Shown here one piece after another: positions 1-64,000 of a stretch of DNA of 64,000 nt. Source of the DNA: an uncultured Paracoccaceae bacterium (lineage in GTDB: Bacteria; Pseudomonadota; Alphaproteobacteria; Rhodobacterales; Rhodobacteraceae); NCBI GenBank assembly GCA_947487205.1, contig CANKVU010000006.1, positions 1-64,000 on the forward strand, read 5' to 3'. The notes beneath the pieces were generated by a model. It had not been told where the DNA came from. It searched no databases and saw only the letters and a list, made by a program, of their open reading frames with translations. Numbering within the stretch: position 1 is the stretch's first letter; each line of letters begins with the position of its first letter. A program made the translations under genes and the position numbers.

Positions 1-77
1 GAGATCAGACATGTCACCGCTCTGTTTTCGCGCGATGAATCATGCCCCTCCGCTGCAATCAATGGGTCCTGACCCTA
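1..77 (-). mobile_element. probable edge of an IS5-like insertion sequence (partial)
   Basis: On the minus strand an ATG at 10-12 opens a frame reading Met-Ser-Asp-Leu and runs off the window. A purine-rich GCGGTGAC precedes it. The sequence GGGTCAGGACCC at 64-75, just upstream, could be the terminal inverted repeat region. From memory, many IS5-family transposases of alphaproteobacteria begin with these four residues and have a similar leader, but only four codons are visible, so this is an inference. If right, the island around it has been hit by an IS or is bounded by one. Confidence 0.3.
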
Positions 78-308
78 CACCACGTTCAGGGACGTCACCC
101 CCATTCCGGCATCTGGATTATTCCGCCGGCGGAGTTCGTGGTGCAGAAGGGACTGGCAATGCACGCCGCGTAGCCTCAGAAATCAATCTGCGGACTCTCC
201 AAATGGCTGGAGCAGAATCGGATCTAAGATCACCGACAATCCGATCCAGGAGGACATCGTCGAAGACGATCTCCGCCGGATCGAGCCAATTGCGAGAGCT
301 GAAACCGA
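78..308. other. gene-poor stretch downstream of the nuclease-helicase gene
   Basis: This stretch is visibly less GC-rich than its surroundings. One short open frame (118-327, minus, 69 codons, ATG overlapping the end of the nuclease-helicase gene by 19 bases) is present. It has no convincing ribosome binding site and no recognisable motif, so I do not call it a gene. No terminator hairpin with a T-run is evident. Confidence 0.4.
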
Positions 309-3300
309 TCACTCGCCTGCTCTCCATCGCGGCAGTGCGCAGAGCGTGTTCACGAGACGTATCTGCTCGACCGTCACGCAGGGTGTCTCGCAGAGCCGTG
401 GCGCGGCGAAGACGAGGCTCAGTGCCTTGCCGCGGCTCACGGCGACGTTGAGCCTTTCCCGCGACAACAGGAAATCGAGGCCGCGCGCTGTCTCCTCGGC
501 CGAGGAGGCCGTCATGGAGACGAGAGCGACGGGGGCTTCCTGGCCCTGGAACCGATCCACGGTGCCAACACGGATGTCGGGAAGCGCATCGGCGAGGGCA
601 TTCACCTGCACGTTGTAGGGCGCGACGACGATGATGTCGGAGGTCCGGATTGGCCGTGTTCGTCCCTCGCGGTCCGTCCAGGTGCCGGCGAGGAGTCGGG
701 CGACCTGCGACCGGATCGCCTCGATTTCCTCCGGGCTCTCTTGGGCGCGGCCGTCGTGCTCCACCGGGACGAGCCAGGCGCCGCTCGACGGGAGACCCGC
801 GGCGGTGATCGCCTGCCGCGCGGTGGCCTCGTGGGCGCGGAGCCGGCCCTCGTAGAACTGCTCCGACACGTAGTCGCAGAGATCGGGATGCATTCGTCGC
901 GTGACGGGGAGGAAGATGCCGCGCTCCGGCGGGATCGTCGTCGCACCGCCCAGCATCCAGTCGAGGCAGGAGAGGTTCGCGGGGTCGGGATGCGCGCCCT
1001 GGACCACCTGGGGCAGCTGGTTCGGATCACCCACCAGCACGAGGTTGCGGGCCGCGTTCGACATGGCGACGAGATTGGCGAGGGACACCTGTCCGGCCTC
1101 GTCCACGAAGAGATAATCGAAGACGCCGGCCAGTTCCGGGCGCGAGAAGAGCCAAGCGGTGCCGCCGACCACGTCCGCGGCGGCAATCCCCGGGTCATCG
1201 TTGCCGCGCGCCTGGGCGATGCGGTCGTAGGGTGGCCGCAGCGGTGCGTCCTCGGCCTTGCCCTTCTGGGTGATCGAGAGGTCCTCGACAGTGACATCCT
1301 CATCGTCGCCCTCCAACGCGTCGATGCAGCCCATCAAAACGTTGGTGATCGCCGCATGGGAATTCGACGCGACGGCGATGCGCTTTCCCCGCCGTACGAG
1401 GTTCAGAATCGCGCGCGCGGTGACATAGGTCTTGCCGGTGCCCGGGGGGCCTTGCATCGCAAGGACGGTGTCGTCCATCGCCTCTGTCGCCGCGATGACC
1501 GCGTTCACTGGATCGTCGTCGTCCGCTACGGGGAGTGGCGCCTTCTGCCGGAAGCGCGGGGCGCGGCGGGCCAGAAGGTCGTCTGCGGCACGGTTGGTGC
1601 GGGGCCCGAGCTGGTCCTCCACCACGCTCATGATCGCCTCAGGGATCGGACGCGTGTTGAGAGCGAAGCTTGGCAGCAAATCGAGCCGGTCGGGAAGACG
1701 ATCCCCGGCGGAGGGGCCCATCTTCACGGTGACTTGCCGACTGGCTCGGTCCAACTCCAGCACCGAGAGATTGGCGATGCCGTCTGCGATCGCGATGCAA
1801 GCGTCGGATCCGGCCTTCAGCTTGGTCTCCTGCGCCGGGTAGCGATACGTCCGCTTGATCGATCTCTTCTCGGGTTCCTGCGCGGCGACGGCCGTGAGAC
1901 CGCCGAGGCTCTCCATGTCCTCGCAGAGTTCCTCGGAGGTCTTCGCGGCCGCGTCGAAGACCGCCCAGGCGGCGGGTTTGGCCTCGCGGGCGTGGAACTG
2001 GGCGAGATCGAAGAGGAGCTGGCCGCGTCCCTCAGGCAGGTCTGCGCCGATGAGGCGGGCGTGCAAGGCCTCCACCTCGGCGTCGTGCTCGTCATGCTGC
2101 TCGTTCTGGGCGGGGGCTATGGCAGGCCATGGCGCGTCGGGACGCTGGTCGACGAGCCAGTCGCGCAGATCTTCGGTCGAGACGCAGTCGAGGCGGTTGT
2201 AGGCCTCGATCTCGGTGAGGATCGCGTCGTCCTGGCTGTCACGCCAGGCCTCGTAGGCCACGACGGATCCGCCGGCGGTCTTGACCTCGCCGGTCCGCTC
2301 GAATCCGTAGAGCGCCTCCATGTCCTTGATGGAATAGGAGGGCTCGGAGGCGGCCACGCCGCCCCGGACGACGGCGAAGAGATCGCAGAAGCGCCGCTCG
2401 CGCAGCCAGCGGTCGAGCCGGGCCTCGCCGACACCGTGCCGGGTGCAGAGGCGGCGGAGCGCTGTGATTTCGTAGGGCGCGTAGTGGTAGATGTGGGCGG
2501 TCGGATGCGCCGTCAATCGCGCGTCGAACAGGTCGAAGAGCGCGACCAGGGCGTCCCGCTCCGCCGCGTGGTCATGTGCCCAGAGCGCGGTGAAGTTGTC
2601 TCCGTCCCAGACGCCGTGGAGATATTCGAGCCCCTCGACATCGCCCTCGGCGTAGAATGGATCTCCCTCGATGTCGTAGAAAAGATCGCCCGGGTCGGGC
2701 CGCGGCAGCAGATCGAATCCTTTCCCGGCGATGACCGGGCGCAGGACGTGATGCGGACCCTTCGCGGCGCGGTCGCTTTGCAGCCGCGCCTGCAGCCTAA
2801 GCCTCTCGAGGGTCGGGTCGGCGAGGCGCGGGATGCGGCCCTCGTGATGGGCAAGCTCTGCCATGGTGGAGAGACCTGACGCCTCGATCTTGCGGACCTG
2901 GCCTCGGGTGATTCCGGCAATGCGGACGAGGCTGTCCTCCGCCTCCCAGACGCCGGCGCAATGATCCCGCCAGCGGCAGAGGTCGCATTTGGCACAGGGC
3001 ACCGGCCGCGTGTCCCACGGCTCGGCCACGAACCGCTCCAAGCGGTCTCGGGCAGCTCGGGCATAGGCGACGTATTCTCCGAGGCGGAAGCTGGCGCGTG
3101 TTCCGTCGCCGAGGAGCACGTGGGCCCGTTCCGGCATCCGCCCCTGCTGCTCGGCCAGCAGGTCCGAGTAGAGGACCAGCTGGAGAAGGTGGCCCGGGGC
3201 GGGCTTGCGCTTCAGCTTCGTGTCCGCGACCTCGTAGGAGAAGGCGCCGAGATCGGAGGGCAGGTCGACCCGTTCGAGGAAGTCGGACCAGCCTCCCCAG

Positions 3301-3617
3301 GCGCCGCCGTCAAGCGCCCCCTGGAAGATCGTGCCGGGCCCCGAGGCGAGGGCATGCCGCGTGGCGTCGGCATCCGAGGTGAGATCGCCGCTGCGAGGAA
3401 TCTCGACGACGTCGCTCGTTTGCTTCAGGCGGGCGAGATGTTCGGCTTCGTGCGCGTCACCCTGCCGCTGGAGCAGCGCGGCGTCGGCGCTGTCGTCGAC
3501 CGGGTCCGGCCCTTCGCCACGGAGGCGCGCGAGATCGAGGGCGGTCGCGTGCGCACAGGCCATGAAAGTCATCAGGTCCGACGCGGAGAGGCGGACCTGG
3601 TCGCCGTCGAACCTCAT
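309..3617 (-). CDS. RecB-like nuclease / RNase H-like exonuclease / SF1 helicase (TM0106 family)
   Basis: A predicted multi-domain DNA-processing enzyme of 1102 residues. The N-terminal part resembles RecB-type nucleases, with a D-x-K-like motif (ADTKLKRK) near 131-138 and a cysteine cluster CAKCDLCRWRDHC near 198-210. A second module with FYDIEGDP near 303-310 and a downstream YNRLDCVSTEDL fits the RNase H-like (DEDD) exonuclease fold of this family. The C-terminal third is an SF1 DNA2/NAM7-type helicase: Walker A GPPGTGKT near residue 720, Walker B-like FVDEAGQ, VGDPNQLPQ, DRFQGQE and SRERLNVAVSRGK. The gene is last in a minus-strand operon; its ATG overlaps the stop of the SMC-like ATPase gene as ATGA, implying translational coupling and joint action. 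Domain assignment is firm; the biological role is inferred. Confidence 0.85.
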   Translation of the reverse strand: MRFDGDQVRLSASDLMTFMACAHATALDLARLRGEGPDPVDDSADAALLQRQGDAHEAEHLARLKQTSDVVEIPRSGDLTSDADATRHALASGPGTIFQGALDGGAWGGWSDFLERVDLPSDLGAFSYEVADTKLKRKPAPGHLLQLVLYSDLLAEQQGRMPERAHVLLGDGTRASFRLGEYVAYARAARDRLERFVAEPWDTRPVPCAKCDLCRWRDHCAGVWEAEDSLVRIAGITRGQVRKIEASGLSTMAELAHHEGRIPRLADPTLERLRLQARLQSDRAAKGPHHVLRPVIAGKGFDLLPRPDPGDLFYDIEGDPFYAEGDVEGLEYLHGVWDGDNFTALWAHDHAAERDALVALFDLFDARLTAHPTAHIYHYAPYEITALRRLCTRHGVGEARLDRWLRERRFCDLFAVVRGGVAASEPSYSIKDMEALYGFERTGEVKTAGGSVVAYEAWRDSQDDAILTEIEAYNRLDCVSTEDLRDWLVDQRPDAPWPAIAPAQNEQHDEHDAEVEALHARLIGADLPEGRGQLLFDLAQFHAREAKPAAWAVFDAAAKTSEELCEDMESLGGLTAVAAQEPEKRSIKRTYRYPAQETKLKAGSDACIAIADGIANLSVLELDRASRQVTVKMGPSAGDRLPDRLDLLPSFALNTRPIPEAIMSVVEDQLGPRTNRAADDLLARRAPRFRQKAPLPVADDDDPVNAVIAATEAMDDTVLAMQGPPGTGKTYVTARAILNLVRRGKRIAVASNSHAAITNVLMGCIDALEGDDEDVTVEDLSITQKGKAEDAPLRPPYDRIAQARGNDDPGIAAADVVGGTAWLFSRPELAGVFDYLFVDEAGQVSLANLVAMSNAARNLVLVGDPNQLPQVVQGAHPDPANLSCLDWMLGGATTIPPERGIFLPVTRRMHPDLCDYVSEQFYEGRLRAHEATARQAITAAGLPSSGAWLVPVEHDGRAQESPEEIEAIRSQVARLLAGTWTDREGRTRPIRTSDIIVVAPYNVQVNALADALPDIRVGTVDRFQGQEAPVALVSMTASSAEETARGLDFLLSRERLNVAVSRGKALSLVFAAPRLCETPCVTVEQIRLVNTLCALPRWRAGE

Positions 3618-6232
3618 GCCGCGTCCTCCGCGGCGGTCCCGGCGGTCTCGAACTGCAGGGTGCGGCCGCCCAGGGCGCGGAAGGCCCTCTGGCGGCAGGA
3701 GAGGACGATGAGCTGAAGGTCGCCCGCCTGCCGATGCAGCGCGTCGAACATCCGCTCGATCCGGTCGTCGTCGGTGAAGACCAGAGCATCGTCGAGGATC
3801 ACGGGCGCGTGCCGCCCGGCCTTCGCCAGCATCCGGGCGAAGGCGAGACGGACCAGCAGCGCCACCTGCTCCTGCGTGCCGCCCGATAGGATTTCCACCG
3901 GCTCGGCCATGCCGTTGCGGACGAGGGCGCTCGGCAGGATCGTCTCGGTTTCCCAGGTCAGCTCCGCGTCGGGCCAGAGGAGCGACAGGAGGGGACGGAG
4001 CTCGGCGGCGACGGGGGCGAAGTAGCGGTCCCGCGCCTCCGCCTTCGCCGCATCGAGCGCCTGTTCCAGCCTCTGCAGCACGGCGACATCGTGTTCGATG
4101 CGCGCAAGCTCGGCTTCGGCGGCGGCAAGATCCTGCTCCGCGACGGACAGCCGTTCCTCTACCGCTTCGCCCGCGCCGCGGGAGATCCGCTCGTCGAGGC
4201 GGGCGATCTCCGGACGCAGGCGGCCGATCGCCTCGCGCGCTTCGTGGTCCACCGAGCGGGCCCGGAGAAGCGCGGCCTCCGCAGCCCCGAGATCCGGGGC
4301 ATCGCGCGTGATTTCCTCCAGCCGCAGGCTCGCAGCTTCGAGTGCCGCGATGGATGCCGCTACCGCCTCGTCCAGGGTTCCGGGCTCCTCCGGTCCGGCT
4401 CCCGCCATCGCATCGTTGGCGCGGGTCAGTCGCTGCTCTGCCGCCGTGGCGGTGGTTTCCGCGCGGGTCGCCTCGAGACGTGCATCACCATGGCGTTCGG
4501 TCGCCGCGGCGTGCGCCGACTGCGCGGCAATCCGGGCGGCTTCCGCATCGGCCAGTGCGCGATCCGCCTCGGCCGGATCGGGGCCCTCAGCGACCTCCTC
4601 CACCTTCGGGATCGCGGCCAGCGCCGCCCGAAGCGGGTCGAGGCCCTCGGGGGCGAGGCTCCCGAAGACGGCGCGAGCCTCGCCCAGGCGCCGGGTCGCC
4701 TCGGCGCGGGTCGCAGCCGCGCGGCGGGCCTCGTCGGGGTCGGCCATGCCGAGTAGCGCGAGCGCATCTCTCAGCGCCGTCTGCGCCGCGGCGACATCCG
4801 CGCTGTCCTGTCCGTCGTCAGAAGGTTCGACGTCGATGGCGCCAATTCCCTCGATCTCGAGCCGCGCGAAACGGGGAACAGGAACGGCCTCACCATCCTC
4901 GAGCGCCCGGCCTGCGAGGCGGACCATCCCCGCTCGGCCATCCGCGTAGCGCACGGTCACCTGCGTGGCGGTCGCATCCCGGGTCGCTATGGCTGTGGCG
5001 TACCGGGCGGCCAGAGCCTCGAGCTTTCGGAGGGCCCGCTCGTCCGGCCCCTGCGCGGCCGCAGCCCCCGCTTCTTCCATTTCTTTTCGGGCGGCCTCGG
5101 CCCGCGCAATCCGGGCTTCGAGATCGGTTCGGCGGGCAGCGCCTTCGCTGGCGCGGCGTCGCCGCTCGGCTGCATCCCGCGCCGTAATGGCGGTCTTCTC
5201 CCGGTTTTCCGCCTCCGCCAAGGCGGTGCGCGCGGTTTTCAGCTCGGCCGCCGTCGCGTCTCGGGCGGCGATTGCCTTCGCAGTATCCTCTCGAGCCGCG
5301 ATGGCGGCCTCCGTCGCCGCGCCGTGCTCGGTGAGAAGCGCGCGCAGGGCGTCGCGCCGCTCCCGTGCCCGGTCCGCCGCCAGGCGGGCAGCGTCCACCT
5401 TCCCCCGCTCGGCCTCGACCTGCTCCGCGTGGCGGGTGGCGGCCTCATGGGCAGCGGTCGCCGTCGCGAGACGCTCCCGACGTTCCTCCGCCGCCTCGGG
5501 AGCTTCCAGCTCGGCGAGAGCGCGGCGGTGCCGGCGCCGCGCCTCGAGGGCGTCGTGGAGGTCCGCCGCCGTGGCGGCGAGCCGGTCGCGCTCCGCCGTC
5601 AGCGTCTCCACCCGATCCTGCGCGACCTTCCAGGGGCCGTTCGCCTTTATCCGTCCTGATGGAGTGAGATACTGGGCCAGCTCTGCACGGCAGCGGTCGA
5701 GGGCGGCGTCCATCCGCCGGCCCCCGGTCATCGCTTCCACCTCGTGGCCCACCGAGGACATCAGGTCGCGCCGCGCCTCGGCCGCCGCGCGGTCCTCCTT
5801 CTGGCTGCCGCTGGACAGGCCGGTCAGGCCCTGGCGCACCCAGAGGAGACCCGAGGGTCCATCGCCGCTCGTCCCGAGAAGGCGGGCAATGCGATCCTCC
5901 GCCGAGTCGGCCTGCGCGAGAAGGTGACCGTCCCGCTCGACCCGAGCATCGGGCTTCGACAGCCAGCGCTTGGTGATCTTCAGCAGGCCTTCCGGCGTCT
6001 CGATCTCGACCCGGATCTCGGGCGCCCCTCCGGCATGGGGCTGGAGCGCCTTGACCTCCTTGTCCCGAGACCCGTGGGGCTTGAAGAACAGCGCCTGGAG
6101 CGCGTCGAAGAGCGTGGACTTGCCGATTTCGTTTGGCTGGCAGAGGACGTTTAGCCCGTCGCAGATGCCGTCGACGCGCGTTTCACGGGTGAAGCGGCGG
6201 ACATTCACGAGGGTGATGCTGCGGATCTTCAT
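3614..6232 (-). CDS. SMC/Rad50-like AAA ATPase, YhaN type
   Basis: An 872-residue ABC-type ATPase with a long coiled coil, of the kind that pairs with an Mre11/SbcD-type nuclease on DNA ends. The N-terminal Walker A is QPNEIGKST (about 32-40). The C-terminal half-site has the ABC signature LSGGT followed by Walker B VILDDAL. The middle is Ala/Arg/Glu-rich coiled coil. I see no CxxC zinc hook, which favours YhaN-type over true SbcC/Rad50. The frame is open well upstream, but the start at 6232 is preferred because it overlaps the stop of the metallophosphoesterase gene as ATGA and begins with the conserved MKIRSITLVNVRRF. Its own stop overlaps the next gene in the same way, so three genes form one coupled unit. 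Confidence 0.85.
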   Translation of the reverse strand: MKIRSITLVNVRRFTRETRVDGICDGLNVLCQPNEIGKSTLFDALQALFFKPHGSRDKEVKALQPHAGGAPEIRVEIETPEGLLKITKRWLSKPDARVERDGHLLAQADSAEDRIARLLGTSGDGPSGLLWVRQGLTGLSSGSQKEDRAAAEARRDLMSSVGHEVEAMTGGRRMDAALDRCRAELAQYLTPSGRIKANGPWKVAQDRVETLTAERDRLAATAADLHDALEARRRHRRALAELEAPEAAEERRERLATATAAHEAATRHAEQVEAERGKVDAARLAADRARERRDALRALLTEHGAATEAAIAAREDTAKAIAARDATAAELKTARTALAEAENREKTAITARDAAERRRRASEGAARRTDLEARIARAEAARKEMEEAGAAAAQGPDERALRKLEALAARYATAIATRDATATQVTVRYADGRAGMVRLAGRALEDGEAVPVPRFARLEIEGIGAIDVEPSDDGQDSADVAAAQTALRDALALLGMADPDEARRAAATRAEATRRLGEARAVFGSLAPEGLDPLRAALAAIPKVEEVAEGPDPAEADRALADAEAARIAAQSAHAAATERHGDARLEATRAETTATAAEQRLTRANDAMAGAGPEEPGTLDEAVAASIAALEAASLRLEEITRDAPDLGAAEAALLRARSVDHEAREAIGRLRPEIARLDERISRGAGEAVEERLSVAEQDLAAAEAELARIEHDVAVLQRLEQALDAAKAEARDRYFAPVAAELRPLLSLLWPDAELTWETETILPSALVRNGMAEPVEILSGGTQEQVALLVRLAFARMLAKAGRHAPVILDDALVFTDDDRIERMFDALHRQAGDLQLIVLSCRQRAFRALGGRTLQFETAGTAAEDAA

Positions 6233-7359
6233 TGCGCCGCCTCCTTTGCATAGGCGTAGAGCCGGACCAGCGCATCGCCGGCGATCGACCGGTCCGCGGC
6301 GCTCCGGCTCTCGTCCTCTGCTTCTTCCAGCAGCCTCTCCGCGGCCAGGCGCAGGGCCCCCGCCCGGTCGATCTCGTCGAGATCCGCCCGCTCGTAATGG
6401 GTGCCGAGGTGCCGGGTCAGGAGCTCGAAATGGGCGAAGTCCGGACCGACCCGACCGGCCGCGCGGGCAAGATCCGCCTGTTCCGGCAGCCCGGTCCAAC
6501 CGGTGACGTTGACGTGCAGGAGCGTGTCGCGCCGACCCGTCGCGGGCAGCAGCACCTCCAGCGCCGCTGCGGTATCCTGCCGGGGCGAAAGCGGCAACTC
6601 GTCCTCGGCCCAGAGAAAGGCGCCAGTCTCGATCTCGCGGACCTGTGGTGCAGCCCCCGGCCCGGGCACGGTCACCGCGAGGCAGACGCCGCGGCGGCCA
6701 TGCTTGAACCGGTCCTGCTCTGGCGTGCCGCAATACTGCACGCGCGGGCTCACCTCCATGCGACCATGCCAGTCGCCCAGGCCGAGGTAGTCGAGCTGTG
6801 CGGTGCGGTCCCTATCAGGCGGGATGCTGTCGCCGCTCTCGGTAAAATCCGTGATGCCGCCATGGGCGAGTCCGATCCGGAGACTTCCCTCGTCGCTCGG
6901 CATCTCCGCGAGCGGTGCGCTCGGATCGCGGCCGGCGGAACGCCATTCAACGGGGCAGGGCAGGAGGGTGGCGCCGGGCTCAAGCTCCACCGGCGCCGCT
7001 TCCGTCAGGGCGCGGACATTGCCGGGGCCGTCACGCACCGCGTCCCAGAGCGGCTCTCCCTCGCGCAGGTTGTCATGGTTGCCGGGCAGCAGCCACCAGG
7101 TCAGGTCCGCGGCCTCGCCCATGGCCGCCAGTGCTTGCTGCAGGACCGTAGGGGAGGGCGTGGGGGTGTCGAAAGTATCACCGGCCAGGAGGACGTGGCC
7201 CGCCCCGTGGTCCCGCGCAGCAGTGGCGAGGCGGGCAATGGCGCCATGGCGGGCCTCCATGAGCCGGCCGCGGATGTTGCCGTCGGCGGGCTGCGGGATC
7301 GAACCGAAATGCCGGCCGAGATGCAGGTCGGAGGAATGGATGAAACGGAACTCGGTCAT
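6229..7359 (-). CDS. SbcD/Mre11-like metallophosphoesterase (YhaO type)
   Basis: A predicted Mn-dependent DNA nuclease of 376 residues. All phosphodiesterase motifs of the Mre11/SbcD family are visible: HSSDLHLG (Asp11, His13), AGDTFD, GNHDN, LAHGG and GDWHG. The partner ATPase is the next gene, overlapping by ATGA. The ATG at 7359 is chosen because AAAGG lies about eight bases upstream; a TTG one codon earlier is less likely. The gene begins 144 bases after the end of a WYL-domain regulator on the same strand, so it is the first gene of the nuclease operon. Substrate specificity cannot be read from sequence. Confidence 0.85.
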   Translation of the reverse strand: MTEFRFIHSSDLHLGRHFGSIPQPADGNIRGRLMEARHGAIARLATAARDHGAGHVLLAGDTFDTPTPSPTVLQQALAAMGEAADLTWWLLPGNHDNLREGEPLWDAVRDGPGNVRALTEAAPVELEPGATLLPCPVEWRSAGRDPSAPLAEMPSDEGSLRIGLAHGGITDFTESGDSIPPDRDRTAQLDYLGLGDWHGRMEVSPRVQYCGTPEQDRFKHGRRGVCLAVTVPGPGAAPQVREIETGAFLWAEDELPLSPRQDTAAALEVLLPATGRRDTLLHVNVTGWTGLPEQADLARAAGRVGPDFAHFELLTRHLGTHYERADLDEIDRAGALRLAAERLLEEAEDESRSAADRSIAGDALVRLYAYAKEAAQ

Positions 7360-7503
7360 CAAAGCAGCCTTTCGAAATACCCGGCGCGGCGTACGCGCCC
7401 TCGAACGCTTCGCAACCTGCAGGGTCGGGACGACAGATCCTGTCGTACCTCGCTTCCGTCACCGGGAAAGTGGGTGGAATATCGTGAACCAATCGTGAAT
7501 CGT

Positions 7504-8553
7504 TCAGGGCAGCACACCATTGTTTCTCTTCGGATCCGCCAGCAACGTGCTCAGCTCCCTCGGTGCGACCACCTCGACCGAATCGCCCCAGCTCAGCAGA
7601 TGCCAAGCCATCTCCAGCCAGCCCGATGCGGTGAAGCGCACCTCGAGACGCCCGTCGGGCAGCCGTTCCGTGATCTGGGTCGGATGGAACCGCCATTCCG
7701 CGGCTCTCTCCGCCGCATCCGCCGAGAACCGCCAGACGACCTCGCCGAACTCGGCCTCCGCCTGGTAGGATCCGAAGGCGCGGGCCGCATGGTCGGCGAG
7801 GCTGAAACCGGGATCCCGCGCAAACACCTCCCGAACTACCTGCGCATCAGTAATGCGGTCCAACCGAAAGTGACGGAGCGCGTGGTCCTTCGCCGGCTGC
7901 CGGGCGACAAGGTAGCGGCGGGATCCGATCAGGATGCCGTAGGGCTCGACCACGCGGCGCTCCTGGCCATAGGAGAAGGCGAGGCGGAACGGCCCCCGCA
8001 ACGCTTCGGCGAGGATGTCATTGAGGTCCGGATCGGCCATGACCGCCGGACCGGGACGGGTCGCCACTCCGTGCGCCTCCAGCAGCGCGTCGGCGTCCGC
8101 CTCGGCCGCGCGGGCCCGGCTGGCGGGCAGGGCCGCCATCAACCGGTCGCGCAGGCCCCCGAGCGCCCGGGCCTGCCGCTCGCCGCCCTGTGCGCCGAGC
8201 GCCCCGATCGCGGCCTCGAGGGCCTCGAGCTCGTCCGCACCATCGAGTCTCAGGCGCGCGATGGGCGTTTCCTTCAGACGCCATCGCCGGCGGCGATCAT
8301 CCCCATCCCGAACCTCGACTGCGTGCGGCAACGCCTCGCCGAGGGCGCGGACCATCCTCTGGGCCGTGCGTTCGGACACGCCGAACTCGGCGGAGATCTC
8401 CTCGAGCGTCACGCCGGCATGACGTGAGGCGGCGAGATCGGCCAGCCGCAGGAGGACGATGGCGTTTCCGTAGGAGATGATTGCACCGGATACGAGAACT
8501 CGTCTGCAGGAAACACCGCCCGGTGGTTCCTGTAAATCATGCGATATCGTCAC
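7504..8553 (-). CDS. WYL-domain transcriptional regulator with HTH
   Basis: A regulator of about 349 residues. The N-terminal winged HTH is visible as VTLEEISAEFGVSERTAQRM, and the C-terminal WYL-type ligand-binding region around FSYGQERRVVEPYGIL. WYL proteins often control defence or DNA-damage operons by sensing nucleic acid or a nucleotide ligand (known for the family). It lies directly upstream of, and in the same orientation as, the SbcD-ATPase-nuclease/helicase operon, which suggests it controls it. The start is uncertain: there is no ATG before the HTH, and I chose the GTG at 8551-8553. A TTG at 8640 would add 29 residues without similarity to the family. Confidence 0.75.
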   Translation of the reverse strand: MTISHDLQEPPGGVSCRRVLVSGAIISYGNAIVLLRLADLAASRHAGVTLEEISAEFGVSERTAQRMVRALGEALPHAVEVRDGDDRRRRWRLKETPIARLRLDGADELEALEAAIGALGAQGGERQARALGGLRDRLMAALPASRARAAEADADALLEAHGVATRPGPAVMADPDLNDILAEALRGPFRLAFSYGQERRVVEPYGILIGSRRYLVARQPAKDHALRHFRLDRITDAQVVREVFARDPGFSLADHAARAFGSYQAEAEFGEVVWRFSADAAERAAEWRFHPTQITERLPDGRLEVRFTASGWLEMAWHLLSWGDSVEVVAPRELSTLLADPKRNNGVLP

Positions 8554-8734
8554 TGGTACGGGTGAACCCGATCCGGCGGTCTGGAGCAGGAACGGCGGTG
8601 GGAGAGCGTCTTGATCGGCAGGTTTGCCACCACCCCGCAAGAAGGTGCCTGGCGCGTGTCCCGAGGGGTGGGTGGAGCGATCCTGACCATGACGCTTCCA
8701 GAGGTGGTGAACCCTCGCGCTTCAGGCCGTCGCC

Positions 8735-9406
8735 TCAGCGTTGCGGGGCCTTCGAGTCGGTCGTGACAATTCCCGAGAGTGCGGCCCGAATCTCGCTCAT
8801 CACGGAGAGGTCGCGAAGTTCGGTAAAAAGGCGGTCCAGCGCACCTGTCTCCCGCCCGAGACGCTCGATCTCGCTTCGCGCCAGGCGATGCTCTTCCCGC
8901 AAATCGGCGAGCTCCGATCTCGCCGCATCCCGTTCACGCTCAAGTTCCGAGACCGCCTCGTCCTTCCGCGCGATCTCGGCTTCCAGCTCGGCGATCCGCC
9001 AGTTGGCATTTCTCTTGTTCGCGCGCAGGTCCTCGCAGTCCCGCTCCGCGGCGGTCCTGCAGACATCGTTCTGCCGCGCGACGAGCAACAGCAGGTCCTG
9101 CCTCACGGATGCGATCACCTCGTCCACCACCGGAGTGGTCGTTTCCGGCAGGGCCTTCAGAAGGCGCCGGCGTTCTTCCTCGGCGGTTTCCTCGTGGATC
9201 TGCGCCACCAGCGCGGCCAGGCTGTCTTCGCGGATCCCCTGGCTGATGCCGTGATCCGCGCAGAGCCGCGCCTTCACCATCTTGGCGGTGATCTGCTCGA
9301 TGGTGCTCCCTTCGGCCACGAGGGCGCCGATCACGGCGCGCACCTGGCTGGGCGCATAGGTTTTCGGGCGGCCGCCCGCGGACCTGGTTTCGGCGGTCTG
9401 TACCAT
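8735..9406 (-). CDS. coiled-coil protein, possibly KfrA-like DNA-binding
   Basis: A protein of 223 residues. The N-terminal third carries a predicted DNA-binding-like segment (GRPKTYAPSQVRAVIGALV), and the C-terminal half is almost uninterrupted heptad-like coiled coil rich in Glu, Arg and Leu. This architecture recalls KfrA-type plasmid proteins that bind DNA and form filaments, but I cannot show homology, so the name is tentative. The ATG at 9406 is preferred over earlier in-frame starts because AAAGG sits about twelve bases upstream and the sequence before it looks non-coding. It follows the helicase-like gene on the same strand, 240 bases downstream, and precedes the WYL regulator. Confidence 0.5.
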   Translation of the reverse strand: MVQTAETRSAGGRPKTYAPSQVRAVIGALVAEGSTIEQITAKMVKARLCADHGISQGIREDSLAALVAQIHEETAEEERRRLLKALPETTTPVVDEVIASVRQDLLLLVARQNDVCRTAAERDCEDLRANKRNANWRIAELEAEIARKDEAVSELERERDAARSELADLREEHRLARSEIERLGRETGALDRLFTELRDLSVMSEIRAALSGIVTTDSKAPQR

Positions 9407-9646
9407 GGGATGTTTGCCTTTCGGTATGCCAAACCGGATTTGCCAAACCCGGCCCGGCGTTGCTGATAGCGAGGAGATCGGTTCGTTTCCGGCCCGAGGA
9501 AAACTCCGGAGCAGACCAGGATCAGGTTTTTGCCTTGGATGTCTCGAAGGCCCGCAAGGCATTTGCAGACTTGCCAACGGGTAAGTTCAGCTGCATCGCG
9601 CTGAAGGCCGGAGCGATCACGATAACCGGACGGATTCCATACGGTA

Positions 9647-11809
9647 TCAGGCCAATTGCGCCGCGAATTCCGGCCAGAGGGTCCCGGCCATCATGAGCGG
9701 GTCGCCATGATCCTCGAGGATGATCGCAGGCACGACTTTGCCCCCTGTGGGTCTCCGCAGCAGGAGAGGCGTGATCGGCCAGTCGTTGGCTGCCGCGACA
9801 CGCTGGCAGAGCGATACCATCTGCGAGGTCGAACGGCCCCGGCGGAAACGCTCGGCACCGGTCTCGAAGTCGCGCGGAAGGTCCGCGGCGAGACCTGCGG
9901 CCGACAGCCGGGTCCCGCGCACCGGTCGTCCCAGCGTAGCGCGAAGGGCCTTTTCTATCCGGACATATCCCTGCCAGTCCGGTTCCCCTTCGAGACCCCG
10001 CTCGAGGGCGGCCAATGTCGTCAGGCGTGTGACCGGGAAATCCGGCAGCGGCAGGCTGCTCAGGATAACGACGCGTTTTTCGCGGTTGGGGGACAGGAGG
10101 CGGAGCCGGGCGATGGCCTGGAGCGTGCCGCATTCCCGCGTCTGAGCCAGGATCGTCTGGACCCGCGGGTCCGGGTGGGCCCGGACATCGGTGTCCCGGA
10201 CCGCGCCGTCGGCCATGATGATCCGTGACCCGGTCGCCGGCAGAGGGCCCGAGGCATGCGCCGTGATCGGCTGGGTGTCCTGCGCGAAAACCGCGCGCGC
10301 CGAAGCCTCGACGTCGGCAATACCCGGTTGGAGACGCCCAATGACAACGATCGCCGCATAGTCCTCGAAATCGTTCACGCCCTGCATCCGCGGGCCGAAC
10401 CAGCGCGGCTGCGCACCGAGGAGCGGTTGCCTGAGGGAGCCCTCAGCGCTGGCATCCAGCAGCGTGCCGGCCTCCCGGTGCAGGGCCGCGAGAACGGATT
10501 TCGTCGCCACGACGAGGACTCCCCCGCCCGCGGCTTTTTCAATTTCTCGTTCGAGGATCGTCCGTATCGCAGTCCGCCTCTGCGCGCCCTTGTCCGGGTG
10601 GAGCAGCCAGCTGTTGGAGAGCGTCAGGTCGGAAACCTGAACGATGTCGGCGATCGGCGGCGACTGGATCGTGATGAACTTGGCACCGGGAGCGATGCGC
10701 TCGGTGATGTCGGGATCGGCATCCGCGTCGAGAAGAAGCAGCGGCGCCTCGCGACCGACGACATCGAATCCGGAGGACTCGATCACCTGGTGAGATCCGC
10801 CCTCCGTCGTTACCTCGACAAGGCTCAATCCGACGCAGTGTCCAGTCTCCCTTTCGGACAGGCGTTCGAACAGGCGCTGCCGCCGCTTCGAGGCGATGAA
10901 GGACCTCCTGTCGAAGGTCTCGACGCGAAACGCGACCGCTTCGGTGGTCTGCCATGGTCCGATCTCGAGGCCGGTCCGGGATTGGCGTTCCGCCTTCGCG
11001 AGGCGCTTCAACTGCTCGGTATCGATGCGGGCGTTCCGGACATGGTCGTGGAGCGGGAGGTTGCGCTGCAGGCCGTCGATGAGGGCAGCCCTGGCGCGGG
11101 AGAGCGCGCCGAGGAGGTTCTCCGGGAAGGTCGTCGGGGGCGCGCGCATGAGATCGTCGACGGCGAGGTGTGACCTGCGGGTCAGGGCCGGCCAGACCTT
11201 CTCGTCGACCACGCGGAGCACGACCGGGTAGTCGCGATCGACCGGAGGATCGACGGTCAGATAGGCGTGGGACAGGAAGACGACATGGGGCCCTGCAAGG
11301 TCCTTCTGCTGCAGGTAGGCACATCCGGAGGCGCACGGAGATTGGACGAAATTCCCGTCCGGGTCCTGACCCCGGCAGAGCGCCTGGGTGACCGAGGGAA
11401 CGAACCCTGCGATCGCTTCCGCGATCTCGGCGCGCTCGCACATCTTGGTCTTGCTGTCGCCCGGGCGCGCGGCGTCGCGTCCCCGGATCACCCGGGAGGG
11501 AAGTTCCGGCGCAATGGTCCGGAACTCGCCGCAGGCCCGTTCCGCGAGGTCGAGCGTTGGCAGGTGGATCAGAACGTGTCCGCGCGCCAGCAGGGCCTCT
11601 CCGTGACGCGCGAGCGCGCGCAGCGTCGTCGCGGTCTTCCCGAGCCCGGCTGTGACCTTCAGCGCAAGGGCGGCGCCGGGTGTTGCTGTCGCCCGCGCCG
11701 CCGCTCTCACGAAAAGATCGATCTCCTGGTCGAGCTGCTCCCGTGCCTCGGATGGCCTCGTCCATCGCGGGACCCGGACGGCCGTTTCGAGTTCTGGTTC
11801 GTGCTTCAT
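9647..11809 (-). CDS. helicase-like P-loop ATPase with DinG/XPD-like cysteine cluster
   Basis: A 720-residue protein that I do not recognise as a named family. Walker A is TAGLGKTATT near residue 48, followed by a segment rich in conserved hydrophobics (HVLIHLPTLDLAERA). Next come four cysteines spread as MC, ALC and SPCASGC, then HVVFLSHAYL and VVDEK. That order (Walker A, Cys cluster, hydrophobic-SHA, DE box) matches the layout of DinG/XPD-type iron-sulfur helicases, though the DE box is DEKV rather than DEAH. The start at 11809 is chosen because GGAGG lies six bases upstream; an ATG two codons earlier would touch that site. It is transcribed divergently from the double-HTH gene, with a large inverted repeat between them. 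A role in island replication or mobilisation is possible but not shown. Confidence 0.55.
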   Translation of the reverse strand: MKHEPELETAVRVPRWTRPSEAREQLDQEIDLFVRAAARATATPGAALALKVTAGLGKTATTLRALARHGEALLARGHVLIHLPTLDLAERACGEFRTIAPELPSRVIRGRDAARPGDSKTKMCERAEIAEAIAGFVPSVTQALCRGQDPDGNFVQSPCASGCAYLQQKDLAGPHVVFLSHAYLTVDPPVDRDYPVVLRVVDEKVWPALTRRSHLAVDDLMRAPPTTFPENLLGALSRARAALIDGLQRNLPLHDHVRNARIDTEQLKRLAKAERQSRTGLEIGPWQTTEAVAFRVETFDRRSFIASKRRQRLFERLSERETGHCVGLSLVEVTTEGGSHQVIESSGFDVVGREAPLLLLDADADPDITERIAPGAKFITIQSPPIADIVQVSDLTLSNSWLLHPDKGAQRRTAIRTILEREIEKAAGGGVLVVATKSVLAALHREAGTLLDASAEGSLRQPLLGAQPRWFGPRMQGVNDFEDYAAIVVIGRLQPGIADVEASARAVFAQDTQPITAHASGPLPATGSRIIMADGAVRDTDVRAHPDPRVQTILAQTRECGTLQAIARLRLLSPNREKRVVILSSLPLPDFPVTRLTTLAALERGLEGEPDWQGYVRIEKALRATLGRPVRGTRLSAAGLAADLPRDFETGAERFRRGRSTSQMVSLCQRVAAANDWPITPLLLRRPTGGKVVPAIILEDHGDPLMMAGTLWPEFAAQLA

Positions 11810-11896
11810 CCGCATCCTCCGTTTCGGAGGACCTGGGCGCAGGCGCTGTCGCGCAGAAACCCGTGGGATCACGACAGCGCGAGGGATGGCGCGTCG

Positions 11897-11949
11897 GCAA
11901 AGGTGCCGCGCCTCAATTGATAGTCCCAATTGCGCCGCGACACCTTTGC
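11897..11949. repeat. 23-base imperfect inverted repeat with 7-base spacer
   Basis: The left arm (11897-11919) begins GCAAAGGTG and ends CAATTG. The right arm (11927-11949) is its reverse complement with three mismatches. The spacer is ATAGTCC. It sits between the divergent helicase-like gene and the double-HTH gene. Two long arms around a 7-base spacer fit either an operator for the HTH protein or a tyrosine-recombinase core site. Confidence 0.7.
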
Positions 11950-12023
11950 TCTTGCCCACAGGCGTTTCAGGCGCGGTCGTCTGGCGACTAATTCCCCCTC
12001 GAGACCAGCGTGAGGAGGAAAAA

Positions 12024-12398
12024 ATGCTGTCTGTGGAACATGTTGCCAATCATTACGGGCTTCGCCCCGACACCGTCCGGCGCAAGATACGCGCGGGGCA
12101 CATCAACGCCATCCGCATGCGCCGCAGCTACCGGCTGGACTGGAGCGATGTCTGGGCCTGCGAGGAAGGCCCGATGCCGAAGGGCGCACGGATCAGGCGC
12201 TACCAGGACCGCCTGCTGAAGAAGAAGGAGATCGCGCGCGCTCTCGGCGTCAGCGCGAGAACCGTCGAGCGCTGGATCGCGGGCGGATTGCCGACCCGGG
12301 CCGTTTTCGGCGCCGTTCGCTGCAATCCGCACGATGTCGCGGACTGGATGCGGCAGGCCATGGATGTCGACCTGCCCGACGGGTGGTGGCAGGCATGA
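12024..12398 (+). CDS. small double helix-turn-helix (excisionase-like) protein
   Basis: A 124-residue protein with two DNA-binding units of the excisionase/MerR type. The first, near residues 1-45, reads SVEHVANHYGLRPDTVRRKI followed by a basic wing. The second, near 66-115, reads KKKEIARALGVSARTVERWI. A strong AGGAGGAA lies just upstream of the ATG. The protein precedes two tyrosine-recombinase genes on the same strand, so a directionality factor or regulator for them is a natural guess. A 23-base inverted repeat about 75-125 bases upstream is a candidate binding site. Two HTH units in one chain would suit binding to two half-sites as a monomer. Confidence 0.7.
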   Translation: MLSVEHVANHYGLRPDTVRRKIRAGHINAIRMRRSYRLDWSDVWACEEGPMPKGARIRRYQDRLLKKKEIARALGVSARTVERWIAGGLPTRAVFGAVRCNPHDVADWMRQAMDVDLPDGWWQA

Positions 12399-12663
12399 TC
12401 GGCTTCCGCACAAGAGCGACAGGCGTCCTCGCGACGGGAGCGGCGTGCCGGTGCCCGTCGCACAATCGCCCCCGAACATTTATCGGCGTTGTGTTCGCGT
12501 CCCAGCGTGCGAAACCCGGAAAAATCGCGCCACGCTGTGCGAACCGCGCCCCCGAGCGCGATCTCCTGACTGGCCGCCGGGACGCGGCCTGATCGGAGCC
12601 GGTCCTCGTCGTCTTTCCGCGGGAAGACGCCGGGTCCCGGCTCCCGAACCAGGAGAAGAAAAG
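12399..12663 (+). other. leader of the recombinase pair
   Basis: This 265-base stretch has no convincing gene. It contains a weak imperfect palindrome around 12460-12495 (CACAATCGCC versus GGCGTTGTG) and two related GTGCGAA-type words near 12506 and 12536. I see no clear promoter. Confidence 0.3.
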
Positions 12664-14595
12664 ATGACCTCTCAGACCCCGATCTCACCGAGTCAGACCG
12701 CAACCTGCGGCGACGTGCTCAGCTGGGCGAAATCCACGGGCGAGGCGCGCGACGCGATCTACGAACTGGAGAAGGTGCCGGCTCGCATGGACATGGCGGA
12801 CGAGGACATCGGGTTGATCCCGGCCGACCTCTTGCATTTCCACCACGTGATCGCCGCGACGCCCTATGGCATGGTCTCCAGGGCGCGCGACCTGGAGAAG
12901 GCCCGCCGGCGCGGCAATTCGCGTCTCAACAAGCTGCTGGAGCGATTTCACGCGGCGCATGGGTCCGCCAAGCCGGTGGATGTGGCGGCGAGCTACGATC
13001 CCCTCATCGCGGCGGTCAAGGAACGCGAAGGATTCACCGAAGAGGGCGCGGCGTTCCCGGCCTCGCGGCACAAGTCGCTCTTCGCCCTGCGCGCGCGGTG
13101 CCACGTCGCGCTCGAAGCCCTTAACCAGGCCGAGGTCGATCGTGTGTTCCGGGAGGCCACGTCCGAGAAGCGCCGCGCGCTGCGCCGCGCGATTCATCTT
13201 CTGAACGAGCTGAAGCGGGGGCACAATCGCTGGCCGGACATCACGCCGCTGCTACCGGCACCAGTGCTCTCGGTACCGAAGACGTCCGACCGGGCCGAGC
13301 GCCTTCCGTGGACCTCGCTGCCGGACGCCTTTCGCCACGGGGCGGAAGATGTCTTTCGCGAGATCCTGCTGACCCCTGCGGATCTTTCTGCCTGGGTCAC
13401 CCAGCAGATGGCCGCCGGGGTCGGCTCGGAAGAGATCAACAGGGTCGTCAGCGAGAGGGTCAAAGACCGCGGTCGCCGTCCCAAGAACTCGACGACGGCG
13501 CTGGCCGGCTACAAGGGCGCCGTCACCTGGCTGGTGCGTCGGCACAAGCAGCGGACGGGATCGCTGGAGGCCTTGCCGACACTTCGGGACATGATGTCCC
13601 GGGACCTGATCACCAGCGCCATCGACGATCAGATCGCCCGCTCCGACGCATCGCCCCACCTGAAGAACGCGTCCAAGAGCCAGACCCTGGCGAACCGGCT
13701 GACCAACCTCAGGACGATCGCGCGACACGGGCTGCATGATCCCGAGATCGTCGCCCATTTTGACGTCCTCAAGGTGGCCTACCACGACTACATCGTCACG
13801 CCGAAACAGATGACCGAGGAGGCCGACCGGACCTGCCGGATGCTCCAGCAGCGACCGGATCTCGCGGCGCGGTTCGTCAACGCTCCGGGCACACTGGCGC
13901 GTGACGCGGAGGCGGCGATCGCGGAGGCCGAGGCCGCCGGGGATCGGGACGGGGTGGATGCCGGTCTGCGGCTCTACGCTGCCGCCACCCTGCAGGCGAT
14001 CCAGGCCTCGCGCCCGCTCCGGACCTCGAACCTGATTGCCCTGCGATGCCGCGGCGCGCAGGAGATCGCCGGCAACATCACGTGGATCCGGAAGGGCGAG
14101 CATGCCGAACTTCGCTTCCTGAAGGGCGAGATCAAGAACGACCGGGTCGTCACGATGCATGTTCTGGGGGAGGACGCGAAGATCCTCCGGCTGTGGCTGG
14201 AGGTGTACCGGCAGAAATTCCTCGCGCTGCGGGACCTGCCGGACAGCCCCTATGTCTTCCCCGGCACCGCGCGACCCCGCTTCGTCAAGGACGCGATCAC
14301 GCTGCCGGAAGGCTGCATGGCACCTTCGACCATGGCCGAGGTCTGGGCGCTTGGCGACGAGCGGATCGGTCTCGGGATTTCACCCCATGTCTGCCGGCAC
14401 GCCGTGGCGACGCTCATCCTCGCCGTGGAACCCGGCAACTTCGACAAGGCGGCGGCGGTGCTCGGAGATACCGAGGAGACCGTGCGCCGGCATTACGGGC
14501 GCGACAGCGGGGAACAGGCGGCTCAGGCGGTGCGCGCGGCGCTGCTCTCCCGCCATCCCGACATCTTCAAGCGCATGAAGAGGAGACTTGCATGA
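12664..14595 (+). CDS. tyrosine recombinase, first of an overlapping pair
   Basis: A 643-residue site-specific recombinase. The catalytic domain fills the last 200 or so residues: box I around PLRTSNLIALRC supplies the first Arg, box II is SPHVCRHAVATL (H-x-x-R), and the nucleophile region is GDTEETVRRHYG with Tyr. The His/Trp normally before the Tyr is replaced by Asp (LGDT instead of LGH), so activity is not certain. The long N-terminal half would hold the core-binding domain plus extra sequence. The ATG at 12664 has AGGAGAAGA upstream; the open frame extends further 5' but has no RBS there. The stop overlaps the next recombinase gene as ATGA, so the two are probably made together, as in elements that encode paired recombinases. 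Confidence 0.75.
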   Translation: MTSQTPISPSQTATCGDVLSWAKSTGEARDAIYELEKVPARMDMADEDIGLIPADLLHFHHVIAATPYGMVSRARDLEKARRRGNSRLNKLLERFHAAHGSAKPVDVAASYDPLIAAVKEREGFTEEGAAFPASRHKSLFALRARCHVALEALNQAEVDRVFREATSEKRRALRRAIHLLNELKRGHNRWPDITPLLPAPVLSVPKTSDRAERLPWTSLPDAFRHGAEDVFREILLTPADLSAWVTQQMAAGVGSEEINRVVSERVKDRGRRPKNSTTALAGYKGAVTWLVRRHKQRTGSLEALPTLRDMMSRDLITSAIDDQIARSDASPHLKNASKSQTLANRLTNLRTIARHGLHDPEIVAHFDVLKVAYHDYIVTPKQMTEEADRTCRMLQQRPDLAARFVNAPGTLARDAEAAIAEAEAAGDRDGVDAGLRLYAAATLQAIQASRPLRTSNLIALRCRGAQEIAGNITWIRKGEHAELRFLKGEIKNDRVVTMHVLGEDAKILRLWLEVYRQKFLALRDLPDSPYVFPGTARPRFVKDAITLPEGCMAPSTMAEVWALGDERIGLGISPHVCRHAVATLILAVEPGNFDKAAAVLGDTEETVRRHYGRDSGEQAAQAVRAALLSRHPDIFKRMKRRLA

Positions 14596-15911
14596 CCCGT
14601 CCGACCCTCGACGAGCATCTGGACCCCGTACCGCCACAGGTCCGGCGCAGCCTGCTCGCGCAGGCCGAGACGCTGGAGCCTGGAGCAGCGGCCGTCACCG
14701 GACGGTTCTTCGGGATCGTGGGGGAGCGTCGCGAACCGATCGCCGCGCCGAGCGCGCAGAGCTTTCGCGAGGCCGCGACGTCGGAATCGACGTTCCGGTG
14801 CCTTCTCCGAACGCTGACCGCGCATGCGCCGACGGTCTCGACGGCCGGTGCACTCCCAGTGAAGGCGGAATGGGTGGCGCGGCGCCCGAAGCCAAAGGTG
14901 GCGTGCAAGGGAACGGCGAGAGGCGATCTGCGCGGGACCCGGATCGACATCCGCACCTGGCCCCCGAGCTGGCAAGCGCACTGGGTCGGTGTCGAGGCCG
15001 CCCGGATCAAGCCGAGCAGCTTGCGCCGCCACCGGGCCTCGATCCATCGATGCGCGCAACTTGTAACAGAGGGGGTCGCGACGGAGGAGCTGAACTTCCT
15101 CACGGCCCACCGCCTCGGGGAGGCCCTGAAGACGGATCGCCGCAAGGGACGCAGCCGTGCGCCGCTGCGGCCCTGCACGGTCGCGAACTACATCGACGGC
15201 CTGGTGGTCCTGGGCCGGCATGGCGGCGCGGACCCGGAGGCGCTCGCGGGAGTGCGGTTCGTGCGCGATCACCTGCGGGACGTCGCAGATGCCGGCGACA
15301 AGCTGAAATTCGCCCGGATCGCCGGACTCCTGGAGAAGGGCGGATTCGACTGTGTCGCGGACAGGATCGGTGCGCTCCGCCGAGAGGCTATGGCGCTCCC
15401 CGACCATTCCGCGGAAAAGGTCCGTCTGCTGCAGAAGGCCGTTCTGTGCGCGGTGAACATGAACAAGCCGGGACGGACCGGCGACGTTGCGCGCTGGCGC
15501 CTCGGATGGGTGCAGGAGAAGACCGGTCGCGAGACCGATGCGGGCGCGCTCTGGCCCGAGGTCTCCGAGATGCTCGACGAGTTCATCCTGGGAGGCCGGC
15601 CAGAGCGGTTCATCCATCTGAGATATCGCGACCTTGCCGGCCTGAACTGGCTGACGCTCTCTGGGACGCAGCCGGCATCGCGCTGGCCCAGCGGCATGGT
15701 CCAGGCGGCGATCGGGGTGCCGCTGCATGACCTGCGCACCATCGCAGCCGATTACCTGCGCCTCCACGATCCGGAAACGGCGGCGGCCGTGATCGGAACC
15801 CACCTGGGACATGCGAGCCCCGGCGCCGGCGAGAGCTACCGGGCCCAGGCGGAGGGCGAGGCGGCGGCCCGATCCTGGGCCACCATGCGCGCGGGCCTCG
15901 CAGCCGGCTGA
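14592..15911 (+). CDS. second tyrosine recombinase-like protein
   Basis: A 439-residue protein whose start overlaps the stop of the first recombinase as ATGA, with AGGAGA upstream. The C-terminal part fits a tyrosine-recombinase fold: an Arg in KPGRTGDVARWRLG, then PLHDLRTIAADYL (H-x-x-R), then HLGHAS and ESYR with the candidate nucleophile Tyr. It therefore retains Arg, His-x-x-Arg, His and Tyr, although overall similarity is diffuse. The N-terminal half has no motif I recognise. Two different recombinases read from one coupled message suggest a heteromeric recombination machine. I could not tell whether it acts on the island ends or on an internal site. Confidence 0.65.
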   Translation: MTRPTLDEHLDPVPPQVRRSLLAQAETLEPGAAAVTGRFFGIVGERREPIAAPSAQSFREAATSESTFRCLLRTLTAHAPTVSTAGALPVKAEWVARRPKPKVACKGTARGDLRGTRIDIRTWPPSWQAHWVGVEAARIKPSSLRRHRASIHRCAQLVTEGVATEELNFLTAHRLGEALKTDRRKGRSRAPLRPCTVANYIDGLVVLGRHGGADPEALAGVRFVRDHLRDVADAGDKLKFARIAGLLEKGGFDCVADRIGALRREAMALPDHSAEKVRLLQKAVLCAVNMNKPGRTGDVARWRLGWVQEKTGRETDAGALWPEVSEMLDEFILGGRPERFIHLRYRDLAGLNWLTLSGTQPASRWPSGMVQAAIGVPLHDLRTIAADYLRLHDPETAAAVIGTHLGHASPGAGESYRAQAEGEAAARSWATMRAGLAAG

Positions 15912-15997
15912 GCCGCCGGGACGCCAAACACGCACGGTCCGGGCAAGGTCTGGGCTGCCGCGAAACCGTCTCGTCGATCGCAAATGGCTGCCCGATC

Positions 15998-16055
15998 GGG
16001 TCGCCGGATCGTCCCGGGGTCCTCTGGTCGAGACCCCGGACCGGCCCGGCGACCC
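15998..16055. repeat. 58-base nested palindrome
   Basis: The outer arms GGGTCGCCGG (15998-16007) and CCGGCGACCC (16046-16055) are perfect reverse complements. The inner arms CGGGGTC (16015-16021) and GACCCCG (16032-16038) are also perfect, around a ten-base loop. Seven-base unpaired segments separate the two stems. It lies in the 306-base gene-free gap (15912-16217) after the second recombinase gene. No T-run follows, so it is not a standard intrinsic terminator. Confidence 0.75.
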
Positions 16056-16217
16056 CGAAACGGGGGAACACGGGTGACCGGAGCCCGGGACACCGATGAG
16101 CAACGTCTGTCCGCCCGGCTGCTCCCCGGAAAGACGCGCATGCCACGCCGCACGGAAAGGAGGAACGCGGCCTGACCCGTCCCGAGAGACGGATCGCTTC
16201 CAGACAGGAGATCGACG

Positions 16218-16634
16218 ATGTCGACCACGATTCTTCACCTCACCCGTGGCACTGCGGACCACTCGCTGGCGCTCGTCCGGGCCTTCGCGGCGGAACACGG
16301 CGAGGCCCTGTGCTCCGCAAGTTTGCTGCTCGGCGGTCCCGCCGCCAAACGCCGGTGCCTCCGGCTGCTATCCCGTCTCCGGGAGGCCCTTTCGCTTGTG
16401 CGCCCGGACGTCCTCGATCTGATCGAGATCCACCGTCTGCTGATGCTCGAGCATGTCGGCGATCCTGATCGAGAGGAAACCGCGCGCTTCGTGGAGATCG
16501 ATCCCATCGATTCGCGGGTGCACGACCTCTGCCTGCTCGCCGATCGGCTTCTCGAGCTGTTGAAGGCTCTTGCAGAAGGGGAGGACAAGTTCGCTGCGGC
16601 GGCGAAAGCGGCCGTGGCCGATTGGGCGGCCTGA
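16218..16634 (+). CDS. small helical protein of unknown function
   Basis: A 138-residue protein that I do not recognise. An AGGAG lies about nine bases upstream of the ATG. The sequence is predicted mostly helical, with a leucine-rich segment (CLLADRLLELLKALAEG) near the C-terminus. It has no membrane segment, signal peptide or catalytic motif that I can see. It follows the recombinase pair in the same orientation after a 306-base gap containing a nested palindrome, and may be a separate transcription unit. Confidence 0.55.
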   Translation: MSTTILHLTRGTADHSLALVRAFAAEHGEALCSASLLLGGPAAKRRCLRLLSRLREALSLVRPDVLDLIEIHRLLMLEHVGDPDREETARFVEIDPIDSRVHDLCLLADRLLELLKALAEGEDKFAAAAKAAVADWAA

Positions 16635-16715
16635 TCCCGGGGATGCCGGCCTCCGGGCCGGCGACCTTTGAAGGCGCAGCGATCCTGCGGCGCCAGACCC
16701 CGGAGGTGGGACGAA

Positions 16716-17156
16716 ATGTACAACGAATGGATCAAGATGCCGGCCGAGGAAATTTGCGCGCGCACGATACTGGAGGGCAGCCGATTTGCGACGGAGTTCC
16801 CGGCGGCGGATATTGCGAAGGATTCCCATGAAGCTGCAGCTATCCGGCGGACGCTGGAGCGGATGACTGCAGAGACGGTGGTGGGAGAGCACAACGACGG
16901 CGGACTTGCCGCCCTCGGCGAGATCCTCGCGCGCGAGCTCGATGCGGAGACGCTCGATCGGGGTTCTGAATTTTGCGGATCCCACGATCCCGAAGTCGGC
17001 TCGATCGGCACCGTGCACGAAGTTCGCGTTCTGTCCGATCGCGGCAAGCGGATCGACCGGCTGGACTCGAAGCTCCGCGTCTACCTGAACATGCGGGAGA
17101 TCTGCCGGGCGCGCCTGCAGGCGGAACGGCTGGTCTTCCGCCACGCGTCAGGGTGA
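16716..17156 (+). CDS. hypothetical island protein
   Basis: A 146-residue protein that I do not recognise. GGAGG at 16702-16706 precedes the ATG by nine bases, which decides this start over an in-frame ATG at 16668. The chain is acidic in the middle and basic at the end (KRIDRLDSKLRVYLNMREIC), the latter looking like a helix-rich tail. It lies 81 bases after the preceding small gene and is the last plus-strand gene of the island before a GC-rich hairpin. Confidence 0.5.
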   Translation: MYNEWIKMPAEEICARTILEGSRFATEFPAADIAKDSHEAAAIRRTLERMTAETVVGEHNDGGLAALGEILARELDAETLDRGSEFCGSHDPEVGSIGTVHEVRVLSDRGKRIDRLDSKLRVYLNMREICRARLQAERLVFRHASG

Positions 17157-17178
17157 GCTCTGCGGCAGAGACGAACGG

Positions 17179-17202
17179 CCGCGCCGCCTCCGGGCGGCGC
17201 GG
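17179..17202 (+). terminator. GC-rich hairpin after the small island genes
   Basis: A perfect ten-base stem (CCGCGCCGCC / GGCGGCGCGG) around a TCCG tetraloop follows the stop at 17156 by 22 bases. No T-run follows, so it may act as a transcript-end stabiliser or weak terminator. The rest of the gap to 17451 shows nothing else. Confidence 0.4.
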
Positions 17203-17451
17203 TGACGGCATTCCCTGACGAGGTGCCGGTTCGCCGCCCGCGTCCAGGCGATCACGGCAGGCCATGGTCGCCTCGATACGCGGCTGCGCTCTCGTGGTGG
17301 CGGGAGACCGCCTGGCTCGCGTGCGGATCCGGAGGACCGGTCCACGTTCCCCGATACTGTGCGGTGTCCCGGTTTCAAGCCGAGCCGCAGGCGCGATGGG
17401 GCAATGGAGATCTCCTCGGCGTTGGATCGCGGGCCGGAAGGGATCGCGGCG

Positions 17452-19770
17452 CTACGCCACGACCCTAAGCTCACGCTCCCTGGCCCGTGCCTCCGTGACG
17501 ACGGAAGGGTCGTCGAACGGCCGCCGGATCATGGAGATGTCGACCACGACGGACTTCATGCGCGCGGCGAGCTTCTCGATCCCGAGATTCTGTCCGTAGG
17601 AGCGGTCGCCCTCGTCGGTATAGGTGTGCCCCATGAGACGGCAGCGGATGGCATCCGACTTGTCGTCCCCCAGGAGGTCGTGATGGAACGTCGTGCGAAG
17701 CGCATGGAAGTCGCGCCCGGGCCAGTAGCACGCGTTGGTCCGTCAGTAATAGCCGAAGGCCTTGCTGTAATTCGCGGAGAAGGTGCCCATCTGCTTGCCC
17801 CTGTTGAGGAAGGGGAAGAGCCGGAGATGCCCCTGTTTCTTGCGCAGTTCGACCAGTTTCAAGAGACCGAGCTCGATCAGTTGCGGGTGGATCGGCAGTG
17901 TCCGCGCGCTGCTGAGGGTCTTCACGCCGTTGACGATCGTGTGGCGGATCCGGAGATATTGAATTCCCTTGTCCACGCCGAAATCCTCCGGTCCCAGCTG
18001 GAGGATCTCTTCCATGCGCATCCCCTGGTGCCGCGCGATGAGCGGCGCCCAGAACAAGAGGTCTCCTACATCCTCGAGCGGCTCCTGGAAAATGCGTGAT
18101 CCCCAGAGATCGTAGATCCGATCGTCCCAGGCCTGCCGCTTGCTTTCGCCTTCGGTGCTCTTGAGCTCCTTCTCGTCGCTGTTGCTCCAGGTGCACACGC
18201 TGAACGGGTTCTGGTCGATCAGCTGCATGTCCATCAGCATCTCGCCGACGGCCCGCAGCACGCGGCCGTGCTTGATAAAGGTCGTGACCGTGATGCGGGC
18301 CTCCTGGCGCTGGAGGCGCATCCTGTCGATCTTCTCGGATCCTGCGCCGCGGGCTCGTTCGGCCTCGATGTCTCTCTCAAGCTGGGCCTGCCTGGCATCG
18401 GCCTTCTCGATCAGTTCCATGAGATTGTATCTGCCGCGATCCTTCTCGGACTTGCTGTGGTTCGCCGGGACCCGAGAGAGGCGCTCCAGGGCATCGTTCA
18501 CCTCGTCGACATGGATCTCGTCGACAGGTTCGTCACCGAGCGCGGAGGGCCAGAAGTCGAGTGCGAGGCGGCGCTTGCTCCTGTGGTCCTCGCAGAGACG
18601 CTCCTCGACCGTGGCGTTCTTCATGTTCACTGGGATCGCCTTGCGTTTCTGGGCTTTGCTGAACGGCGCCCGGTATCCCAGGCTCAGGATCTCGAAATGG
18701 AGTTCGATCGCCTCGACGAGCGTGATGCCCCGCTGTTTCTCGAGGGCGGCGCGGGACTCCTCCGACAGAAGCTTCCGGTCGACCAGGATACGGGGCGGGC
18801 GGGCCGCGATGCGCGCCTTTTGCCAAGCTTCATCGTCGTAGCCCTCGGGGCGGTCCAGCCCGGCCGGGACGATCACCTGGGTCAGGGAGGTGGACCCGGC
18901 AAGCGAGGACCCGCGGGCGGGCCGTTCCTCTGCCGACGTCGCGTCTTCCTGACGGTCCGGAGCGGGAGATGGCGCGGATGCGGGGGGTGTTTTCGGAGCC
19001 GCCCCATCCGTATTCGCGGCAGTGGAGGCAGGGGCGGACGCAGGAGGAACCGACCCGGCCTCGCAGGTCGCGAACGAGGCCGGTGCCACCGTGATGCCCG
19101 TCGAAGCGGTCCGGTGCGGCACCGCGACCGGGGCGGCGGTGCTGACCGCGCTGCGGAAGAATGCGGTCGGCTGGTCGTAGACGCCCTGCTGCCGGCGCGC
19201 CCGTTCCTGGCTGACATCGAGCAGGACCTTGGTCGCCTCGTAGGCGAGGGCCGTCCAGTCCGCGTCTGCTTCGTCGAGCTCGATGCCGAGGTGCATGGCG
19301 ACATGGCGGAGCGGGCGCAGCGCGACCTCCCGGTCCCCGAGCCAGAGGGCCTGGCGCAGGGTGGCCTGGAGCGCTTCTTCGCGCCGCAGATCCAGGGCGG
19401 CGGCCTCGGCGCTGCGGGGACCGGCGACGGCGCGCGCCTGCTCGAAGGCCGCGATCTCGAACCGAGCGAGGCCTTCCAGCAGCTGAACCTGTATTTCGGG
19501 CACAATCGCCATCATCGTCTCCGCATCCGCGGCGAAGACCAGGTCGCTCATCTCGGTGAGGCGGCGGGCCAGGATCTTCGCGTCGCGGGGGAGATGGGTG
19601 CGGAGCGAAAAGCACAAAAACGACTTTCTTTACGGAGAGCGGTCTTCTTTGTCCCCGGGCTCGGGGCCCGCGTCGCCCCGGTCCCGTAGGGACCGGGGCA
19701 GGCGTCTGCGCCAGGCGTAGCCGGCCCGGCGGATCTCGAGATGGGGCGGCAAGCTCCGATTCCGGGGCAT
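17452..19770 (-). pseudogene. tRNA-targeting tyrosine integrase, broken by two in-frame stops
   Basis: Read from the ATG at 19770 (AGGAGG ten bases upstream), this frame encodes about 772 codons of a DUF6538-type phage integrase. The N-terminus has the arm motif PPHLEIRRAGYAWRRRLP. A TAA at 19630-19632 then interrupts it just before FLCFSLRTHLPRDAK, which is again typical of the family. After the core domain and box I (ARHQGMRMEEILQL), a TGA at 17743-17745 interrupts it after FGYY. The same frame continues with box II FHALRTTFHHDLL and the tyrosine box GHTYTDEGDRSYGQ, ending at 17452. Both stops are single-codon changes from plausible sense codons, and the downstream frame is intact, so the damage looks recent. 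A product starting at an internal site and stopping at 17743 would lack the catalytic His, Arg and Tyr. Sequencing error could explain one stop but hardly both. Confidence 0.8.
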
Positions 19771-19785
19771 GGGAGATGCCCTCCT

Positions 19786-19826
19786 GTGCACACGATGTGC
19801 ACCGCCGGGTGCACCTTGATGTGCAC
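19786..19826. promoter_or_regulatory. four phased GTGCAC palindromes upstream of the integrase
   Basis: GTGCAC occurs at 19786-19791, 19797-19802, 19809-19814 and 19821-19826, a spacing of 11 to 12 bases or about one helical turn. The block lies between the integrase ribosome binding site and the tRNA-Asn gene. This pattern suits cooperative binding of a repressor, an excisionase or integrase arm domains. The protein that would bind is not identified. Confidence 0.6.
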
Positions 19827-19890
19827 CTCGTCGTCGAGCTCCAATTCCGGATCTCGGAAAGGCCTTGTTTTCAGGGGCTTGCTGGGATTT

Positions 19891-19965
19891 TGGCTCCGGC
19901 GGTAGGGATCGAACCTACGACCAATTGATTAACAGTCAACTGCTCTACCGCTGAGCTACGCCGGA
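19891..19965 (-). tRNA. tRNA-Asn (GTT), island attachment gene
   Basis: A complete cloverleaf on the minus strand with anticodon GTT in the loop CTGTTAA, T-arm GGTTCGATCC and an encoded CCA (19891-19893). The 3' end points at the broken integrase 120 bases away, which is the standard arrangement when an integrative element has inserted into the 3' end of a tRNA gene. The gene remains intact because the element restores the tail. I found no second copy of the tRNA 3' end in bases 1-19890, so the other attachment site is outside the window. Confidence 0.95.
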
Positions 19966-20023
19966 ACACTGGCGGCGCGTATAGCAACGGGAATCGGGGG
20001 CCGCAAGGGTGCCTGGGCAAAAA

Positions 20024-20893
20024 CTACGGGAGATCGTAGGGGGCCGTGGGAGAGGGGGCGGTGGGGGATCTGACCCGATCGCGGGCCGACAGGTCGATCA
20101 GGTGGGCGAGGACGTTGCGTTCGGCCGCCGGCAGGAGGTGAGGGTCCACATCGGCATAGAGACGGCCGGCGATTTCGCGGGGGGTCAGGGGACCCGCATT
20201 CAGCGCTGCCAGGATCTGGGCCTCGCGCGTGTCGCGGTGCGCCAGGAGCCAGGCGATCCGATCCGCGGGCGCCGTGACCGGGTCGCCGTGACCGGGATAG
20301 AGGACGCGCGGCGCCCGCGCGGCGAGGGCGCGGCAGGAGGTCATGAAGCGGGTGAGGTCCCCGTCCGGCGGCGAGACGAGGGAGGTGGCCCAGCCCATCA
20401 CGAGATCCCCGCAGAAGGCCGCACCGTTCCACAGGAAGGTCAGGTGGTTGCCGAGATGGCCCGGCGTCCACATCGCTTCCACCCGCCCCGGGTGGGCGTC
20501 GAGCACCGCTCCGTCGGCGAGCACCTCGTCAGGAACGAAGTCGCGGTCGAGCCCCTCGCCACCGCCGAGCCCGTCCAGCCCCTCCATCGCCGGGGACCGC
20601 CCCGCGCGGCAGTCCCCGAAGGCCGCGACCGGGGCGCCCGTGCGGGCGGCGAGGCGCGGGGCGAGGGCGCTGTGGTCGAGATGGGTGTGGGTGACGAGGA
20701 TGCGGCGGACCGGCGCGTCGCCGACGGCCGACAGGATCGCCTCGAGATGGGCAGGATCGTCGGGGCCGGGATCGATGACGAGGACCGGGCCCGTCCCGAG
20801 GATGTAGGTATTGGTGCCCCGCTCGGTCATCGGCGAGGGATTGGGGGCGACGAGCCGTTTCAGACCCGGTTCGAGCTGCGTGATCCTGCCCAT
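20024..20893 (-). CDS. MBL-fold metallohydrolase (LACTB2-like)
   Basis: A 289-residue zinc hydrolase of the metallo-beta-lactamase fold. The signature HTHLDHS (69-75) is present, followed by the conserved GHLGNH and a GHGDPV motif, and a C-terminal winged-helix-like tail as in LACTB2/RNase-type members. The substrate cannot be inferred; relatives include nucleases and thioesterases. It is divergent from the sensor kinase gene, with 38 bases between the two starts, so they share a regulatory region. Confidence 0.8.
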   Translation of the reverse strand: MGRITQLEPGLKRLVAPNPSPMTERGTNTYILGTGPVLVIDPGPDDPAHLEAILSAVGDAPVRRILVTHTHLDHSALAPRLAARTGAPVAAFGDCRAGRSPAMEGLDGLGGGEGLDRDFVPDEVLADGAVLDAHPGRVEAMWTPGHLGNHLTFLWNGAAFCGDLVMGWATSLVSPPDGDLTRFMTSCRALAARAPRVLYPGHGDPVTAPADRIAWLLAHRDTREAQILAALNAGPLTPREIAGRLYADVDPHLLPAAERNVLAHLIDLSARDRVRSPTAPSPTAPYDLP

Positions 20894-20931
20894 GCTTCCG
20901 CCTCGCGTTCGTCCGGTCTAGCGTGGCGACC

Positions 20932-22251
20932 ATGACATTCCGCTGGCTCAAACGCTATGTTCCCCGTTCGCTCTATCTGCGGGCGGCGCTCATCCTGGTG
21001 CTCCCCGTCGTGGTCCTGCAGACGGTCCTGTCGGTCGTCTTCGTGCAGCGGCTTTTCGAGGACGTGACGGCGCAGATGACCGGCAACCTGGCGGTGGAGC
21101 TGGGCTATCTCCGAGACCTCGTGGAGGAGGCCCCGAACCTGGAGGTCGCGCAATATTGGCTGGCGGCCACGGCCGACGAGTTGCGCATCGACTGGGCGCT
21201 TCCGGACCCCGCGCCGGTCGAGCAGAGCCGGCGCGTCGCCTGGGACCTGTCGGGGCGGCTGGTGATTCCGACCCTCGAGGAGGCGCTGGCGGGGCTCGGT
21301 GGGGTGGACCTGATGGCCGACAAGAAGCTCGTCGACCTGACGATCGCCACGTCGAAGGGGCCGCTGGGGCTGTCCTTCGACCGGGACCGGGTGTCGGCGG
21401 AGAATCCCCACCAGCTTCTGGTGATCACCTTCCTGACGGCAATGCTGATGACCGGGGTCGCGTATCTTTTCCTGCGCAATCAGCTGCGGCCGATCAAGCG
21501 CATGGCCGAGGCCGCAACGGCGTTCGGGCGCGGCCGCTCGGTGCCCTACCGACCCTCGGGCGCGACGGAGGTCCGCGAGGCGGGCGCGGCCTTCCTGGAC
21601 ATGCGCCACCGGATCGAACGTCAGATCGAGCAGCGCACGACCATGCTGTCGGGGATCAGCCATGACCTGCGGACGCCGCTGACCCGGCTGAACCTGGGGC
21701 TCGCGATGATCGACGACGCCGAGGCCGGGCCGATGCGGGCCGACGTGGACGAGATGCGGCGGATGCTCGACGCCTTTCTCGATTTTGCGCGCGACGGCGC
21801 CCTGGACGAGCCGGAGCCGGCCGATCCGGCCGCCATCCTCCGCGACGCGGCCGAGAAGGCCCGGCGGGGCGGTGCAACGGTGGAGATGGGGGTGATCGAC
21901 CCGATCGGGAGCATGCCGCTTCGGCCGCTCGCGGTCAGCCGGGCGGTCGAGAACCTCGTCTCGAACGCCCTGCGCCACGGGGGCCGTTGCGCGCTGTCGC
22001 TGGCGGCACTCGACAGCGCGGTGATCTTTACGGTGGAGGATGACGGGCCGGGAATTCCCGAACCGCAGCGGGAGGAGGCGATGCGCGCGTTCACCCGGTT
22101 GGACCATGCGCGGAACCAGGATGCGGGCGGCGGCGTGGGCCTTGGCCTGTCCATCGCGCGGGACGTGGCGCGCCAGCATGGCGGAACCCTGCGCCTGGGC
22201 AGCTCGGAGCGGCTGGGCGGCTTGCGCGCCGATCTGGTCCTTGCCCGCTGA
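20932..22251 (+). CDS. membrane sensor histidine kinase (EnvZ-like)
   Basis: A 439-residue sensor kinase. Two membrane segments (about 14-38 and 161-182) flank a periplasmic loop of some 120 residues, followed by a HAMP linker. The H-box is GISHDLRTPLTRL with phospho-acceptor His244; the N-box is NLVSNALRHGG; the G-boxes are DDGPGIP and GGGVGLGLSIA. The layout is that of EnvZ/OmpR-type kinases. The ATG at 20932 is preferred over a GTG three codons upstream. No response regulator gene is adjacent, so its partner must lie elsewhere. Confidence 0.85.
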   Translation: MTFRWLKRYVPRSLYLRAALILVLPVVVLQTVLSVVFVQRLFEDVTAQMTGNLAVELGYLRDLVEEAPNLEVAQYWLAATADELRIDWALPDPAPVEQSRRVAWDLSGRLVIPTLEEALAGLGGVDLMADKKLVDLTIATSKGPLGLSFDRDRVSAENPHQLLVITFLTAMLMTGVAYLFLRNQLRPIKRMAEAATAFGRGRSVPYRPSGATEVREAGAAFLDMRHRIERQIEQRTTMLSGISHDLRTPLTRLNLGLAMIDDAEAGPMRADVDEMRRMLDAFLDFARDGALDEPEPADPAAILRDAAEKARRGGATVEMGVIDPIGSMPLRPLAVSRAVENLVSNALRHGGRCALSLAALDSAVIFTVEDDGPGIPEPQREEAMRAFTRLDHARNQDAGGGVGLGLSIARDVARQHGGTLRLGSSERLGGLRADLVLAR

Positions 22252-22278
22252 GGCGGGGCCCGGGGCCGTGCGACGCGA

Positions 22279-23688
22279 TCAGAGGAGCGCCGCGAGAAGC
22301 GGCAGCGAGAGCGACACGACCGCGCCGCAGGTCAGGGCGTAGGGTCCGTTCCAGCACAATCCGACGCGGGTCGGTCCGACCCTGCCATAAGCGCCGACCA
22401 GGAGGACCGAGGCGGTATAGGGCGAGGTCACGCCGCTCAGGGACCAGCCGGCGGTGATCGCGAAGACCATGAGCGCGGGCGCGACACCCAGCGTTTCGGG
22501 CGAAGGCAGCAGCGGCCCCAGGAGCGAGACGGCGAGGATCGGGTTCATCCCCACCTGCCCGGTGATCGGGATCAGCCAGAACAATCCCACGAGGAGGGCC
22601 GACGCCGGTATGGCGGCCAGGTCGAGGCCGGAGGCCGCCACGAGCGGCGCCGCGATGGACGCACCCAGGGTGCCGATGAACCCCGCCATGATGAGGAGCG
22701 TCAGCTCGCCGTTTAGGTCCGGGACGTCCCGGAGCGCGAAATCGGCGGCGCGGCGCGCGGGTACGGTGATCCGGTGCCCCGCCGCGTCGGGCTGCATCGC
22801 CACCCAAGCCAGCGCGATCAGGGGGACGGTGCCCATGACGGCGCCGAAGATGCGGATGTCCGCGGCGAAATGGACCGCCGCGGAGGAGACGAGAATGACG
22901 GCCAGAAGGACGTAGAGGGGGCGCATGTGGTGCATCCAGCCGCCTTCGGCCTGCGTTCGGCCCGCACGCCCCCCCGCCGAAGGCGGCGGCTTGAAGAGGG
23001 TGTCGAGCGCCCAGCCCAGGCCCGCCAGCCCCAGGGAGCCGAGGGCGCAGAGGGGAAGGGCACCGGACCAGCTTGCGCCGGGCACGACCGATAGCGTGAT
23101 CGCCATCGAAAAGGTCAGCGGCGACCACATCAGGGTGGATACGAAACCGCGCTGGATGGCGATGAGCATCCGCCGCGTGCGGATCCTGCGGATCCGTTCG
23201 TCGGGCTCATTTGAGGCGCTCTCGGTCGCCAGTCCCCCGAGGAGCGAGATCGCGCCGTAAAGGAGCACCAGTCCGAACAGATGCCCGCCGATGGTCAGCG
23301 CGAAGTAGCGCCGCCCGGGCGGTTGCCCGGCGAGGAAGCGGCCGCATTCCACGATCCCGGGATCGGTGATTGCGGCGCTGCGGATCGCGGTCAGGGCGGT
23401 GAAGAGCGCGGCGATGAAGCTGGCCCGGGACAGCGCGTCGAGGATCGCCCCGTCCCAATCCGGCAGTACCGCGGCTGCGATCGCCGCGAGCGTCAGCCCG
23501 ATGCCGAGAAAGACCTTTCGGGAGATGCGGATCTGGGCCGCGAAGCAGGCCAGCCCGAGGATCGTGGTCGCGCCGGCGAGCCACGCGAAGGCCGGGCGCC
23601 CCGTGAATTCGTGCGGGACGGAGAGAACGAGCGTCGCCACCATCATCAGGCCACCCAGCCGATTGCGGCCGCCGGGACTGCCGATCAT
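22279..23688 (-). CDS. polytopic inner-membrane protein, possible permease
   Basis: A 469-residue very hydrophobic protein with roughly eleven or twelve predicted membrane helices and one cytoplasmic loop rich in Arg (ERIRRIRTRR) plus a Gly/Pro loop in the middle. I do not recognise a family signature with certainty; the overall look is that of a secondary transporter of the ArsB/NhaD or C4-dicarboxylate type. It converges on the sensor kinase gene with 27 bases between the stops. The start is uncertain: an internal Met-Met at residue 15 is also possible. Confidence 0.6.
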   Translation of the reverse strand: MIGSPGGRNRLGGLMMVATLVLSVPHEFTGRPAFAWLAGATTILGLACFAAQIRISRKVFLGIGLTLAAIAAAVLPDWDGAILDALSRASFIAALFTALTAIRSAAITDPGIVECGRFLAGQPPGRRYFALTIGGHLFGLVLLYGAISLLGGLATESASNEPDERIRRIRTRRMLIAIQRGFVSTLMWSPLTFSMAITLSVVPGASWSGALPLCALGSLGLAGLGWALDTLFKPPPSAGGRAGRTQAEGGWMHHMRPLYVLLAVILVSSAAVHFAADIRIFGAVMGTVPLIALAWVAMQPDAAGHRITVPARRAADFALRDVPDLNGELTLLIMAGFIGTLGASIAAPLVAASGLDLAAIPASALLVGLFWLIPITGQVGMNPILAVSLLGPLLPSPETLGVAPALMVFAITAGWSLSGVTSPYTASVLLVGAYGRVGPTRVGLCWNGPYALTCGAVVSLSLPLLAALL

Positions 23689-23868
23689 GGTGCGGGTGCC
23701 GCGGCTGCGGGGCGTGTCATCGAAGGTCTGCCCCCCGGGGGCGCGGGCGGGATGGCGGATCGCCTCGCCTGATCGCGGGCGCCGCCCCCACGCAAGGATA
23801 CCGGCGGCCCGGGCTTCCGTTCCGGCCGAGCGGCGGGCATGGGGCGGGCCGGTCCGGGGGCCGGTGCC

Positions 23869-25287
23869 TCAGCGCGGCGCCCCCACGGAGCGCCCGAGCT
23901 CGGTGGGGGTGGGCAGGTGGGCGTGGCGGGCGGCCAGGTCGCCGAGCGCCCGGGCGACGGGACCTTCCGGCGGGCAGGCGCGACGGGTCCGGAGATCCAC
24001 ATGCAGAAGCAGCGTCTCGGCGGTGGCGACCACCACCTCGCCGCGCTGGATACGGTGGAAGAGATGCATCTTCTTTCCCGCGCCGGAGGCGACTTGCGTG
24101 GTGACATGGAGCGTCTCTCCGGATCTGACTTCGGCGTGGTGGCACAGATGGGTCTCCACCGTGAAGTAGGATCTGCCGGCGGCGACGTAGGCCGCGTCCG
24201 CGCCAACCATCTCCATCAGGCGGTCGGATGCTTGGCCGGCGATCTCGAGGTAATGCGCCTCGTTCATGTGGCCGTTGTAATCCGTCCAGGTGACGGGCAC
24301 CGTCTGGCGCACCGTTTCGACGGGTGCCTCGGCCGTATCGGGTGTGGGCAGCGCAGCCTCGTGCCGCGCGATCACGCCGCCGGCCCCGGACCCGGTGCGG
24401 CGCAGGGCGCGCAGGATGCCCACGAGGTTGTCGTCGCGCAGACGTTCCAGATCCCGGATCGACATGTGGCCCGACTGGGCGTCGGATTGCGCGGCGATCG
24501 TGTCGACAAGCTCGGGCGTGAAGGCGGGCACGTCCATCAGCCGCGTCCAGGGCCATTCCAGCGCCGGGCCGAATTGCGCCATGAAATGCTTCATCCCGGC
24601 CTCGCCTCCGGCGATCCGGTAGGTCTCGAAAAGTCCCATCTGCGCCCATCTGAGGCCGAATCCCATGCGGATCGCGTCGTCGATCTCGGCCGTCGTGGCG
24701 ATGCTGTCGGTGACGAGCCAAAGGCTCTCGCGCCATACGGCTTCGAGGAGGCGATCGGCGACATGGGCGTCGATCTCCTTGCGCAGCACGAGGGGATGCA
24801 TCCCGATCAGGCGCAGAATCTCTGCCGCGCGGTCGCAATGGTCGGGCGCGCCGACCAGCTCCACGAGCGGCAGCAGGTAGACCGGGTTGAACGGATGGGC
24901 AACGATCACGCGGGCGCCTTGCCCTGCCAGTTCCGACGGCTTGAAACCCGAGGTGGAAGAGCCGATCACGGCCTTTGCCGGCGCGGCGGCCCCGATCTCG
25001 GCCAGCACGGCGTGTTTTGCCGCGAGCCGTTCGGGGACGCTTTCCTGCACCCAGTCGGCGTCCGCCACCGCGGCCGCGATGCCGTCGTGGAAGCACAGCT
25101 CGCCTTCGGGGGGCAGGGGGCGGTCATAGAGGGCGGGCAGGGCCCGGCGGGCGCCCACCAAGACCTCCTCGACCTTGCGCCGGGCGTCGGGGTCGAAGAC
25201 AGCCACGTCCCAGCCGTTGAGGAGGAAGCGGGCGGCCCAGCCGCCGCCGATGACGCCGCCGCCGACGATCGCCGCCCTGCGGGTCAT
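23869..25287 (-). CDS. lcdH: carnitine 3-dehydrogenase fused to betainyl-CoA thioesterase
   Basis: A two-domain enzyme of 472 residues. The N-terminal part is an NAD-binding 3-hydroxyacyl-CoA-dehydrogenase-like domain (GGGVIGGGW at 9-17; HPFNPVYLLPLVE) that oxidises L-carnitine to 3-dehydrocarnitine. From about residue 330 a hot-dog thioesterase domain follows (VTWTDYNGHMNEAHYL). Family knowledge assigns that domain to hydrolysis of betainyl-CoA, the product of the next enzyme. The ATG at 25287 overlaps the stop of the BKACE gene as ATGA, so the two steps are co-translated. Together they convert carnitine to glycine betaine plus acetoacetate. The fused form is common in alphaproteobacteria. 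Confidence 0.85.
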   Translation of the reverse strand: MTRRAAIVGGGVIGGGWAARFLLNGWDVAVFDPDARRKVEEVLVGARRALPALYDRPLPPEGELCFHDGIAAAVADADWVQESVPERLAAKHAVLAEIGAAAPAKAVIGSSTSGFKPSELAGQGARVIVAHPFNPVYLLPLVELVGAPDHCDRAAEILRLIGMHPLVLRKEIDAHVADRLLEAVWRESLWLVTDSIATTAEIDDAIRMGFGLRWAQMGLFETYRIAGGEAGMKHFMAQFGPALEWPWTRLMDVPAFTPELVDTIAAQSDAQSGHMSIRDLERLRDDNLVGILRALRRTGSGAGGVIARHEAALPTPDTAEAPVETVRQTVPVTWTDYNGHMNEAHYLEIAGQASDRLMEMVGADAAYVAAGRSYFTVETHLCHHAEVRSGETLHVTTQVASGAGKKMHLFHRIQRGEVVVATAETLLLHVDLRTRRACPPEGPVARALGDLAARHAHLPTPTELGRSVGAPR

Positions 25288-26195
25288 GCCGGCGCCCTCT
25301 TGGTCAGGGCGAGCCGGTCGCGCACCGCGGCGGGGCCGATCACCCGCGCGCCCATGCGTTCGATGATCCCCACGGCCCGGTCCACCAGCTGGGCGTTGGT
25401 TGCGAGCACGCCCCGGTCGAGCATGAGGTTGTCCTCCAGCCCGACGCGGACATTGCCGCCGGCCAGGACCGACGCGGCGACATAGGCCATCTGGTCCCGC
25501 CCGAGGCTGAAGGCCGACCAGGTCCACTCGTCCGGGATCGCAGCGACCATGGCGAGAAAGGTCCCGAGGTCGTTCGGCGCCCCCCACGGCACGCCCATGC
25601 AGAGCTGGACCAGCGCGGGGGCGTCGAGGACGCCCTTTTGCGCCAGTTCCTTGGCGAACCACAGGTGACCGGTGTCGAAGGCCTCGATCTCGGGACGCAC
25701 GCCCAGCTCCGTCATCATCGCCCCCATGGCGCGTAACATGCCGGGCGTGTTGGTCATCACGTAATCGGCCTCGGCGAAATTCATCGTGCCGCAATCGAGC
25801 GTGCAGATTTCGGGCCGGCAGAGCGCGACATGCGCAAGGCGGTCGCTCGCACCCCGCATGTCGGTCGCCTCCGCATCGAGCGGGAGTGGCGCCTCGGTCC
25901 CGCCGAAGACGAGGTCCCCGCCCATCCCCGCCGTCAGGTTGAGGACCACATCCGTGTCGCTGTCCCGGATGCGCTCCGTCACCTCGCGGAAGAGCGCCGG
26001 ATCGTGCGCGGGCGCGCCGGTCTCCGGGTCGCGGACGTGGCAATGGACGATGGCGGCCCCGGCGCGGGCGGCCTCGATCGCGCTGGCCGCGATCTCGGCC
26101 GGGCTGCGCGGGACGTGCTCGGAGCGGTCCTGCGTCAGACCGGAGCCGGTGACGGCGCAGGTGATGAAAACCTCGCGGTTCATGGTCAGCGGCAT
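25284..26195 (-). CDS. 3-dehydrocarnitine cleavage enzyme (BKACE family)
   Basis: A 303-residue beta-keto acid cleavage enzyme (formerly DUF849). The zinc ligands HCH at 51-53 (IVHCHVRDPETG) are present, as are the family segments GGDLVFGG, CTLDCGTMNF and VGLEDNL. BKACE enzymes transfer an acetyl-CoA onto a beta-keto acid. Next to a carnitine dehydrogenase/thioesterase fusion, the substrate is most likely 3-dehydrocarnitine, giving betainyl-CoA and acetoacetate. AAAGGAA lies about nine bases before the ATG at 26195. The gene is first in its minus-strand operon. Confidence 0.85.
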   Translation of the reverse strand: MPLTMNREVFITCAVTGSGLTQDRSEHVPRSPAEIAASAIEAARAGAAIVHCHVRDPETGAPAHDPALFREVTERIRDSDTDVVLNLTAGMGGDLVFGGTEAPLPLDAEATDMRGASDRLAHVALCRPEICTLDCGTMNFAEADYVMTNTPGMLRAMGAMMTELGVRPEIEAFDTGHLWFAKELAQKGVLDAPALVQLCMGVPWGAPNDLGTFLAMVAAIPDEWTWSAFSLGRDQMAYVAASVLAGGNVRVGLEDNLMLDRGVLATNAQLVDRAVGIIERMGARVIGPAAVRDRLALTKRAPA

Positions 26196-26609
26196 GGTCG
26201 TTCCTTTCTTATCCGGCGCGCGATCGGGGCGACACGGAGCGGGTGGCGGGTGCCCGCCGCGGGGCCGCGATCGAAGTCCGGTACGAACTACACCTCGGGC
26301 ATTGGATATCGAGGCGCGCTTGCCTGGAAAGCGCCACCGGCGGCCGGCGAACCGGCCTCGGCGGCCGCGCCCGGGGCGCGCACCATGCCCGATGCCGGCG
26401 AGCCGGGATGCGGCAATGCCCCGGTCGCGGACCAGCGGGCGGTTGCACTTCCCGGGCGGCGGGCCTAGGAGGGCGGCGATCGTCCGGACCCGGGTGAAAT
26501 CCCCGGGTGGCTCTCCCGGCCGCCGATCCGCCGGGCCAACCAAGACCATCTGCAAGGATGACCGGCGCGGCGGTGCCGCCGGGCCGGGCGGGAACGGAAC
26601 CTCCTGATT
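26196..26609. other. 414-base divergent intergenic region
   Basis: This lies between the carnitine operon (minus) and the anion transporter gene (plus), so it must hold both promoters. I see no strong palindromic operator, no hairpin with a T-run and no gene. It is very GC-rich apart from a short AT-richer patch around 26280-26310 (CATTGGATATC). Confidence 0.4.
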
Positions 26610-28091
26610 ATGACCCTCGACGCCTACCGACGCCAATGGCTCGGCAACGTGCGTGGCGACCTGCTTTCGGGCCTCGTCGTCGCGCTCGCCCTCATCCCCG
26701 AGGCCATCGCCTTCTCGATCATCGCCGGCGTGGATCCGAAGATCGGCCTCTACGCCTCGTTCTCCATCGCCGTCGTCACGGCCATCGCCGGGGGGCGGCC
26801 CGGCATGATCTCGGCCGCGACGGCCGCGACGGCCGTGCTGATGGTGACGCTCGTCGCCGATCACGGGCTGCAATACCTGCTGGCGACCACGGTGCTCGCG
26901 GGGCTTCTCCAGATCGCGGCCGGCTTCGCGCGGCTGGGGCGACTGATGCGCTTCGTGTCGCGGTCGGTGATGACGGGGTTCGTCAACGCGCTGGCGATCC
27001 TGATCTTCATGGCGCAGATCCCGGAACTGACGGGTGTGCCGTGGCTCACCTATCCGCTCGTCGCGGCGGGCCTTGGGATCATCTATCTCTTTCCCTATCT
27101 CACGCGGGCCGTGCCGTCGCCGCTGGTGACGATCATCGTCCTGACGGCCGTGGTCATGGTCATGGGCTGGGACGTGAGAACCGTCGGCGACATGGGTGCT
27201 CTGCCCGATACGCTGCCGGTCTTCCTGATCCCCGACATTCCGCTCAACTTCGAGACGCTGACGATCATCCTGCCCTATGCGGCGGCCGTGGCGGTCGTCG
27301 GCCTCCTCGAAAGCTTGATGACCGAGAACATCGTCGACGACCTGACCGACACCAAGTCGGATCGCAATCAGGAGTGCATCGGTCAGGGCCTCGCCAACAC
27401 CGCCACCGGCTTCATCGGCGGCATGGCGGGCTGCGCGATGATCGGCCAGTCGATCATCAACATCAAGTCGGGCGGTCGCGGCCGGCTGTCCTGCTTCGTG
27501 GCCGGGGTGTTCCTGCTGTTCATGGTGGTGGCGCTTGGGGATCTCGTGGCGCAGATCCCGATGGCGGCACTGGTGGCGATCATGATCATGGTCTCGATCG
27601 GCACGTTCTCCTGGTCCTCGATCAAGCAGCTGAAGACGCATCCGCGCTCGTCCTCGGTCGTGATGCTCGCGACGGTCGCGGTGGTGGTCTACACCCACAA
27701 CCTCGCCATCGGCGTGCTCGTCGGCGTGCTGCTCTCCGGCCTGTTCTTCGCCGGCAAGATTGCACAGCTCTTCCGGGTCACGTCGTCCCTGTCCGACGAC
27801 GGGCGTTTGCGGACCTACCATGTCGAGGGGCAGCTCTTCTTCGCCTCGGCCGAAGCGTTCATGGACGCCTTCGACTTCAGGGAAGCCGCCGACCACGTGG
27901 TGATCGATGTGAGCCGCGCGCATATCTGGGACATCTCCTCGATTGCGGCGCTCGACATGGCCGTGCTGAAGTTCCGTCGAGATGGGGCGGATGTCGAGAT
28001 CGTCGGCATGAACGAAGCGTCGAAGACCATCGTCGACAGGCTTGCCTTGCACGACGAGCCTGGCGCGATGGACAAGCTGATGGCGCATTGA
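26610..28091 (+). CDS. SulP-family inorganic anion transporter with STAS domain
   Basis: A 493-residue secondary transporter of the SulP (SLC26-like) family, probably for sulfate or bicarbonate. Ten to fourteen membrane helices fill the first 380 residues, beginning with the conserved [21 protein letters not shown] cytosolic STAS domain ends the protein ([25 protein letters not shown]). It is followed 13 bases later by a universal stress protein on the same strand, a pairing common among bacteria, suggesting control of transport by stress or energy state. Confidence 0.85.
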
Positions 28092-28104
28092 GGAAGGAGC
28101 CGAC

Positions 28105-28956
28105 ATGACCCAGAAGATCATCGCCCTTGTGGATGGTTCCACCTATTCGAAAAGCGTTTGCGACCATGCCGCGTGGATAGCCGAGCGGGGTGGTTATGCC
28201 GTCGAGCTGATGCATGTCCTCGGCCGGCGCGAGGGGGGCGGCGGCACGGACCTGTCGGGCGCGATCGCGCTGGGCGCCCGCAGCGCGCTGCTCGACGACC
28301 TCTCGAAGCTCGACGAGCAGCGCGCGCGGCTGGTCGTTCACCGGGGCCGGGCCATCCTGGAGGACGCGACCTCGCTCCTGGACGAGGCGGGGGTCGCGTC
28401 GCGCGCGCAGCTCCGCCACGGCGACCTGATCGAGGCGGTCGCGGAAGCCGAGAAAACGGCCGACATGATCCTGGTCGGCAAGCGCGGCGAGGCGGCCGAT
28501 TTTGCCAAGGAGCACCTCGGCTCCAACCTGGAGCGGGTGGTGCGGGCCGCGACGAGGCCGCTCTTCGTCGCTTCGCGCGCATTCCGGCCGATCGAGCGGG
28601 TGCTCCTCGCGTATGATGGCAGCGCCAGCGCGATACGGGCCGTCGAATACGTTTCGCGCAGCCCGCTCTATGCCGGACTGGGTGTGCGGGTCGTGACCGT
28701 CGGGGCCGGGACCGACGCGGTGCGGCGCGGGCTGGCCGACGCTGCGGCGCGGCTGTCGGCCGCCGGGCTCGACCCCGAGATGGAGATCCTCGACGGCGAG
28801 CCCGAGGAGGCGCTGGGCAAGCTGGTGGAGGAGGCGCCGTTCGACCATCTGGTGATGGGACGGTCCGGTCATTCTCGATTGCGCTCGCTCTTCGTCGGAT
28901 CGACGAGCCTTGAGATGATGCGCGCCTGCAAGGTGCCGATCCTGCTGGTCGGGTAG
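28105..28956 (+). CDS. universal stress protein, tandem UspA domains
   Basis: A 283-residue cytoplasmic protein built of two UspA folds (about 1-150 and 155-283). The second has the nucleotide-binding motif MGRSGHSRLRSLFVGST; the first has VGKRGEAADFAKEHLGS in the same place. The ATG is 13 bases after the SulP stop, with AAGGAG upstream. The operon context suggests it modulates the transporter. A short GC hairpin follows the stop. Confidence 0.85.
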   Translation: MTQKIIALVDGSTYSKSVCDHAAWIAERGGYAVELMHVLGRREGGGGTDLSGAIALGARSALLDDLSKLDEQRARLVVHRGRAILEDATSLLDEAGVASRAQLRHGDLIEAVAEAEKTADMILVGKRGEAADFAKEHLGSNLERVVRAATRPLFVASRAFRPIERVLLAYDGSASAIRAVEYVSRSPLYAGLGVRVVTVGAGTDAVRRGLADAAARLSAAGLDPEMEILDGEPEEALGKLVEEAPFDHLVMGRSGHSRLRSLFVGSTSLEMMRACKVPILLVG

Positions 28957-28973
28957 GGCCGCGGGCCGGCCCT
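28955..28973. terminator. short hairpin between convergent genes
   Basis: AGGGCCG and CGGCCCT form a seven-base stem around CGGGC, overlapping the stop of the universal stress gene and followed by TTCCTGTT. It may serve as a terminator between the converging usp and CDF genes. Confidence 0.4.
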
Positions 28974-28979
28974 TTCCTG

Positions 28980-29870
28980 TTAGGGCAGGACGACGACGCC
29001 CTCGTGCTTCGACTTGTGCTCGGGCTCGATATGGATCGTGACGCGGGCGTCGCCGAGGCTTTCCTCCAGCCGGTTCTCGATGCGGTCGCAGATCTCGTGG
29101 GCGTCGTGAACCGTCATGTCGCCCGGCACGATCAGGTGGAAATCGATGAAGGTCGTCGTTCCGGCGTGGCGGGTGCGCAGGTCATGAGCCTCGCGCGCGC
29201 CCTCGGCGTTCATCGCGATGATCTCGCGGATCCGGTTCAGGCACTCGTCGGACACCGCCTCGTCCATGAGCCCCGACAGCGATTCGGTGACGACCCGCCA
29301 GCCCGACCAGAGGATGTTCAGCGCCACGAGCCCGGCCAGGATCGGGTCGAGGATCCAGATGCCGGTGCGGACGGCCAGCGCGACGCCGACGACGACGCCG
29401 ATCGACGTGACGACATCGGTCCAGAGGTGGCGGCCGTCGGCGACCAGGGCGGGCGATTGCTCGGTCCGCCCCTTGCGGATGAGGATCTGCGACCAGATTG
29501 CGTTCAGCACCGTAGCCAGAAGGCTCACGACGATCCCCGTCACGGGGGCCGCGACCGGGGCGGGGGCGAGGAGCCCATGCCAGGCCTCGCGCAGGATCAG
29601 GAGCGCGGCGAGGATGATCATCACCCCCTCCAGCACCGCGCTGAAGAACTCCGCCTTGTCGTGGCCGTAGGGATGCGTCGCATCGGCGGGACGGGCGGCA
29701 ATGTTGATCGCGACCAGCGCGGCGATGGCCGTCGCCACGTTCACGGTGCTTTCCAGCGCATCGGACAACAGCGCCACGGACCCGGTGATCCACCAGGCCA
29801 CGCCCTTGATCAGAAGGACGACGATGCCGATCAGGATGCTGCCGATCGCGAGCCGGAACTTAGTGGACAT
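28980..29870 (-). CDS. cation diffusion facilitator (metal exporter)
   Basis: A 296-residue CDF transporter that exports divalent metals such as Zn, Fe or Co against protons. Six membrane helices are predicted, with the signatures SDALESTVNV, HPYGHDKAEFF and GRHLWTDVVTS (the H-x-x-x-D metal site), then a cytosolic ferredoxin-like C-terminal domain (FHLIVPGDMTVHDAHEICD). The ATG at 29870 is chosen because AGGAGG lies ten bases upstream; earlier in-frame codons lack this. It converges on the universal stress gene. Confidence 0.85.
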   Translation of the reverse strand: MSTKFRLAIGSILIGIVVLLIKGVAWWITGSVALLSDALESTVNVATAIAALVAINIAARPADATHPYGHDKAEFFSAVLEGVMIILAALLILREAWHGLLAPAPVAAPVTGIVVSLLATVLNAIWSQILIRKGRTEQSPALVADGRHLWTDVVTSIGVVVGVALAVRTGIWILDPILAGLVALNILWSGWRVVTESLSGLMDEAVSDECLNRIREIIAMNAEGAREAHDLRTRHAGTTTFIDFHLIVPGDMTVHDAHEICDRIENRLEESLGDARVTIHIEPEHKSKHEGVVVLP

Positions 29871-30142
29871 GGCCCCTCCTGTCATGCAGCGCGGAGGCGG
29901 TCGGCGCGGGCCCGTCCGCCGCGGATGCCGATTCCGCGCAGGGCCGCGCGTAGCCGGTTTGGGCGCCGAATGCAGCAGGAAGTTCCGTCACGGACCGGGC
30001 GGGCATCTTGCGCCGCCGACAGACACCGGATGGGCGCCCGCGTCTTTTCCGCGACACGGTACGAGGTATCCTCGATCAACCCGATTGCGCGCGCTCCTGG
30101 TGGCGCGCACCCTCGCCCGGAGCCACGGAACGGAGATCTGGC

Positions 30143-31822
30143 ATGAAACGACACGGCGGGCGTCTTCTTGTCGAGAGCCTGGTGGCGCTCGGGGCCCGCA
30201 AGGGGTTCGGTGTGCCCGGCGAAAGTTATTTGGCGGTGCTCGATGCGCTGCACGATACGGTCGGGCGGCTTGATTACGTCACCTGCCGGAACGAGGGTGG
30301 CGCGGCCTTCATGGCGGCGGCGTACGCCAAGCTGACGGGAACGCCCGGGATCGCCTTCGTGACGCGGGGACCGGGGGCCACGAACGCGGCCATCGGCGTG
30401 CACACCGCCATGCAAGACAGTGTGCCGATGCTGCTGTTCGTGGGCCAGGTCGGCACCGACATGACCGGCCGGGAGGCGTTCCAGGAACTCGATTACCGGG
30501 CGGTGTTCGGCACGATGGCCAAATGGGCGGTCGAGATCGACCGGGTAGAGCGCCTCCCCGAGATCCTGTCGCGAGCCTGGACAATCGCGCGGTCCGGCCG
30601 CCCTGGCCCGGTCGTCGTGGCCCTGCCCGAGGACATGCTGCGCACCACGACGGAGGTTGTGTCGCTTTCGGCCCCCCTGGAGGTCGAACCGCCGCAGCCC
30701 TCCGCCCGGGCGGTAGAGCAGGCGCGGGAGATCCTGTCCACGGCTCGGCGCCCGGTGATCCTCTATGGCGGATGCGACTGGGGCTGGGCTGGCGCGCGCG
30801 CGCTGCAATCCTTCGCCGAAAGGGCCGGCATCCCCGTGGTGGCGGCGTTCCGCTACCAGGACCAGTTCGACAACCATTCGCCGGCCTTCTGCGGCGAGGC
30901 GGGCGTGGGAATGGTGGCCTCGATCAGGAAACTGATCGGCAAGGCGGACGTGATCCTGGCGCTCGGAAACCGGTTCGGAGAGAACTCCACCGGCGGTTAC
31001 ACCCTTCTATCCGTGCCCGAGCCCGTCCAGCGAGTGATCCATGTCCACCGTTCGGAGCGGGAACTGGGAAAGGTCTATCGGCCCGCGCTGGCGGTCCACG
31101 CCGATCCAAGCGCCTTCGTCGCGGCGCTCGACGCTGGTGGCGGCCTCGACGGGTGCGACGGCACATGGGCCGCCGAGGGGCGCGCAGCCTACGAGGCGGG
31201 CTTCGATCTGCCCGCGCAACCCTCGCCGGTGGATATGGGCCAGGTGATGGCGCATCTGCGCGAGGTGTTGCCTGACGACGCGATCCTGACCAATGGGGCG
31301 GGAAACTTCGCCGTCTGGGCGGGGCGGTTCTTCAAGTTCGGGCCCGGGCAGCGCCTGCTCGCACCCCAATCGGGGGCGATGGGATACGGTGTGCCGGCCG
31401 CGATTGCGGCCAGGATCGCCGATCCCGGCCGCATGGTGGTCTGCTTCGCCGGCGACGGGGATTTCCAGATGACTTGTGGCGAGCTGGGCACGGCGATGCA
31501 GGCCGGCGCGCAGCCGATCATCCTGGTGCTGAATAACGGGATCTACGGCACGATCCGGGCGCATCAGGAGCGCGCCTACCCCGAGCGCGTCTCCGGGACG
31601 GAGATGCGGAACCCGGACTTCGCGGCGCTCGCGCGCGCCTACGGCTTCCACGCCGAACGGGTGGAGCGCAGCGAGGATTTCGCCGCCGCCTTCGCGCGCG
31701 CCGTCGCATCCTCGACCGGTGCCCTGCTTGACCTGGCGATCGGACCCGAGGCGCTGACGCCGCGCCAATCGCTGAGCGAGATCCGCAAGGCGGGTATCGC
31801 CGCACGCGCCGCGACGGCCTGA
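30143..31822 (+). CDS. thiamine-diphosphate enzyme, acetolactate synthase-like
   Basis: A 559-residue ThDP-dependent enzyme with the three-domain layout of IlvB-like carboligases and decarboxylases. The catalytic Glu51 is in CRNEGGAAFMA; the central domain has GGCDWGWAG; the ThDP/Mg motif is FAGDGDFQMTCGELG ending in LNNGIYG. No small regulatory subunit gene is adjacent, so it is unlikely to be the biosynthetic acetolactate synthase. A decarboxylase or a catabolic carboligase is possible. The ATG has CGGAG upstream. It stands alone, followed by two tRNA-Gly genes on the other strand. Confidence 0.75.
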   Translation: MKRHGGRLLVESLVALGARKGFGVPGESYLAVLDALHDTVGRLDYVTCRNEGGAAFMAAAYAKLTGTPGIAFVTRGPGATNAAIGVHTAMQDSVPMLLFVGQVGTDMTGREAFQELDYRAVFGTMAKWAVEIDRVERLPEILSRAWTIARSGRPGPVVVALPEDMLRTTTEVVSLSAPLEVEPPQPSARAVEQAREILSTARRPVILYGGCDWGWAGARALQSFAERAGIPVVAAFRYQDQFDNHSPAFCGEAGVGMVASIRKLIGKADVILALGNRFGENSTGGYTLLSVPEPVQRVIHVHRSERELGKVYRPALAVHADPSAFVAALDAGGGLDGCDGTWAAEGRAAYEAGFDLPAQPSPVDMGQVMAHLREVLPDDAILTNGAGNFAVWAGRFFKFGPGQRLLAPQSGAMGYGVPAAIAARIADPGRMVVCFAGDGDFQMTCGELGTAMQAGAQPIILVLNNGIYGTIRAHQERAYPERVSGTEMRNPDFAALARAYGFHAERVERSEDFAAAFARAVASSTGALLDLAIGPEALTPRQSLSEIRKAGIAARAATA

Positions 31823-31889
31823 TGCGCGGGCCCGTGGATGGCGCCCGCCAGATCGGTAGGGAGGGGATGGATACAGCCGGCCGGAACGA

Positions 31890-31964
31890 TGGAGCGGGCG
31901 ATGAGATTCGAACTCACGACCCTTACCTTGGCAAGGTAATGCTCTACCCCTGAGCTACGCCCGC
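31890..31964 (-). tRNA. tRNA-Gly (GCC), copy 1
   Basis: A complete cloverleaf on the minus strand: 5' GCGGGCGTAGCTCAG, anticodon GCC within TTGCCAA, T-arm GAGTTCGAATCTC and an encoded CCA. It is identical to the second copy 20 bases upstream on the same strand, so the two are likely cotranscribed. Confidence 0.95.
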
Positions 31965-31984
31965 GTCATCGTCGGTCCGTCCAA

Positions 31985-32059
31985 TGGAGCGGGCGATGAG
32001 ATTCGAACTCACGACCCTTACCTTGGCAAGGTAATGCTCTACCCCTGAGCTACGCCCGC
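31985..32059 (-). tRNA. tRNA-Gly (GCC), copy 2
   Basis: Identical in sequence to the neighbouring tRNA-Gly at 31890-31964, including the CCA. It is the first of the pair in transcription order. GCC reads the GGC and GGT glycine codons, and GGC is heavily used in this GC-rich genome. Confidence 0.95.
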
Positions 32060-32173
32060 TCACCATTGGTGAGGCGGGAATTAGACAACCCGGCCGGGGG
32101 CTGCAAGAGGAAATCGCCCCAGATCCGGCCGGCCCGTCCAGGTCGTGGACGACCCGGCCGGGGGGCTGCGCCG

Positions 32174-32341
32174 TTACTCCGCCGTGGCGGCCCCGACCGT
32201 GCCGCCGACGACGGCGCCCGCCGGGCCCGCGACCACCGCGCCGCCGATGCCACCCGTCGCCGCCCGCCCGGCGGCCGTTTCACCGCAGGCCGCCAAGGCC
32301 CCGAGCGCGGTTATGCAGATCAATCCCCGGAAAATCGTCAT
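32174..32341 (-). CDS. small glycine-zipper lipoprotein
   Basis: A 55-residue predicted lipoprotein. A signal peptide (FRGLICITALGALAAC) ends in a lipobox with Cys at residue 22. The mature part is a Gly/Ala-rich stretch (GGIGGAVVAGPAGAVVGGT) with GxxxG repeats typical of glycine-zipper outer-membrane proteins. GGAGG lies about 14 bases before the ATG at 32341. Its role is unknown; relatives are thought to affect envelope integrity. It lies between tRNA-Gly and the pyruvate carboxylase gene. Confidence 0.65.
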   Translation of the reverse strand: MTIFRGLICITALGALAACGETAAGRAATGGIGGAVVAGPAGAVVGGTVGAATAE

Positions 32342-32551
32342 GTGTGATGGCTCCCTCCAACGCGCGGCCTCGCGCCGGCGCGACTGCGGATCATCGCGCC
32401 AGCCAGCCATTCGGTTCCGCACCGGCATCGACCGCCAGCCCCGTAATCCGTCGCGGGAACGGGCCGCGCCCGGGAGCCGCGCCGCGGCATCGGCGACGGG
32501 TCGGGCGTCCCGGTCCGACCGGCCTGACCTCGCCCCGCCGACGGTCGCGGG

Positions 32552-35500
32552 TCATTCGTATTCGACCAGCAGGTCCTTGGCGTCGATCTGCGTTCCGGGG
32601 CTGACATGGACCGCCTTCACCGTGGCGTCGCGGTCCGCGTGCAGGCCAGATTCCATCTTCATCGCCTCGATGGTCAGGATGAGGTCACCCTGCTTCACCG
32701 GCTTGCCCGCCTCGGCCACGACCGAGGCGATCACGCCCGGCATGGGCGCGCCGACATGGGCGGGGTTGGCGATGTCGGCCTTGGGCTTCGCGGCGGCGCT
32801 GCCCGCCACCTTGCGATTGGCGACCCGGGCCGAGCGGGGCTGGCCGTTCAGTTCGAAGAAGACCTTCGCCATGCCGTCCGCTCCGGTTTCGCCCAGGGCC
32901 TGGCAGCGGATCTCGAGCGTCTTGCCGGGGTCGATCTCGGCCGAGATCTCTTCGCCGGGCTCCATGCCGTAGAAGAAGGTGCGCGTCGGCAGGGTGCGGA
33001 CCGGGCCGTATTCCTCGTTCCGCAAGCGATATTCCACGAAGACCTTGGGATACATGAGATATCCGAAGAGGTCCTCGTCGTCGATCTCGACGCCGCCGGC
33101 CTTTTCGGACGCCTCCCGGCGCGCGGCCTCGAGGTCGACGGGCTTCATGTGCTTCCCGGGCCGGTCGGTGAAGGCCTTCTCCTTCTTGAGGATCTTTTTC
33201 TGCAGGCGTTCGGGCCACCCGCCCGGGGGCTGTCCGAGATGGCCCTTCATCATCTCGACGACCGAGTCGGGAAAGCTGACCTCCACGGCGGGGTCCTCGA
33301 CCTCCTCGCGGGTCAGGCCCTGGGCGACCATCATCAGGGCCATGTCCCCCACCACCTTGGAGGAGGGCGTGACCTTCACGATGTCGCCGAACATCTGGTT
33401 CACCTCGGCATAGGTATGGGCGACCTCGTGCCAGCGCTCCTCCAGCCCCATGGCGCGGGCCTGGGCCTTGAGGTTGGTGAACTGCCCGCCGGGCATCTCG
33501 TGGAGATAGACCTCGGAGGCGGGCGCCTGCATCCCCGATTCGAAGGCCGCGTAATAGCCGCGCACCCCTTCCCAGTAATTCGAGATCTCGCGGATCGCGT
33601 CGATGTCGAGCCCGGTCGCCCGCTCGGACCCGGCGAGCGCCTCGACCACCGTGCCGAGCGTCGCCTGGGAAGTGTTCCCCGACAAGGCGTCCATCGCGCA
33701 ATCGACCGCGTCGACGCCGGATTCGGCCGCTGCCAGGATGGTGCCTGCGGCGATGCCGGCGGTGTCGTGGGTGTGGAAGTGGATCGGCAAGCCGACCTCC
33801 TCCTTGAGCGCCTTGAAGAGGACCCGGGCGGCGGCTGGCTTCAGCAGGCCGGCCATGTCCTTGACCCCGAGGATATGGGCGCCGGCGGACTTCAGGTCCG
33901 TGGCCATCGTCACGTAATAGTCGAGGTCGTATTTCGCACGGTCGGGATCGAGGATGTTCCCGGTATAGCAGACCGTCCCCTCGCAGACCTTGTTCGCCTC
34001 GATCACCGCGTCCATCGAGACGCGCATGTTCTCGACCCAGTTGAGGCTGTCAAAGACGCGGAACACGTCGATGCCGGATTCGGCGGCGCGCCGGACGAAG
34101 CCCTGCACCACGTTGTCGGGATAGTTCGTGTATCCAACGCCGTTCGATCCGCGCAGCAGCATCTGCGTCATTACGTTCGGAAGCGCCGCGCGCAGGTCGC
34201 GCAACCGCTGCCACGGACATTCCTGCAGGAACCGGTAGGCCACGTCGAAAGTCGCCCCGCCCCAGCATTCTATGGAGAAGAGCTCGGGCAGGTTGCGCGC
34301 ATAGACCGGCGCGACCCGGATCATGTCGATGGAGCGCATCCGCGTGGCCAGGAGCGACTGGTGCCCGTCGCGCATGGTCGTGTCGGTGATCAGGAGCTGC
34401 GTCTGGTCGGCCAGCCAGTCGGCGACCGCCTGGGGGCCGAACTCCTCGAGGATCTGGCGGGAGCCGGGGCGGGGATTCTCCGCCCGGCTCCGGGGCGGAA
34501 CCGGGGACCGGGCCTCCGCCGCAGGCTTGTCGCGGTCCTTTGTCTCGGGGTGGCCGTTCACGGTCACGTCGGCGATGTAGTTCAGGATCTTCGTCGCCCG
34601 GTCGCGGCGCGGCTTGAAGTCAAAGAGTTCCGGCGTCTCGTCGATGAACCGCGTGTGATACTCGTTCGACACGAAGGTCGGGTGGCGCAGCAGGTTGATG
34701 ACGAAGTCGATGTTCGTCGACACCCCGCGGATGCGGAATTCCCTGAGCGCGCGGTCCATGCGCGCGATGGCGGCCTCGGGCGTCGGCGCCCAGGCCGTCA
34801 CCTTCTCGAGCAGGGAATCGTAGTACCGGGTGATGACGGCGCCGGAATAGGCGGTGCCCCCATCCAGGCGGATGCCCATCCCCGTGGCGCCGCGATAGGC
34901 GGTGATGCGGCCGTAATCGGGGATGAAATTGTTGGTCGGATCCTCGGTGGTGATGCGGCACTGGATCGCGTGGCCCGACAATTCCACGTCGTACTGGCTG
35001 GCCGTGCCGGTCGCCTCCATCAGCGACTTGCCCTCGGCGATCAGGATCTGGGCGCGCACGATGTCGATGCCCGTCACTTCCTCGGTGACGGTGTGTTCGA
35101 CCTGGATGCGGGGATTGACCTCGATGAAGAAGAAATCGCCGGTTTCCATGTCCATCAGGAACTCGATGGTTCCCGCGCATTCGTAGCCCACATGGGCCGC
35201 GATCTTGCGACCCAGATTGCACAACCGTTCGCGCTGGGCACCCGACAGGTAGGGGGCGGGTGCGCGTTCCACGACCTTCTGGTTGCGCCGCTGGACCGAG
35301 CAGTCCCGCTCCCACAGGTGGTAGATGTTGCCGTGCTTGTCGCCCAGGATCTGCACCTCGACGTGACGGGCACGGGTGATCATCTTTTCCAGATAGCCCT
35401 CGCCGTTGCCGAACGCCGCCTCGGCCTCCCGGCGGCCCTCGCGGACCTTTTCCTCCAGCTCGCCGGGGCCGGCGATCGCACGCATCCCGCGGCCGCCGCC

Positions 35501-35995
35501 GCCCCAGCTGGCCTTGAGCATCAGCGGATAGCCGATCTCGTCGGCGGCGGCGCGCGCCTGGTCCATGTCGTCGCCCAGCACCTCTGAGGCGGGCACGACG
35601 GGCACCCCGGCCTCGATCGCCACGCGGCGCGCACTGGCCTTGTCGCCCAAGGCGCGCATCGTGTCGGCGGAGGGGCCGATGAAGGCGATGCCCGCCTCGG
35701 CGCAGGCATCCACGAAGCCGGGGTTCTCGGACAGCAGGCCATAGCCCGGGTGGATCGCGTCGGCGCCGCATTCCTGCGCGACGCGGATGATTTCGGGGAT
35801 CGACAGATAGGCCTGGACGGGGCCCAGCCCCTCGCCGATCCGATAGGCCTCGTCGGCCTTGAAGCGGTGGAGCGAGAGCTTGTCCTCCTCGGCGAAGATC
35901 GCGACCGTCCGCTTGCCCATCTCGTTCGCCGCGCGCATGACGCGGATCGCGATCTCGCCCCGGTTGGCGATCAGGATCTTCTTGAAATCTGTCAT
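32552..35995 (-). CDS. pyc: pyruvate carboxylase
   Basis: A 1147-residue single-chain biotin enzyme that carboxylates pyruvate to oxaloacetate (anaplerosis). The biotin carboxylase domain (1-450) starts with KKILIANRGEIAIRV and has the ATP-grasp loop KASWGGGGRGMR. The carboxyltransferase domain starts near 540 with LLITDTTMRDGHQSLLATR. The C-terminal biotinyl domain has the target lysine in EAMKMESG about 35 residues from the end. The order BC-CT-BCCP and full length match the family. An AAAGGGA precedes the ATG at 35995. It appears to be transcribed alone. Confidence 0.95.
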   Translation of the reverse strand: MTDFKKILIANRGEIAIRVMRAANEMGKRTVAIFAEEDKLSLHRFKADEAYRIGEGLGPVQAYLSIPEIIRVAQECGADAIHPGYGLLSENPGFVDACAEAGIAFIGPSADTMRALGDKASARRVAIEAGVPVVPASEVLGDDMDQARAAADEIGYPLMLKASWGGGGRGMRAIAGPGELEEKVREGRREAEAAFGNGEGYLEKMITRARHVEVQILGDKHGNIYHLWERDCSVQRRNQKVVERAPAPYLSGAQRERLCNLGRKIAAHVGYECAGTIEFLMDMETGDFFFIEVNPRIQVEHTVTEEVTGIDIVRAQILIAEGKSLMEATGTASQYDVELSGHAIQCRITTEDPTNNFIPDYGRITAYRGATGMGIRLDGGTAYSGAVITRYYDSLLEKVTAWAPTPEAAIARMDRALREFRIRGVSTNIDFVINLLRHPTFVSNEYHTRFIDETPELFDFKPRRDRATKILNYIADVTVNGHPETKDRDKPAAEARSPVPPRSRAENPRPGSRQILEEFGPQAVADWLADQTQLLITDTTMRDGHQSLLATRMRSIDMIRVAPVYARNLPELFSIECWGGATFDVAYRFLQECPWQRLRDLRAALPNVMTQMLLRGSNGVGYTNYPDNVVQGFVRRAAESGIDVFRVFDSLNWVENMRVSMDAVIEANKVCEGTVCYTGNILDPDRAKYDLDYYVTMATDLKSAGAHILGVKDMAGLLKPAAARVLFKALKEEVGLPIHFHTHDTAGIAAGTILAAAESGVDAVDCAMDALSGNTSQATLGTVVEALAGSERATGLDIDAIREISNYWEGVRGYYAAFESGMQAPASEVYLHEMPGGQFTNLKAQARAMGLEERWHEVAHTYAEVNQMFGDIVKVTPSSKVVGDMALMMVAQGLTREEVEDPAVEVSFPDSVVEMMKGHLGQPPGGWPERLQKKILKKEKAFTDRPGKHMKPVDLEAARREASEKAGGVEIDDEDLFGYLMYPKVFVEYRLRNEEYGPVRTLPTRTFFYGMEPGEEISAEIDPGKTLEIRCQALGETGADGMAKVFFELNGQPRSARVANRKVAGSAAAKPKADIANPAHVGAPMPGVIASVVAEAGKPVKQGDLILTIEAMKMESGLHADRDATVKAVHVSPGTQIDAKDLLVEYE

Positions 35996-36059
35996 CGCTC
36001 GCGTCCCTTTCGCAGATGCAGCAAAATCGTAGGTCGACGGCCCCGCGATGGCAATGCGG

Positions 36060-37190
36060 TCACCTCCAGACCCGCCCCCGCGCCTCCTGCGGCCGGTGCG
36101 CACCCATCTGTCCCATATCGGCCAGAAGGCCCGCGCGCAGGATGTGGATGGCATGGTCGACGCCCCGCGGGCCCAGCGCCGCCAGCCCGTGGTGAACGCC
36201 GCGGCCCAGCATCGCCATGTCCGCCCCCAGGGCGACGAGCCGCAGGACATCGGTTCCCGAGCGCACGCCCCCGTCGGCGATCAGCGGCATCTCCTCTCCC
36301 ACGGCGGCCCTGATCGCGGGCAGGACGGCGGCGGCGGGCGGCGCGGCCTCGAACTGGCGGCCGCCATGGTTCGACACCCACAGCGCGTCCGCGACCGGGG
36401 CGGCGCGGACCGCGTCCCCGGGGTCGAGGATGCCCTTGACCACCAGCGGCCCGTCCCACTCCGCGCGGCACGCGCGGAGATAGTCGATGTCCGGCGCGAC
36501 ACGCAGCGCGTATCCCGCGTGGGACGTGGTGCCGCCGGCCGCGGCGGGGGCATAGGGCTCCAAAGTCCGGAGCCTGGGAATGCCGGCCTGCAGCATCCGC
36601 AGGGACCACGCGGGCGCCATGGCCGCCTGCCACAGGATCCGCGGGGTCAGGCGCATCGGGTTCGTCAGCCGGGCGCGCCGCTGGCGCTCGCGCCGGGAGG
36701 GCGCGGCCAGATCGACGGTCACCACCAGCGTGTCGAAGCCGGCCCTGCGCGCCCGTGCAAGCAGGTCCCGCCGGACTTGCGGATCCCGCGGGGGATAAAG
36801 CTGGAACCAGCCGCGCCCCATCGTGGCGGGCCCCACCTCCTCGGGGGTCATCGCAGCGACCGTCGACAGGCAGTAGGGAATGCCGGCGCGTGCGGCGGTG
36901 GCGGCCATGATCCGTTCGGCCCCGGGCCGGACCAGCCCCGACATGCCCACCGGCGCGATCCCCACGGGCAGGGCCCAATCGTGCCCGAGGAGGCGGATCG
37001 CGGGGTCCGGTTCCGCCGGCGACAGGACCCGCGTCAGAAGGCGGACCCGGTCGAGGGCCGCGGTATTCGCGCGCGCCGCGGCCTCGTTGCCGGTTCCGCT
37101 GTCGAGGTATTCCCACACGAAGCGCGGCAGGCGCCGTCGCGCCGCGCGAGCGAGGTCCGACAGGGCGGGATAGCGGTCGTCGAGATCCAT
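36060..37190 (-). CDS. FMN-dependent alpha-hydroxy acid oxidase/dehydrogenase
   Basis: A 376-residue member of the lactate/glycolate/mandelate oxidase family. The catalytic region SNHGGRQ (with the active-site His) and the FMN-phosphate-binding segment IADGGVRSGTDVLR are present, as are the N-terminal FVWEYLDSGTGNE and PVGIAPVGMSGL. An L-lactate dehydrogenase (LldD-like) is the most common identity, but substrate residues cannot be judged confidently here. AGGAG is nine bases before the ATG at 37190. It lies 64 bases upstream of pyc on the same strand, so lactate oxidation to pyruvate followed by carboxylation would make a sensible pair. Confidence 0.8.
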   Translation of the reverse strand: MDLDDRYPALSDLARAARRRLPRFVWEYLDSGTGNEAAARANTAALDRVRLLTRVLSPAEPDPAIRLLGHDWALPVGIAPVGMSGLVRPGAERIMAATAARAGIPYCLSTVAAMTPEEVGPATMGRGWFQLYPPRDPQVRRDLLARARRAGFDTLVVTVDLAAPSRRERQRRARLTNPMRLTPRILWQAAMAPAWSLRMLQAGIPRLRTLEPYAPAAAGGTTSHAGYALRVAPDIDYLRACRAEWDGPLVVKGILDPGDAVRAAPVADALWVSNHGGRQFEAAPPAAAVLPAIRAAVGEEMPLIADGGVRSGTDVLRLVALGADMAMLGRGVHHGLAALGPRGVDHAIHILRAGLLADMGQMGAHRPQEARGRVWR

Positions 37191-37372
37191 GCCCACTCCT
37201 AGCCGCCAGGGCCCCGCGGGGAAAGACGCAGCCGGGCTGCGACCGGCTATGACACGAACGGGCCGGGTGGGTCGGGGGTGCCAGGGCTCAAGCGGCGGAA
37301 CGTGGACGCTTCATGGAACAAATAGGGAACATTACGCTTCCGTTTCCACGCAAGAGACGTTAGCCTTCCAGC

Positions 37373-39763
37373 ATGGACGATTTTGACGAATCCGACGCGT
37401 TCGAAAGCGCGGTTCCCCTATCGCAGCGCGCCGCGGCAGCGCGGCCGGCGCCCTATCTCGACGACCTGAACCCCGCGCAGCGCGAGGCGGTGGAGGCGCT
37501 CGACGGGCCCGTGCTGATGCTCGCCGGGGCCGGGACCGGGAAGACCAAAGCCCTGACCGCGCGCATTGCGCACCTGATGGTGCAGGGCCGGGCCCGGTCG
37601 AACGAGATCCTGGCCGTGACCTTCACCAACAAGGCCGCACGGGAAATGAAGGGCCGGGTGGGGGCGCTCCTGGGCGAGACGGTGGAGGGGATGCCGTGGC
37701 TCGGCACGTTCCACGCGATCTGCGTCAAGCTGCTCCGCCGCCACGCGGAACTGGTCGGGCTGAAATCGAATTTCACCATCCTCGACACCGACGACCAGCA
37801 GCGGCTGATGAAGCAGCTGATCGTGGCCGAGAACATCGACGAGAAGCGCTGGACGCCCCGGCAGCTCGCCGGTCTGATCGACCACTGGAAGAACCGGGCC
37901 TGGACGCCCGACAAGGTGCCGGCAAGCGAGGCCTCCGCCTTCAACAATCGCGGCACGGAACTCTACGACTATTACCAGCAGCGCTTGAGGGCGCTGAACG
38001 CCGTCGATTTCGGCGACCTGCTGCTCCACATGCTGACGATCTTTCGCGACAATCCCGACGTGCTCGCCCGGTATCAGCGCTGGTTCCGCTATATCCTCGT
38101 GGACGAATACCAGGACACTAATGTCGCGCAATACATGTGGCTGCGCCTGCTGGCGCAGGAGCATCGCAACATCTGCTGCGTGGGGGACGACGACCAGTCG
38201 ATCTACGGCTGGCGCGGGGCCGAAGTCGGCAACATCCTGCGCTTCGAAAAGGACTTCCCCGGTGCCCGCATCGTGCGGCTGGAACAGAATTATCGGTCCA
38301 CCCCGCATATCCTGGCCGCCGCGGGGGGCGTGATCGACGCCAATCGGGGGCGGCTCGGCAAGACGCTCTGGACCGCCGAGCAGGAGGGCCACAAGGTCCG
38401 GCTCATCGGCCATTGGGACGGCGACGAGGAAGCTCGCTGGATCGGCGAGGAGATCGCGGCGATGGGTCCGGGCACCCGCGGCCTGCGTCCGGTCGGGCTC
38501 GACGGGATCGCGATCCTCGTTCGCGCCTCGCACCAGATGCGCGCCTTCGAGGACCGTTTTCTCACCATCGGCCTTCCCTACCGGGTGATTGGCGGCCCGC
38601 GCTTCTACGAGCGGATGGAGATCCGCGACGCGATGGCCTATTTCCGCCTCGCCACCAGCCCCGACGACGATCTCGCCTTCGAGCGGATCGTGAATACGCC
38701 GAAACGAGGCCTGGGCGACAAGGCGCAGCAGAAGATCCAGGTGACCGCGCGGGAGAATGGCGTCTCGCTCCTCGACGGGGCACGCATTCTGCTGAGCGAC
38801 GGTGGATTGGGGGGCAGGGGGGCTGCCGAGCTGCGGATGCTCGTCGATGCCGTCGCGCGATGGACGCATGCCGCCCGCGATCAGGAACAGCATCACGTCG
38901 ACCTGGCCGAGACGATCCTGGAGGAATCCGGCTACACGGCGATGTGGCAGGCCGACAAGACGCCCGAGGCTCCGGGGCGGCTCGAGAACCTGAAGGAACT
39001 GGTGAAGGCGCTCGACGGATTCGAGAACCTGCAGGGGTTGCTGGAACACGTCGCGCTGATCATGGACAACGAGACAGAGCAGGGCGGGCCGAAGGTATCG
39101 ATCATGACGCTGCACGCCGCCAAGGGACTGGAATTTCCCGCGGTGTTCCTGCCCGGCTGGGAGGACGGCCTATTTCCCAGCCAGCGGTCCATGGACGAAT
39201 CGGGGCTCAAGGGACTCGAAGAAGAGCGCCGGCTGGCCTATGTCGGCATCACTCGGGCCGAGGAGGTCGCGACGATCTCCTTCGCGGCGAACCGGCGGGT
39301 CTATGGTCAGTGGCAATCGGCGCTGCCATCGCGGTTCATCGACGAATTGCCGGCGGATCATGTGGACGTTCTGACACCCCCGGGATTGTACGGTGGCGGC
39401 TACGGCGCGGCGGGCATGGCCGCGAGCGCCTCGCCGCAGATCATGGCCGCGCAGGAATCCGACCTGCACGACCGGGCCGGTCGCGCTGATGTCTACAATT
39501 CGCCCGGATGGAAGCGGATGCAGTCCCGGTCCCGTGCCCGCCCCGTAAGCCAGCCACGCGAGACGAAGACCATGGTCGTGGACGCCGAAGCTGTGTCCGA
39601 CCATGCGACGGGCGACCGGGTTTTTCACCAGAAGTTCGGCTATGGCACGGTGGAAGGCATCGAGGGCGACAAGCTGGCGGTGGCGTTCGACAAGGCCGGG
39701 TCCAAGAAGGTGGTTGGCCGGTTCCTGATCGCCGCCGACGCGGCGGGTGACGTGCCGTTCTGA
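37373..39763 (+). CDS. uvrD: DNA helicase II (UvrD/PcrA)
   Basis: A 796-residue SF1A 3'-to-5' helicase acting in nucleotide excision and mismatch repair. Visible motifs are Walker A AGAGTGKTKALTARI (51-65), VDEYQDTN, GDDDQSIYGWRGA, LEQNYRS, MTLHAAKGLEF and RRLAYVGITRAEE. The C-terminus ends in a Tudor-like fold (GDRVFHQKFGYGTVEGI) that binds RNA polymerase in PcrA/UvrD. It converges on the small-RNA array, whose terminal hairpin lies 24 bases past the stop. Confidence 0.95.
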   Translation: MDDFDESDAFESAVPLSQRAAAARPAPYLDDLNPAQREAVEALDGPVLMLAGAGTGKTKALTARIAHLMVQGRARSNEILAVTFTNKAAREMKGRVGALLGETVEGMPWLGTFHAICVKLLRRHAELVGLKSNFTILDTDDQQRLMKQLIVAENIDEKRWTPRQLAGLIDHWKNRAWTPDKVPASEASAFNNRGTELYDYYQQRLRALNAVDFGDLLLHMLTIFRDNPDVLARYQRWFRYILVDEYQDTNVAQYMWLRLLAQEHRNICCVGDDDQSIYGWRGAEVGNILRFEKDFPGARIVRLEQNYRSTPHILAAAGGVIDANRGRLGKTLWTAEQEGHKVRLIGHWDGDEEARWIGEEIAAMGPGTRGLRPVGLDGIAILVRASHQMRAFEDRFLTIGLPYRVIGGPRFYERMEIRDAMAYFRLATSPDDDLAFERIVNTPKRGLGDKAQQKIQVTARENGVSLLDGARILLSDGGLGGRGAAELRMLVDAVARWTHAARDQEQHHVDLAETILEESGYTAMWQADKTPEAPGRLENLKELVKALDGFENLQGLLEHVALIMDNETEQGGPKVSIMTLHAAKGLEFPAVFLPGWEDGLFPSQRSMDESGLKGLEEERRLAYVGITRAEEVATISFAANRRVYGQWQSALPSRFIDELPADHVDVLTPPGLYGGGYGAAGMAASASPQIMAAQESDLHDRAGRADVYNSPGWKRMQSRSRARPVSQPRETKTMVVDAEAVSDHATGDRVFHQKFGYGTVEGIEGDKLAVAFDKAGSKKVVGRFLIAADAAGDVPF

Positions 39764-39786
39764 CATCGCGGAAGCGCGCACGAAAA

Positions 39787-39818
39787 CGGCGGCACCGGGG
39801 AGGAGGTCGGTGCCGCCG
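39787..39818 (-). terminator. terminator of the DUF1127-CcsR transcript
   Basis: CGGCGGCACCG and its complement form a stem followed on the minus strand by TTTTCG. Of the ten hairpins in the array, only this last one is followed by a T-run, which fits the end of the transcript. Confidence 0.7.
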
Positions 39819-39857
39819 CTCGATGACGGACGCCCCTAGGGAGGAGGAGGGACGCCC
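39787..39857 (-). ncRNA. CcsR-like small RNA, unit 5 (terminal)
   Basis: The last of five tandem two-hairpin units on the minus strand. Hairpin 39828-39857 pairs GGGCGUCC with GGGGCGUCC through two G-U wobbles around a loop containing CCUCCUCCUCCC. Hairpin 39787-39818 has a stem of about eleven pairs with ACCUCCUCCCC in the loop and is followed by UUUUCG, so it doubles as an intrinsic terminator for the whole transcript. Confidence 0.75.
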
Positions 39858-39874
39858 GATCCGGGAAATCTCGT

Positions 39875-39949
39875 GGCGGCGACGCCCGGGAGGAGGATAG
39901 GCGCCGCCGCCGCTTCACGTACGCCCCAGGGAGGAGGAGGGGGCGCCCG
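39875..39949 (-). ncRNA. CcsR-like small RNA, unit 4
   Basis: Two hairpins, 39920-39949 (GCGCCCC with GGGGCGU) and 39875-39910 (a twelve-pair stem with one G-U), each showing CCUCCUCC in the loop. The leading AGUUGCGGGC is shared with unit 3 and may mark the 5' end of the processed RNA. Confidence 0.75.
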
Positions 39950-39966
39950 CAACTCTGTCATTCTTT

Positions 39967-40035
39967 AGCGGCGGCACCGGGGAGGAGGTCGGCGCCGCCG
40001 CTGGACGAACCTTCCGGGGAGGAGGTCGGAAGGCC
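39967..40035 (-). ncRNA. CcsR-like small RNA, unit 3
   Basis: Hairpins 40008-40035 (GGCCUUCCG with CGGAAGGUU, two G-U pairs) and 39967-40002 (AGCGGCGGC with GCCGCCGCU), both with CCUCCUCCC loops. Compensatory change relative to the other units (CUUCC/GGAAG instead of CGCCC/GGGCG) supports selection on the stem. Confidence 0.75.
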
Positions 40036-40055
40036 CGCAACTGGGTAACTTTGTG

Positions 40056-40129
40056 ACGGCGACGCCCGGGAGGAGGTAGGCGCCGCCGCCATTTCACGCA
40101 CGCCCCAGGGAGGAGGAGGGGGCGCCCGT
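40056..40129 (-). ncRNA. CcsR-like small RNA, unit 2
   Basis: Hairpins 40099-40129 (GCGCCCC with GGGGCGU) and 40056-40090 (GGCGGCGGCGCC with GGGCGUCGCCGUC, including G-U pairs), with CCUCCUCC in both loops. It starts after AGUUACGGGC, a separator nearly identical to those of units 3 and 4. Confidence 0.75.
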
Positions 40130-40144
40130 AACTCTGTGTCTCGG

Positions 40145-40216
40145 TCGCGGTGGCACCGGGGAGGAGGTCGGTGCCACCGCGGGGATCAGAGCGTCCGAGG
40201 GAGGAGGGGACGCCCC
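40145..40216 (-). ncRNA. CcsR-like small RNA, unit 1
   Basis: The first unit, starting 12 bases after the stop of the DUF1127 gene. Hairpins are 40190-40216 (GGGCGUCC with GGACGCUC) and 40145-40181 (CGCGGUGGCACCG with CGGUGCCACCGCG), with CCUCCUCCC in the loops. The motif is an anti-Shine-Dalgarno-like sequence, as in the CcsR/cuckoo RNAs of alphaproteobacteria (established knowledge, from memory). Confidence 0.75.
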
Positions 40217-40227
40217 GAATTCTTGTT

Positions 40228-40440
40228 TCATTCGCCGTATGCGGCCTCGCGTGCGATCTCGTCGATGCCGCTGCGGCTCACGCCCAGATCCGCGAGTTCG
40301 CGGTTGGAAAGCGCGCTCAACTCCCGTACTGTCGTGCGGTACACCTTCCACGCCTCGTAGCGGGCCCGCAGGTCGCCGCGCAGCGGCGCCAGGCGGCCAA
40401 GGCCCTGGGCGGGGGCGTACATCGAACTCAGCAAAGTCAT
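40228..40440 (-). CDS. DUF1127 protein, CcaF1-like RNA-binding protein
   Basis: A 70-residue basic protein ending in the DUF1127 signature ELSALSNRELADLGVSR. In Rhodobacter sphaeroides the equivalent small protein (RSP_6037, CcaF1) is encoded directly upstream of four CCUCCUCCC-loop small RNAs and binds RNA (from memory). Here the same layout is seen with five units. GGAAGAG lies about eight bases before the ATG at 40440. A promoter-like sequence resembling the alphaproteobacterial heat-shock sigma type precedes it, so stress induction is likely. Confidence 0.85.
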   Translation of the reverse strand: MTLLSSMYAPAQGLGRLAPLRGDLRARYEAWKVYRTTVRELSALSNRELADLGVSRSGIDEIAREAAYGE

Positions 40441-40485
40441 CGCGTCTCTTCCGTCTGGCACCGTGTTTCGTCGGCGTTGGATTAG

Positions 40486-40512
40486 AAATAGCGGCTCGCT
40501 GCAGATGCACAA
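40486..40512 (-). promoter_or_regulatory. candidate RpoH-type promoter of the DUF1127-CcsR unit
   Basis: On the minus strand TTGTGC (40512-40507) and CTATTT (40491-40486) are 15 bases apart, close to the alphaproteobacterial RpoH pattern (CTTG, then C-y-TATnT). Upstream, at 40529-40543, a perfect TGCTGC-TAT-GCAGCA palindrome could bind a regulator. No transcript data are available here. Confidence 0.4.
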
Positions 40513-40592
40513 TCCTTCGCAGGCTCAATGCTGCTATGCAGCAAGTGCATATACCAAACTTTCACAATCGGGCATCGCTCCTGCCGCACTTG

Positions 40593-40717
40593 TGGGCGGG
40601 ATTGAGACGAGACCCCCTTGTTGTCCCCGGGTGGTCCCGGAATGGGTCCGCGTGGGATCCGCGGCGTCGGTGAGGGAGGTTTCGCGTTCGCGTGGGATTT
40701 CGTGGGCGATTCTGGAC
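40593..40717 (+). promoter_or_regulatory. phased TGGG repeats, probable MraZ boxes
   Basis: TGGG begins at 40643 and 40653, and again at 40693 and 40703, with TGGA at 40713 and a lone TGGG at 40593. All are in the same ten-base register. MraZ of Escherichia coli binds TGGGN repeats separated by five bases (established), exactly this pattern, usually to repress its own operon. mraZ starts at 41270, so these sites would lie far upstream. Confidence 0.55.
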
Positions 40718-40998
40718 CCGGCGGATCCGAGGGCGGATCCAGCCCACAAATTAAGGCATTTGTCGCCGTTCGCGGGGTCGCGCTGCAGGAAGTTGCCGGT
40801 TGCACCGCCAAGAGGCAGGAAAAAATGATCCTACATATACGCCAGGTGCCAGGCGGAACCACAGCATGTTGCGGCACTGTTAATGTTCTGGCAACGAAGT
40901 GTGGGATTCAGGTCATATCTAGGGCCGTCGAGCCGCCCCGATTAACAGATTTTTGCTTGCCGCCCACGATTTCCCATGGCATCCCTAATGTATCGAAG

Positions 40999-41217
40999 GG
41001 CAGCGGGCCAACGGGCGGAAGACCCGAAAAGGTCCATAATAAAAACAGAGGCTTAAGGTAACATACAGGCAAACTTTCCTCTGCTTCTTCGACACAAAGA
41101 TCCGCGGCCGAGGGCAATAACAATCCCCCCAGGTGGTCCAGGCCAGCGGACGAACCCGGAGACGGGCTGCAGACGGCGATCCGAACGGTGGCAGCAGTTC
41201 GGATCGCCGTTTCCGTT
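40999..41217 (+). ncRNA. UpsM-like leader RNA of the division cluster
   Basis: In Rhodobacter sphaeroides an abundant small RNA, UpsM, of about 200 bases arises from the mraZ 5' UTR by partial termination (from memory). Here a strong intrinsic terminator at 41173-41213 sits 57 bases before mraZ. A TAATGT box at 40986-40991 would start a transcript near 40999 and give a product of nearly the same length. The 5' end is an estimate; I see no good -35 box. The stretch 40718-40985 holds no gene. Confidence 0.5.
41173..41213 (+). terminator. intrinsic terminator in the mraZ leader
   Basis: A perfect 14-base stem (ACGGCGATCCGAAC / GTTCGGATCGCCGT) around a ten-base loop, followed by TTCCGTTTCT. It precedes mraZ on the same strand, so it must be leaky, or it separates a leader RNA from the operon. 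Confidence 0.8.
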
Positions 41218-41269
41218 TCTCTGAATCACCTGAATCTTAACGGGGCGAAGTGGTCAAGAGGGGTTTTCG

Positions 41270-41782
41270 GTGTTCGACGTTTTCATCGGACGACACGAAA
41301 ACAAGATCGACGCGAAGGGCCGCATGTCGATTCCCGCCGAATTCCGCAAGGTTCTCGACAAGGGCGATCCGGAACGCGACGTGGGAACCTATCCCCGCCT
41401 CCTGCTCGTCGTGGGCGACGAGCGCACCGATTACGTCGAGGGCATGACCGTGGAACGCGGCGCCAACCTGCGGCGCCAGATTCGTCGCATGGATGTCGCC
41501 GATCCCCGTCGCCTGGATCTCGAAGAGGTCCTGTACGAGCTTTCGGTGCAGATCTCGGTCGACGAGACCGGGCGCATCGTGGTGCCCCCGGCGGCGCGGG
41601 AGAAGCTCGGACTGGGCGACAAGGCGATGATCGTCGGTCGCGGCGAGACCTTTCAGGTCTGGGAGCCCGGCACCCGGTTGGCGAAGAAGACCCGTCCCGC
41701 CGCCGTTCCCGAGATCGGCTACGAGCCGACCAAGGATCCCATGTCCTATCTGGGCAGCGAAGAGGACTGGGATCGCCGCTGA
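41270..41782 (+). CDS. mraZ: transcriptional regulator MraZ
   Basis: A 170-residue double-AbrB-fold protein that forms a ring and binds TGGG repeats upstream of its own operon. It has the two characteristic half-domains, the first starting [21 protein letters not shown] and the second with [20 protein letters not shown]. Translation starts at a GTG, with GAGGGG eight bases before. Probable binding sites are seen around 40643-40717. It is the first gene of the division and cell-wall cluster; its stop overlaps the rsmH start as TGATG. Confidence 0.95.
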
Positions 41783-42756
41783 TGACGACACCGCACGTAC
41801 CTGTCCTTCTGGAACCGATCCTGCGCCACTGCGCGCCGATCCGCGGCACGTGGGTCGACGGCACGTTCGGGGCGGGGGGCTATGCGCGCGGATTGCTCGA
41901 CGCGGGCGCCGAGCAGGTGATCGGCATCGACCGCGATCCCCATGTCTTTGCCCTTGCGGCGGAGTGGGCGGTATCCCGCGAAGGCGTCCTTCGCCTGGTC
42001 CAGGGCACCTTTTCGGAGCTCGACACCCATGCCGGCGGACCGGTCGACGGCGTGGTGCTCGACCTTGGGGTGTCGTCCATGCAACTCGACCAGCCGGAGC
42101 GCGGCTTTTCCTTCATGCGCGACGGCCCGCTCGACATGCGGATGGGCGAGGGCGGCCAGAGCGCCGCGGACATCGTGGCCGAGGCGGACGAGGCGCGGCT
42201 CGCCGACATCCTGTTCCATTACGGCGAGGAGCGCGCCGCGCGCCGGATCGCCCGCGCCGTGGTCCGTGCCCGGGGGGAGGCGCCGATCCGCACCACCCAT
42301 CACTTCGCCCGCATCATCGAGGGCGTTCTGCCACGCCCGAAACCCGGTCAGAGCCACCCCGCGACCCGCAGCTTCCAGGCGCTCCGGATCGCCGTCAACG
42401 ACGAGTTCGGGCAGCTTGTCTCGGGCCTCGAGGCCGCCGAGCGGGCGCTGGCCCCCGGTGGTTGGCTCGCCGTCGTCAGCTTTCATTCGATGGAGGACCG
42501 CGTGGTGAAACGTTTCCTTCAGGGGCGGTCCGGCAAGACGAGGGGCGGCAATCGCTTCCAGCCGGCGGTTGAGGCCCCCGAACCGCGGTTCACGGACCTC
42601 TCCAAGGGGCTTGCCGCCGACGCGGCGGAACGCGACCGCAATCCGCGCGCCCGGTCCGCCAGGCTGCGGATCGCCCGGCGCACGGAGGCACCCGCGGGGG
42701 TGGCCGACCGTGCCGCGCTCGGCCTGCCCGCCATTGTCCAGCTGAAGGAGATCTGA
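41782..42756 (+). CDS. rsmH: 16S rRNA m4C1402 methyltransferase RsmH
   Basis: A 324-residue SAM-dependent methyltransferase (formerly MraW) that methylates cytidine 1402 of 16S rRNA. Motifs: N-terminal [11 protein letters not shown]-binding [26 protein letters not shown], and the C-terminal [12 protein letters not shown]. The ATG shares one base with the mraZ stop (TGATG), so it is translationally coupled. The length matches the family. Confidence 0.95.
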
Positions 42757-42757
42757 G

Positions 42758-43099
42758 ATGCGGACGCTCGCCTATCTCATGCCGGGGCTCGCCATCATCG
42801 CGCTGGCCTTCTGGGCGTATTCCGAGAATTACGAGACCCAGAAGTCGCTGCGACACGTGCGTGACCTGCAGCGCCAGATCGCCAGCGAGCACGAGACGCT
42901 GGCGATCCTCAAGGCGGAATGGGCGTATCTGAACCGCCCCGAACGGCTCCGCGAACTTGCCTTCATGAATTTCGACGCCCTCGAACTGCTCCCCCTCGCG
43001 CCGGAGCATTTCGCCGGGGCGAGCGAAATTCCCTATCCGCCGCCCAGGATCGGCCCGCTTTCCACCCCGATCCCGCTGATGAGCGAGGCCGGCCGATGA
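42758..43099 (+). CDS. ftsL: cell division protein FtsL
   Basis: A 113-residue bitopic divisome protein. One membrane helix near the N-terminus (AYLMPGLAIIALAFWAY) is followed by a periplasmic coiled coil (VRDLQRQIASEHETLAILKAEW) ending in the NRPERLRELA motif typical of FtsL. It would complex with FtsB and FtsQ to activate FtsW-FtsI. It starts one base after the rsmH stop, and its stop overlaps ftsI as ATGA. Confidence 0.85.
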   Translation: MRTLAYLMPGLAIIALAFWAYSENYETQKSLRHVRDLQRQIASEHETLAILKAEWAYLNRPERLRELAFMNFDALELLPLAPEHFAGASEIPYPPPRIGPLSTPIPLMSEAGR

Positions 43100-44892
43100 T
43101 CCGCACCCCGCTCCGCCCGCTCGCCCGCATCCTGGAGGCGCGCGCCAAGGGAGAGAACCCCGAGGCGATCGAGCGCGAGAACCTGCGCCTACGGCGCGAA
43201 CAGGGGCGGGACCGCGCCCGCCGCCGGGCCGAGGGGCGGCTTCTGCTGCTGGCCGCCTCGTTCCTCATAGCCTTTGCCGTGGTGGGGGGGCGGATGGGCC
43301 TTCTTGCGGCCTCCGCCCCCGAGGAGCCGAATGTCGAGCTTGCCGGCCAGGCGATCGCCGCACAGCGCGCCGACATCACCGACCGCAACGGACGCATCCT
43401 GGCCACGAACCTGTCGACCTATGCGCTCTATGCCCAGCCGCCGCACATGGTGGACAAGGCCGGCGCCGCCAAGAAGCTCGCGCGGATCTTTCCCGACCTC
43501 GACGAAGAGCGGCTGCTGAGGGACTTCACCGGCAAGCGCAAGTTCCTCTGGATCAAGAAGAAGGTCTCCCCCGAACAGCGCCAGGCCGTTCACGACATGG
43601 GCGAGCCCGGCCTTCTTTTCGGTCCGCGGGAGATGCGTCTCTATCCCAACGGGCATCTGGCCGCGCATGTCCTTGGGGGGGCGAGTTTCGGCCGCGAGGG
43701 CGTGCGCTCGGCCGAACTGATCGGGGTCGCGGGGATCGAAAAAGCGATGGATGCCGAGTTGCGCGACCCCGCGCGTGCCGGCGCGCCGCTGGTGCTGAGC
43801 CTCGACACCAGCGTCCAGAGCACGATGCGCGAAGTGCTGTGGGGCGGCATGCGGCTGATGAACGCGAAGGGCGCCGCGGGCATCCTGATGGACGTGCATA
43901 CCGGCGAGATCGTGTCCATGGTCTCGTTGCCCGATTTCGACCCCAACGACCGTCCGGTCGCGCCCAGCTCGGGCGATGCCGCCGACAGCCCGATCTTCAA
44001 TCGGGCGGTGCAGGGGGTCTATGAATTGGGCTCCACGTTCAAGATCTTCGCCGTGGCCCAGGCGATGGAACTGGGCCTCGTGACGCCATCCACGCTCGTC
44101 GATGCGGATGCGCCGCTGAAATGGGGCCGGTACACGATCCGCGAGTTCGAGCACAAGAATTACGGCCCGCTGCTGTCGGCAACCGACGTCATCGTCAAGA
44201 GCTCCAATGTCGGGACCGCGAACATCGCCCTGCAGATCGGCGGGGCCCGGCAGAAGGACTTCCTGTCGAAGTTCGGCGTCTTCGAGCCGACCCCGGTGGA
44301 GCTGGTCGAGGCACCCTACGCCAAGCCGCTGGTGCCGCCGAAATGGTCCGATATCGTGACCATCACCGCCTCCTACGGACATGGCTTCTCCGCTTCTCCA
44401 CTGCACCTGGCGACGGCCTACGCGTCGCTTCTGAACGGGGGCACGAAGGTGACGCCCACGCTTTTGAAACGCGACGAGGTGGCCCCAGGCCCCCGTCTCG
44501 TCCGTCCCGAGGTCAGCCGGGATGCGGCCCAGATGCTGCGGCAGGTGGTCCTGCGCGGGACGGCCAGCTTCGGCGCCGTGCCGGGCTACGAGGTGGGCGG
44601 CAAGACGGGAACCGCGAATAAGCCGCTGAAGACCGGTCGTGGCTATCACAACGACAAGAACATCAACACGTTCGCCAGCGTCTTCCCGGCCTCCGACCCG
44701 CGCTACGTGCTGGTCGTATCGCTCGACGAGGCCAGCGACAACAGCGGGCCCGAGCCGCGGCGCACCGCCGGGTGGACCGCGGTTCCCGTCGCCGCCGAGG
44801 TGATCCGGCGGACCGCGCCGCTTCTCGGGCTGGCGCCCGCGATTGAACCCGTCGACCCATCCACGCTAACACTGACCTCGACCTCGAACTGA
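43096..44892 (+). CDS. ftsI: septal transpeptidase FtsI (PBP3)
   Basis: A 598-residue class B penicillin-binding protein that cross-links septal peptidoglycan. A cytoplasmic N-terminus rich in Arg precedes one membrane helix (LLLLAASFLIAFAVVGG, about 50-66). The periplasmic pedestal domain starts with ADITDRNGRILATNL. The transpeptidase motifs are GSTFK (active Ser), SSN and KTGT. Its ATG overlaps the ftsL stop as ATGA, and murE follows after 13 bases. Confidence 0.95.
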   Translation: MIRTPLRPLARILEARAKGENPEAIERENLRLRREQGRDRARRRAEGRLLLLAASFLIAFAVVGGRMGLLAASAPEEPNVELAGQAIAAQRADITDRNGRILATNLSTYALYAQPPHMVDKAGAAKKLARIFPDLDEERLLRDFTGKRKFLWIKKKVSPEQRQAVHDMGEPGLLFGPREMRLYPNGHLAAHVLGGASFGREGVRSAELIGVAGIEKAMDAELRDPARAGAPLVLSLDTSVQSTMREVLWGGMRLMNAKGAAGILMDVHTGEIVSMVSLPDFDPNDRPVAPSSGDAADSPIFNRAVQGVYELGSTFKIFAVAQAMELGLVTPSTLVDADAPLKWGRYTIREFEHKNYGPLLSATDVIVKSSNVGTANIALQIGGARQKDFLSKFGVFEPTPVELVEAPYAKPLVPPKWSDIVTITASYGHGFSASPLHLATAYASLLNGGTKVTPTLLKRDEVAPGPRLVRPEVSRDAAQMLRQVVLRGTASFGAVPGYEVGGKTGTANKPLKTGRGYHNDKNINTFASVFPASDPRYVLVVSLDEASDNSGPEPRRTAGWTAVPVAAEVIRRTAPLLGLAPAIEPVDPSTLTLTSTSN

Positions 44893-44905
44893 GGGGCACA
44901 GGGGC

Positions 44906-46390
44906 ATGGATACGACGACACGAACGCTGGCGGGACTGGGCCTGACCGCGCAAGGCGGCGCCGAGGCGCGCATCACCGGCCTGAGCGTGGACAGCCGCGA
45001 CACCCGGCCCGGTCATCTGTTTGCCGCGCTGCACGGCTCCCGCATCCACGGGGCCGAGTTCATCCCGGCGGCGCTGGAAGCGGGGGCGGCCGCGATCCTG
45101 ACCGATCGGGACGGTGCGCGCCGGGCCGCCGATGCGCTCGCGCGGACCAGCGCCGCCCTCGTCGTCGCCGAGGAGCCGCGGCAGGCCTTGGCCTTCGCCG
45201 CGGCGCTGTGGTTCACGGAGGCGCCGGGAACGGCGGTCGCGGTGACGGGGACGAACGGCAAGACATCGGTCGCGACCTTCACCCGCCAGATCTGGCAGGC
45301 CATGGGCGACGCCGCGATCAACCTCGGCACCACCGGCGTCGAGGGGGATTGGGAGGCGGCCCTGCACCATACCACGCCGGACCCGATCACGCTCCACCGG
45401 ACCCTCGCGGAGGCCTCCCGCGCGGGGATCACCCATGCGGCGATGGAGGCCTCTTCCCACGGGCTCGACCAGTACAGGCTCGACGGGGTGGACCTTCAGG
45501 CGGCCGCGTTCACGAACCTCACCCAGGACCACCTCGACTACCACGCGAATTTCGAGGCGTATTTCGCGGCCAAGGCGGGCCTTTTCCGTCGCGTCCTGCC
45601 CGAGGACGGCACGGCTGTGGTGAACGTGGAGGACGCGCACGGCGACGACATCGTGGCCATCGCCCAGGGGCGGGGCCAGGACGTCCTGACGGTCGGGCGG
45701 CGGCCGGATGCGGCGCTACGGATCGTGGGCCAGAGATTCGACGCCACGGGCCAGGATCTGCGCTTTTCCTGGAACGGCTCGGCCCGGCAGGTCCGGCTGG
45801 GCCTGATCGGCGGATTCCAGGCCGAGAACGTGCTCCTCTCCGTCGGCCTGGCAATCGCCTGCGGGGCCGAGCCTGCGCAGGTCTTCGCCGCGTTGCCGCA
45901 CCTGTCTACCGTGCGCGGCCGGATGCAGCTCGTGGCGACGCGCGGGACGGGGGCGGCGGTCTTCGTCGATTATGCCCATACGCCCGCCGCGCTCGAGACG
46001 GCGCTGGCCGCGCTCCGGCCGCATGTGCTGGGGCGGCTCATCGTCGTCTACGGCGCCGGCGGCGACCGCGACCGCGGCAAGCGCCCGCTGATGGGGCACG
46101 CGGCCCGGAACCATGCGGACCTGCGGATCGTGACCGACGACAATCCCCGGACAGAGGATCCCGCGGCGATCCGGAGGGCGATCCTGGAGGCCGACCCGGA
46201 GGCGATCGAGGTCGGCGACCGGGCCGAGGCGATCCTGCGCGGCGTCGATGCGCTGGAGGAGGGGGATGCGCTCCTCGTCGCGGGCAAGGGGCACGAATCA
46301 GGCCAAATCGTGGGCGACACGGTCTATCCCTTCGACGATGCCGAGCAGGCGAGCCTGGCGGTGGCGGCCCTCGACGGCCGCGTCGCATGA
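44906..46390 (+). CDS. murE: UDP-MurNAc-tripeptide synthetase MurE
   Basis: A 494-residue cytoplasmic ligase that adds the third stem-peptide residue. Walker-type P-loop VTGTNGKTS, and the DNPR motif (TDDNPRTEDP) that selects meso-diaminopimelate, are visible. Its stop overlaps the murF start as ATGA. Length and domain order match the family. Confidence 0.95.
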   Translation: MDTTTRTLAGLGLTAQGGAEARITGLSVDSRDTRPGHLFAALHGSRIHGAEFIPAALEAGAAAILTDRDGARRAADALARTSAALVVAEEPRQALAFAAALWFTEAPGTAVAVTGTNGKTSVATFTRQIWQAMGDAAINLGTTGVEGDWEAALHHTTPDPITLHRTLAEASRAGITHAAMEASSHGLDQYRLDGVDLQAAAFTNLTQDHLDYHANFEAYFAAKAGLFRRVLPEDGTAVVNVEDAHGDDIVAIAQGRGQDVLTVGRRPDAALRIVGQRFDATGQDLRFSWNGSARQVRLGLIGGFQAENVLLSVGLAIACGAEPAQVFAALPHLSTVRGRMQLVATRGTGAAVFVDYAHTPAALETALAALRPHVLGRLIVVYGAGGDRDRGKRPLMGHAARNHADLRIVTDDNPRTEDPAAIRRAILEADPEAIEVGDRAEAILRGVDALEEGDALLVAGKGHESGQIVGDTVYPFDDAEQASLAVAALDGRVA

Positions 46391-47805
46391 GCCTGTGGAG
46401 CGCGACCGACGCCGCGCGCGCCACCGGCGGGCGTGCGACGCGGGCTTGGCAGGCCGACGGCGTCTCGATCGATACCCGGACCATCCGGCCGGGTGACCTG
46501 TTCGTCGCACTGACCGCCGCGCGCGACGGCCACGATTTCGTGCCCCGGGCGCTGGAACGTGGCGCCGCTGCCGCGCTGGTTTCCCGCGTCCCCGACGGTG
46601 TGGCGAGCGATGCCCCCCTGCTCGTGGTCGCGGACGTGCAGGCCGCGCTCGAGGATCTTGGCCGGGCCGCGCGCGCGCGCATGACCGGACGGGTCCTGGC
46701 CATCACCGGCTCCGTCGGCAAGACCACCGCCAAGGAAATGGCGCGCGTCGCCTTCGGCGCGCAGATGGACGTTCACGCCGCAGAGGCGAGCTATAACAAC
46801 CATTGGGGCGTGCCGCTCACCCTCGCCCGCTGCGCGCCCGACGCCGATCTGGCCGTCATCGAGATCGGCATGAGCAATCCCGGCGAGATCGCGCCGCTGG
46901 CTCGCATCGTCCAACCCCACGCCGCCATCGTCACCACCGTGGGGCCGGCGCACCTGGCTGCCTTCGGAAGTCTGGAGGCCATCGCGCGCGAAAAGGCGGC
47001 GATCTTTGTCGGGCTGACCGCGAACGGGACCGCGATCCTGAACGCCGACCTCGCGGTGACACCGATCCTGCGGGAGGCCGCCCGCGGGCGCACGGCCCTG
47101 ACCTTCGGCGAGAGCGCGGAGGCGGATCTGCGGATCCTCGACGTGCAGTTGCACGACGACACGACCGTCGTGCGTGCAAGTGAGCGGGGCCAGGCGATCC
47201 TGTTCCGCATCGGCGGGGTGGGGCGCCACCTGGCGATGAACGCCGCTGCCGTGATCGCGGCCTCGGGCCCGCTCGGGGCCGATCCGGACGTGACCGCGCA
47301 GGCCCTGTCCGGGTGGTCGCCCCCCGCGGGTCGGGGCACCCGCGAACGGATCGTTCTCGACCCGGTGGAGGATCGCGCGCTCGACTTGATCGACGACGCC
47401 TTCAACGCCAATCCCGCGTCGATGGCGGCGGCGCTGGATCGGCTCGCGGCGGCGCGGCCCGGTGCGGGTGGACGCCGGGTGGCGGTGCTCGGCGACATGC
47501 TGGAACTGGGGGCGGACGAGATCGCGCTTCACGCAGCGCTGGCGCAGCATCCGGCGATGGAGGCGATCGACACCGTGCACGCCGCCGGGCCCCGCATCCG
47601 CGCCGCATTCGACGCGTTGCCGGCCACCCGGCGCGGGGAATGGCGCCCCGAGGCCGAGGAGCTTGCCGCCGAGATCCGCCATCTGGTCCATCCCGGGGAC
47701 GTGGTGATGGTCAAGGGGTCCAAGAGCGCCCGCACCGCGCGGGTCGTTGACGCCATCCGCGATCTGGGCCATCGCGAGCGGGAACCCGCCCTTAAGGACA
47801 CCTGA
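46387..47805 (+). CDS. murF: UDP-MurNAc-pentapeptide synthetase MurF
   Basis: A 472-residue ligase that adds D-Ala-D-Ala. Motifs: ITGSVGKTTAKEM (P-loop), EIGMSNPGEI, DDAFNANPASM and GDMLELG. It is coupled to murE by ATGA overlap, and mraY starts three bases after its stop. Confidence 0.95.
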   Translation: MSLWSATDAARATGGRATRAWQADGVSIDTRTIRPGDLFVALTAARDGHDFVPRALERGAAAALVSRVPDGVASDAPLLVVADVQAALEDLGRAARARMTGRVLAITGSVGKTTAKEMARVAFGAQMDVHAAEASYNNHWGVPLTLARCAPDADLAVIEIGMSNPGEIAPLARIVQPHAAIVTTVGPAHLAAFGSLEAIAREKAAIFVGLTANGTAILNADLAVTPILREAARGRTALTFGESAEADLRILDVQLHDDTTVVRASERGQAILFRIGGVGRHLAMNAAAVIAASGPLGADPDVTAQALSGWSPPAGRGTRERIVLDPVEDRALDLIDDAFNANPASMAAALDRLAAARPGAGGRRVAVLGDMLELGADEIALHAALAQHPAMEAIDTVHAAGPRIRAAFDALPATRRGEWRPEAEELAAEIRHLVHPGDVVMVKGSKSARTARVVDAIRDLGHREREPALKDT

Positions 47806-47808
47806 GAG

Positions 47809-48894
47809 ATGCTCTACTGGCTGACCGGTCTGTCGGACGGGGGAGGGGTGTTCAACCTCTTCCAGTACATCACCTTCCGGTCGGGCATGGCCTTCTTCAC
47901 GGCGCTGATCTTCGGCTTCGTCTTTGGTCAGCCGTTGATCAACCTGTTGCGCCGGCGGCAGCGCTACGGGCAGCCGATCCGGCTCGACGGCCCGGAAAGC
48001 CACCTCAAGACGAAGGCGGGCACGCCGACGATGGGGGGCGTGCTGATCCTGGGGGCGCTCATCGTGTCGACCCTGCTTTGGGGACGGCTCGACAACCCCT
48101 ACATCTGGATGCTGCTGTTCGTGACCGGCTCCTTCGGATGGATCGGGTTCATGGACGATTACGCGAAGATCACCAGGAACACCCATGCCGGGCTTTCGGG
48201 AAAGGTGCGGCTGGGACTGGGCTTCGCGATCGCGGCCGTGGCGGCGGCCTGGGCCACGTGGTTCCATCCCGCGGAGCTGTCCAACCAGCTGGCCTTCCCG
48301 GTGTTCAAGAACGTGCTCGTCAATCTCGGATACGTCTTCGTGCCCTTCGCCATGCTGGTGATCGTCGGGGCGGCCAACGCGGTGAACCTGACCGACGGGC
48401 TCGACGGGCTCGCCATCATGCCGGTGATGATCGCCGGCGCCACGCTCGGCATCATCGCCTACACGGTCGGGCGGACCGATTTCACCACCTATCTCGACGT
48501 GCATTACGTACCGGGCACCGGAGAGATCCTGATCTTCACCTCGGCGCTGATCGGCGGCGGGCTGGGTTTCCTGTGGTACAACGCCCCCCCTGCGGCCGTC
48601 TTCATGGGGGATACCGGGAGCCTCGCCCTGGGGGGCGCGCTCGGGGCGATCGCGGTGGCGATCAAGCACGAACTGGTGCTCGGCATCGTCGGCGGCCTCT
48701 TCGTGGCCGAGGCCCTGTCGGTGATCGTGCAGGTCATGTACTTCAAGCGCACGGGCAAGCGCGTCTTCCTGATGGCGCCGATCCACCACCATTTCGAGAA
48801 ACGGGGCTGGGCCGAGCCGCAGATCGTCATCCGGTTCTGGATCATCTCGCTGATCCTGGCGCTGATCGGCCTCGCCACCCTGAAGCTTCGCTGA
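47809..48894 (+). CDS. mraY: phospho-MurNAc-pentapeptide translocase MraY
   Basis: A 361-residue polytopic enzyme that makes lipid I from undecaprenyl phosphate. Ten membrane helices are predicted. The catalytic signatures [24 protein letters not shown] and HHHFEKRGW are all present. It lies three bases after murF and 51 bases before murD. Confidence 0.95.
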
Positions 48895-48945
48895 GATCGG
48901 GCCCGTGATGCGGATTTTGGAACGCAGAGACGACGCGGTGCGGCC

Positions 48946-50331
48946 ATGATCCCCGTGTCCGGAGTGGGGGGGCGCCGCGTCGCGGTGCTGGGGCTGGGCC
49001 GTTCGGGCCTCTCGGCCGCGCGGGCGATCCGCGCGGGCGGCGGGACGCCCCTGTGCTGGGACGACGGCGCCGAGGGGCGCGGCCGGGCCGAGGCCGAGGG
49101 GTTCGACCTGTGCGATCTGACGCGCGCCGACGCCTTCACGGGGGTCGAGAGCCTGATCGTGTCGCCCGGCATCCCGCACCTCTATCCCCGGCCGCACCAG
49201 GTCGTGGCCGCGGCGCTGGCCGCAGGCGTGCCGGTGGACAACGATATCGGCCTCTTCTTCCGCTCGGCCGGAGCGGCGTCCGACACGCCACCTAAGGTGA
49301 TCGCCGTCACCGGGTCGAACGGAAAGTCGACCACGGCGGCGCTCGTCTACCACGTTCTGGCCGAGGCCGGCCGGTCGGTGCAGCTGGCGGGCAATATCGG
49401 GCGCGGCGTCCTCGATCTTGACCCGCCGGACGAGGGCGACGTGGTCGTGCTGGAACTGTCGTCCTACCAGATCGAACTGGCGCGGGCGCTGACGCCGGAC
49501 GTGGCGGTCTTCACCAATCTCAGCCCCGACCACCTCGACCGGCACGGCGGCATGGGCGGGTATTTCGCGGCGAAGCGGCGGCTGTTCGCCGAGGGGGGGC
49601 CGGATCGCGCCGTGATCGGCGTCGACGAGCCCGAGGGACGGTTCCTTGCGAACCAGATGATGGAGGGGATGGGCGACGATCGCGTCATCCGGATTTCGGT
49701 CGACCGGCGCCTGCCGGGGCCCGGCTGGTCCGTGGTGGCCCGCAAGGGGTTCCTGGCGGAATGGCGCAAGGCGCGCCAGGTCGGCGCGATCGACCTGCGG
49801 TCGATCGGGGGATTGCCGGGAGCGCACAACCACCAGAATGCCTGCGCGGCCTATGCCGCCGCCCGGTCGCTGGGCCTCGCACCGCGTGCCATCGAGGCCG
49901 CGTTCCACAGTTTCGCGGGCCTGCCGCACCGTTCGCAACTGGTGGCGGAGCGTCGCGGCGTGCGGTTCGTGAACGATTCGAAGGCCACGAACGTCGATTC
50001 GGCCGCCAAGGCGCTGCAGGCCTTCGAGCGAGTTCGCTGGATCGCCGGGGGGCTCGGCAAGGAGGGTGGCGTGGCATCTCTGGAGCCGCATCTGGGCGCG
50101 GTGGCCAAGGCGTACCTGATCGGCCATTCGGCGCGCGATTTCGCGGTCCAGCTGACGAGCGTTCCCGTGGAGATCTGCGACACGATGGATGTGGCCGTCG
50201 CCCGGGCCGCGGCCGAAGCGGAGCCCGGCGAGGTCGTGCTTCTGGCCCCGGCCGCCGCCTCTTTCGACCAATACCCGGATTTCGAGCGCCGGGGCGAACA
50301 TTTCGTCCGCCTCGTGGAGGCGCTGTCCTGA
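48946..50331 (+). CDS. murD: UDP-MurNAc-alanine D-glutamate ligase MurD
   Basis: A 461-residue cytoplasmic ligase adding D-Glu to UDP-MurNAc-L-Ala. It has the N-terminal Rossmann motif [12 protein letters not shown], the P-loop [14 protein letters not shown], and SYQIELA, followed by [13 protein letters not shown]. It is the last gene of the cluster seen here: the next gene is on the opposite strand, whereas ftsW normally follows in relatives. Confidence 0.95.
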
Positions 50332-50362
50332 CGGGACCGCCCGCGCGGTGATCTTCGCCGTG

Positions 50363-52750
50363 CTATCGCTTGCGCGGTTTGGCGCGCAGGGTCGGGTCGG
50401 CGGACCCCGGATCCTCGGGCCAGGGATGGCGGGGGTATCTGGCCCGCATGTCCTTGGCGACATCGGCATAGCTTCCGGCCCAGAAGCCGGGCAGGTCCAT
50501 CGTCACCTGGACGGGCCGCCCGGCCGGCGATAGCAGCGTCAGTTTCAGCGGTCGTCCGGCGACCACAGGATGGGTGTCCATTCCGAACAGCTCCTGCACC
50601 CGGACCGCCACCTCGGGCGCCTCGCCGCCGTAATCGATCGGGATGTCGCGCTGCAGGGGCGTGGTCAGCCGCGCCGGCGCCTCCCGGTCGAGGCGGTGCA
50701 TGTCGTCGAAGGACAACCGCGCGCGCAGCGGCGGAAGCAGGTCGAACGCCTTCCAGTCCGCGACGGTCGTGACGCCGCCGAGAAAAGGGAGCAGCCACGC
50801 CTCCGCCTCGGCCAGCAACGCCGCCTCGGACGTGTCGAAGAGATCGAGGAGCGCCACCCGCGACAGGAAGCGCCGCGCCGCGCCGGCCGGGAACAGTCCC
50901 AACTCCCGCACCCCGTCGAGCATCGCGCGTGCCACGCGATCCGCGGGCGCGTCGGTCCAGGGGCGATCGTCGAGCGCGATGGCACCGAACCGCTCCTGCC
51001 GGCGGGCCAGCACGCGCCCCTCCCGGCGCGACCAGCGACAGACATCGACCCAACCGATGGAGGCGTGGTGCACCTCGCGCAGCCCTGCCTCGGGAAGGGC
51101 GATCGCCTGGCGGATCGTGGCGTCGCGGGGATGGCCGTCCGTGTCGGTCACGACGATCAGCCGTTGGTCGGCCAGCCCGTCACCATCGGGCATTCGGGCG
51201 CCCTTGCCCCCCGACAGCAGGTATCGCGGCGCCGTGCCCCGCCGGCGCAGCCCGATCCGGTCTGGATAGGCGAGCGCGGCATGCTGGGCGGGTGACAGGT
51301 CCACGTCCGGGCCGGCCATCCGCCGCAGGCGCCCCGCCTCGGAGCGGATTCGCGACACCGCCGCCCTGGCCAGGCCGAATTCCTCCGGCGCCGCGAGTGC
51401 CCGTAGGCGCAGCGTCAGGTCGGCGCCGCGGTCGCGCAGGATGTCGCGGTCCGAAAGCAGGGCGGCCAATCCTGCGGCCGGCCCACCCGCCTGGACCAGC
51501 ATGTGGGCCAAGCGCGGATGCAGCGGCATGGACGCCAGCGCCCGGCCGTGATCGGTGATGGTCCCGTTCCTCAGCGCCCCGAGGCCGTGCAGCAATTCAC
51601 GCGCCTCGGCCAGCGCGCCTTCGGGGGGCGGGGTCAGGAAGGGCAGGGCGCGTCCTTCGGGATCGCCCCAAAGCGCCAGGTCGAGCGCCAGGCCCGCCAG
51701 GTCGGCCACCGCGATCTCGGGCGGCGGCTGTCCCGGAAGCGCCCCGTCTTCGCCCCGGGTCCAAAGCTTCCAGGCGATGCCGGCGGCGACCCGCCCCGCG
51801 CGGCCGGCTCGCTGTGCCGCCTCGGCCCGGCTGACGCGTTCGGTGTGCAACCGCGTCATTCCCGACCCTGGGTCGAAGCGGGCGCGACGGGCACGACCGC
51901 CGTCGACCACCACGCGGACATCTTCGATGGTCAGTGAGGTCTCCGCGATCGATGTGGCCAGGACCACCTTTCGCGCAGCCGAGGCGCCGATCGCGGCCCT
52001 CTGACGGGCGAAGGGCAACGCGCCATAGAGCGGATGGACCTCCATGCCGGGCAGGTCCAGCCGCGCCATGACGCGCCGAATTTCCCCCTCGCCGGGGAGG
52101 AAGGCCAGAACGCCACCTTCCTCCTCCTCGACGGCACGAGCGACGAGCGCCGCCATGGCCTCCTCGAACCGCTGGCCCGCGGGCGGGGGGCGGTCGAGCC
52201 ATCGCGTCGCGACCGGATATGCCCGCCCCGCGCTCGTCACCACCGGGGCATCGTGGAGGAGCGCCGCGACCGGGCCGGCATCCAGCGTCGCCGACATGAC
52301 CACGATCGCGAGGTCCGCGCGCAGCGCCTGGCGGACCTCCCAGACCAGCGCCAGGCCCAGGTCGGCGTTCAGGGACCGTTCGTGAAACTCGTCGAAGATC
52401 ACGCAGCCGATGTCGGCGAGTTCGGGATCGCGCTGGATCCGGCGCGTCAGGATTCCCTCGGTCACGACCTCGATCCGCGTCGCGTCCGACACCTTGCGCT
52501 CGCCCCTGACGGCATAGCCCACGGTCCGGCCGACCGGCTCGCCCAGTGTTTCGGCCATCCGCTCGGCTGCGGCGCGGGCGGCCAGGCGCCGCGGCTCCAG
52601 CATCACGATCCGTCCAGGCACGTCGCCGAGGAGCGCCAAGGGAATGCGGGTCGTCTTGCCCGCCCCGGGCGGGGCTTGCAGCACGACCCGGCCGACCCCG
52701 GCGATCGCGGCGCGCACCTCTTCCAGAACCTCGTCGATGGGCAGATCCAT
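50363..52750 (-). CDS. hrpB: ATP-dependent helicase HrpB
   Basis: A 795-residue DEAH/RHA-type helicase. Motifs: APPGAGKTTRIP near 28-39, the box FDEFHERS (DEFH variant usual for HrpB), VVMSATLDAG, and QRAGRAGRVAAG. The C-terminal HrpB domain ends with LPGFWAGSYADVAKDMR. Its function is poorly known; RNA helicase activity is assumed. AGGAACAG lies before the ATG at 52750. It converges on murD with 31 bases between the stops. Confidence 0.9.
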   Translation of the reverse strand: MDLPIDEVLEEVRAAIAGVGRVVLQAPPGAGKTTRIPLALLGDVPGRIVMLEPRRLAARAAAERMAETLGEPVGRTVGYAVRGERKVSDATRIEVVTEGILTRRIQRDPELADIGCVIFDEFHERSLNADLGLALVWEVRQALRADLAIVVMSATLDAGPVAALLHDAPVVTSAGRAYPVATRWLDRPPPAGQRFEEAMAALVARAVEEEEGGVLAFLPGEGEIRRVMARLDLPGMEVHPLYGALPFARQRAAIGASAARKVVLATSIAETSLTIEDVRVVVDGGRARRARFDPGSGMTRLHTERVSRAEAAQRAGRAGRVAAGIAWKLWTRGEDGALPGQPPPEIAVADLAGLALDLALWGDPEGRALPFLTPPPEGALAEARELLHGLGALRNGTITDHGRALASMPLHPRLAHMLVQAGGPAAGLAALLSDRDILRDRGADLTLRLRALAAPEEFGLARAAVSRIRSEAGRLRRMAGPDVDLSPAQHAALAYPDRIGLRRRGTAPRYLLSGGKGARMPDGDGLADQRLIVVTDTDGHPRDATIRQAIALPEAGLREVHHASIGWVDVCRWSRREGRVLARRQERFGAIALDDRPWTDAPADRVARAMLDGVRELGLFPAGAARRFLSRVALLDLFDTSEAALLAEAEAWLLPFLGGVTTVADWKAFDLLPPLRARLSFDDMHRLDREAPARLTTPLQRDIPIDYGGEAPEVAVRVQELFGMDTHPVVAGRPLKLTLLSPAGRPVQVTMDLPGFWAGSYADVAKDMRARYPRHPWPEDPGSADPTLRAKPRKR

Positions 52751-52870
52751 GCCTGTTCCTAACCCTCCCGCGGCCGGATGCCCACCGCCGCCTCCACCGG
52801 CTGGCTCCCCGCCGCCGTTGGATCGCCTCGCACTGGACAAGGGTCCCGGGGCGCGGCCATATCCCGGGGC

Positions 52871-53884
52871 ATGGACCTGGATACTCTTTCCGACCGCCTC
52901 CGCCGGGGGGACCGCCGCGCGCTCTCCCGCGCGATCACGCTCGTCGAATCGAGCCGCGACGACCATCGCCGCGATGCTGCCGCCCTGCTGGAGCGGATCG
53001 CCGACCCCGACCGGCAGGCCATGCGGATCGGCCTGTCGGGCACGCCGGGCGTGGGCAAATCCACCTTCATCGAGGCGTTCGGCAAGATGTTGACCGGGCA
53101 GGGGCACAGGGTGGCGGTGCTCGCGGTCGATCCGTCATCCGCCCGATCGGGCGGCTCGATCCTGGGTGACAAGACCCGGATGCCGCATCTCGCGCGGGAT
53201 CCGTCCGCCTTCATCCGGCCCTCTCCCAGCCAGACCGAGCTTGGCGGCGTGGCGCGCCGCACCCGCGAGGCGATCGCCCTGTGCGAAGCCGCCGGCTTCG
53301 ACGTGGTGCTGGTGGAAACGGTCGGGGTGGGCCAGTCCGAGACCCTCGTGGCCCGCATGACCGACCTGTTCGTCCTGCTTCTGGCGCCCGGGGGCGGGGA
53401 CGAATTGCAGGGCGTGAAGCGCGGTATCATGGAAATCGCCGACCTGATCCTGATCAACAAGGCCGACGGGGCCATGCGGCGCCAAGCCGAATCGACCCGG
53501 GCCGATTATGCCGGCGCCCTCCGCCTGCTGCGGCGCCGGCAGGGGGATCCGGACGGCTTTCCCAAGGCCCTTGCCGTCTCGGCGGTGGATGGCGTCGGAC
53601 TCGACCTGGCGTGGGCCGAGATGCGCGGCCTCGCCGATCATCGCCGCGCGACCGGCCATTGGGACCGCACCCGCGCCGCGCAGAACCGCCACTGGTTCGA
53701 GGAGGCGGTGCGCCACGGCCTCATGCGCCATCTCGCCGGCGACCCCGCGACCCGGGACCGCATGGCCGCGCTGGGGGAGGCGGTGGCCCACGGCCGGGCC
53801 GCGCCCTCCGCCGCCGCGGAAGAAATGCTGGGCCGGTTGCTGGGGACGAAGGCGGAGGGGCCCGAAAACCCGGAGGGGGGATGA
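52871..53884 (+). CDS. meaB: methylmalonyl-CoA mutase-associated GTPase MeaB
   Basis: A 337-residue G3E-type GTPase that protects and loads B12-dependent methylmalonyl-CoA mutase. P-loop [11 protein letters not shown], Mg/switch region [29 protein letters not shown] and NKAD are present. No mutase gene is next to it. The ATG at 52871 begins the conserved region; in-frame sequence upstream looks non-coding. It is divergent from hrpB. Confidence 0.85.
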
Positions 53885-53989
53885 CCGCTTGCGGGTTGAC
53901 GCGCCCCGGGCGATCCCCTAATGGACCGCGACCCGAACCCATTCCGTCCGTGCGCCCCGGGCCCGGACCCGCAATACGAGGACGATTCC

Positions 53990-54277
53990 ATGTCGCGCGT
54001 CTGCGAACTGACCGGCAAGGGCCCCGCCGTGGGCAACAACGTGAGCCACGCCAACAACAAGACGAAGCGTCGCTTCCTGCCCAACCTCAACGATGTGACG
54101 CTGATGTCGGAGACGCTGGGCCGGACGGTGAAGCTGAAAATCTCGTCGTCCGCGCTGCGGACCGTCGATCACCGCGGCGGTCTTGACGGTTTCCTCGACC
54201 GCGCGAAGGATGTCGATCTGTCGGCGCGGGCGCTGAAGATCAAGAAGGACATCGCGAAGGCCCGCGCCTCCGCCTGA
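53990..54277 (+). CDS. rpmB: 50S ribosomal protein L28
   Basis: A 95-residue basic ribosomal protein. The L28 signature [20 protein letters not shown] begins the chain, with [11 protein letters not shown] next. GAGG lies about eight bases before the ATG. The alphaproteobacterial long form with the C-terminal [18 protein letters not shown] is seen. A terminator follows 25 bases after the stop. Confidence 0.95.
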
Positions 54278-54301
54278 TCGCCTTTGCGCGTCGCGTTCCA
54301 G

Positions 54302-54326
54302 GCCCCGCCCATGGCGGGGTCTTTTG
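54302..54326 (+). terminator. terminator of rpmB
   Basis: CCCCGCC and GGCGGGG form a seven-base stem around CAT, followed by TCTTTTG. It lies just past the rpmB stop. Confidence 0.75.
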
Positions 54327-54339
54327 CGTTGCGACCCCC

Positions 54340-55011
54340 TCAGTCGAGGATTTCCTCCACCCAGGCCGGGACGATGCGGCTGGCTGGACCGTATCGCCCG
54401 TCGTCGAACGGCGCCCCGGACGGTTCGAGGTTCAGCTCCAGGGTTCGGGTGCCGAGCATCCGCGCATGTTCGACGAAGCCCGCGGCCGGGTAGACCGTTC
54501 CGCTGGTCCCCACCGCGACGAAGAGATCCGCCTCGGCCAGCGCCGCCTCGATCTCGTCCAGGTGATAGGGCATTTCGCCGAACCACACGACGTCCGGGCG
54601 CACCTTCTGCGCGCCGCAGGCACCGCAGGTGTCGAACGGGCACATCCGTTCCGGCGCGGGCCATGTCGCCCCGCACTTGTCGCATTTCGCATGGTCCACC
54701 CGGCCGTGCATGTGCCACACGTCCCGCGCTCCGGCGCGTTCGAGCAGGGTATCGACGTTCTGGGTCACGAGCCGCGCCCGTCCGGCCCGATCCAGTCGCG
54801 CCAGGGCGTCATGGGCGCGGTTCGGCACGGCCCCCGCCGCGTTCGCGCGCCGCGCATTGTAGAAGTCGAGCACCTTGACGGGATTGCGGGCATAGCCCTC
54901 GGGCGTCGCGACCTCGCTCAGATCGTATTGCGTCCACAATCCGCCCTCGTCGCGAAAGGTGCCAAGCCCGCTTTCGGCGGACAGGCCCGCACCTGTCAGA
55001 ACGAAGATCAT
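54340..55011 (-). CDS. cobB: sirtuin NAD-dependent protein deacylase
   Basis: A 223-residue SIR2-family enzyme (class III in type). Visible motifs are GAGLSAESGLGTFRD, TQNVDTLLERAG, the catalytic HMHG, and a zinc site CDKC and CPFDTCGAC. The core is nearly the minimal sirtuin length. It would remove acetyl or other acyl groups from lysines, using NAD. It starts 113 bases from the divergent phosphatase gene. Confidence 0.9.
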   Translation of the reverse strand: MIFVLTGAGLSAESGLGTFRDEGGLWTQYDLSEVATPEGYARNPVKVLDFYNARRANAAGAVPNRAHDALARLDRAGRARLVTQNVDTLLERAGARDVWHMHGRVDHAKCDKCGATWPAPERMCPFDTCGACGAQKVRPDVVWFGEMPYHLDEIEAALAEADLFVAVGTSGTVYPAAGFVEHARMLGTRTLELNLEPSGAPFDDGRYGPASRIVPAWVEEILD

Positions 55012-55124
55012 GGCGCTCCCTCCCTCGGCCGGTCACGGGGTCCGACGTGGAGCCGCGCGCGGCGACGGCAAGGGAGACACGGCAGGGATGGCAGCGGTAA
55101 GTCCGGGCCCTATGATCCTGCGCC

Positions 55125-55577
55125 ATGATGGCACGCAAGATCCTGATCGTCTGCCTTGGCAACATCTGCCGCTCACCGACGGCGGAGGTGGTCCTGCGGG
55201 ACAAGGCGCGGGCGGCGGGCATCGACCTTGTCGTCGACAGCGCCGGAACCGGGGATTGGCATGTGGGCGAGCCGCCGCATCCCCCCATGGTTCGCGCTGC
55301 CCTGAGGGCCGGCTACGACCTGTCGGGCGTGCGCGCACGGCAGATCTCGGCGGGGGATTTCGGACGCTTCGACCTGATCCTTGCGGCCGACGAAGAGAAC
55401 CTCGCCGACGTGGAGGCCCTGCGGCCCGCCGGCGACACCACGCCCCTGAGCCTTTTCGCGCCCTATGCGGGCAATGGCCTCCGGGCGATCCCGGACCCCT
55501 ATTTCACCGACGATTTCGACGGTGCGCTCGCATTGGTGGAACGCGCGGCCGACGGGCTGATCGCTCAGCTGCAATAG
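55125..55577 (+). CDS. low-molecular-weight protein tyrosine phosphatase
   Basis: A 150-residue phosphatase of the arsenate reductase fold. The P-loop CLGNICRS (Cys10 to Arg16) starts after a beta strand, and the general acid is in the DPY motif near residue 122. It could act on bacterial tyrosine kinases or small molecules. Its last 13 bases overlap the end of the converging periplasmic protein gene. Confidence 0.9.
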   Translation: MMARKILIVCLGNICRSPTAEVVLRDKARAAGIDLVVDSAGTGDWHVGEPPHPPMVRAALRAGYDLSGVRARQISAGDFGRFDLILAADEENLADVEALRPAGDTTPLSLFAPYAGNGLRAIPDPYFTDDFDGALALVERAADGLIAQLQ

Positions 55578-55864
55578 CGCTCCGCGGTGGATCCGAAGGT
55601 GCGGTACTTGCGCCAGAACACCTCGTCGCCCCGGTCGCCCGACATGCGCACCTCCTGAGCCATGTGCGGATCGCGAAAGAACCGCGCCGCCTGGCGCTGG
55701 TCGCGGCGGTCGAGGGTCATGTCGGCCACCTGCTGAATGCAGCGACACAAGGCGGGATTGCCGGCGCCCCGTTCGGACCTCGTGCAGGCGCTTTCGATCG
55801 CACCGGCATGGGCGACGCCGGCGAACAGGAGGCCCGACAGGGCGAATGCGGATAATCTGATCAT
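55565..55864 (-). CDS. small conserved periplasmic protein
   Basis: A 99-residue exported protein. The signal peptide (SAFALSGLLFAGVAHA) is cleaved after residue 20. The mature part has four cysteines (SACTR, LCRC, RYC), likely forming two disulfides, and a motif QAARFFRDPHMAQEVR. I recall relatives throughout Rhodobacterales but no function. It overlaps the phosphatase gene tail to tail by 13 bases. Confidence 0.65.
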   Translation of the reverse strand: MIRLSAFALSGLLFAGVAHAGAIESACTRSERGAGNPALCRCIQQVADMTLDRRDQRQAARFFRDPHMAQEVRMSGDRGDEVFWRKYRTFGSTAERYCS

Positions 55865-55979
55865 GGATACTGCCTCTCTGGGCCCGGTGCCGGATGTCCC
55901 TCCGATCTCCCGGGGCTCTGCCACCAAAGAAGGCTAGCACGGCGCGGGCCGTTCCGCCAACCGCGGATCGAGCGCGAGA

Positions 55980-56252
55980 TCAGCCGCGTATCTCAAATTC
56001 GTCCTGTTTCGACGGCTCCGCCGCCTCGGCGGAGATGTGCTCCACCCGCCCCGAAGGGGGGCCGGCATTCAACCGTTCCATCATCTGCGACAGAGCGTGC
56101 CCCGATCCCTCGATATGGGTTTCGACCGTGCCGTCGGGGCAGTTCCGCACCCATCCGGTCAGGCCCAGTTCCTCGGCGGTATCCCGTGCCCAGGCGCGAA
56201 ACCCCACCCCCTGCACGGCGCCGGTCACGATCACGCGGCGTGCTTCGTCCAT
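55980..56252 (-). CDS. acyP: acylphosphatase
   Basis: A 90-residue enzyme that hydrolyses acyl phosphates such as carbamoyl phosphate or 1,3-bisphosphoglycerate. The signature GAVQGVGFRAWARD holds the catalytic Arg, and GWVRNCPDGTVE the catalytic Asn. Length is standard. It stands alone, divergent from the DUF421 gene by 115 bases. Confidence 0.9.
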   Translation of the reverse strand: MDEARRVIVTGAVQGVGFRAWARDTAEELGLTGWVRNCPDGTVETHIEGSGHALSQMMERLNAGPPSGRVEHISAEAAEPSKQDEFEIRG

Positions 56253-56367
56253 CGTCCTGTCTCCTCCCTATGGCGTTCCGGACGAGAGTAGCGCCGGGGG
56301 CTCCTGCGTCACCCCGGGGAACCGATCTGCGCCATGTCGATTGGGCCGCGACAGGAATGGGGGGATC

Positions 56368-56859
56368 ATGGACATCTTCTACGCGCTCGGCCGCGCGGCC
56401 TTGGTGATCTTGCTGGTGATCGCGCTCACGCGGGCCAACGGCCTGCGCAGCTTTTCCAAGATGTCGAGCTACGATTTCGCCATCACCGTCGCCAAGGGCT
56501 CGGTGCTCGCCTCGGCCGTCTTGGCGACAAGCCCCGGCCAGTTCTGGACCGCGATGGCGGCGATGGCGGCGTTGTTCGTGATCCAGGGCGCCATCTCTCG
56601 GGTCCGGCAGCGCTCCTCTGCGGCGGCGCGGGGCGTCGACAATGCGCCGATGTTCCTGATGCGCGACGGCGAGATCCTGGAAGACAACCTGACCCGGGGG
56701 CAGATCACGCGCGCCGACCTGCTGGGCAAGCTGCGCGAGGCCAACGTTCACAGGCTGGCCGATGTCCGTGCAGTGGTGCTCGAATCGACCGGCGACGTGA
56801 GCGTCATGCAAGGACCCGGCCCCGTGGAGGCCGAGATCCTGGGCGATGTGCGTCAATAG
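56368..56859 (+). CDS. DUF421/YetF-type membrane protein
   Basis: A 163-residue protein with about three membrane helices in the first 80 residues (RAALVILLVIALTRANG; FWTAMAAMAALFVIQG) and a cytoplasmic C-terminal domain with MFLMRDGEILEDNL and RADLLGKLREANV, typical of YetF/YrbG-like proteins. The function is unknown; Bacillus relatives are spore-envelope proteins. Its stop overlaps the converging reductase gene by seven bases. Confidence 0.75.
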   Translation: MDIFYALGRAALVILLVIALTRANGLRSFSKMSSYDFAITVAKGSVLASAVLATSPGQFWTAMAAMAALFVIQGAISRVRQRSSAAARGVDNAPMFLMRDGEILEDNLTRGQITRADLLGKLREANVHRLADVRAVVLESTGDVSVMQGPGPVEAEILGDVRQ

Positions 56860-57776
56860 CCCCGGTCGCGGTCCACGAGGTGACGCAACGGCCGTCCCTC
56901 GGCCACGCGGCGGACGTTCTCCGCGATGGCGCCGGCCGCCGTGGCCGGGCGCGTGGCAGAAGCGATATGGGGCGTGACGGTCACGCGTGGATGATCCCAG
57001 AACGGGTGGTCCTGCGGCAACGGCTCGGTTCGGAACACGTCGAGCGTGGCATGCGAGAGCCGGTCACCGTCGAGGGCCGAGAGGAGGTCGTCGTCCACCA
57101 CCAGCCCGCCGCGGCCCGGATTGATCAGCGCTGCCCCGCGCGGCATCCGTGCCAACGCCGCGCCGTCGATGAGGTCGGCCGTCTCGTCGGTCAGGGGCAG
57201 CAGCAGCACCAGGATCTCGGCGCGTTCCAGCACCGTGATCAGGCCGTCCTCTCCGGCGTGGCACGACACGCCCACCAGCGTCTTTTGCCGGCGGGACCAG
57301 CCCAGCACCTCGAAGTTCAGGCGCGACAGGGCCTCGGCACAGGCCGCCCCGAGGGCGCCGAGGCCCAGGATGCCCACAGGGCGGTCGCGTGCCAGCGGCG
57401 GGGCGTCGCCGTGCCAGTCGGGCGCCCTCAGGTAGGCGTCGATCCCCAGGTGATGGCGCAGGACATGGGCGGTGACGTATTCCACCATCCCCTCCGTCAG
57501 GCCCGGATCGACCATCCGGGCCAGCGGCTGGGTCAGCGTCTCGTTCTGCACGATCGTCTCTACCCCCGCCCACAGGCTCAGGACGGCGCGGGCGCGGGTG
57601 AAGGGACGGAAATCCGTCAGGTCCGGGTTGGGGGCGAAGACGATGACATCGACCTCGTCCGGCGGGTGTTGGGTGGACAGGTCCGCCTGCACCTCCGCCT
57701 CGGCCAGTGCGGCGCGCAAGGGCGCCTCCCATGTGGGCCAGCGGTCCGCGCCGCCGGCAAAGAGCACCTTGATCAT
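56853..57776 (-). CDS. ghrA: glyoxylate/hydroxypyruvate reductase (D-2-hydroxyacid dehydrogenase)
   Basis: A 307-residue NAD(P)H-dependent reductase. The Rossmann motif GILGLGALGAACAEAL is in the middle. NPGRGGLVVDDDLL and TPHIAS carry the catalytic region (Arg-Glu-His), and the short N-terminal half matches the GhrA subfamily. Its ATG overlaps the rodA stop as ATGA, so it is expressed as the last gene of the mre-rod operon, although its metabolic role has no clear link to cell shape. Confidence 0.8.
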   Translation of the reverse strand: MIKVLFAGGADRWPTWEAPLRAALAEAEVQADLSTQHPPDEVDVIVFAPNPDLTDFRPFTRARAVLSLWAGVETIVQNETLTQPLARMVDPGLTEGMVEYVTAHVLRHHLGIDAYLRAPDWHGDAPPLARDRPVGILGLGALGAACAEALSRLNFEVLGWSRRQKTLVGVSCHAGEDGLITVLERAEILVLLLPLTDETADLIDGAALARMPRGAALINPGRGGLVVDDDLLSALDGDRLSHATLDVFRTEPLPQDHPFWDHPRVTVTPHIASATRPATAAGAIAENVRRVAEGRPLRHLVDRDRGY

Positions 57777-58918
57777 CGCGTCCTCGGTCTGTGGATGTGG
57801 GCCGATTGCACGAGCCCGAAGGCGGCCATCAGGACCAGCATGGCCGACCCGCCGTAGCTGACCAGCGGCAACGGCACGCCGACCACCGGCGCCAGACCCA
57901 TGACCATCGCCATGTTGACGGCGAAGAAGAGGAAGAAGGTCGTTCCGACCCCGACGGTTAGCAGCGCGCCGAACCGGTTCCGGTTCCGGACCGCCGATAC
58001 GAGGCAGAAGACGACGATCCCCATATAGGCGGCGAGGAGCGAGACGCCGCCCACGAAGCCGAATTCCTCGGCCAGCGTGGTGAAGATGAAGTCGGTGTGC
58101 TTCTCGGGAAGGAAGTTCAGGCGCGATTGCGTGCCCTGCATGAACCCCCGCCCGGTCCAGCCGCCCGATCCCAGTGCGATTTTCGACTGGGTGATGTGGT
58201 AGCCCGCGCCCAGCGGGTCCGACGCGGGGTCGAGGAACGTGTCGATCCGCCGGTACTGATAATCCTTGAGCAATTGCCATGGCGTGCCGCGCGACGAGAA
58301 GACCGCCGAGACAAGCGCCGCCGCCCCCGCAGCCACCGCGCCGAAATACCACCACGATACGCCCGCGACGAACATCACGACCCCACCGCCCATGACGAGC
58401 AGAAGCGCGGTCCCCAGGTCGGGTTGGTCGAGGACGAGGGCAGTAGGGATCGCAATCAGGATCAGCGGCGGGATTACCCAGAGCGGGCGGGACACCTTGC
58501 GCGGATCGAGCCAGTGGTAATAGGCGGCCAGGACCATCGCCAGCGTGATCTTGGTCAGCTCCGAGGGCTGCAGGCGCACGATCCCGAGGTCGATCCAGCG
58601 TTGCGCGCCCATGCCGGTCGTGCCGGCCACCTCCACCCCGACGAGCAGCGCGACGGAGACGAGATAGGCCGGCGTCGAGAGGCCGCGCCAGACCCCGATC
58701 GGCACCATCGCAACGCAGAACATCACCGCCAGACCGAGCGCGAAGCGCTCCATCTGCGGCTCTGCCCACCGGTCGAGCGTGCCTCCGGCGACGGAATAGA
58801 GCATCAGGAATCCCGCCGCCGCCACGGCCGTGAGAAGCAGGATCAGCGGCCAGTTGAGGTGAAGCACCTTCGCGGGGCCGTGTGGCCCGTGCCGGGGATC
58901 GGTGTCGGGATGGGTCAT
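57773..58918 (-). CDS. rodA: rod-shape SEDS glycosyltransferase RodA
   Basis: A 381-residue ten-helix membrane protein that polymerises peptidoglycan glycan strands in the elongasome. SEDS features are visible: RWIDLGIVRLQPSELTK, the catalytic Asp region (QPDLGTALLL), EEFGFVGG, and GVPLPLVSYGGSAML. The ATG overlaps the mrdA stop as ATGA, so the polymerase and its transpeptidase partner are made together. Confidence 0.95.
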   Translation of the reverse strand: MTHPDTDPRHGPHGPAKVLHLNWPLILLLTAVAAAGFLMLYSVAGGTLDRWAEPQMERFALGLAVMFCVAMVPIGVWRGLSTPAYLVSVALLVGVEVAGTTGMGAQRWIDLGIVRLQPSELTKITLAMVLAAYYHWLDPRKVSRPLWVIPPLILIAIPTALVLDQPDLGTALLLVMGGGVVMFVAGVSWWYFGAVAAGAAALVSAVFSSRGTPWQLLKDYQYRRIDTFLDPASDPLGAGYHITQSKIALGSGGWTGRGFMQGTQSRLNFLPEKHTDFIFTTLAEEFGFVGGVSLLAAYMGIVVFCLVSAVRNRNRFGALLTVGVGTTFFLFFAVNMAMVMGLAPVVGVPLPLVSYGGSAMLVLMAAFGLVQSAHIHRPRTR

Positions 58919-60840
58919 GCGCGGCTCCGCCCGATGCGGGTCGGTCGAAAATCGTCGCGCAGATCCAGCCCGGCGAACATTTCCTCGACCTCTGCGCGCT
59001 CGCCAGCGGGGTAATTATCGAGCGGGGGGAGCTGTCCGTGGAGCGCGAACAGCATGAGGTCTCGCGCCACCGGCGCCGCGGCGCTCGACCCGCCGCCGCC
59101 ATGCTCCACGACGACGCTCACGGCATAGCGCGGCGCCTCGTACGGCGCATAGCCCACGAAGAGCGCGTGGTCCCGCTCTTCCCAGGGAACCTCGGCGTTG
59201 TCCACGACGGTGGAACGGACTTGGCTCGTTCCGGTCTTGCCGGCCATTCGAAGCCCCGCATTGTCGATCCGGGAGCGATAGGCGGTGCCGCGGTTGGAGT
59301 TCGAGACGGCGAACATGCCCTGCCGCACCAGATCCAGGTGGCGCGGCTCGATCTCCAGCGCCTCGCCGCCCTCGATGTCGATCTCCATGCCGCCGGCGGC
59401 GCGCACAAGCCGCGGCATCACCCGCCGCCCGCTGGCGATCCGGGCCGTCATCACAGCGAGCTGGAGCGGCGAGGACAGGACATAGCCCTGACCGATCGAG
59501 GCGTTGAGGCTGTCGCCCACGCGCCAGGACTGGTCATAGGTTTCACGGATCCAGGCCCGGTCGGGCATCACGCCGGCCGTGACCGCCGACATCGGCAGGT
59601 CGAAGCGCTGTCCGTGGCCGAACTGGCGCGCCGTCCGGGCGATGCGGTCGATGCCGACCCGCTGCGCGAGCTCGTAATAGAAGACGTCGCAGCTTTGCTG
59701 CAGGCTCTTTTCCAGGTTCACGTGACCGTGGCCGCCCCGTTTCCAGCAATGGAACCGCCTGTTCCCGAGCCTCTGGTATCCGCCGCAATAGATTGTCTCG
59801 GAGGGCGAGAGGAGCCCCGCCTCCAGCGCGGCGAGCGTGACCATCATCTTGAAGGTGGAGCCCGGCGGGTATGCGCCCTGCACCGCCTTGTTGCCCAGGG
59901 GGCGATACTTGTTGCCCGTCAGCTCGCCGTAATCGGCGACGGAGATGCCGCGGACGAACTTGTTCGGATCGAAGGAGGGTGCGTTGCCGACCGCCAGAAG
60001 ATCGCCGTTATTCACGTCCATCACCACGGCGGACGCGGACAATCCAAGCGCCAGGCGGGCCTCGACGAAGTTCTGCAGCCGGCTCTCCACGGTCAATTGC
60101 AGGTCGGTTCCGGGGACGCCCGGATCGCGCCCAAGTTCCCGCATCACCCGACCCGCGGCGTTCACCTCGATCTGGCGCGAGCCGGCCTTGCCGCGCAGGC
60201 TCTGCTCGTATTTCTGTTCCACCCCGGTCTTGCCGATCTGGAATTTCGGGATCTGGAGAAGGGGATCGTCGTCCTCCATCCGGCCGAGGTCGTAATCCGA
60301 AACCGGGCCGACATACCCGACCACATGGGCGTAATCTTGCCCCAGCGGATAGTTTCGCGTCAGGCCGACATCGGGCGTGATCCCGGGCAGGGCGGGGGCG
60401 TTGATGGCGACCTTCGCCACGTCCTCCCAGCTGCGCTGGTCGGTGATCGTCACCGGCACGAAGGAGGAGCGCCTAGAGATCTCGCGGCGCGCGCGCTCCA
60501 TCTCGGCGGCGTCGACGAAGATCAGCCGCCGCAGCTTGTCCAGCGCCGCGTCGACATCGCCCGCTTCCTCTCGCACGATGACGATGCGGTAATTCTGGGC
60601 GTTCTCGGCCAGCGGAATGCCGTTCCGGTCGAAGATGAGGCCGCGCCCCGGCGCGATCAGCCGCATGTTGATGCGGTTCTCCTCGGCCAGAAGGCGAAAT
60701 TCCTCCGCCTGCTCGACCTGCATCTGGCGCATCCGCCATCCCAGAAGGCCCGCGACGCCCATTTGTCCCAGGCCAAGCACGAGGGCGCGGCGCGGAATCC
60801 GGCTTGCCTGTGCTTCGGGATCGGTGGGCGGGCGCTTCAT
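58915..60840 (-). CDS. mrdA: elongation transpeptidase PBP2 (MrdA)
   Basis: A 641-residue class B penicillin-binding protein of the elongasome. A single membrane helix (LVLGLGQMGVAGLLGW) is followed by the pedestal (GRGLIFDRNGIPLAEN). The transpeptidase motifs are GSTFK, SCD (in QQSCDVFYYE) and KTGTSQ. Its start overlaps the mreD stop as ATGA, and its stop overlaps rodA in the same way. Confidence 0.95.
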   Translation of the reverse strand: MKRPPTDPEAQASRIPRRALVLGLGQMGVAGLLGWRMRQMQVEQAEEFRLLAEENRINMRLIAPGRGLIFDRNGIPLAENAQNYRIVIVREEAGDVDAALDKLRRLIFVDAAEMERARREISRRSSFVPVTITDQRSWEDVAKVAINAPALPGITPDVGLTRNYPLGQDYAHVVGYVGPVSDYDLGRMEDDDPLLQIPKFQIGKTGVEQKYEQSLRGKAGSRQIEVNAAGRVMRELGRDPGVPGTDLQLTVESRLQNFVEARLALGLSASAVVMDVNNGDLLAVGNAPSFDPNKFVRGISVADYGELTGNKYRPLGNKAVQGAYPPGSTFKMMVTLAALEAGLLSPSETIYCGGYQRLGNRRFHCWKRGGHGHVNLEKSLQQSCDVFYYELAQRVGIDRIARTARQFGHGQRFDLPMSAVTAGVMPDRAWIRETYDQSWRVGDSLNASIGQGYVLSSPLQLAVMTARIASGRRVMPRLVRAAGGMEIDIEGGEALEIEPRHLDLVRQGMFAVSNSNRGTAYRSRIDNAGLRMAGKTGTSQVRSTVVDNAEVPWEERDHALFVGYAPYEAPRYAVSVVVEHGGGGSSAAAPVARDLMLFALHGQLPPLDNYPAGERAEVEEMFAGLDLRDDFRPTRIGRSRA

Positions 60841-61373
60841 GACCGCCACCCCGCATCGCGATGCGCCGCATCCGGCGCGCGGACCCCGAGGCAGAGGGTG
60901 CAGCCGAGAACGACGAGCGGATAGGCGGCGACGGTCACGGCGTATTCCAGCGCCACCGCGCCCAGCGGCGGCTGAGGCACGAGGGTGACGGCAAGGATCA
61001 GCGTCCGCGCCACCGTCATTGCCAGAAGCACGCCTGCGACGCGCATCCATTCGACGGGGAACGGCTGTTCGGCGGTCAGGCGGCTGCGCCGGCGAAGCGC
61101 TTCGGCCCCGATCACCGCCAGCAGCGCCCAGAGGCCCAGCGGCCGCATGTAGACCGCATCGGCAAAGAGGGCGACCGCGCCCACCAGCCAGACCGGCAGG
61201 TCGCCCGGCCGTCGCAGCACCCAGGCGAAGATCAGAAGCAGGAGAAGGTCCGGCGCCGGGAGCCCGTCCCGAGCGACGTGGACCGGCAGGATCCGGAAGA
61301 AGACCACGATCGCCGCCACACCCAGGAACAGGGCCCGGAAGCCGGTCCGGCGGAGGGCGGACGGATCACCCAT
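60837..61373 (-). CDS. mreD: rod-shape protein MreD
   Basis: A 178-residue hydrophobic protein with about five membrane helices. Sequence is weakly conserved, as usual for MreD, but position between mreC and mrdA and the segment PDLLLLLIFAWVLRRPGDLP support it. The ATG at 61373 lies eight bases inside the end of mreC, and the stop overlaps mrdA as ATGA. Confidence 0.85.
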   Translation of the reverse strand: MGDPSALRRTGFRALFLGVAAIVVFFRILPVHVARDGLPAPDLLLLLIFAWVLRRPGDLPVWLVGAVALFADAVYMRPLGLWALLAVIGAEALRRRSRLTAEQPFPVEWMRVAGVLLAMTVARTLILAVTLVPQPPLGAVALEYAVTVAAYPLVVLGCTLCLGVRAPDAAHRDAGWRS

Positions 61374-62271
61374 CCGCGGCGTCCAGCGGCAGGGGCACCG
61401 TCTGCGCCTCGCCCAGCGGGGCCACCAACCCCCCGGCGGTATCGATGCGCTCCGAAGGGGTCGAGCGCAGGACGCGAAGGAATTCCAGGCGCTCGTAATC
61501 GGCGGCGAGGCGGACGCGAAGCGCATCGCGGGAATCGAGCACCACCTGTCCGACCAGGAGGCCCGCGGGCAACACGCCGCCCTCTCCCGAACTGATCACG
61601 CGATCGCCCGGCCGCACCTGGTCGGGAGCCTCGAGGAAATCGAGCGGCGGGATCTTGGAATTGTCCCCCGACAGGACCGCGTGCTGCCCGGAAGGCTGGA
61701 TCGTCACTGGGATGCGGCTGTTGGAATCGGTCAGCAGGATCACCCGGGACGAGGATCGCCCGACGCCCGAGATCCGCCCCACAAGGCCCAGCCCGTCGGT
61801 CGCGGCCCACCCGTCGCGGATCCCGTCGCGCCCGCCGATGTTCAGCAGGACCGACCGGCGGAAGGGCGAACCCGCATCGGCGAGCACCACACCGGTGATG
61901 TAGGTCAGGCTCGGGTCCAGCCGGACCTTGTTGAGGTCGAGAAGCTTGGCATTCTGCTGCTCGAGCTGCAGGGCGGCCTCTTTCCAGGCCTTCATCTGCT
62001 GCAATTCGCGGCGCAGTTCCTGGTTCTGCTCCCAGATCCGGGCATAGGACTGGAACCCCTCGGCCATCACGGCCAGTTTCCTTGCCGGCAAGAGCGCCCA
62101 GTCCATCGGCGGAACCACCTGGTCGACGATCTCGGCCCGCACCCGCTCTGCCCGTGGCCCGTCGATGCGCCAGAAGAGGAAGATGCCCACCAGAAGGATC
62201 AGGATCGCGCCGACGAGGATCCGCCGGACGGGGCGGGCATATTCGCCGCGGGAATGATGTCGTGTCGCCAT
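61366..62271 (-). CDS. mreC: rod-shape scaffold MreC
   Basis: A 301-residue bitopic protein of the elongasome. It has one membrane helix (ILVGAILILLVGIFLFW), a coiled coil (ELRRELQQMKAWKEAALQLEQQ is its core region, about 80-101), and the periplasmic beta barrels (SGVGRSSSRVILLTDSNSRI). It activates PBP2-RodA. It follows mreB by 28 bases and overlaps mreD by eight. Confidence 0.9.
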   Translation of the reverse strand: MATRHHSRGEYARPVRRILVGAILILLVGIFLFWRIDGPRAERVRAEIVDQVVPPMDWALLPARKLAVMAEGFQSYARIWEQNQELRRELQQMKAWKEAALQLEQQNAKLLDLNKVRLDPSLTYITGVVLADAGSPFRRSVLLNIGGRDGIRDGWAATDGLGLVGRISGVGRSSSRVILLTDSNSRIPVTIQPSGQHAVLSGDNSKIPPLDFLEAPDQVRPGDRVISSGEGGVLPAGLLVGQVVLDSRDALRVRLAADYERLEFLRVLRSTPSERIDTAGGLVAPLGEAQTVPLPLDAADG

Positions 62272-62299
62272 GCGGGGATGTCTGGGGCGAGGAGGGGGG

Positions 62300-64000
<1,701 letters not shown>

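Follow-up and report, generated by a model that had tools for sequence, protein, structure and literature searches.

A modular gene unit with a DriD-type WYL regulator and predicted DNA-end-processing enzymes in an uncultured Paracoccaceae bacterium

A four-gene unit at a contig end

We analyzed a stretch of 64,000 nucleotides (G000:C6:1-64000; hereafter, the window) that begins at base 1 of its contig. Four genes lie near this end, all on the minus strand and where an earlier note, made from the sequence alone, had placed them: a DriD-type WYL regulator (7504..8553, with a GTG start in an open frame that begins at 8640), an Mre11/SbcD-like nuclease (6229..7359), a Rad50/YhaN-like SMC ATPase without a zinc hook (3614..6232), and a TM0106-family protein (309..3617) that combines a RecB-like nuclease with a Cys cluster, a DEDD RNase H-like domain, and a UPF1/DNA2-like SF1 helicase. 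The gap between the WYL and Mre11-like genes is 144 bases long and holds a predicted palindromic operator (7430..7446), while the Mre11-like/SMC-like and SMC-like/helicase junctions are each a 4-base ATGA overlap. The genes and coordinates of that earlier description were confirmed, and the catalytic motifs looked for are intact. The contig stops 308 bases beyond the last gene (1..308), and the DNA further on is not joined in the assembly; therefore, an operon partner may be missing.

The same note placed the unit on an island next to an integrase. Two tyrosine-recombinase-like open reading frames (ORFs) do sit between the operon and a tRNA-Asn gene, one on the plus strand (12334..14595; phrog_1, E = 1.7e-6) and one on the minus strand (17743..19617; phrog_1, E = 2.1e-8). 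The second adjoins the called tRNA-Asn gene (19891..19965, minus strand), a possible integration site. An island as such was not borne out: the G+C profile gave no clear shift that would mark one, a 26-base stretch of the tRNA-Asn 3' end has no second exact copy in the genome, and the far boundary of any island is cut off by the contig end. Two ORFs of 280 and 800 amino acids, located between the operon and the first recombinase ORF (8735-12049), match no Pfam family.

Three predicted DNA-processing enzymes

The Mre11-like protein matches Metallophos (PF00149, 7.8e-8) and, under the cut-off of that model, SbcD (TIGR00619, 1.9e-12). All five phosphoesterase motifs (I-V) are present, and the predicted model (pLDDT 84.4) has E. 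coli SbcD as its best PDB match (Foldseek E = 1.1e-14, TM of about 0.5, rmsd 13); both motifs and fold are thus of the Mre11 type. The SMC-like protein encoded by the next gene scores 36.2 bits against SMC_N (PF02463, 5.7e-9; cut-off of 40) and resembles Rad50 heads (E = 2.7e-4). It has Walker A, signature, and Walker B motifs; no zinc hook CxxC was found in it (3614-6232), as the earlier note had stated, and phage records gave no match to it. Among known systems, the pair is closest to the YhaO-YhaN subgroup of SbcCD/Mre11-Rad50.

The third enzyme, of 1,102 residues, belongs to the TM0106 family (TIGR03491, 6.1e-70; 236.5 bits against a cut-off of 97.45) and also matches RNase_H_2 (PF13482, 2.9e-25), AAA_12, and AAA_11. 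Its motifs comprise one N-terminal Cys plus a Cys cluster, a RecB-like YEVADTK, DEDD, and the helicase motifs; these residues vary little among 15 homologs of the TM0106 type. For this enzyme, the nearest solved structures by sequence are SMUBP-2, UPF1, SEN1, and DNA2, with each match lying in the helicase part. The two best Foldseek matches of its predicted model are Dna2 (1.6e-21, TM-scores near 0.22), which are only supportive because the model, built from eight rows, is poor (pLDDT 66.3, pTM 0.36). Phage records yielded three weak helicase matches only. A partial literature search found no earlier description of this gene unit and mentions of TM0106 only in two corrosion papers; for TIGR03491 and PF13482 it found none, in a search that required two terms together and that single-term papers would escape.

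A DriD-type regulator

The WYL protein carries WYL (PF13280, 9.7e-9) and WCX (PF25583, 2.1e-14) domains and matches PDB entry 8tp8 with an E value of 3.8e-44 over residues 52 to 373 of the open frame. We take 8tp8 to be DriD, which fits its label "DeoR-family." Judged by its sequence, the window protein is a full-length DriD homolog with the order wHTH, three-helix bundle, WYL, and WCX. According to the available text of PMC12340889, DriD is a Caulobacter WYL-domain regulator of a noncanonical DNA damage response; it recognizes ATACGAC-N7-GTCGTAT, with single-stranded DNA as its switch.

We compared 43 rows at the positions that dock RNA polymerase. Position 18 is small (A, S, or G) in 38 of them, with S in the window protein, and position 20, an Ala in DriD, is R or H in 35, with H in the window protein; owing to position 20, small residues at both sites are not the pattern of the 43 rows. 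Pro125 of DriD is kept in 2 rows and Arg121 in 14, while Arg122 and Glu128 are each kept in 39, with A and D, respectively, in the window protein. The window regulator thus appears not to be a full copy of DriD, since the docking residues differ, above all at position 20.

The start codon annotated for the WYL gene is uncertain. An imperfect palindrome with 12-base arms and a 2-base gap (8507-8532) lies in the N-terminal extension of the annotated frame, just before the wHTH part, and may be a second operator.

A box before the first gene of the unit

The pattern ACGAC-N7-GTCGT occurs once in the window, at 7430-7446, against 0.05 expected copies (5 of 100 shuffles had one anywhere). The full DriD consensus fits this site only with three mismatches, for which 0.89 matches are expected, so this fit is by itself not above chance. 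An identical palindrome occupies the same place in a related locus (L101). To score the box elsewhere, we used a 22-column model and left each locus out when it was scored; the resulting counts carry three limits: the model was trained on sites of the very loci being scored, some plasmids nearly duplicate one another, and real sites are also part of the background. At p < 0.01, 28 of the 43 WYL-containing loci have the box ahead of the helicase gene, namely, 28 of the 34 in which WYL and helicase genes are divergent (absent in the other 6) and none of the remaining 9. The first, exact pattern had been present in 15 of those 34.

Of the 15 WYL-containing loci scored ahead of the Mre11-like gene, 11 have the box there at p < 0.01, and two further loci reach p values of 0.011 and 0.014. 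In the other two (L111 and L131), the helicase gene comes first, and the box scores only before it. Where the Mre11-like gene leads, the box is therefore found in 11 of 13 loci at p < 0.01 and in all 13 at p < 0.05. This placement suggests that the box usually goes with the leading gene, be it the helicase or the Mre11-like gene. A locus fetched later (L163) also has the box, but with a core identical to that of L106 and L113.

Where WYL is lacking, the box was found at 6 of 29 loci scored ahead of the Mre11-like gene and at 1 of 8 scored ahead of the helicase gene. Six Mre11/SMC-like pairs (L024, L025, L038, L042, L044, and L047) have it 71 to 116 bases before the gene, with no WYL gene found nearby; thus, the WYL protein may act in trans. 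The direction of control could go either way: many helicase-first loci have a TTGACA-like -35 element inside the box, which makes repression as possible as activation. As for the signal, a DriD-like regulator and a matching operator before nuclease genes point to DNA damage or single-stranded DNA.

Distribution and partners of the genes

We surveyed 394 genomes of the family for the TM0106-type gene (E <= 1e-60) and the Mre11-like gene (E <= 1e-20). Counting the window's genome, the former is present in 38 and the latter in 70, a patchy distribution rather than that of core genes. Both are present in 13 genomes (Fisher p = 0.012) and are neighbors in 7 of these, the window's included. About 0.1 such cases would be expected, given a 0.7% chance per genome of falling within 15 kb and with adjacency read by hand from two tables. 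The predicted co-occurrence elsewhere is thus above chance.

A fixed four-gene set was not supported. We counted genes within 9 kb at 38 TM0106-type loci from the 37 other genomes (two partial loci share one genome, and contig ends cut several loci), labeling neighbors with custom profiles built on annotated plasmid genes. WYL and HEPN-like genes are each found at 26 loci, McrB and McrC at 10 each, Mre11-like genes at 7, SMC-like genes at 6, and giant genes at 5, so that the helicase gene has McrB beside it in 10 of 38 loci and the Mre11-like gene in 7. Three loci (L023, L027, and L101) have all four genes of the window unit and, after them, a HEPN-like gene, McrB, and McrC; here, the HEPN label reflects similarity to annotated plasmid genes, with no Pfam hit. 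In L092 and L093, giants of 1,405 to 2,103 amino acids with Sacsin/HATPase-type domains, one of them with a NO VEIN C-terminal domain, come after the TM0106-type gene.

HEPN proteins are often toxin RNases. Their frequency near the helicase gene would suit an abortive system that destroys host DNA or RNA upon infection. We consider this very unlikely for the window, since a search of its genome, run without a positive control, found no relative of the L023 HEPN protein, and end-processing enzymes would need DNA ends rather than intact chromosomes.

TM0106-type genes are also carried on plasmids. In a sample of 15 of the 68 matching plasmid records, WYL accompanies the gene at 13 loci, HEPN-like genes at 6, Mre11-like, SMC-like, and McrB genes at 5 each, and McrC at 4. 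By the wording of the records, a restriction, DNA methylase, CBASS, or McrC gene is present in the stretch seen at seven loci (L094, L097, L120, L122, L123, L126, and L127), in support of the defence role proposed earlier. One locus (L119) has metabolic surroundings. In another (L124), the WYL/TM0106-type pair adjoins a long SMC-like protein with CxxC and further genes, presumably Dnd-like, judging by product names. Two contigs from viral collections (L163 and L164) hold TM0106-type genes with WYL/HEPN-like or McrBC neighbors.

Conjugation genes near several of the plasmid loci (L094, L122, L126, L123, and L093), as well as the two recombinase ORFs near the window operon, might indicate that the unit serves its carrier element by excluding rival plasmids or elements or by processing the element's own DNA. 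This seems unlikely: other plasmid loci among the 15, such as L119 and L125, have no conjugation genes in the stretch seen, and the changing partners look like restriction genes, not transfer genes.

The Mre11/SMC-like pair has a wider distribution of its own. A search with the Mre11-like protein gave 40 genome_contigs loci, whose fetched DNA contains an SMC-like gene in 39, WYL in 7, and a TM0106-type gene in 4; the pair thus stands without the helicase gene in 36. Of three plasmids with the pair alone, two have metabolic neighbors (L095 and L096) and one has AbiEii and a type I restriction gene (L129), which leaves the contrast with the plasmid TM0106-type loci suggestive only.

That the pair is widespread without the helicase gene, and has the box at 6 of the 29 loci that lack a local WYL gene, suits DNA repair. 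The unit could then be a DNA-damage-inducible chromosomal repair operon: a DriD-like protein would detect single-stranded DNA where breaks occur and switch on resection enzymes of the Mre11-Rad50 and Dna2 types. We regard this main rival reading as possible, if somewhat unlikely. DriD itself acts in a damage response (PMC12340889, available text), and the pair alone is the commoner form among the 40 fetched loci. Yet both genes are patchy within the family; plasmids and contigs of the viral collection carry the TM0106-type gene, whose neighbors include McrBC, HEPN-like, and giant HATPase genes; and a congener carries a broken copy of the pair with stop codons (G009:C5:73626-76240).

Reshuffling of the components

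We constructed a tree of 52 concatenated Mre11/SMC-like pairs, in which the four-gene loci scatter. After removal of three distant rows, a second tree of 49 rows joins the window's pair to that of L022, a locus lacking WYL and TM0106-type genes (two-row set, SH-aLRT of 100); none of the genes around L022 cluster with genes of the window. Likewise, the pair of L023 is joined to L025, the other pair that its genome carries (two-row set, SH-aLRT of 100). At least seven changes in the presence of the helicase gene are needed on the pair tree. A single clade for the pairs of six collinear operons was rejected (approximately unbiased test, p = 8e-66), in a test that used one model and operons picked for gene order after the first tree had been seen. 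The TM0106-type proteins of the collinear operons do group.

Identities to the window also differ by component: 60% (WYL), 67% (helicase), 53% (Mre11-like), and 44% (SMC-like) for L100 and 48%, 74%, 74%, and 61% for L027, in the same order. Together with the scatter on the pair tree, this indicates that parts were reshuffled or lost repeatedly. The whole operon may have been inherited and then lost many times, or a resident pair may have been captured repeatedly. A fixed four-gene system is rejected, since the components occur apart and the pairs of the six collinear operons do not form one clade.

A proposed role in the processing of DNA ends

The unit is real and modular, without being a fixed system, as its composition, intact motifs, recurrent linkage, DriD-type regulator, and DriD-like box show. 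The reading we favor, at about even chances, is that of a DNA-end-processing module that responds to DNA damage or invasion and is used mainly in defence. Single-stranded DNA from broken, replicating, or invading DNA would bind the WYL protein, and expression of the nuclease genes would change through the box. The Mre11-like nuclease and the SMC-like ATPase would then open or clip DNA ends, from which the TM0106-type protein, with its Dna2-like build and DEDD exonuclease domain, would unwind and degrade.

The main use of this module would be to destroy foreign DNA, given that the TM0106-type gene trades partners with restriction modules and occurs on plasmids and on contigs of the viral collection. 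Defence seems likelier than repair, judging by these partners and by the plasmids on which TM0106-type relatives lie. A further, bolder version, which we hold only tentatively and think rather unlikely, is a self-amplifying restriction platform. In this version, the DriD-like sensor would read single-stranded DNA made from the invader by the unit's own Mre11-Rad50-like and Dna2-like enzymes, and the WYL/TM0106-type core with its box would be a plug-in hub that repeatedly took up the SMC-nuclease pair, McrBC, or Sacsin-type giants.

If the favored reading is correct, a DNA-damage-type sensor is tied to DNA destruction within one small operon, showing how a bacterium could sense an invader through the single-stranded DNA exposed. 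Mre11, Rad50, and Dna2 form the eukaryotic resection set, and here a single bacterial cluster brings together parts resembling all three. Through the operator, the signal and the direction of control can both be tested directly.

Comparison with known systems

In PADLOC-DB 2.0.0, partial matches only were found and no single named system matches the whole set at full length, in line with the earlier failure to recognize one. The helicase part matches MkoA (6.8e-47) and the regulator matches CRISPR-associated WYL models (up to 1e-26); the SMC-like protein matches LmuB and other ATPases over short stretches, and the Mre11-like protein has no match in that database. The likeness to Mokosh lies in MkoA, whose match covers the helicase part of the window protein, with the best stretch at residues 907 to 1066. 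Lamassu couples an SMC-like ATPase to a nuclease, as does the window unit, but the LmuB matches are weak and short (best, 6.8e-9 at residues 1 to 50) and the partners differ. McrBC type IV restriction is a frequent neighbor of the TM0106-type gene (10 of 38 loci). In contrast, no McrC was found in the window's genome with PF10117, a model that matches the McrC piece of L023 (5.2e-30) but gave a hit in just 1 of 14 control genomes, a set without E. coli.

The enzymes also resemble known end-processing machines. As in SbcCD/Mre11-Rad50, the genes for a nuclease with motifs I-V and an SMC ATPase adjoin and overlap; unlike in those complexes, the SMC-like protein has no zinc hook, and the pair is linked to a WYL regulator and a Dna2-like protein. 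By its motifs, the latter may share with Dna2 a RecB-type nuclease with a Cys cluster joined to a UPF1-like SF1 helicase in one chain, although sequence similarity to DNA2 is confined to the helicase part, and the window protein has an added DEDD RNase H-like domain and belongs to the TM0106 family. Finally, the regulator shares with DriD the domain order over its whole length, the wHTH residues Arg37 (kept in 41 of 43 rows) and Arg41 (43 of 43), and the operator core GAC-N7-GTC. It differs from DriD at several RNA polymerase docking positions and, as far as the available text on DriD goes, in standing before nuclease genes rather than before didA, bapE, or CCNA_03891/CCNA_01149.
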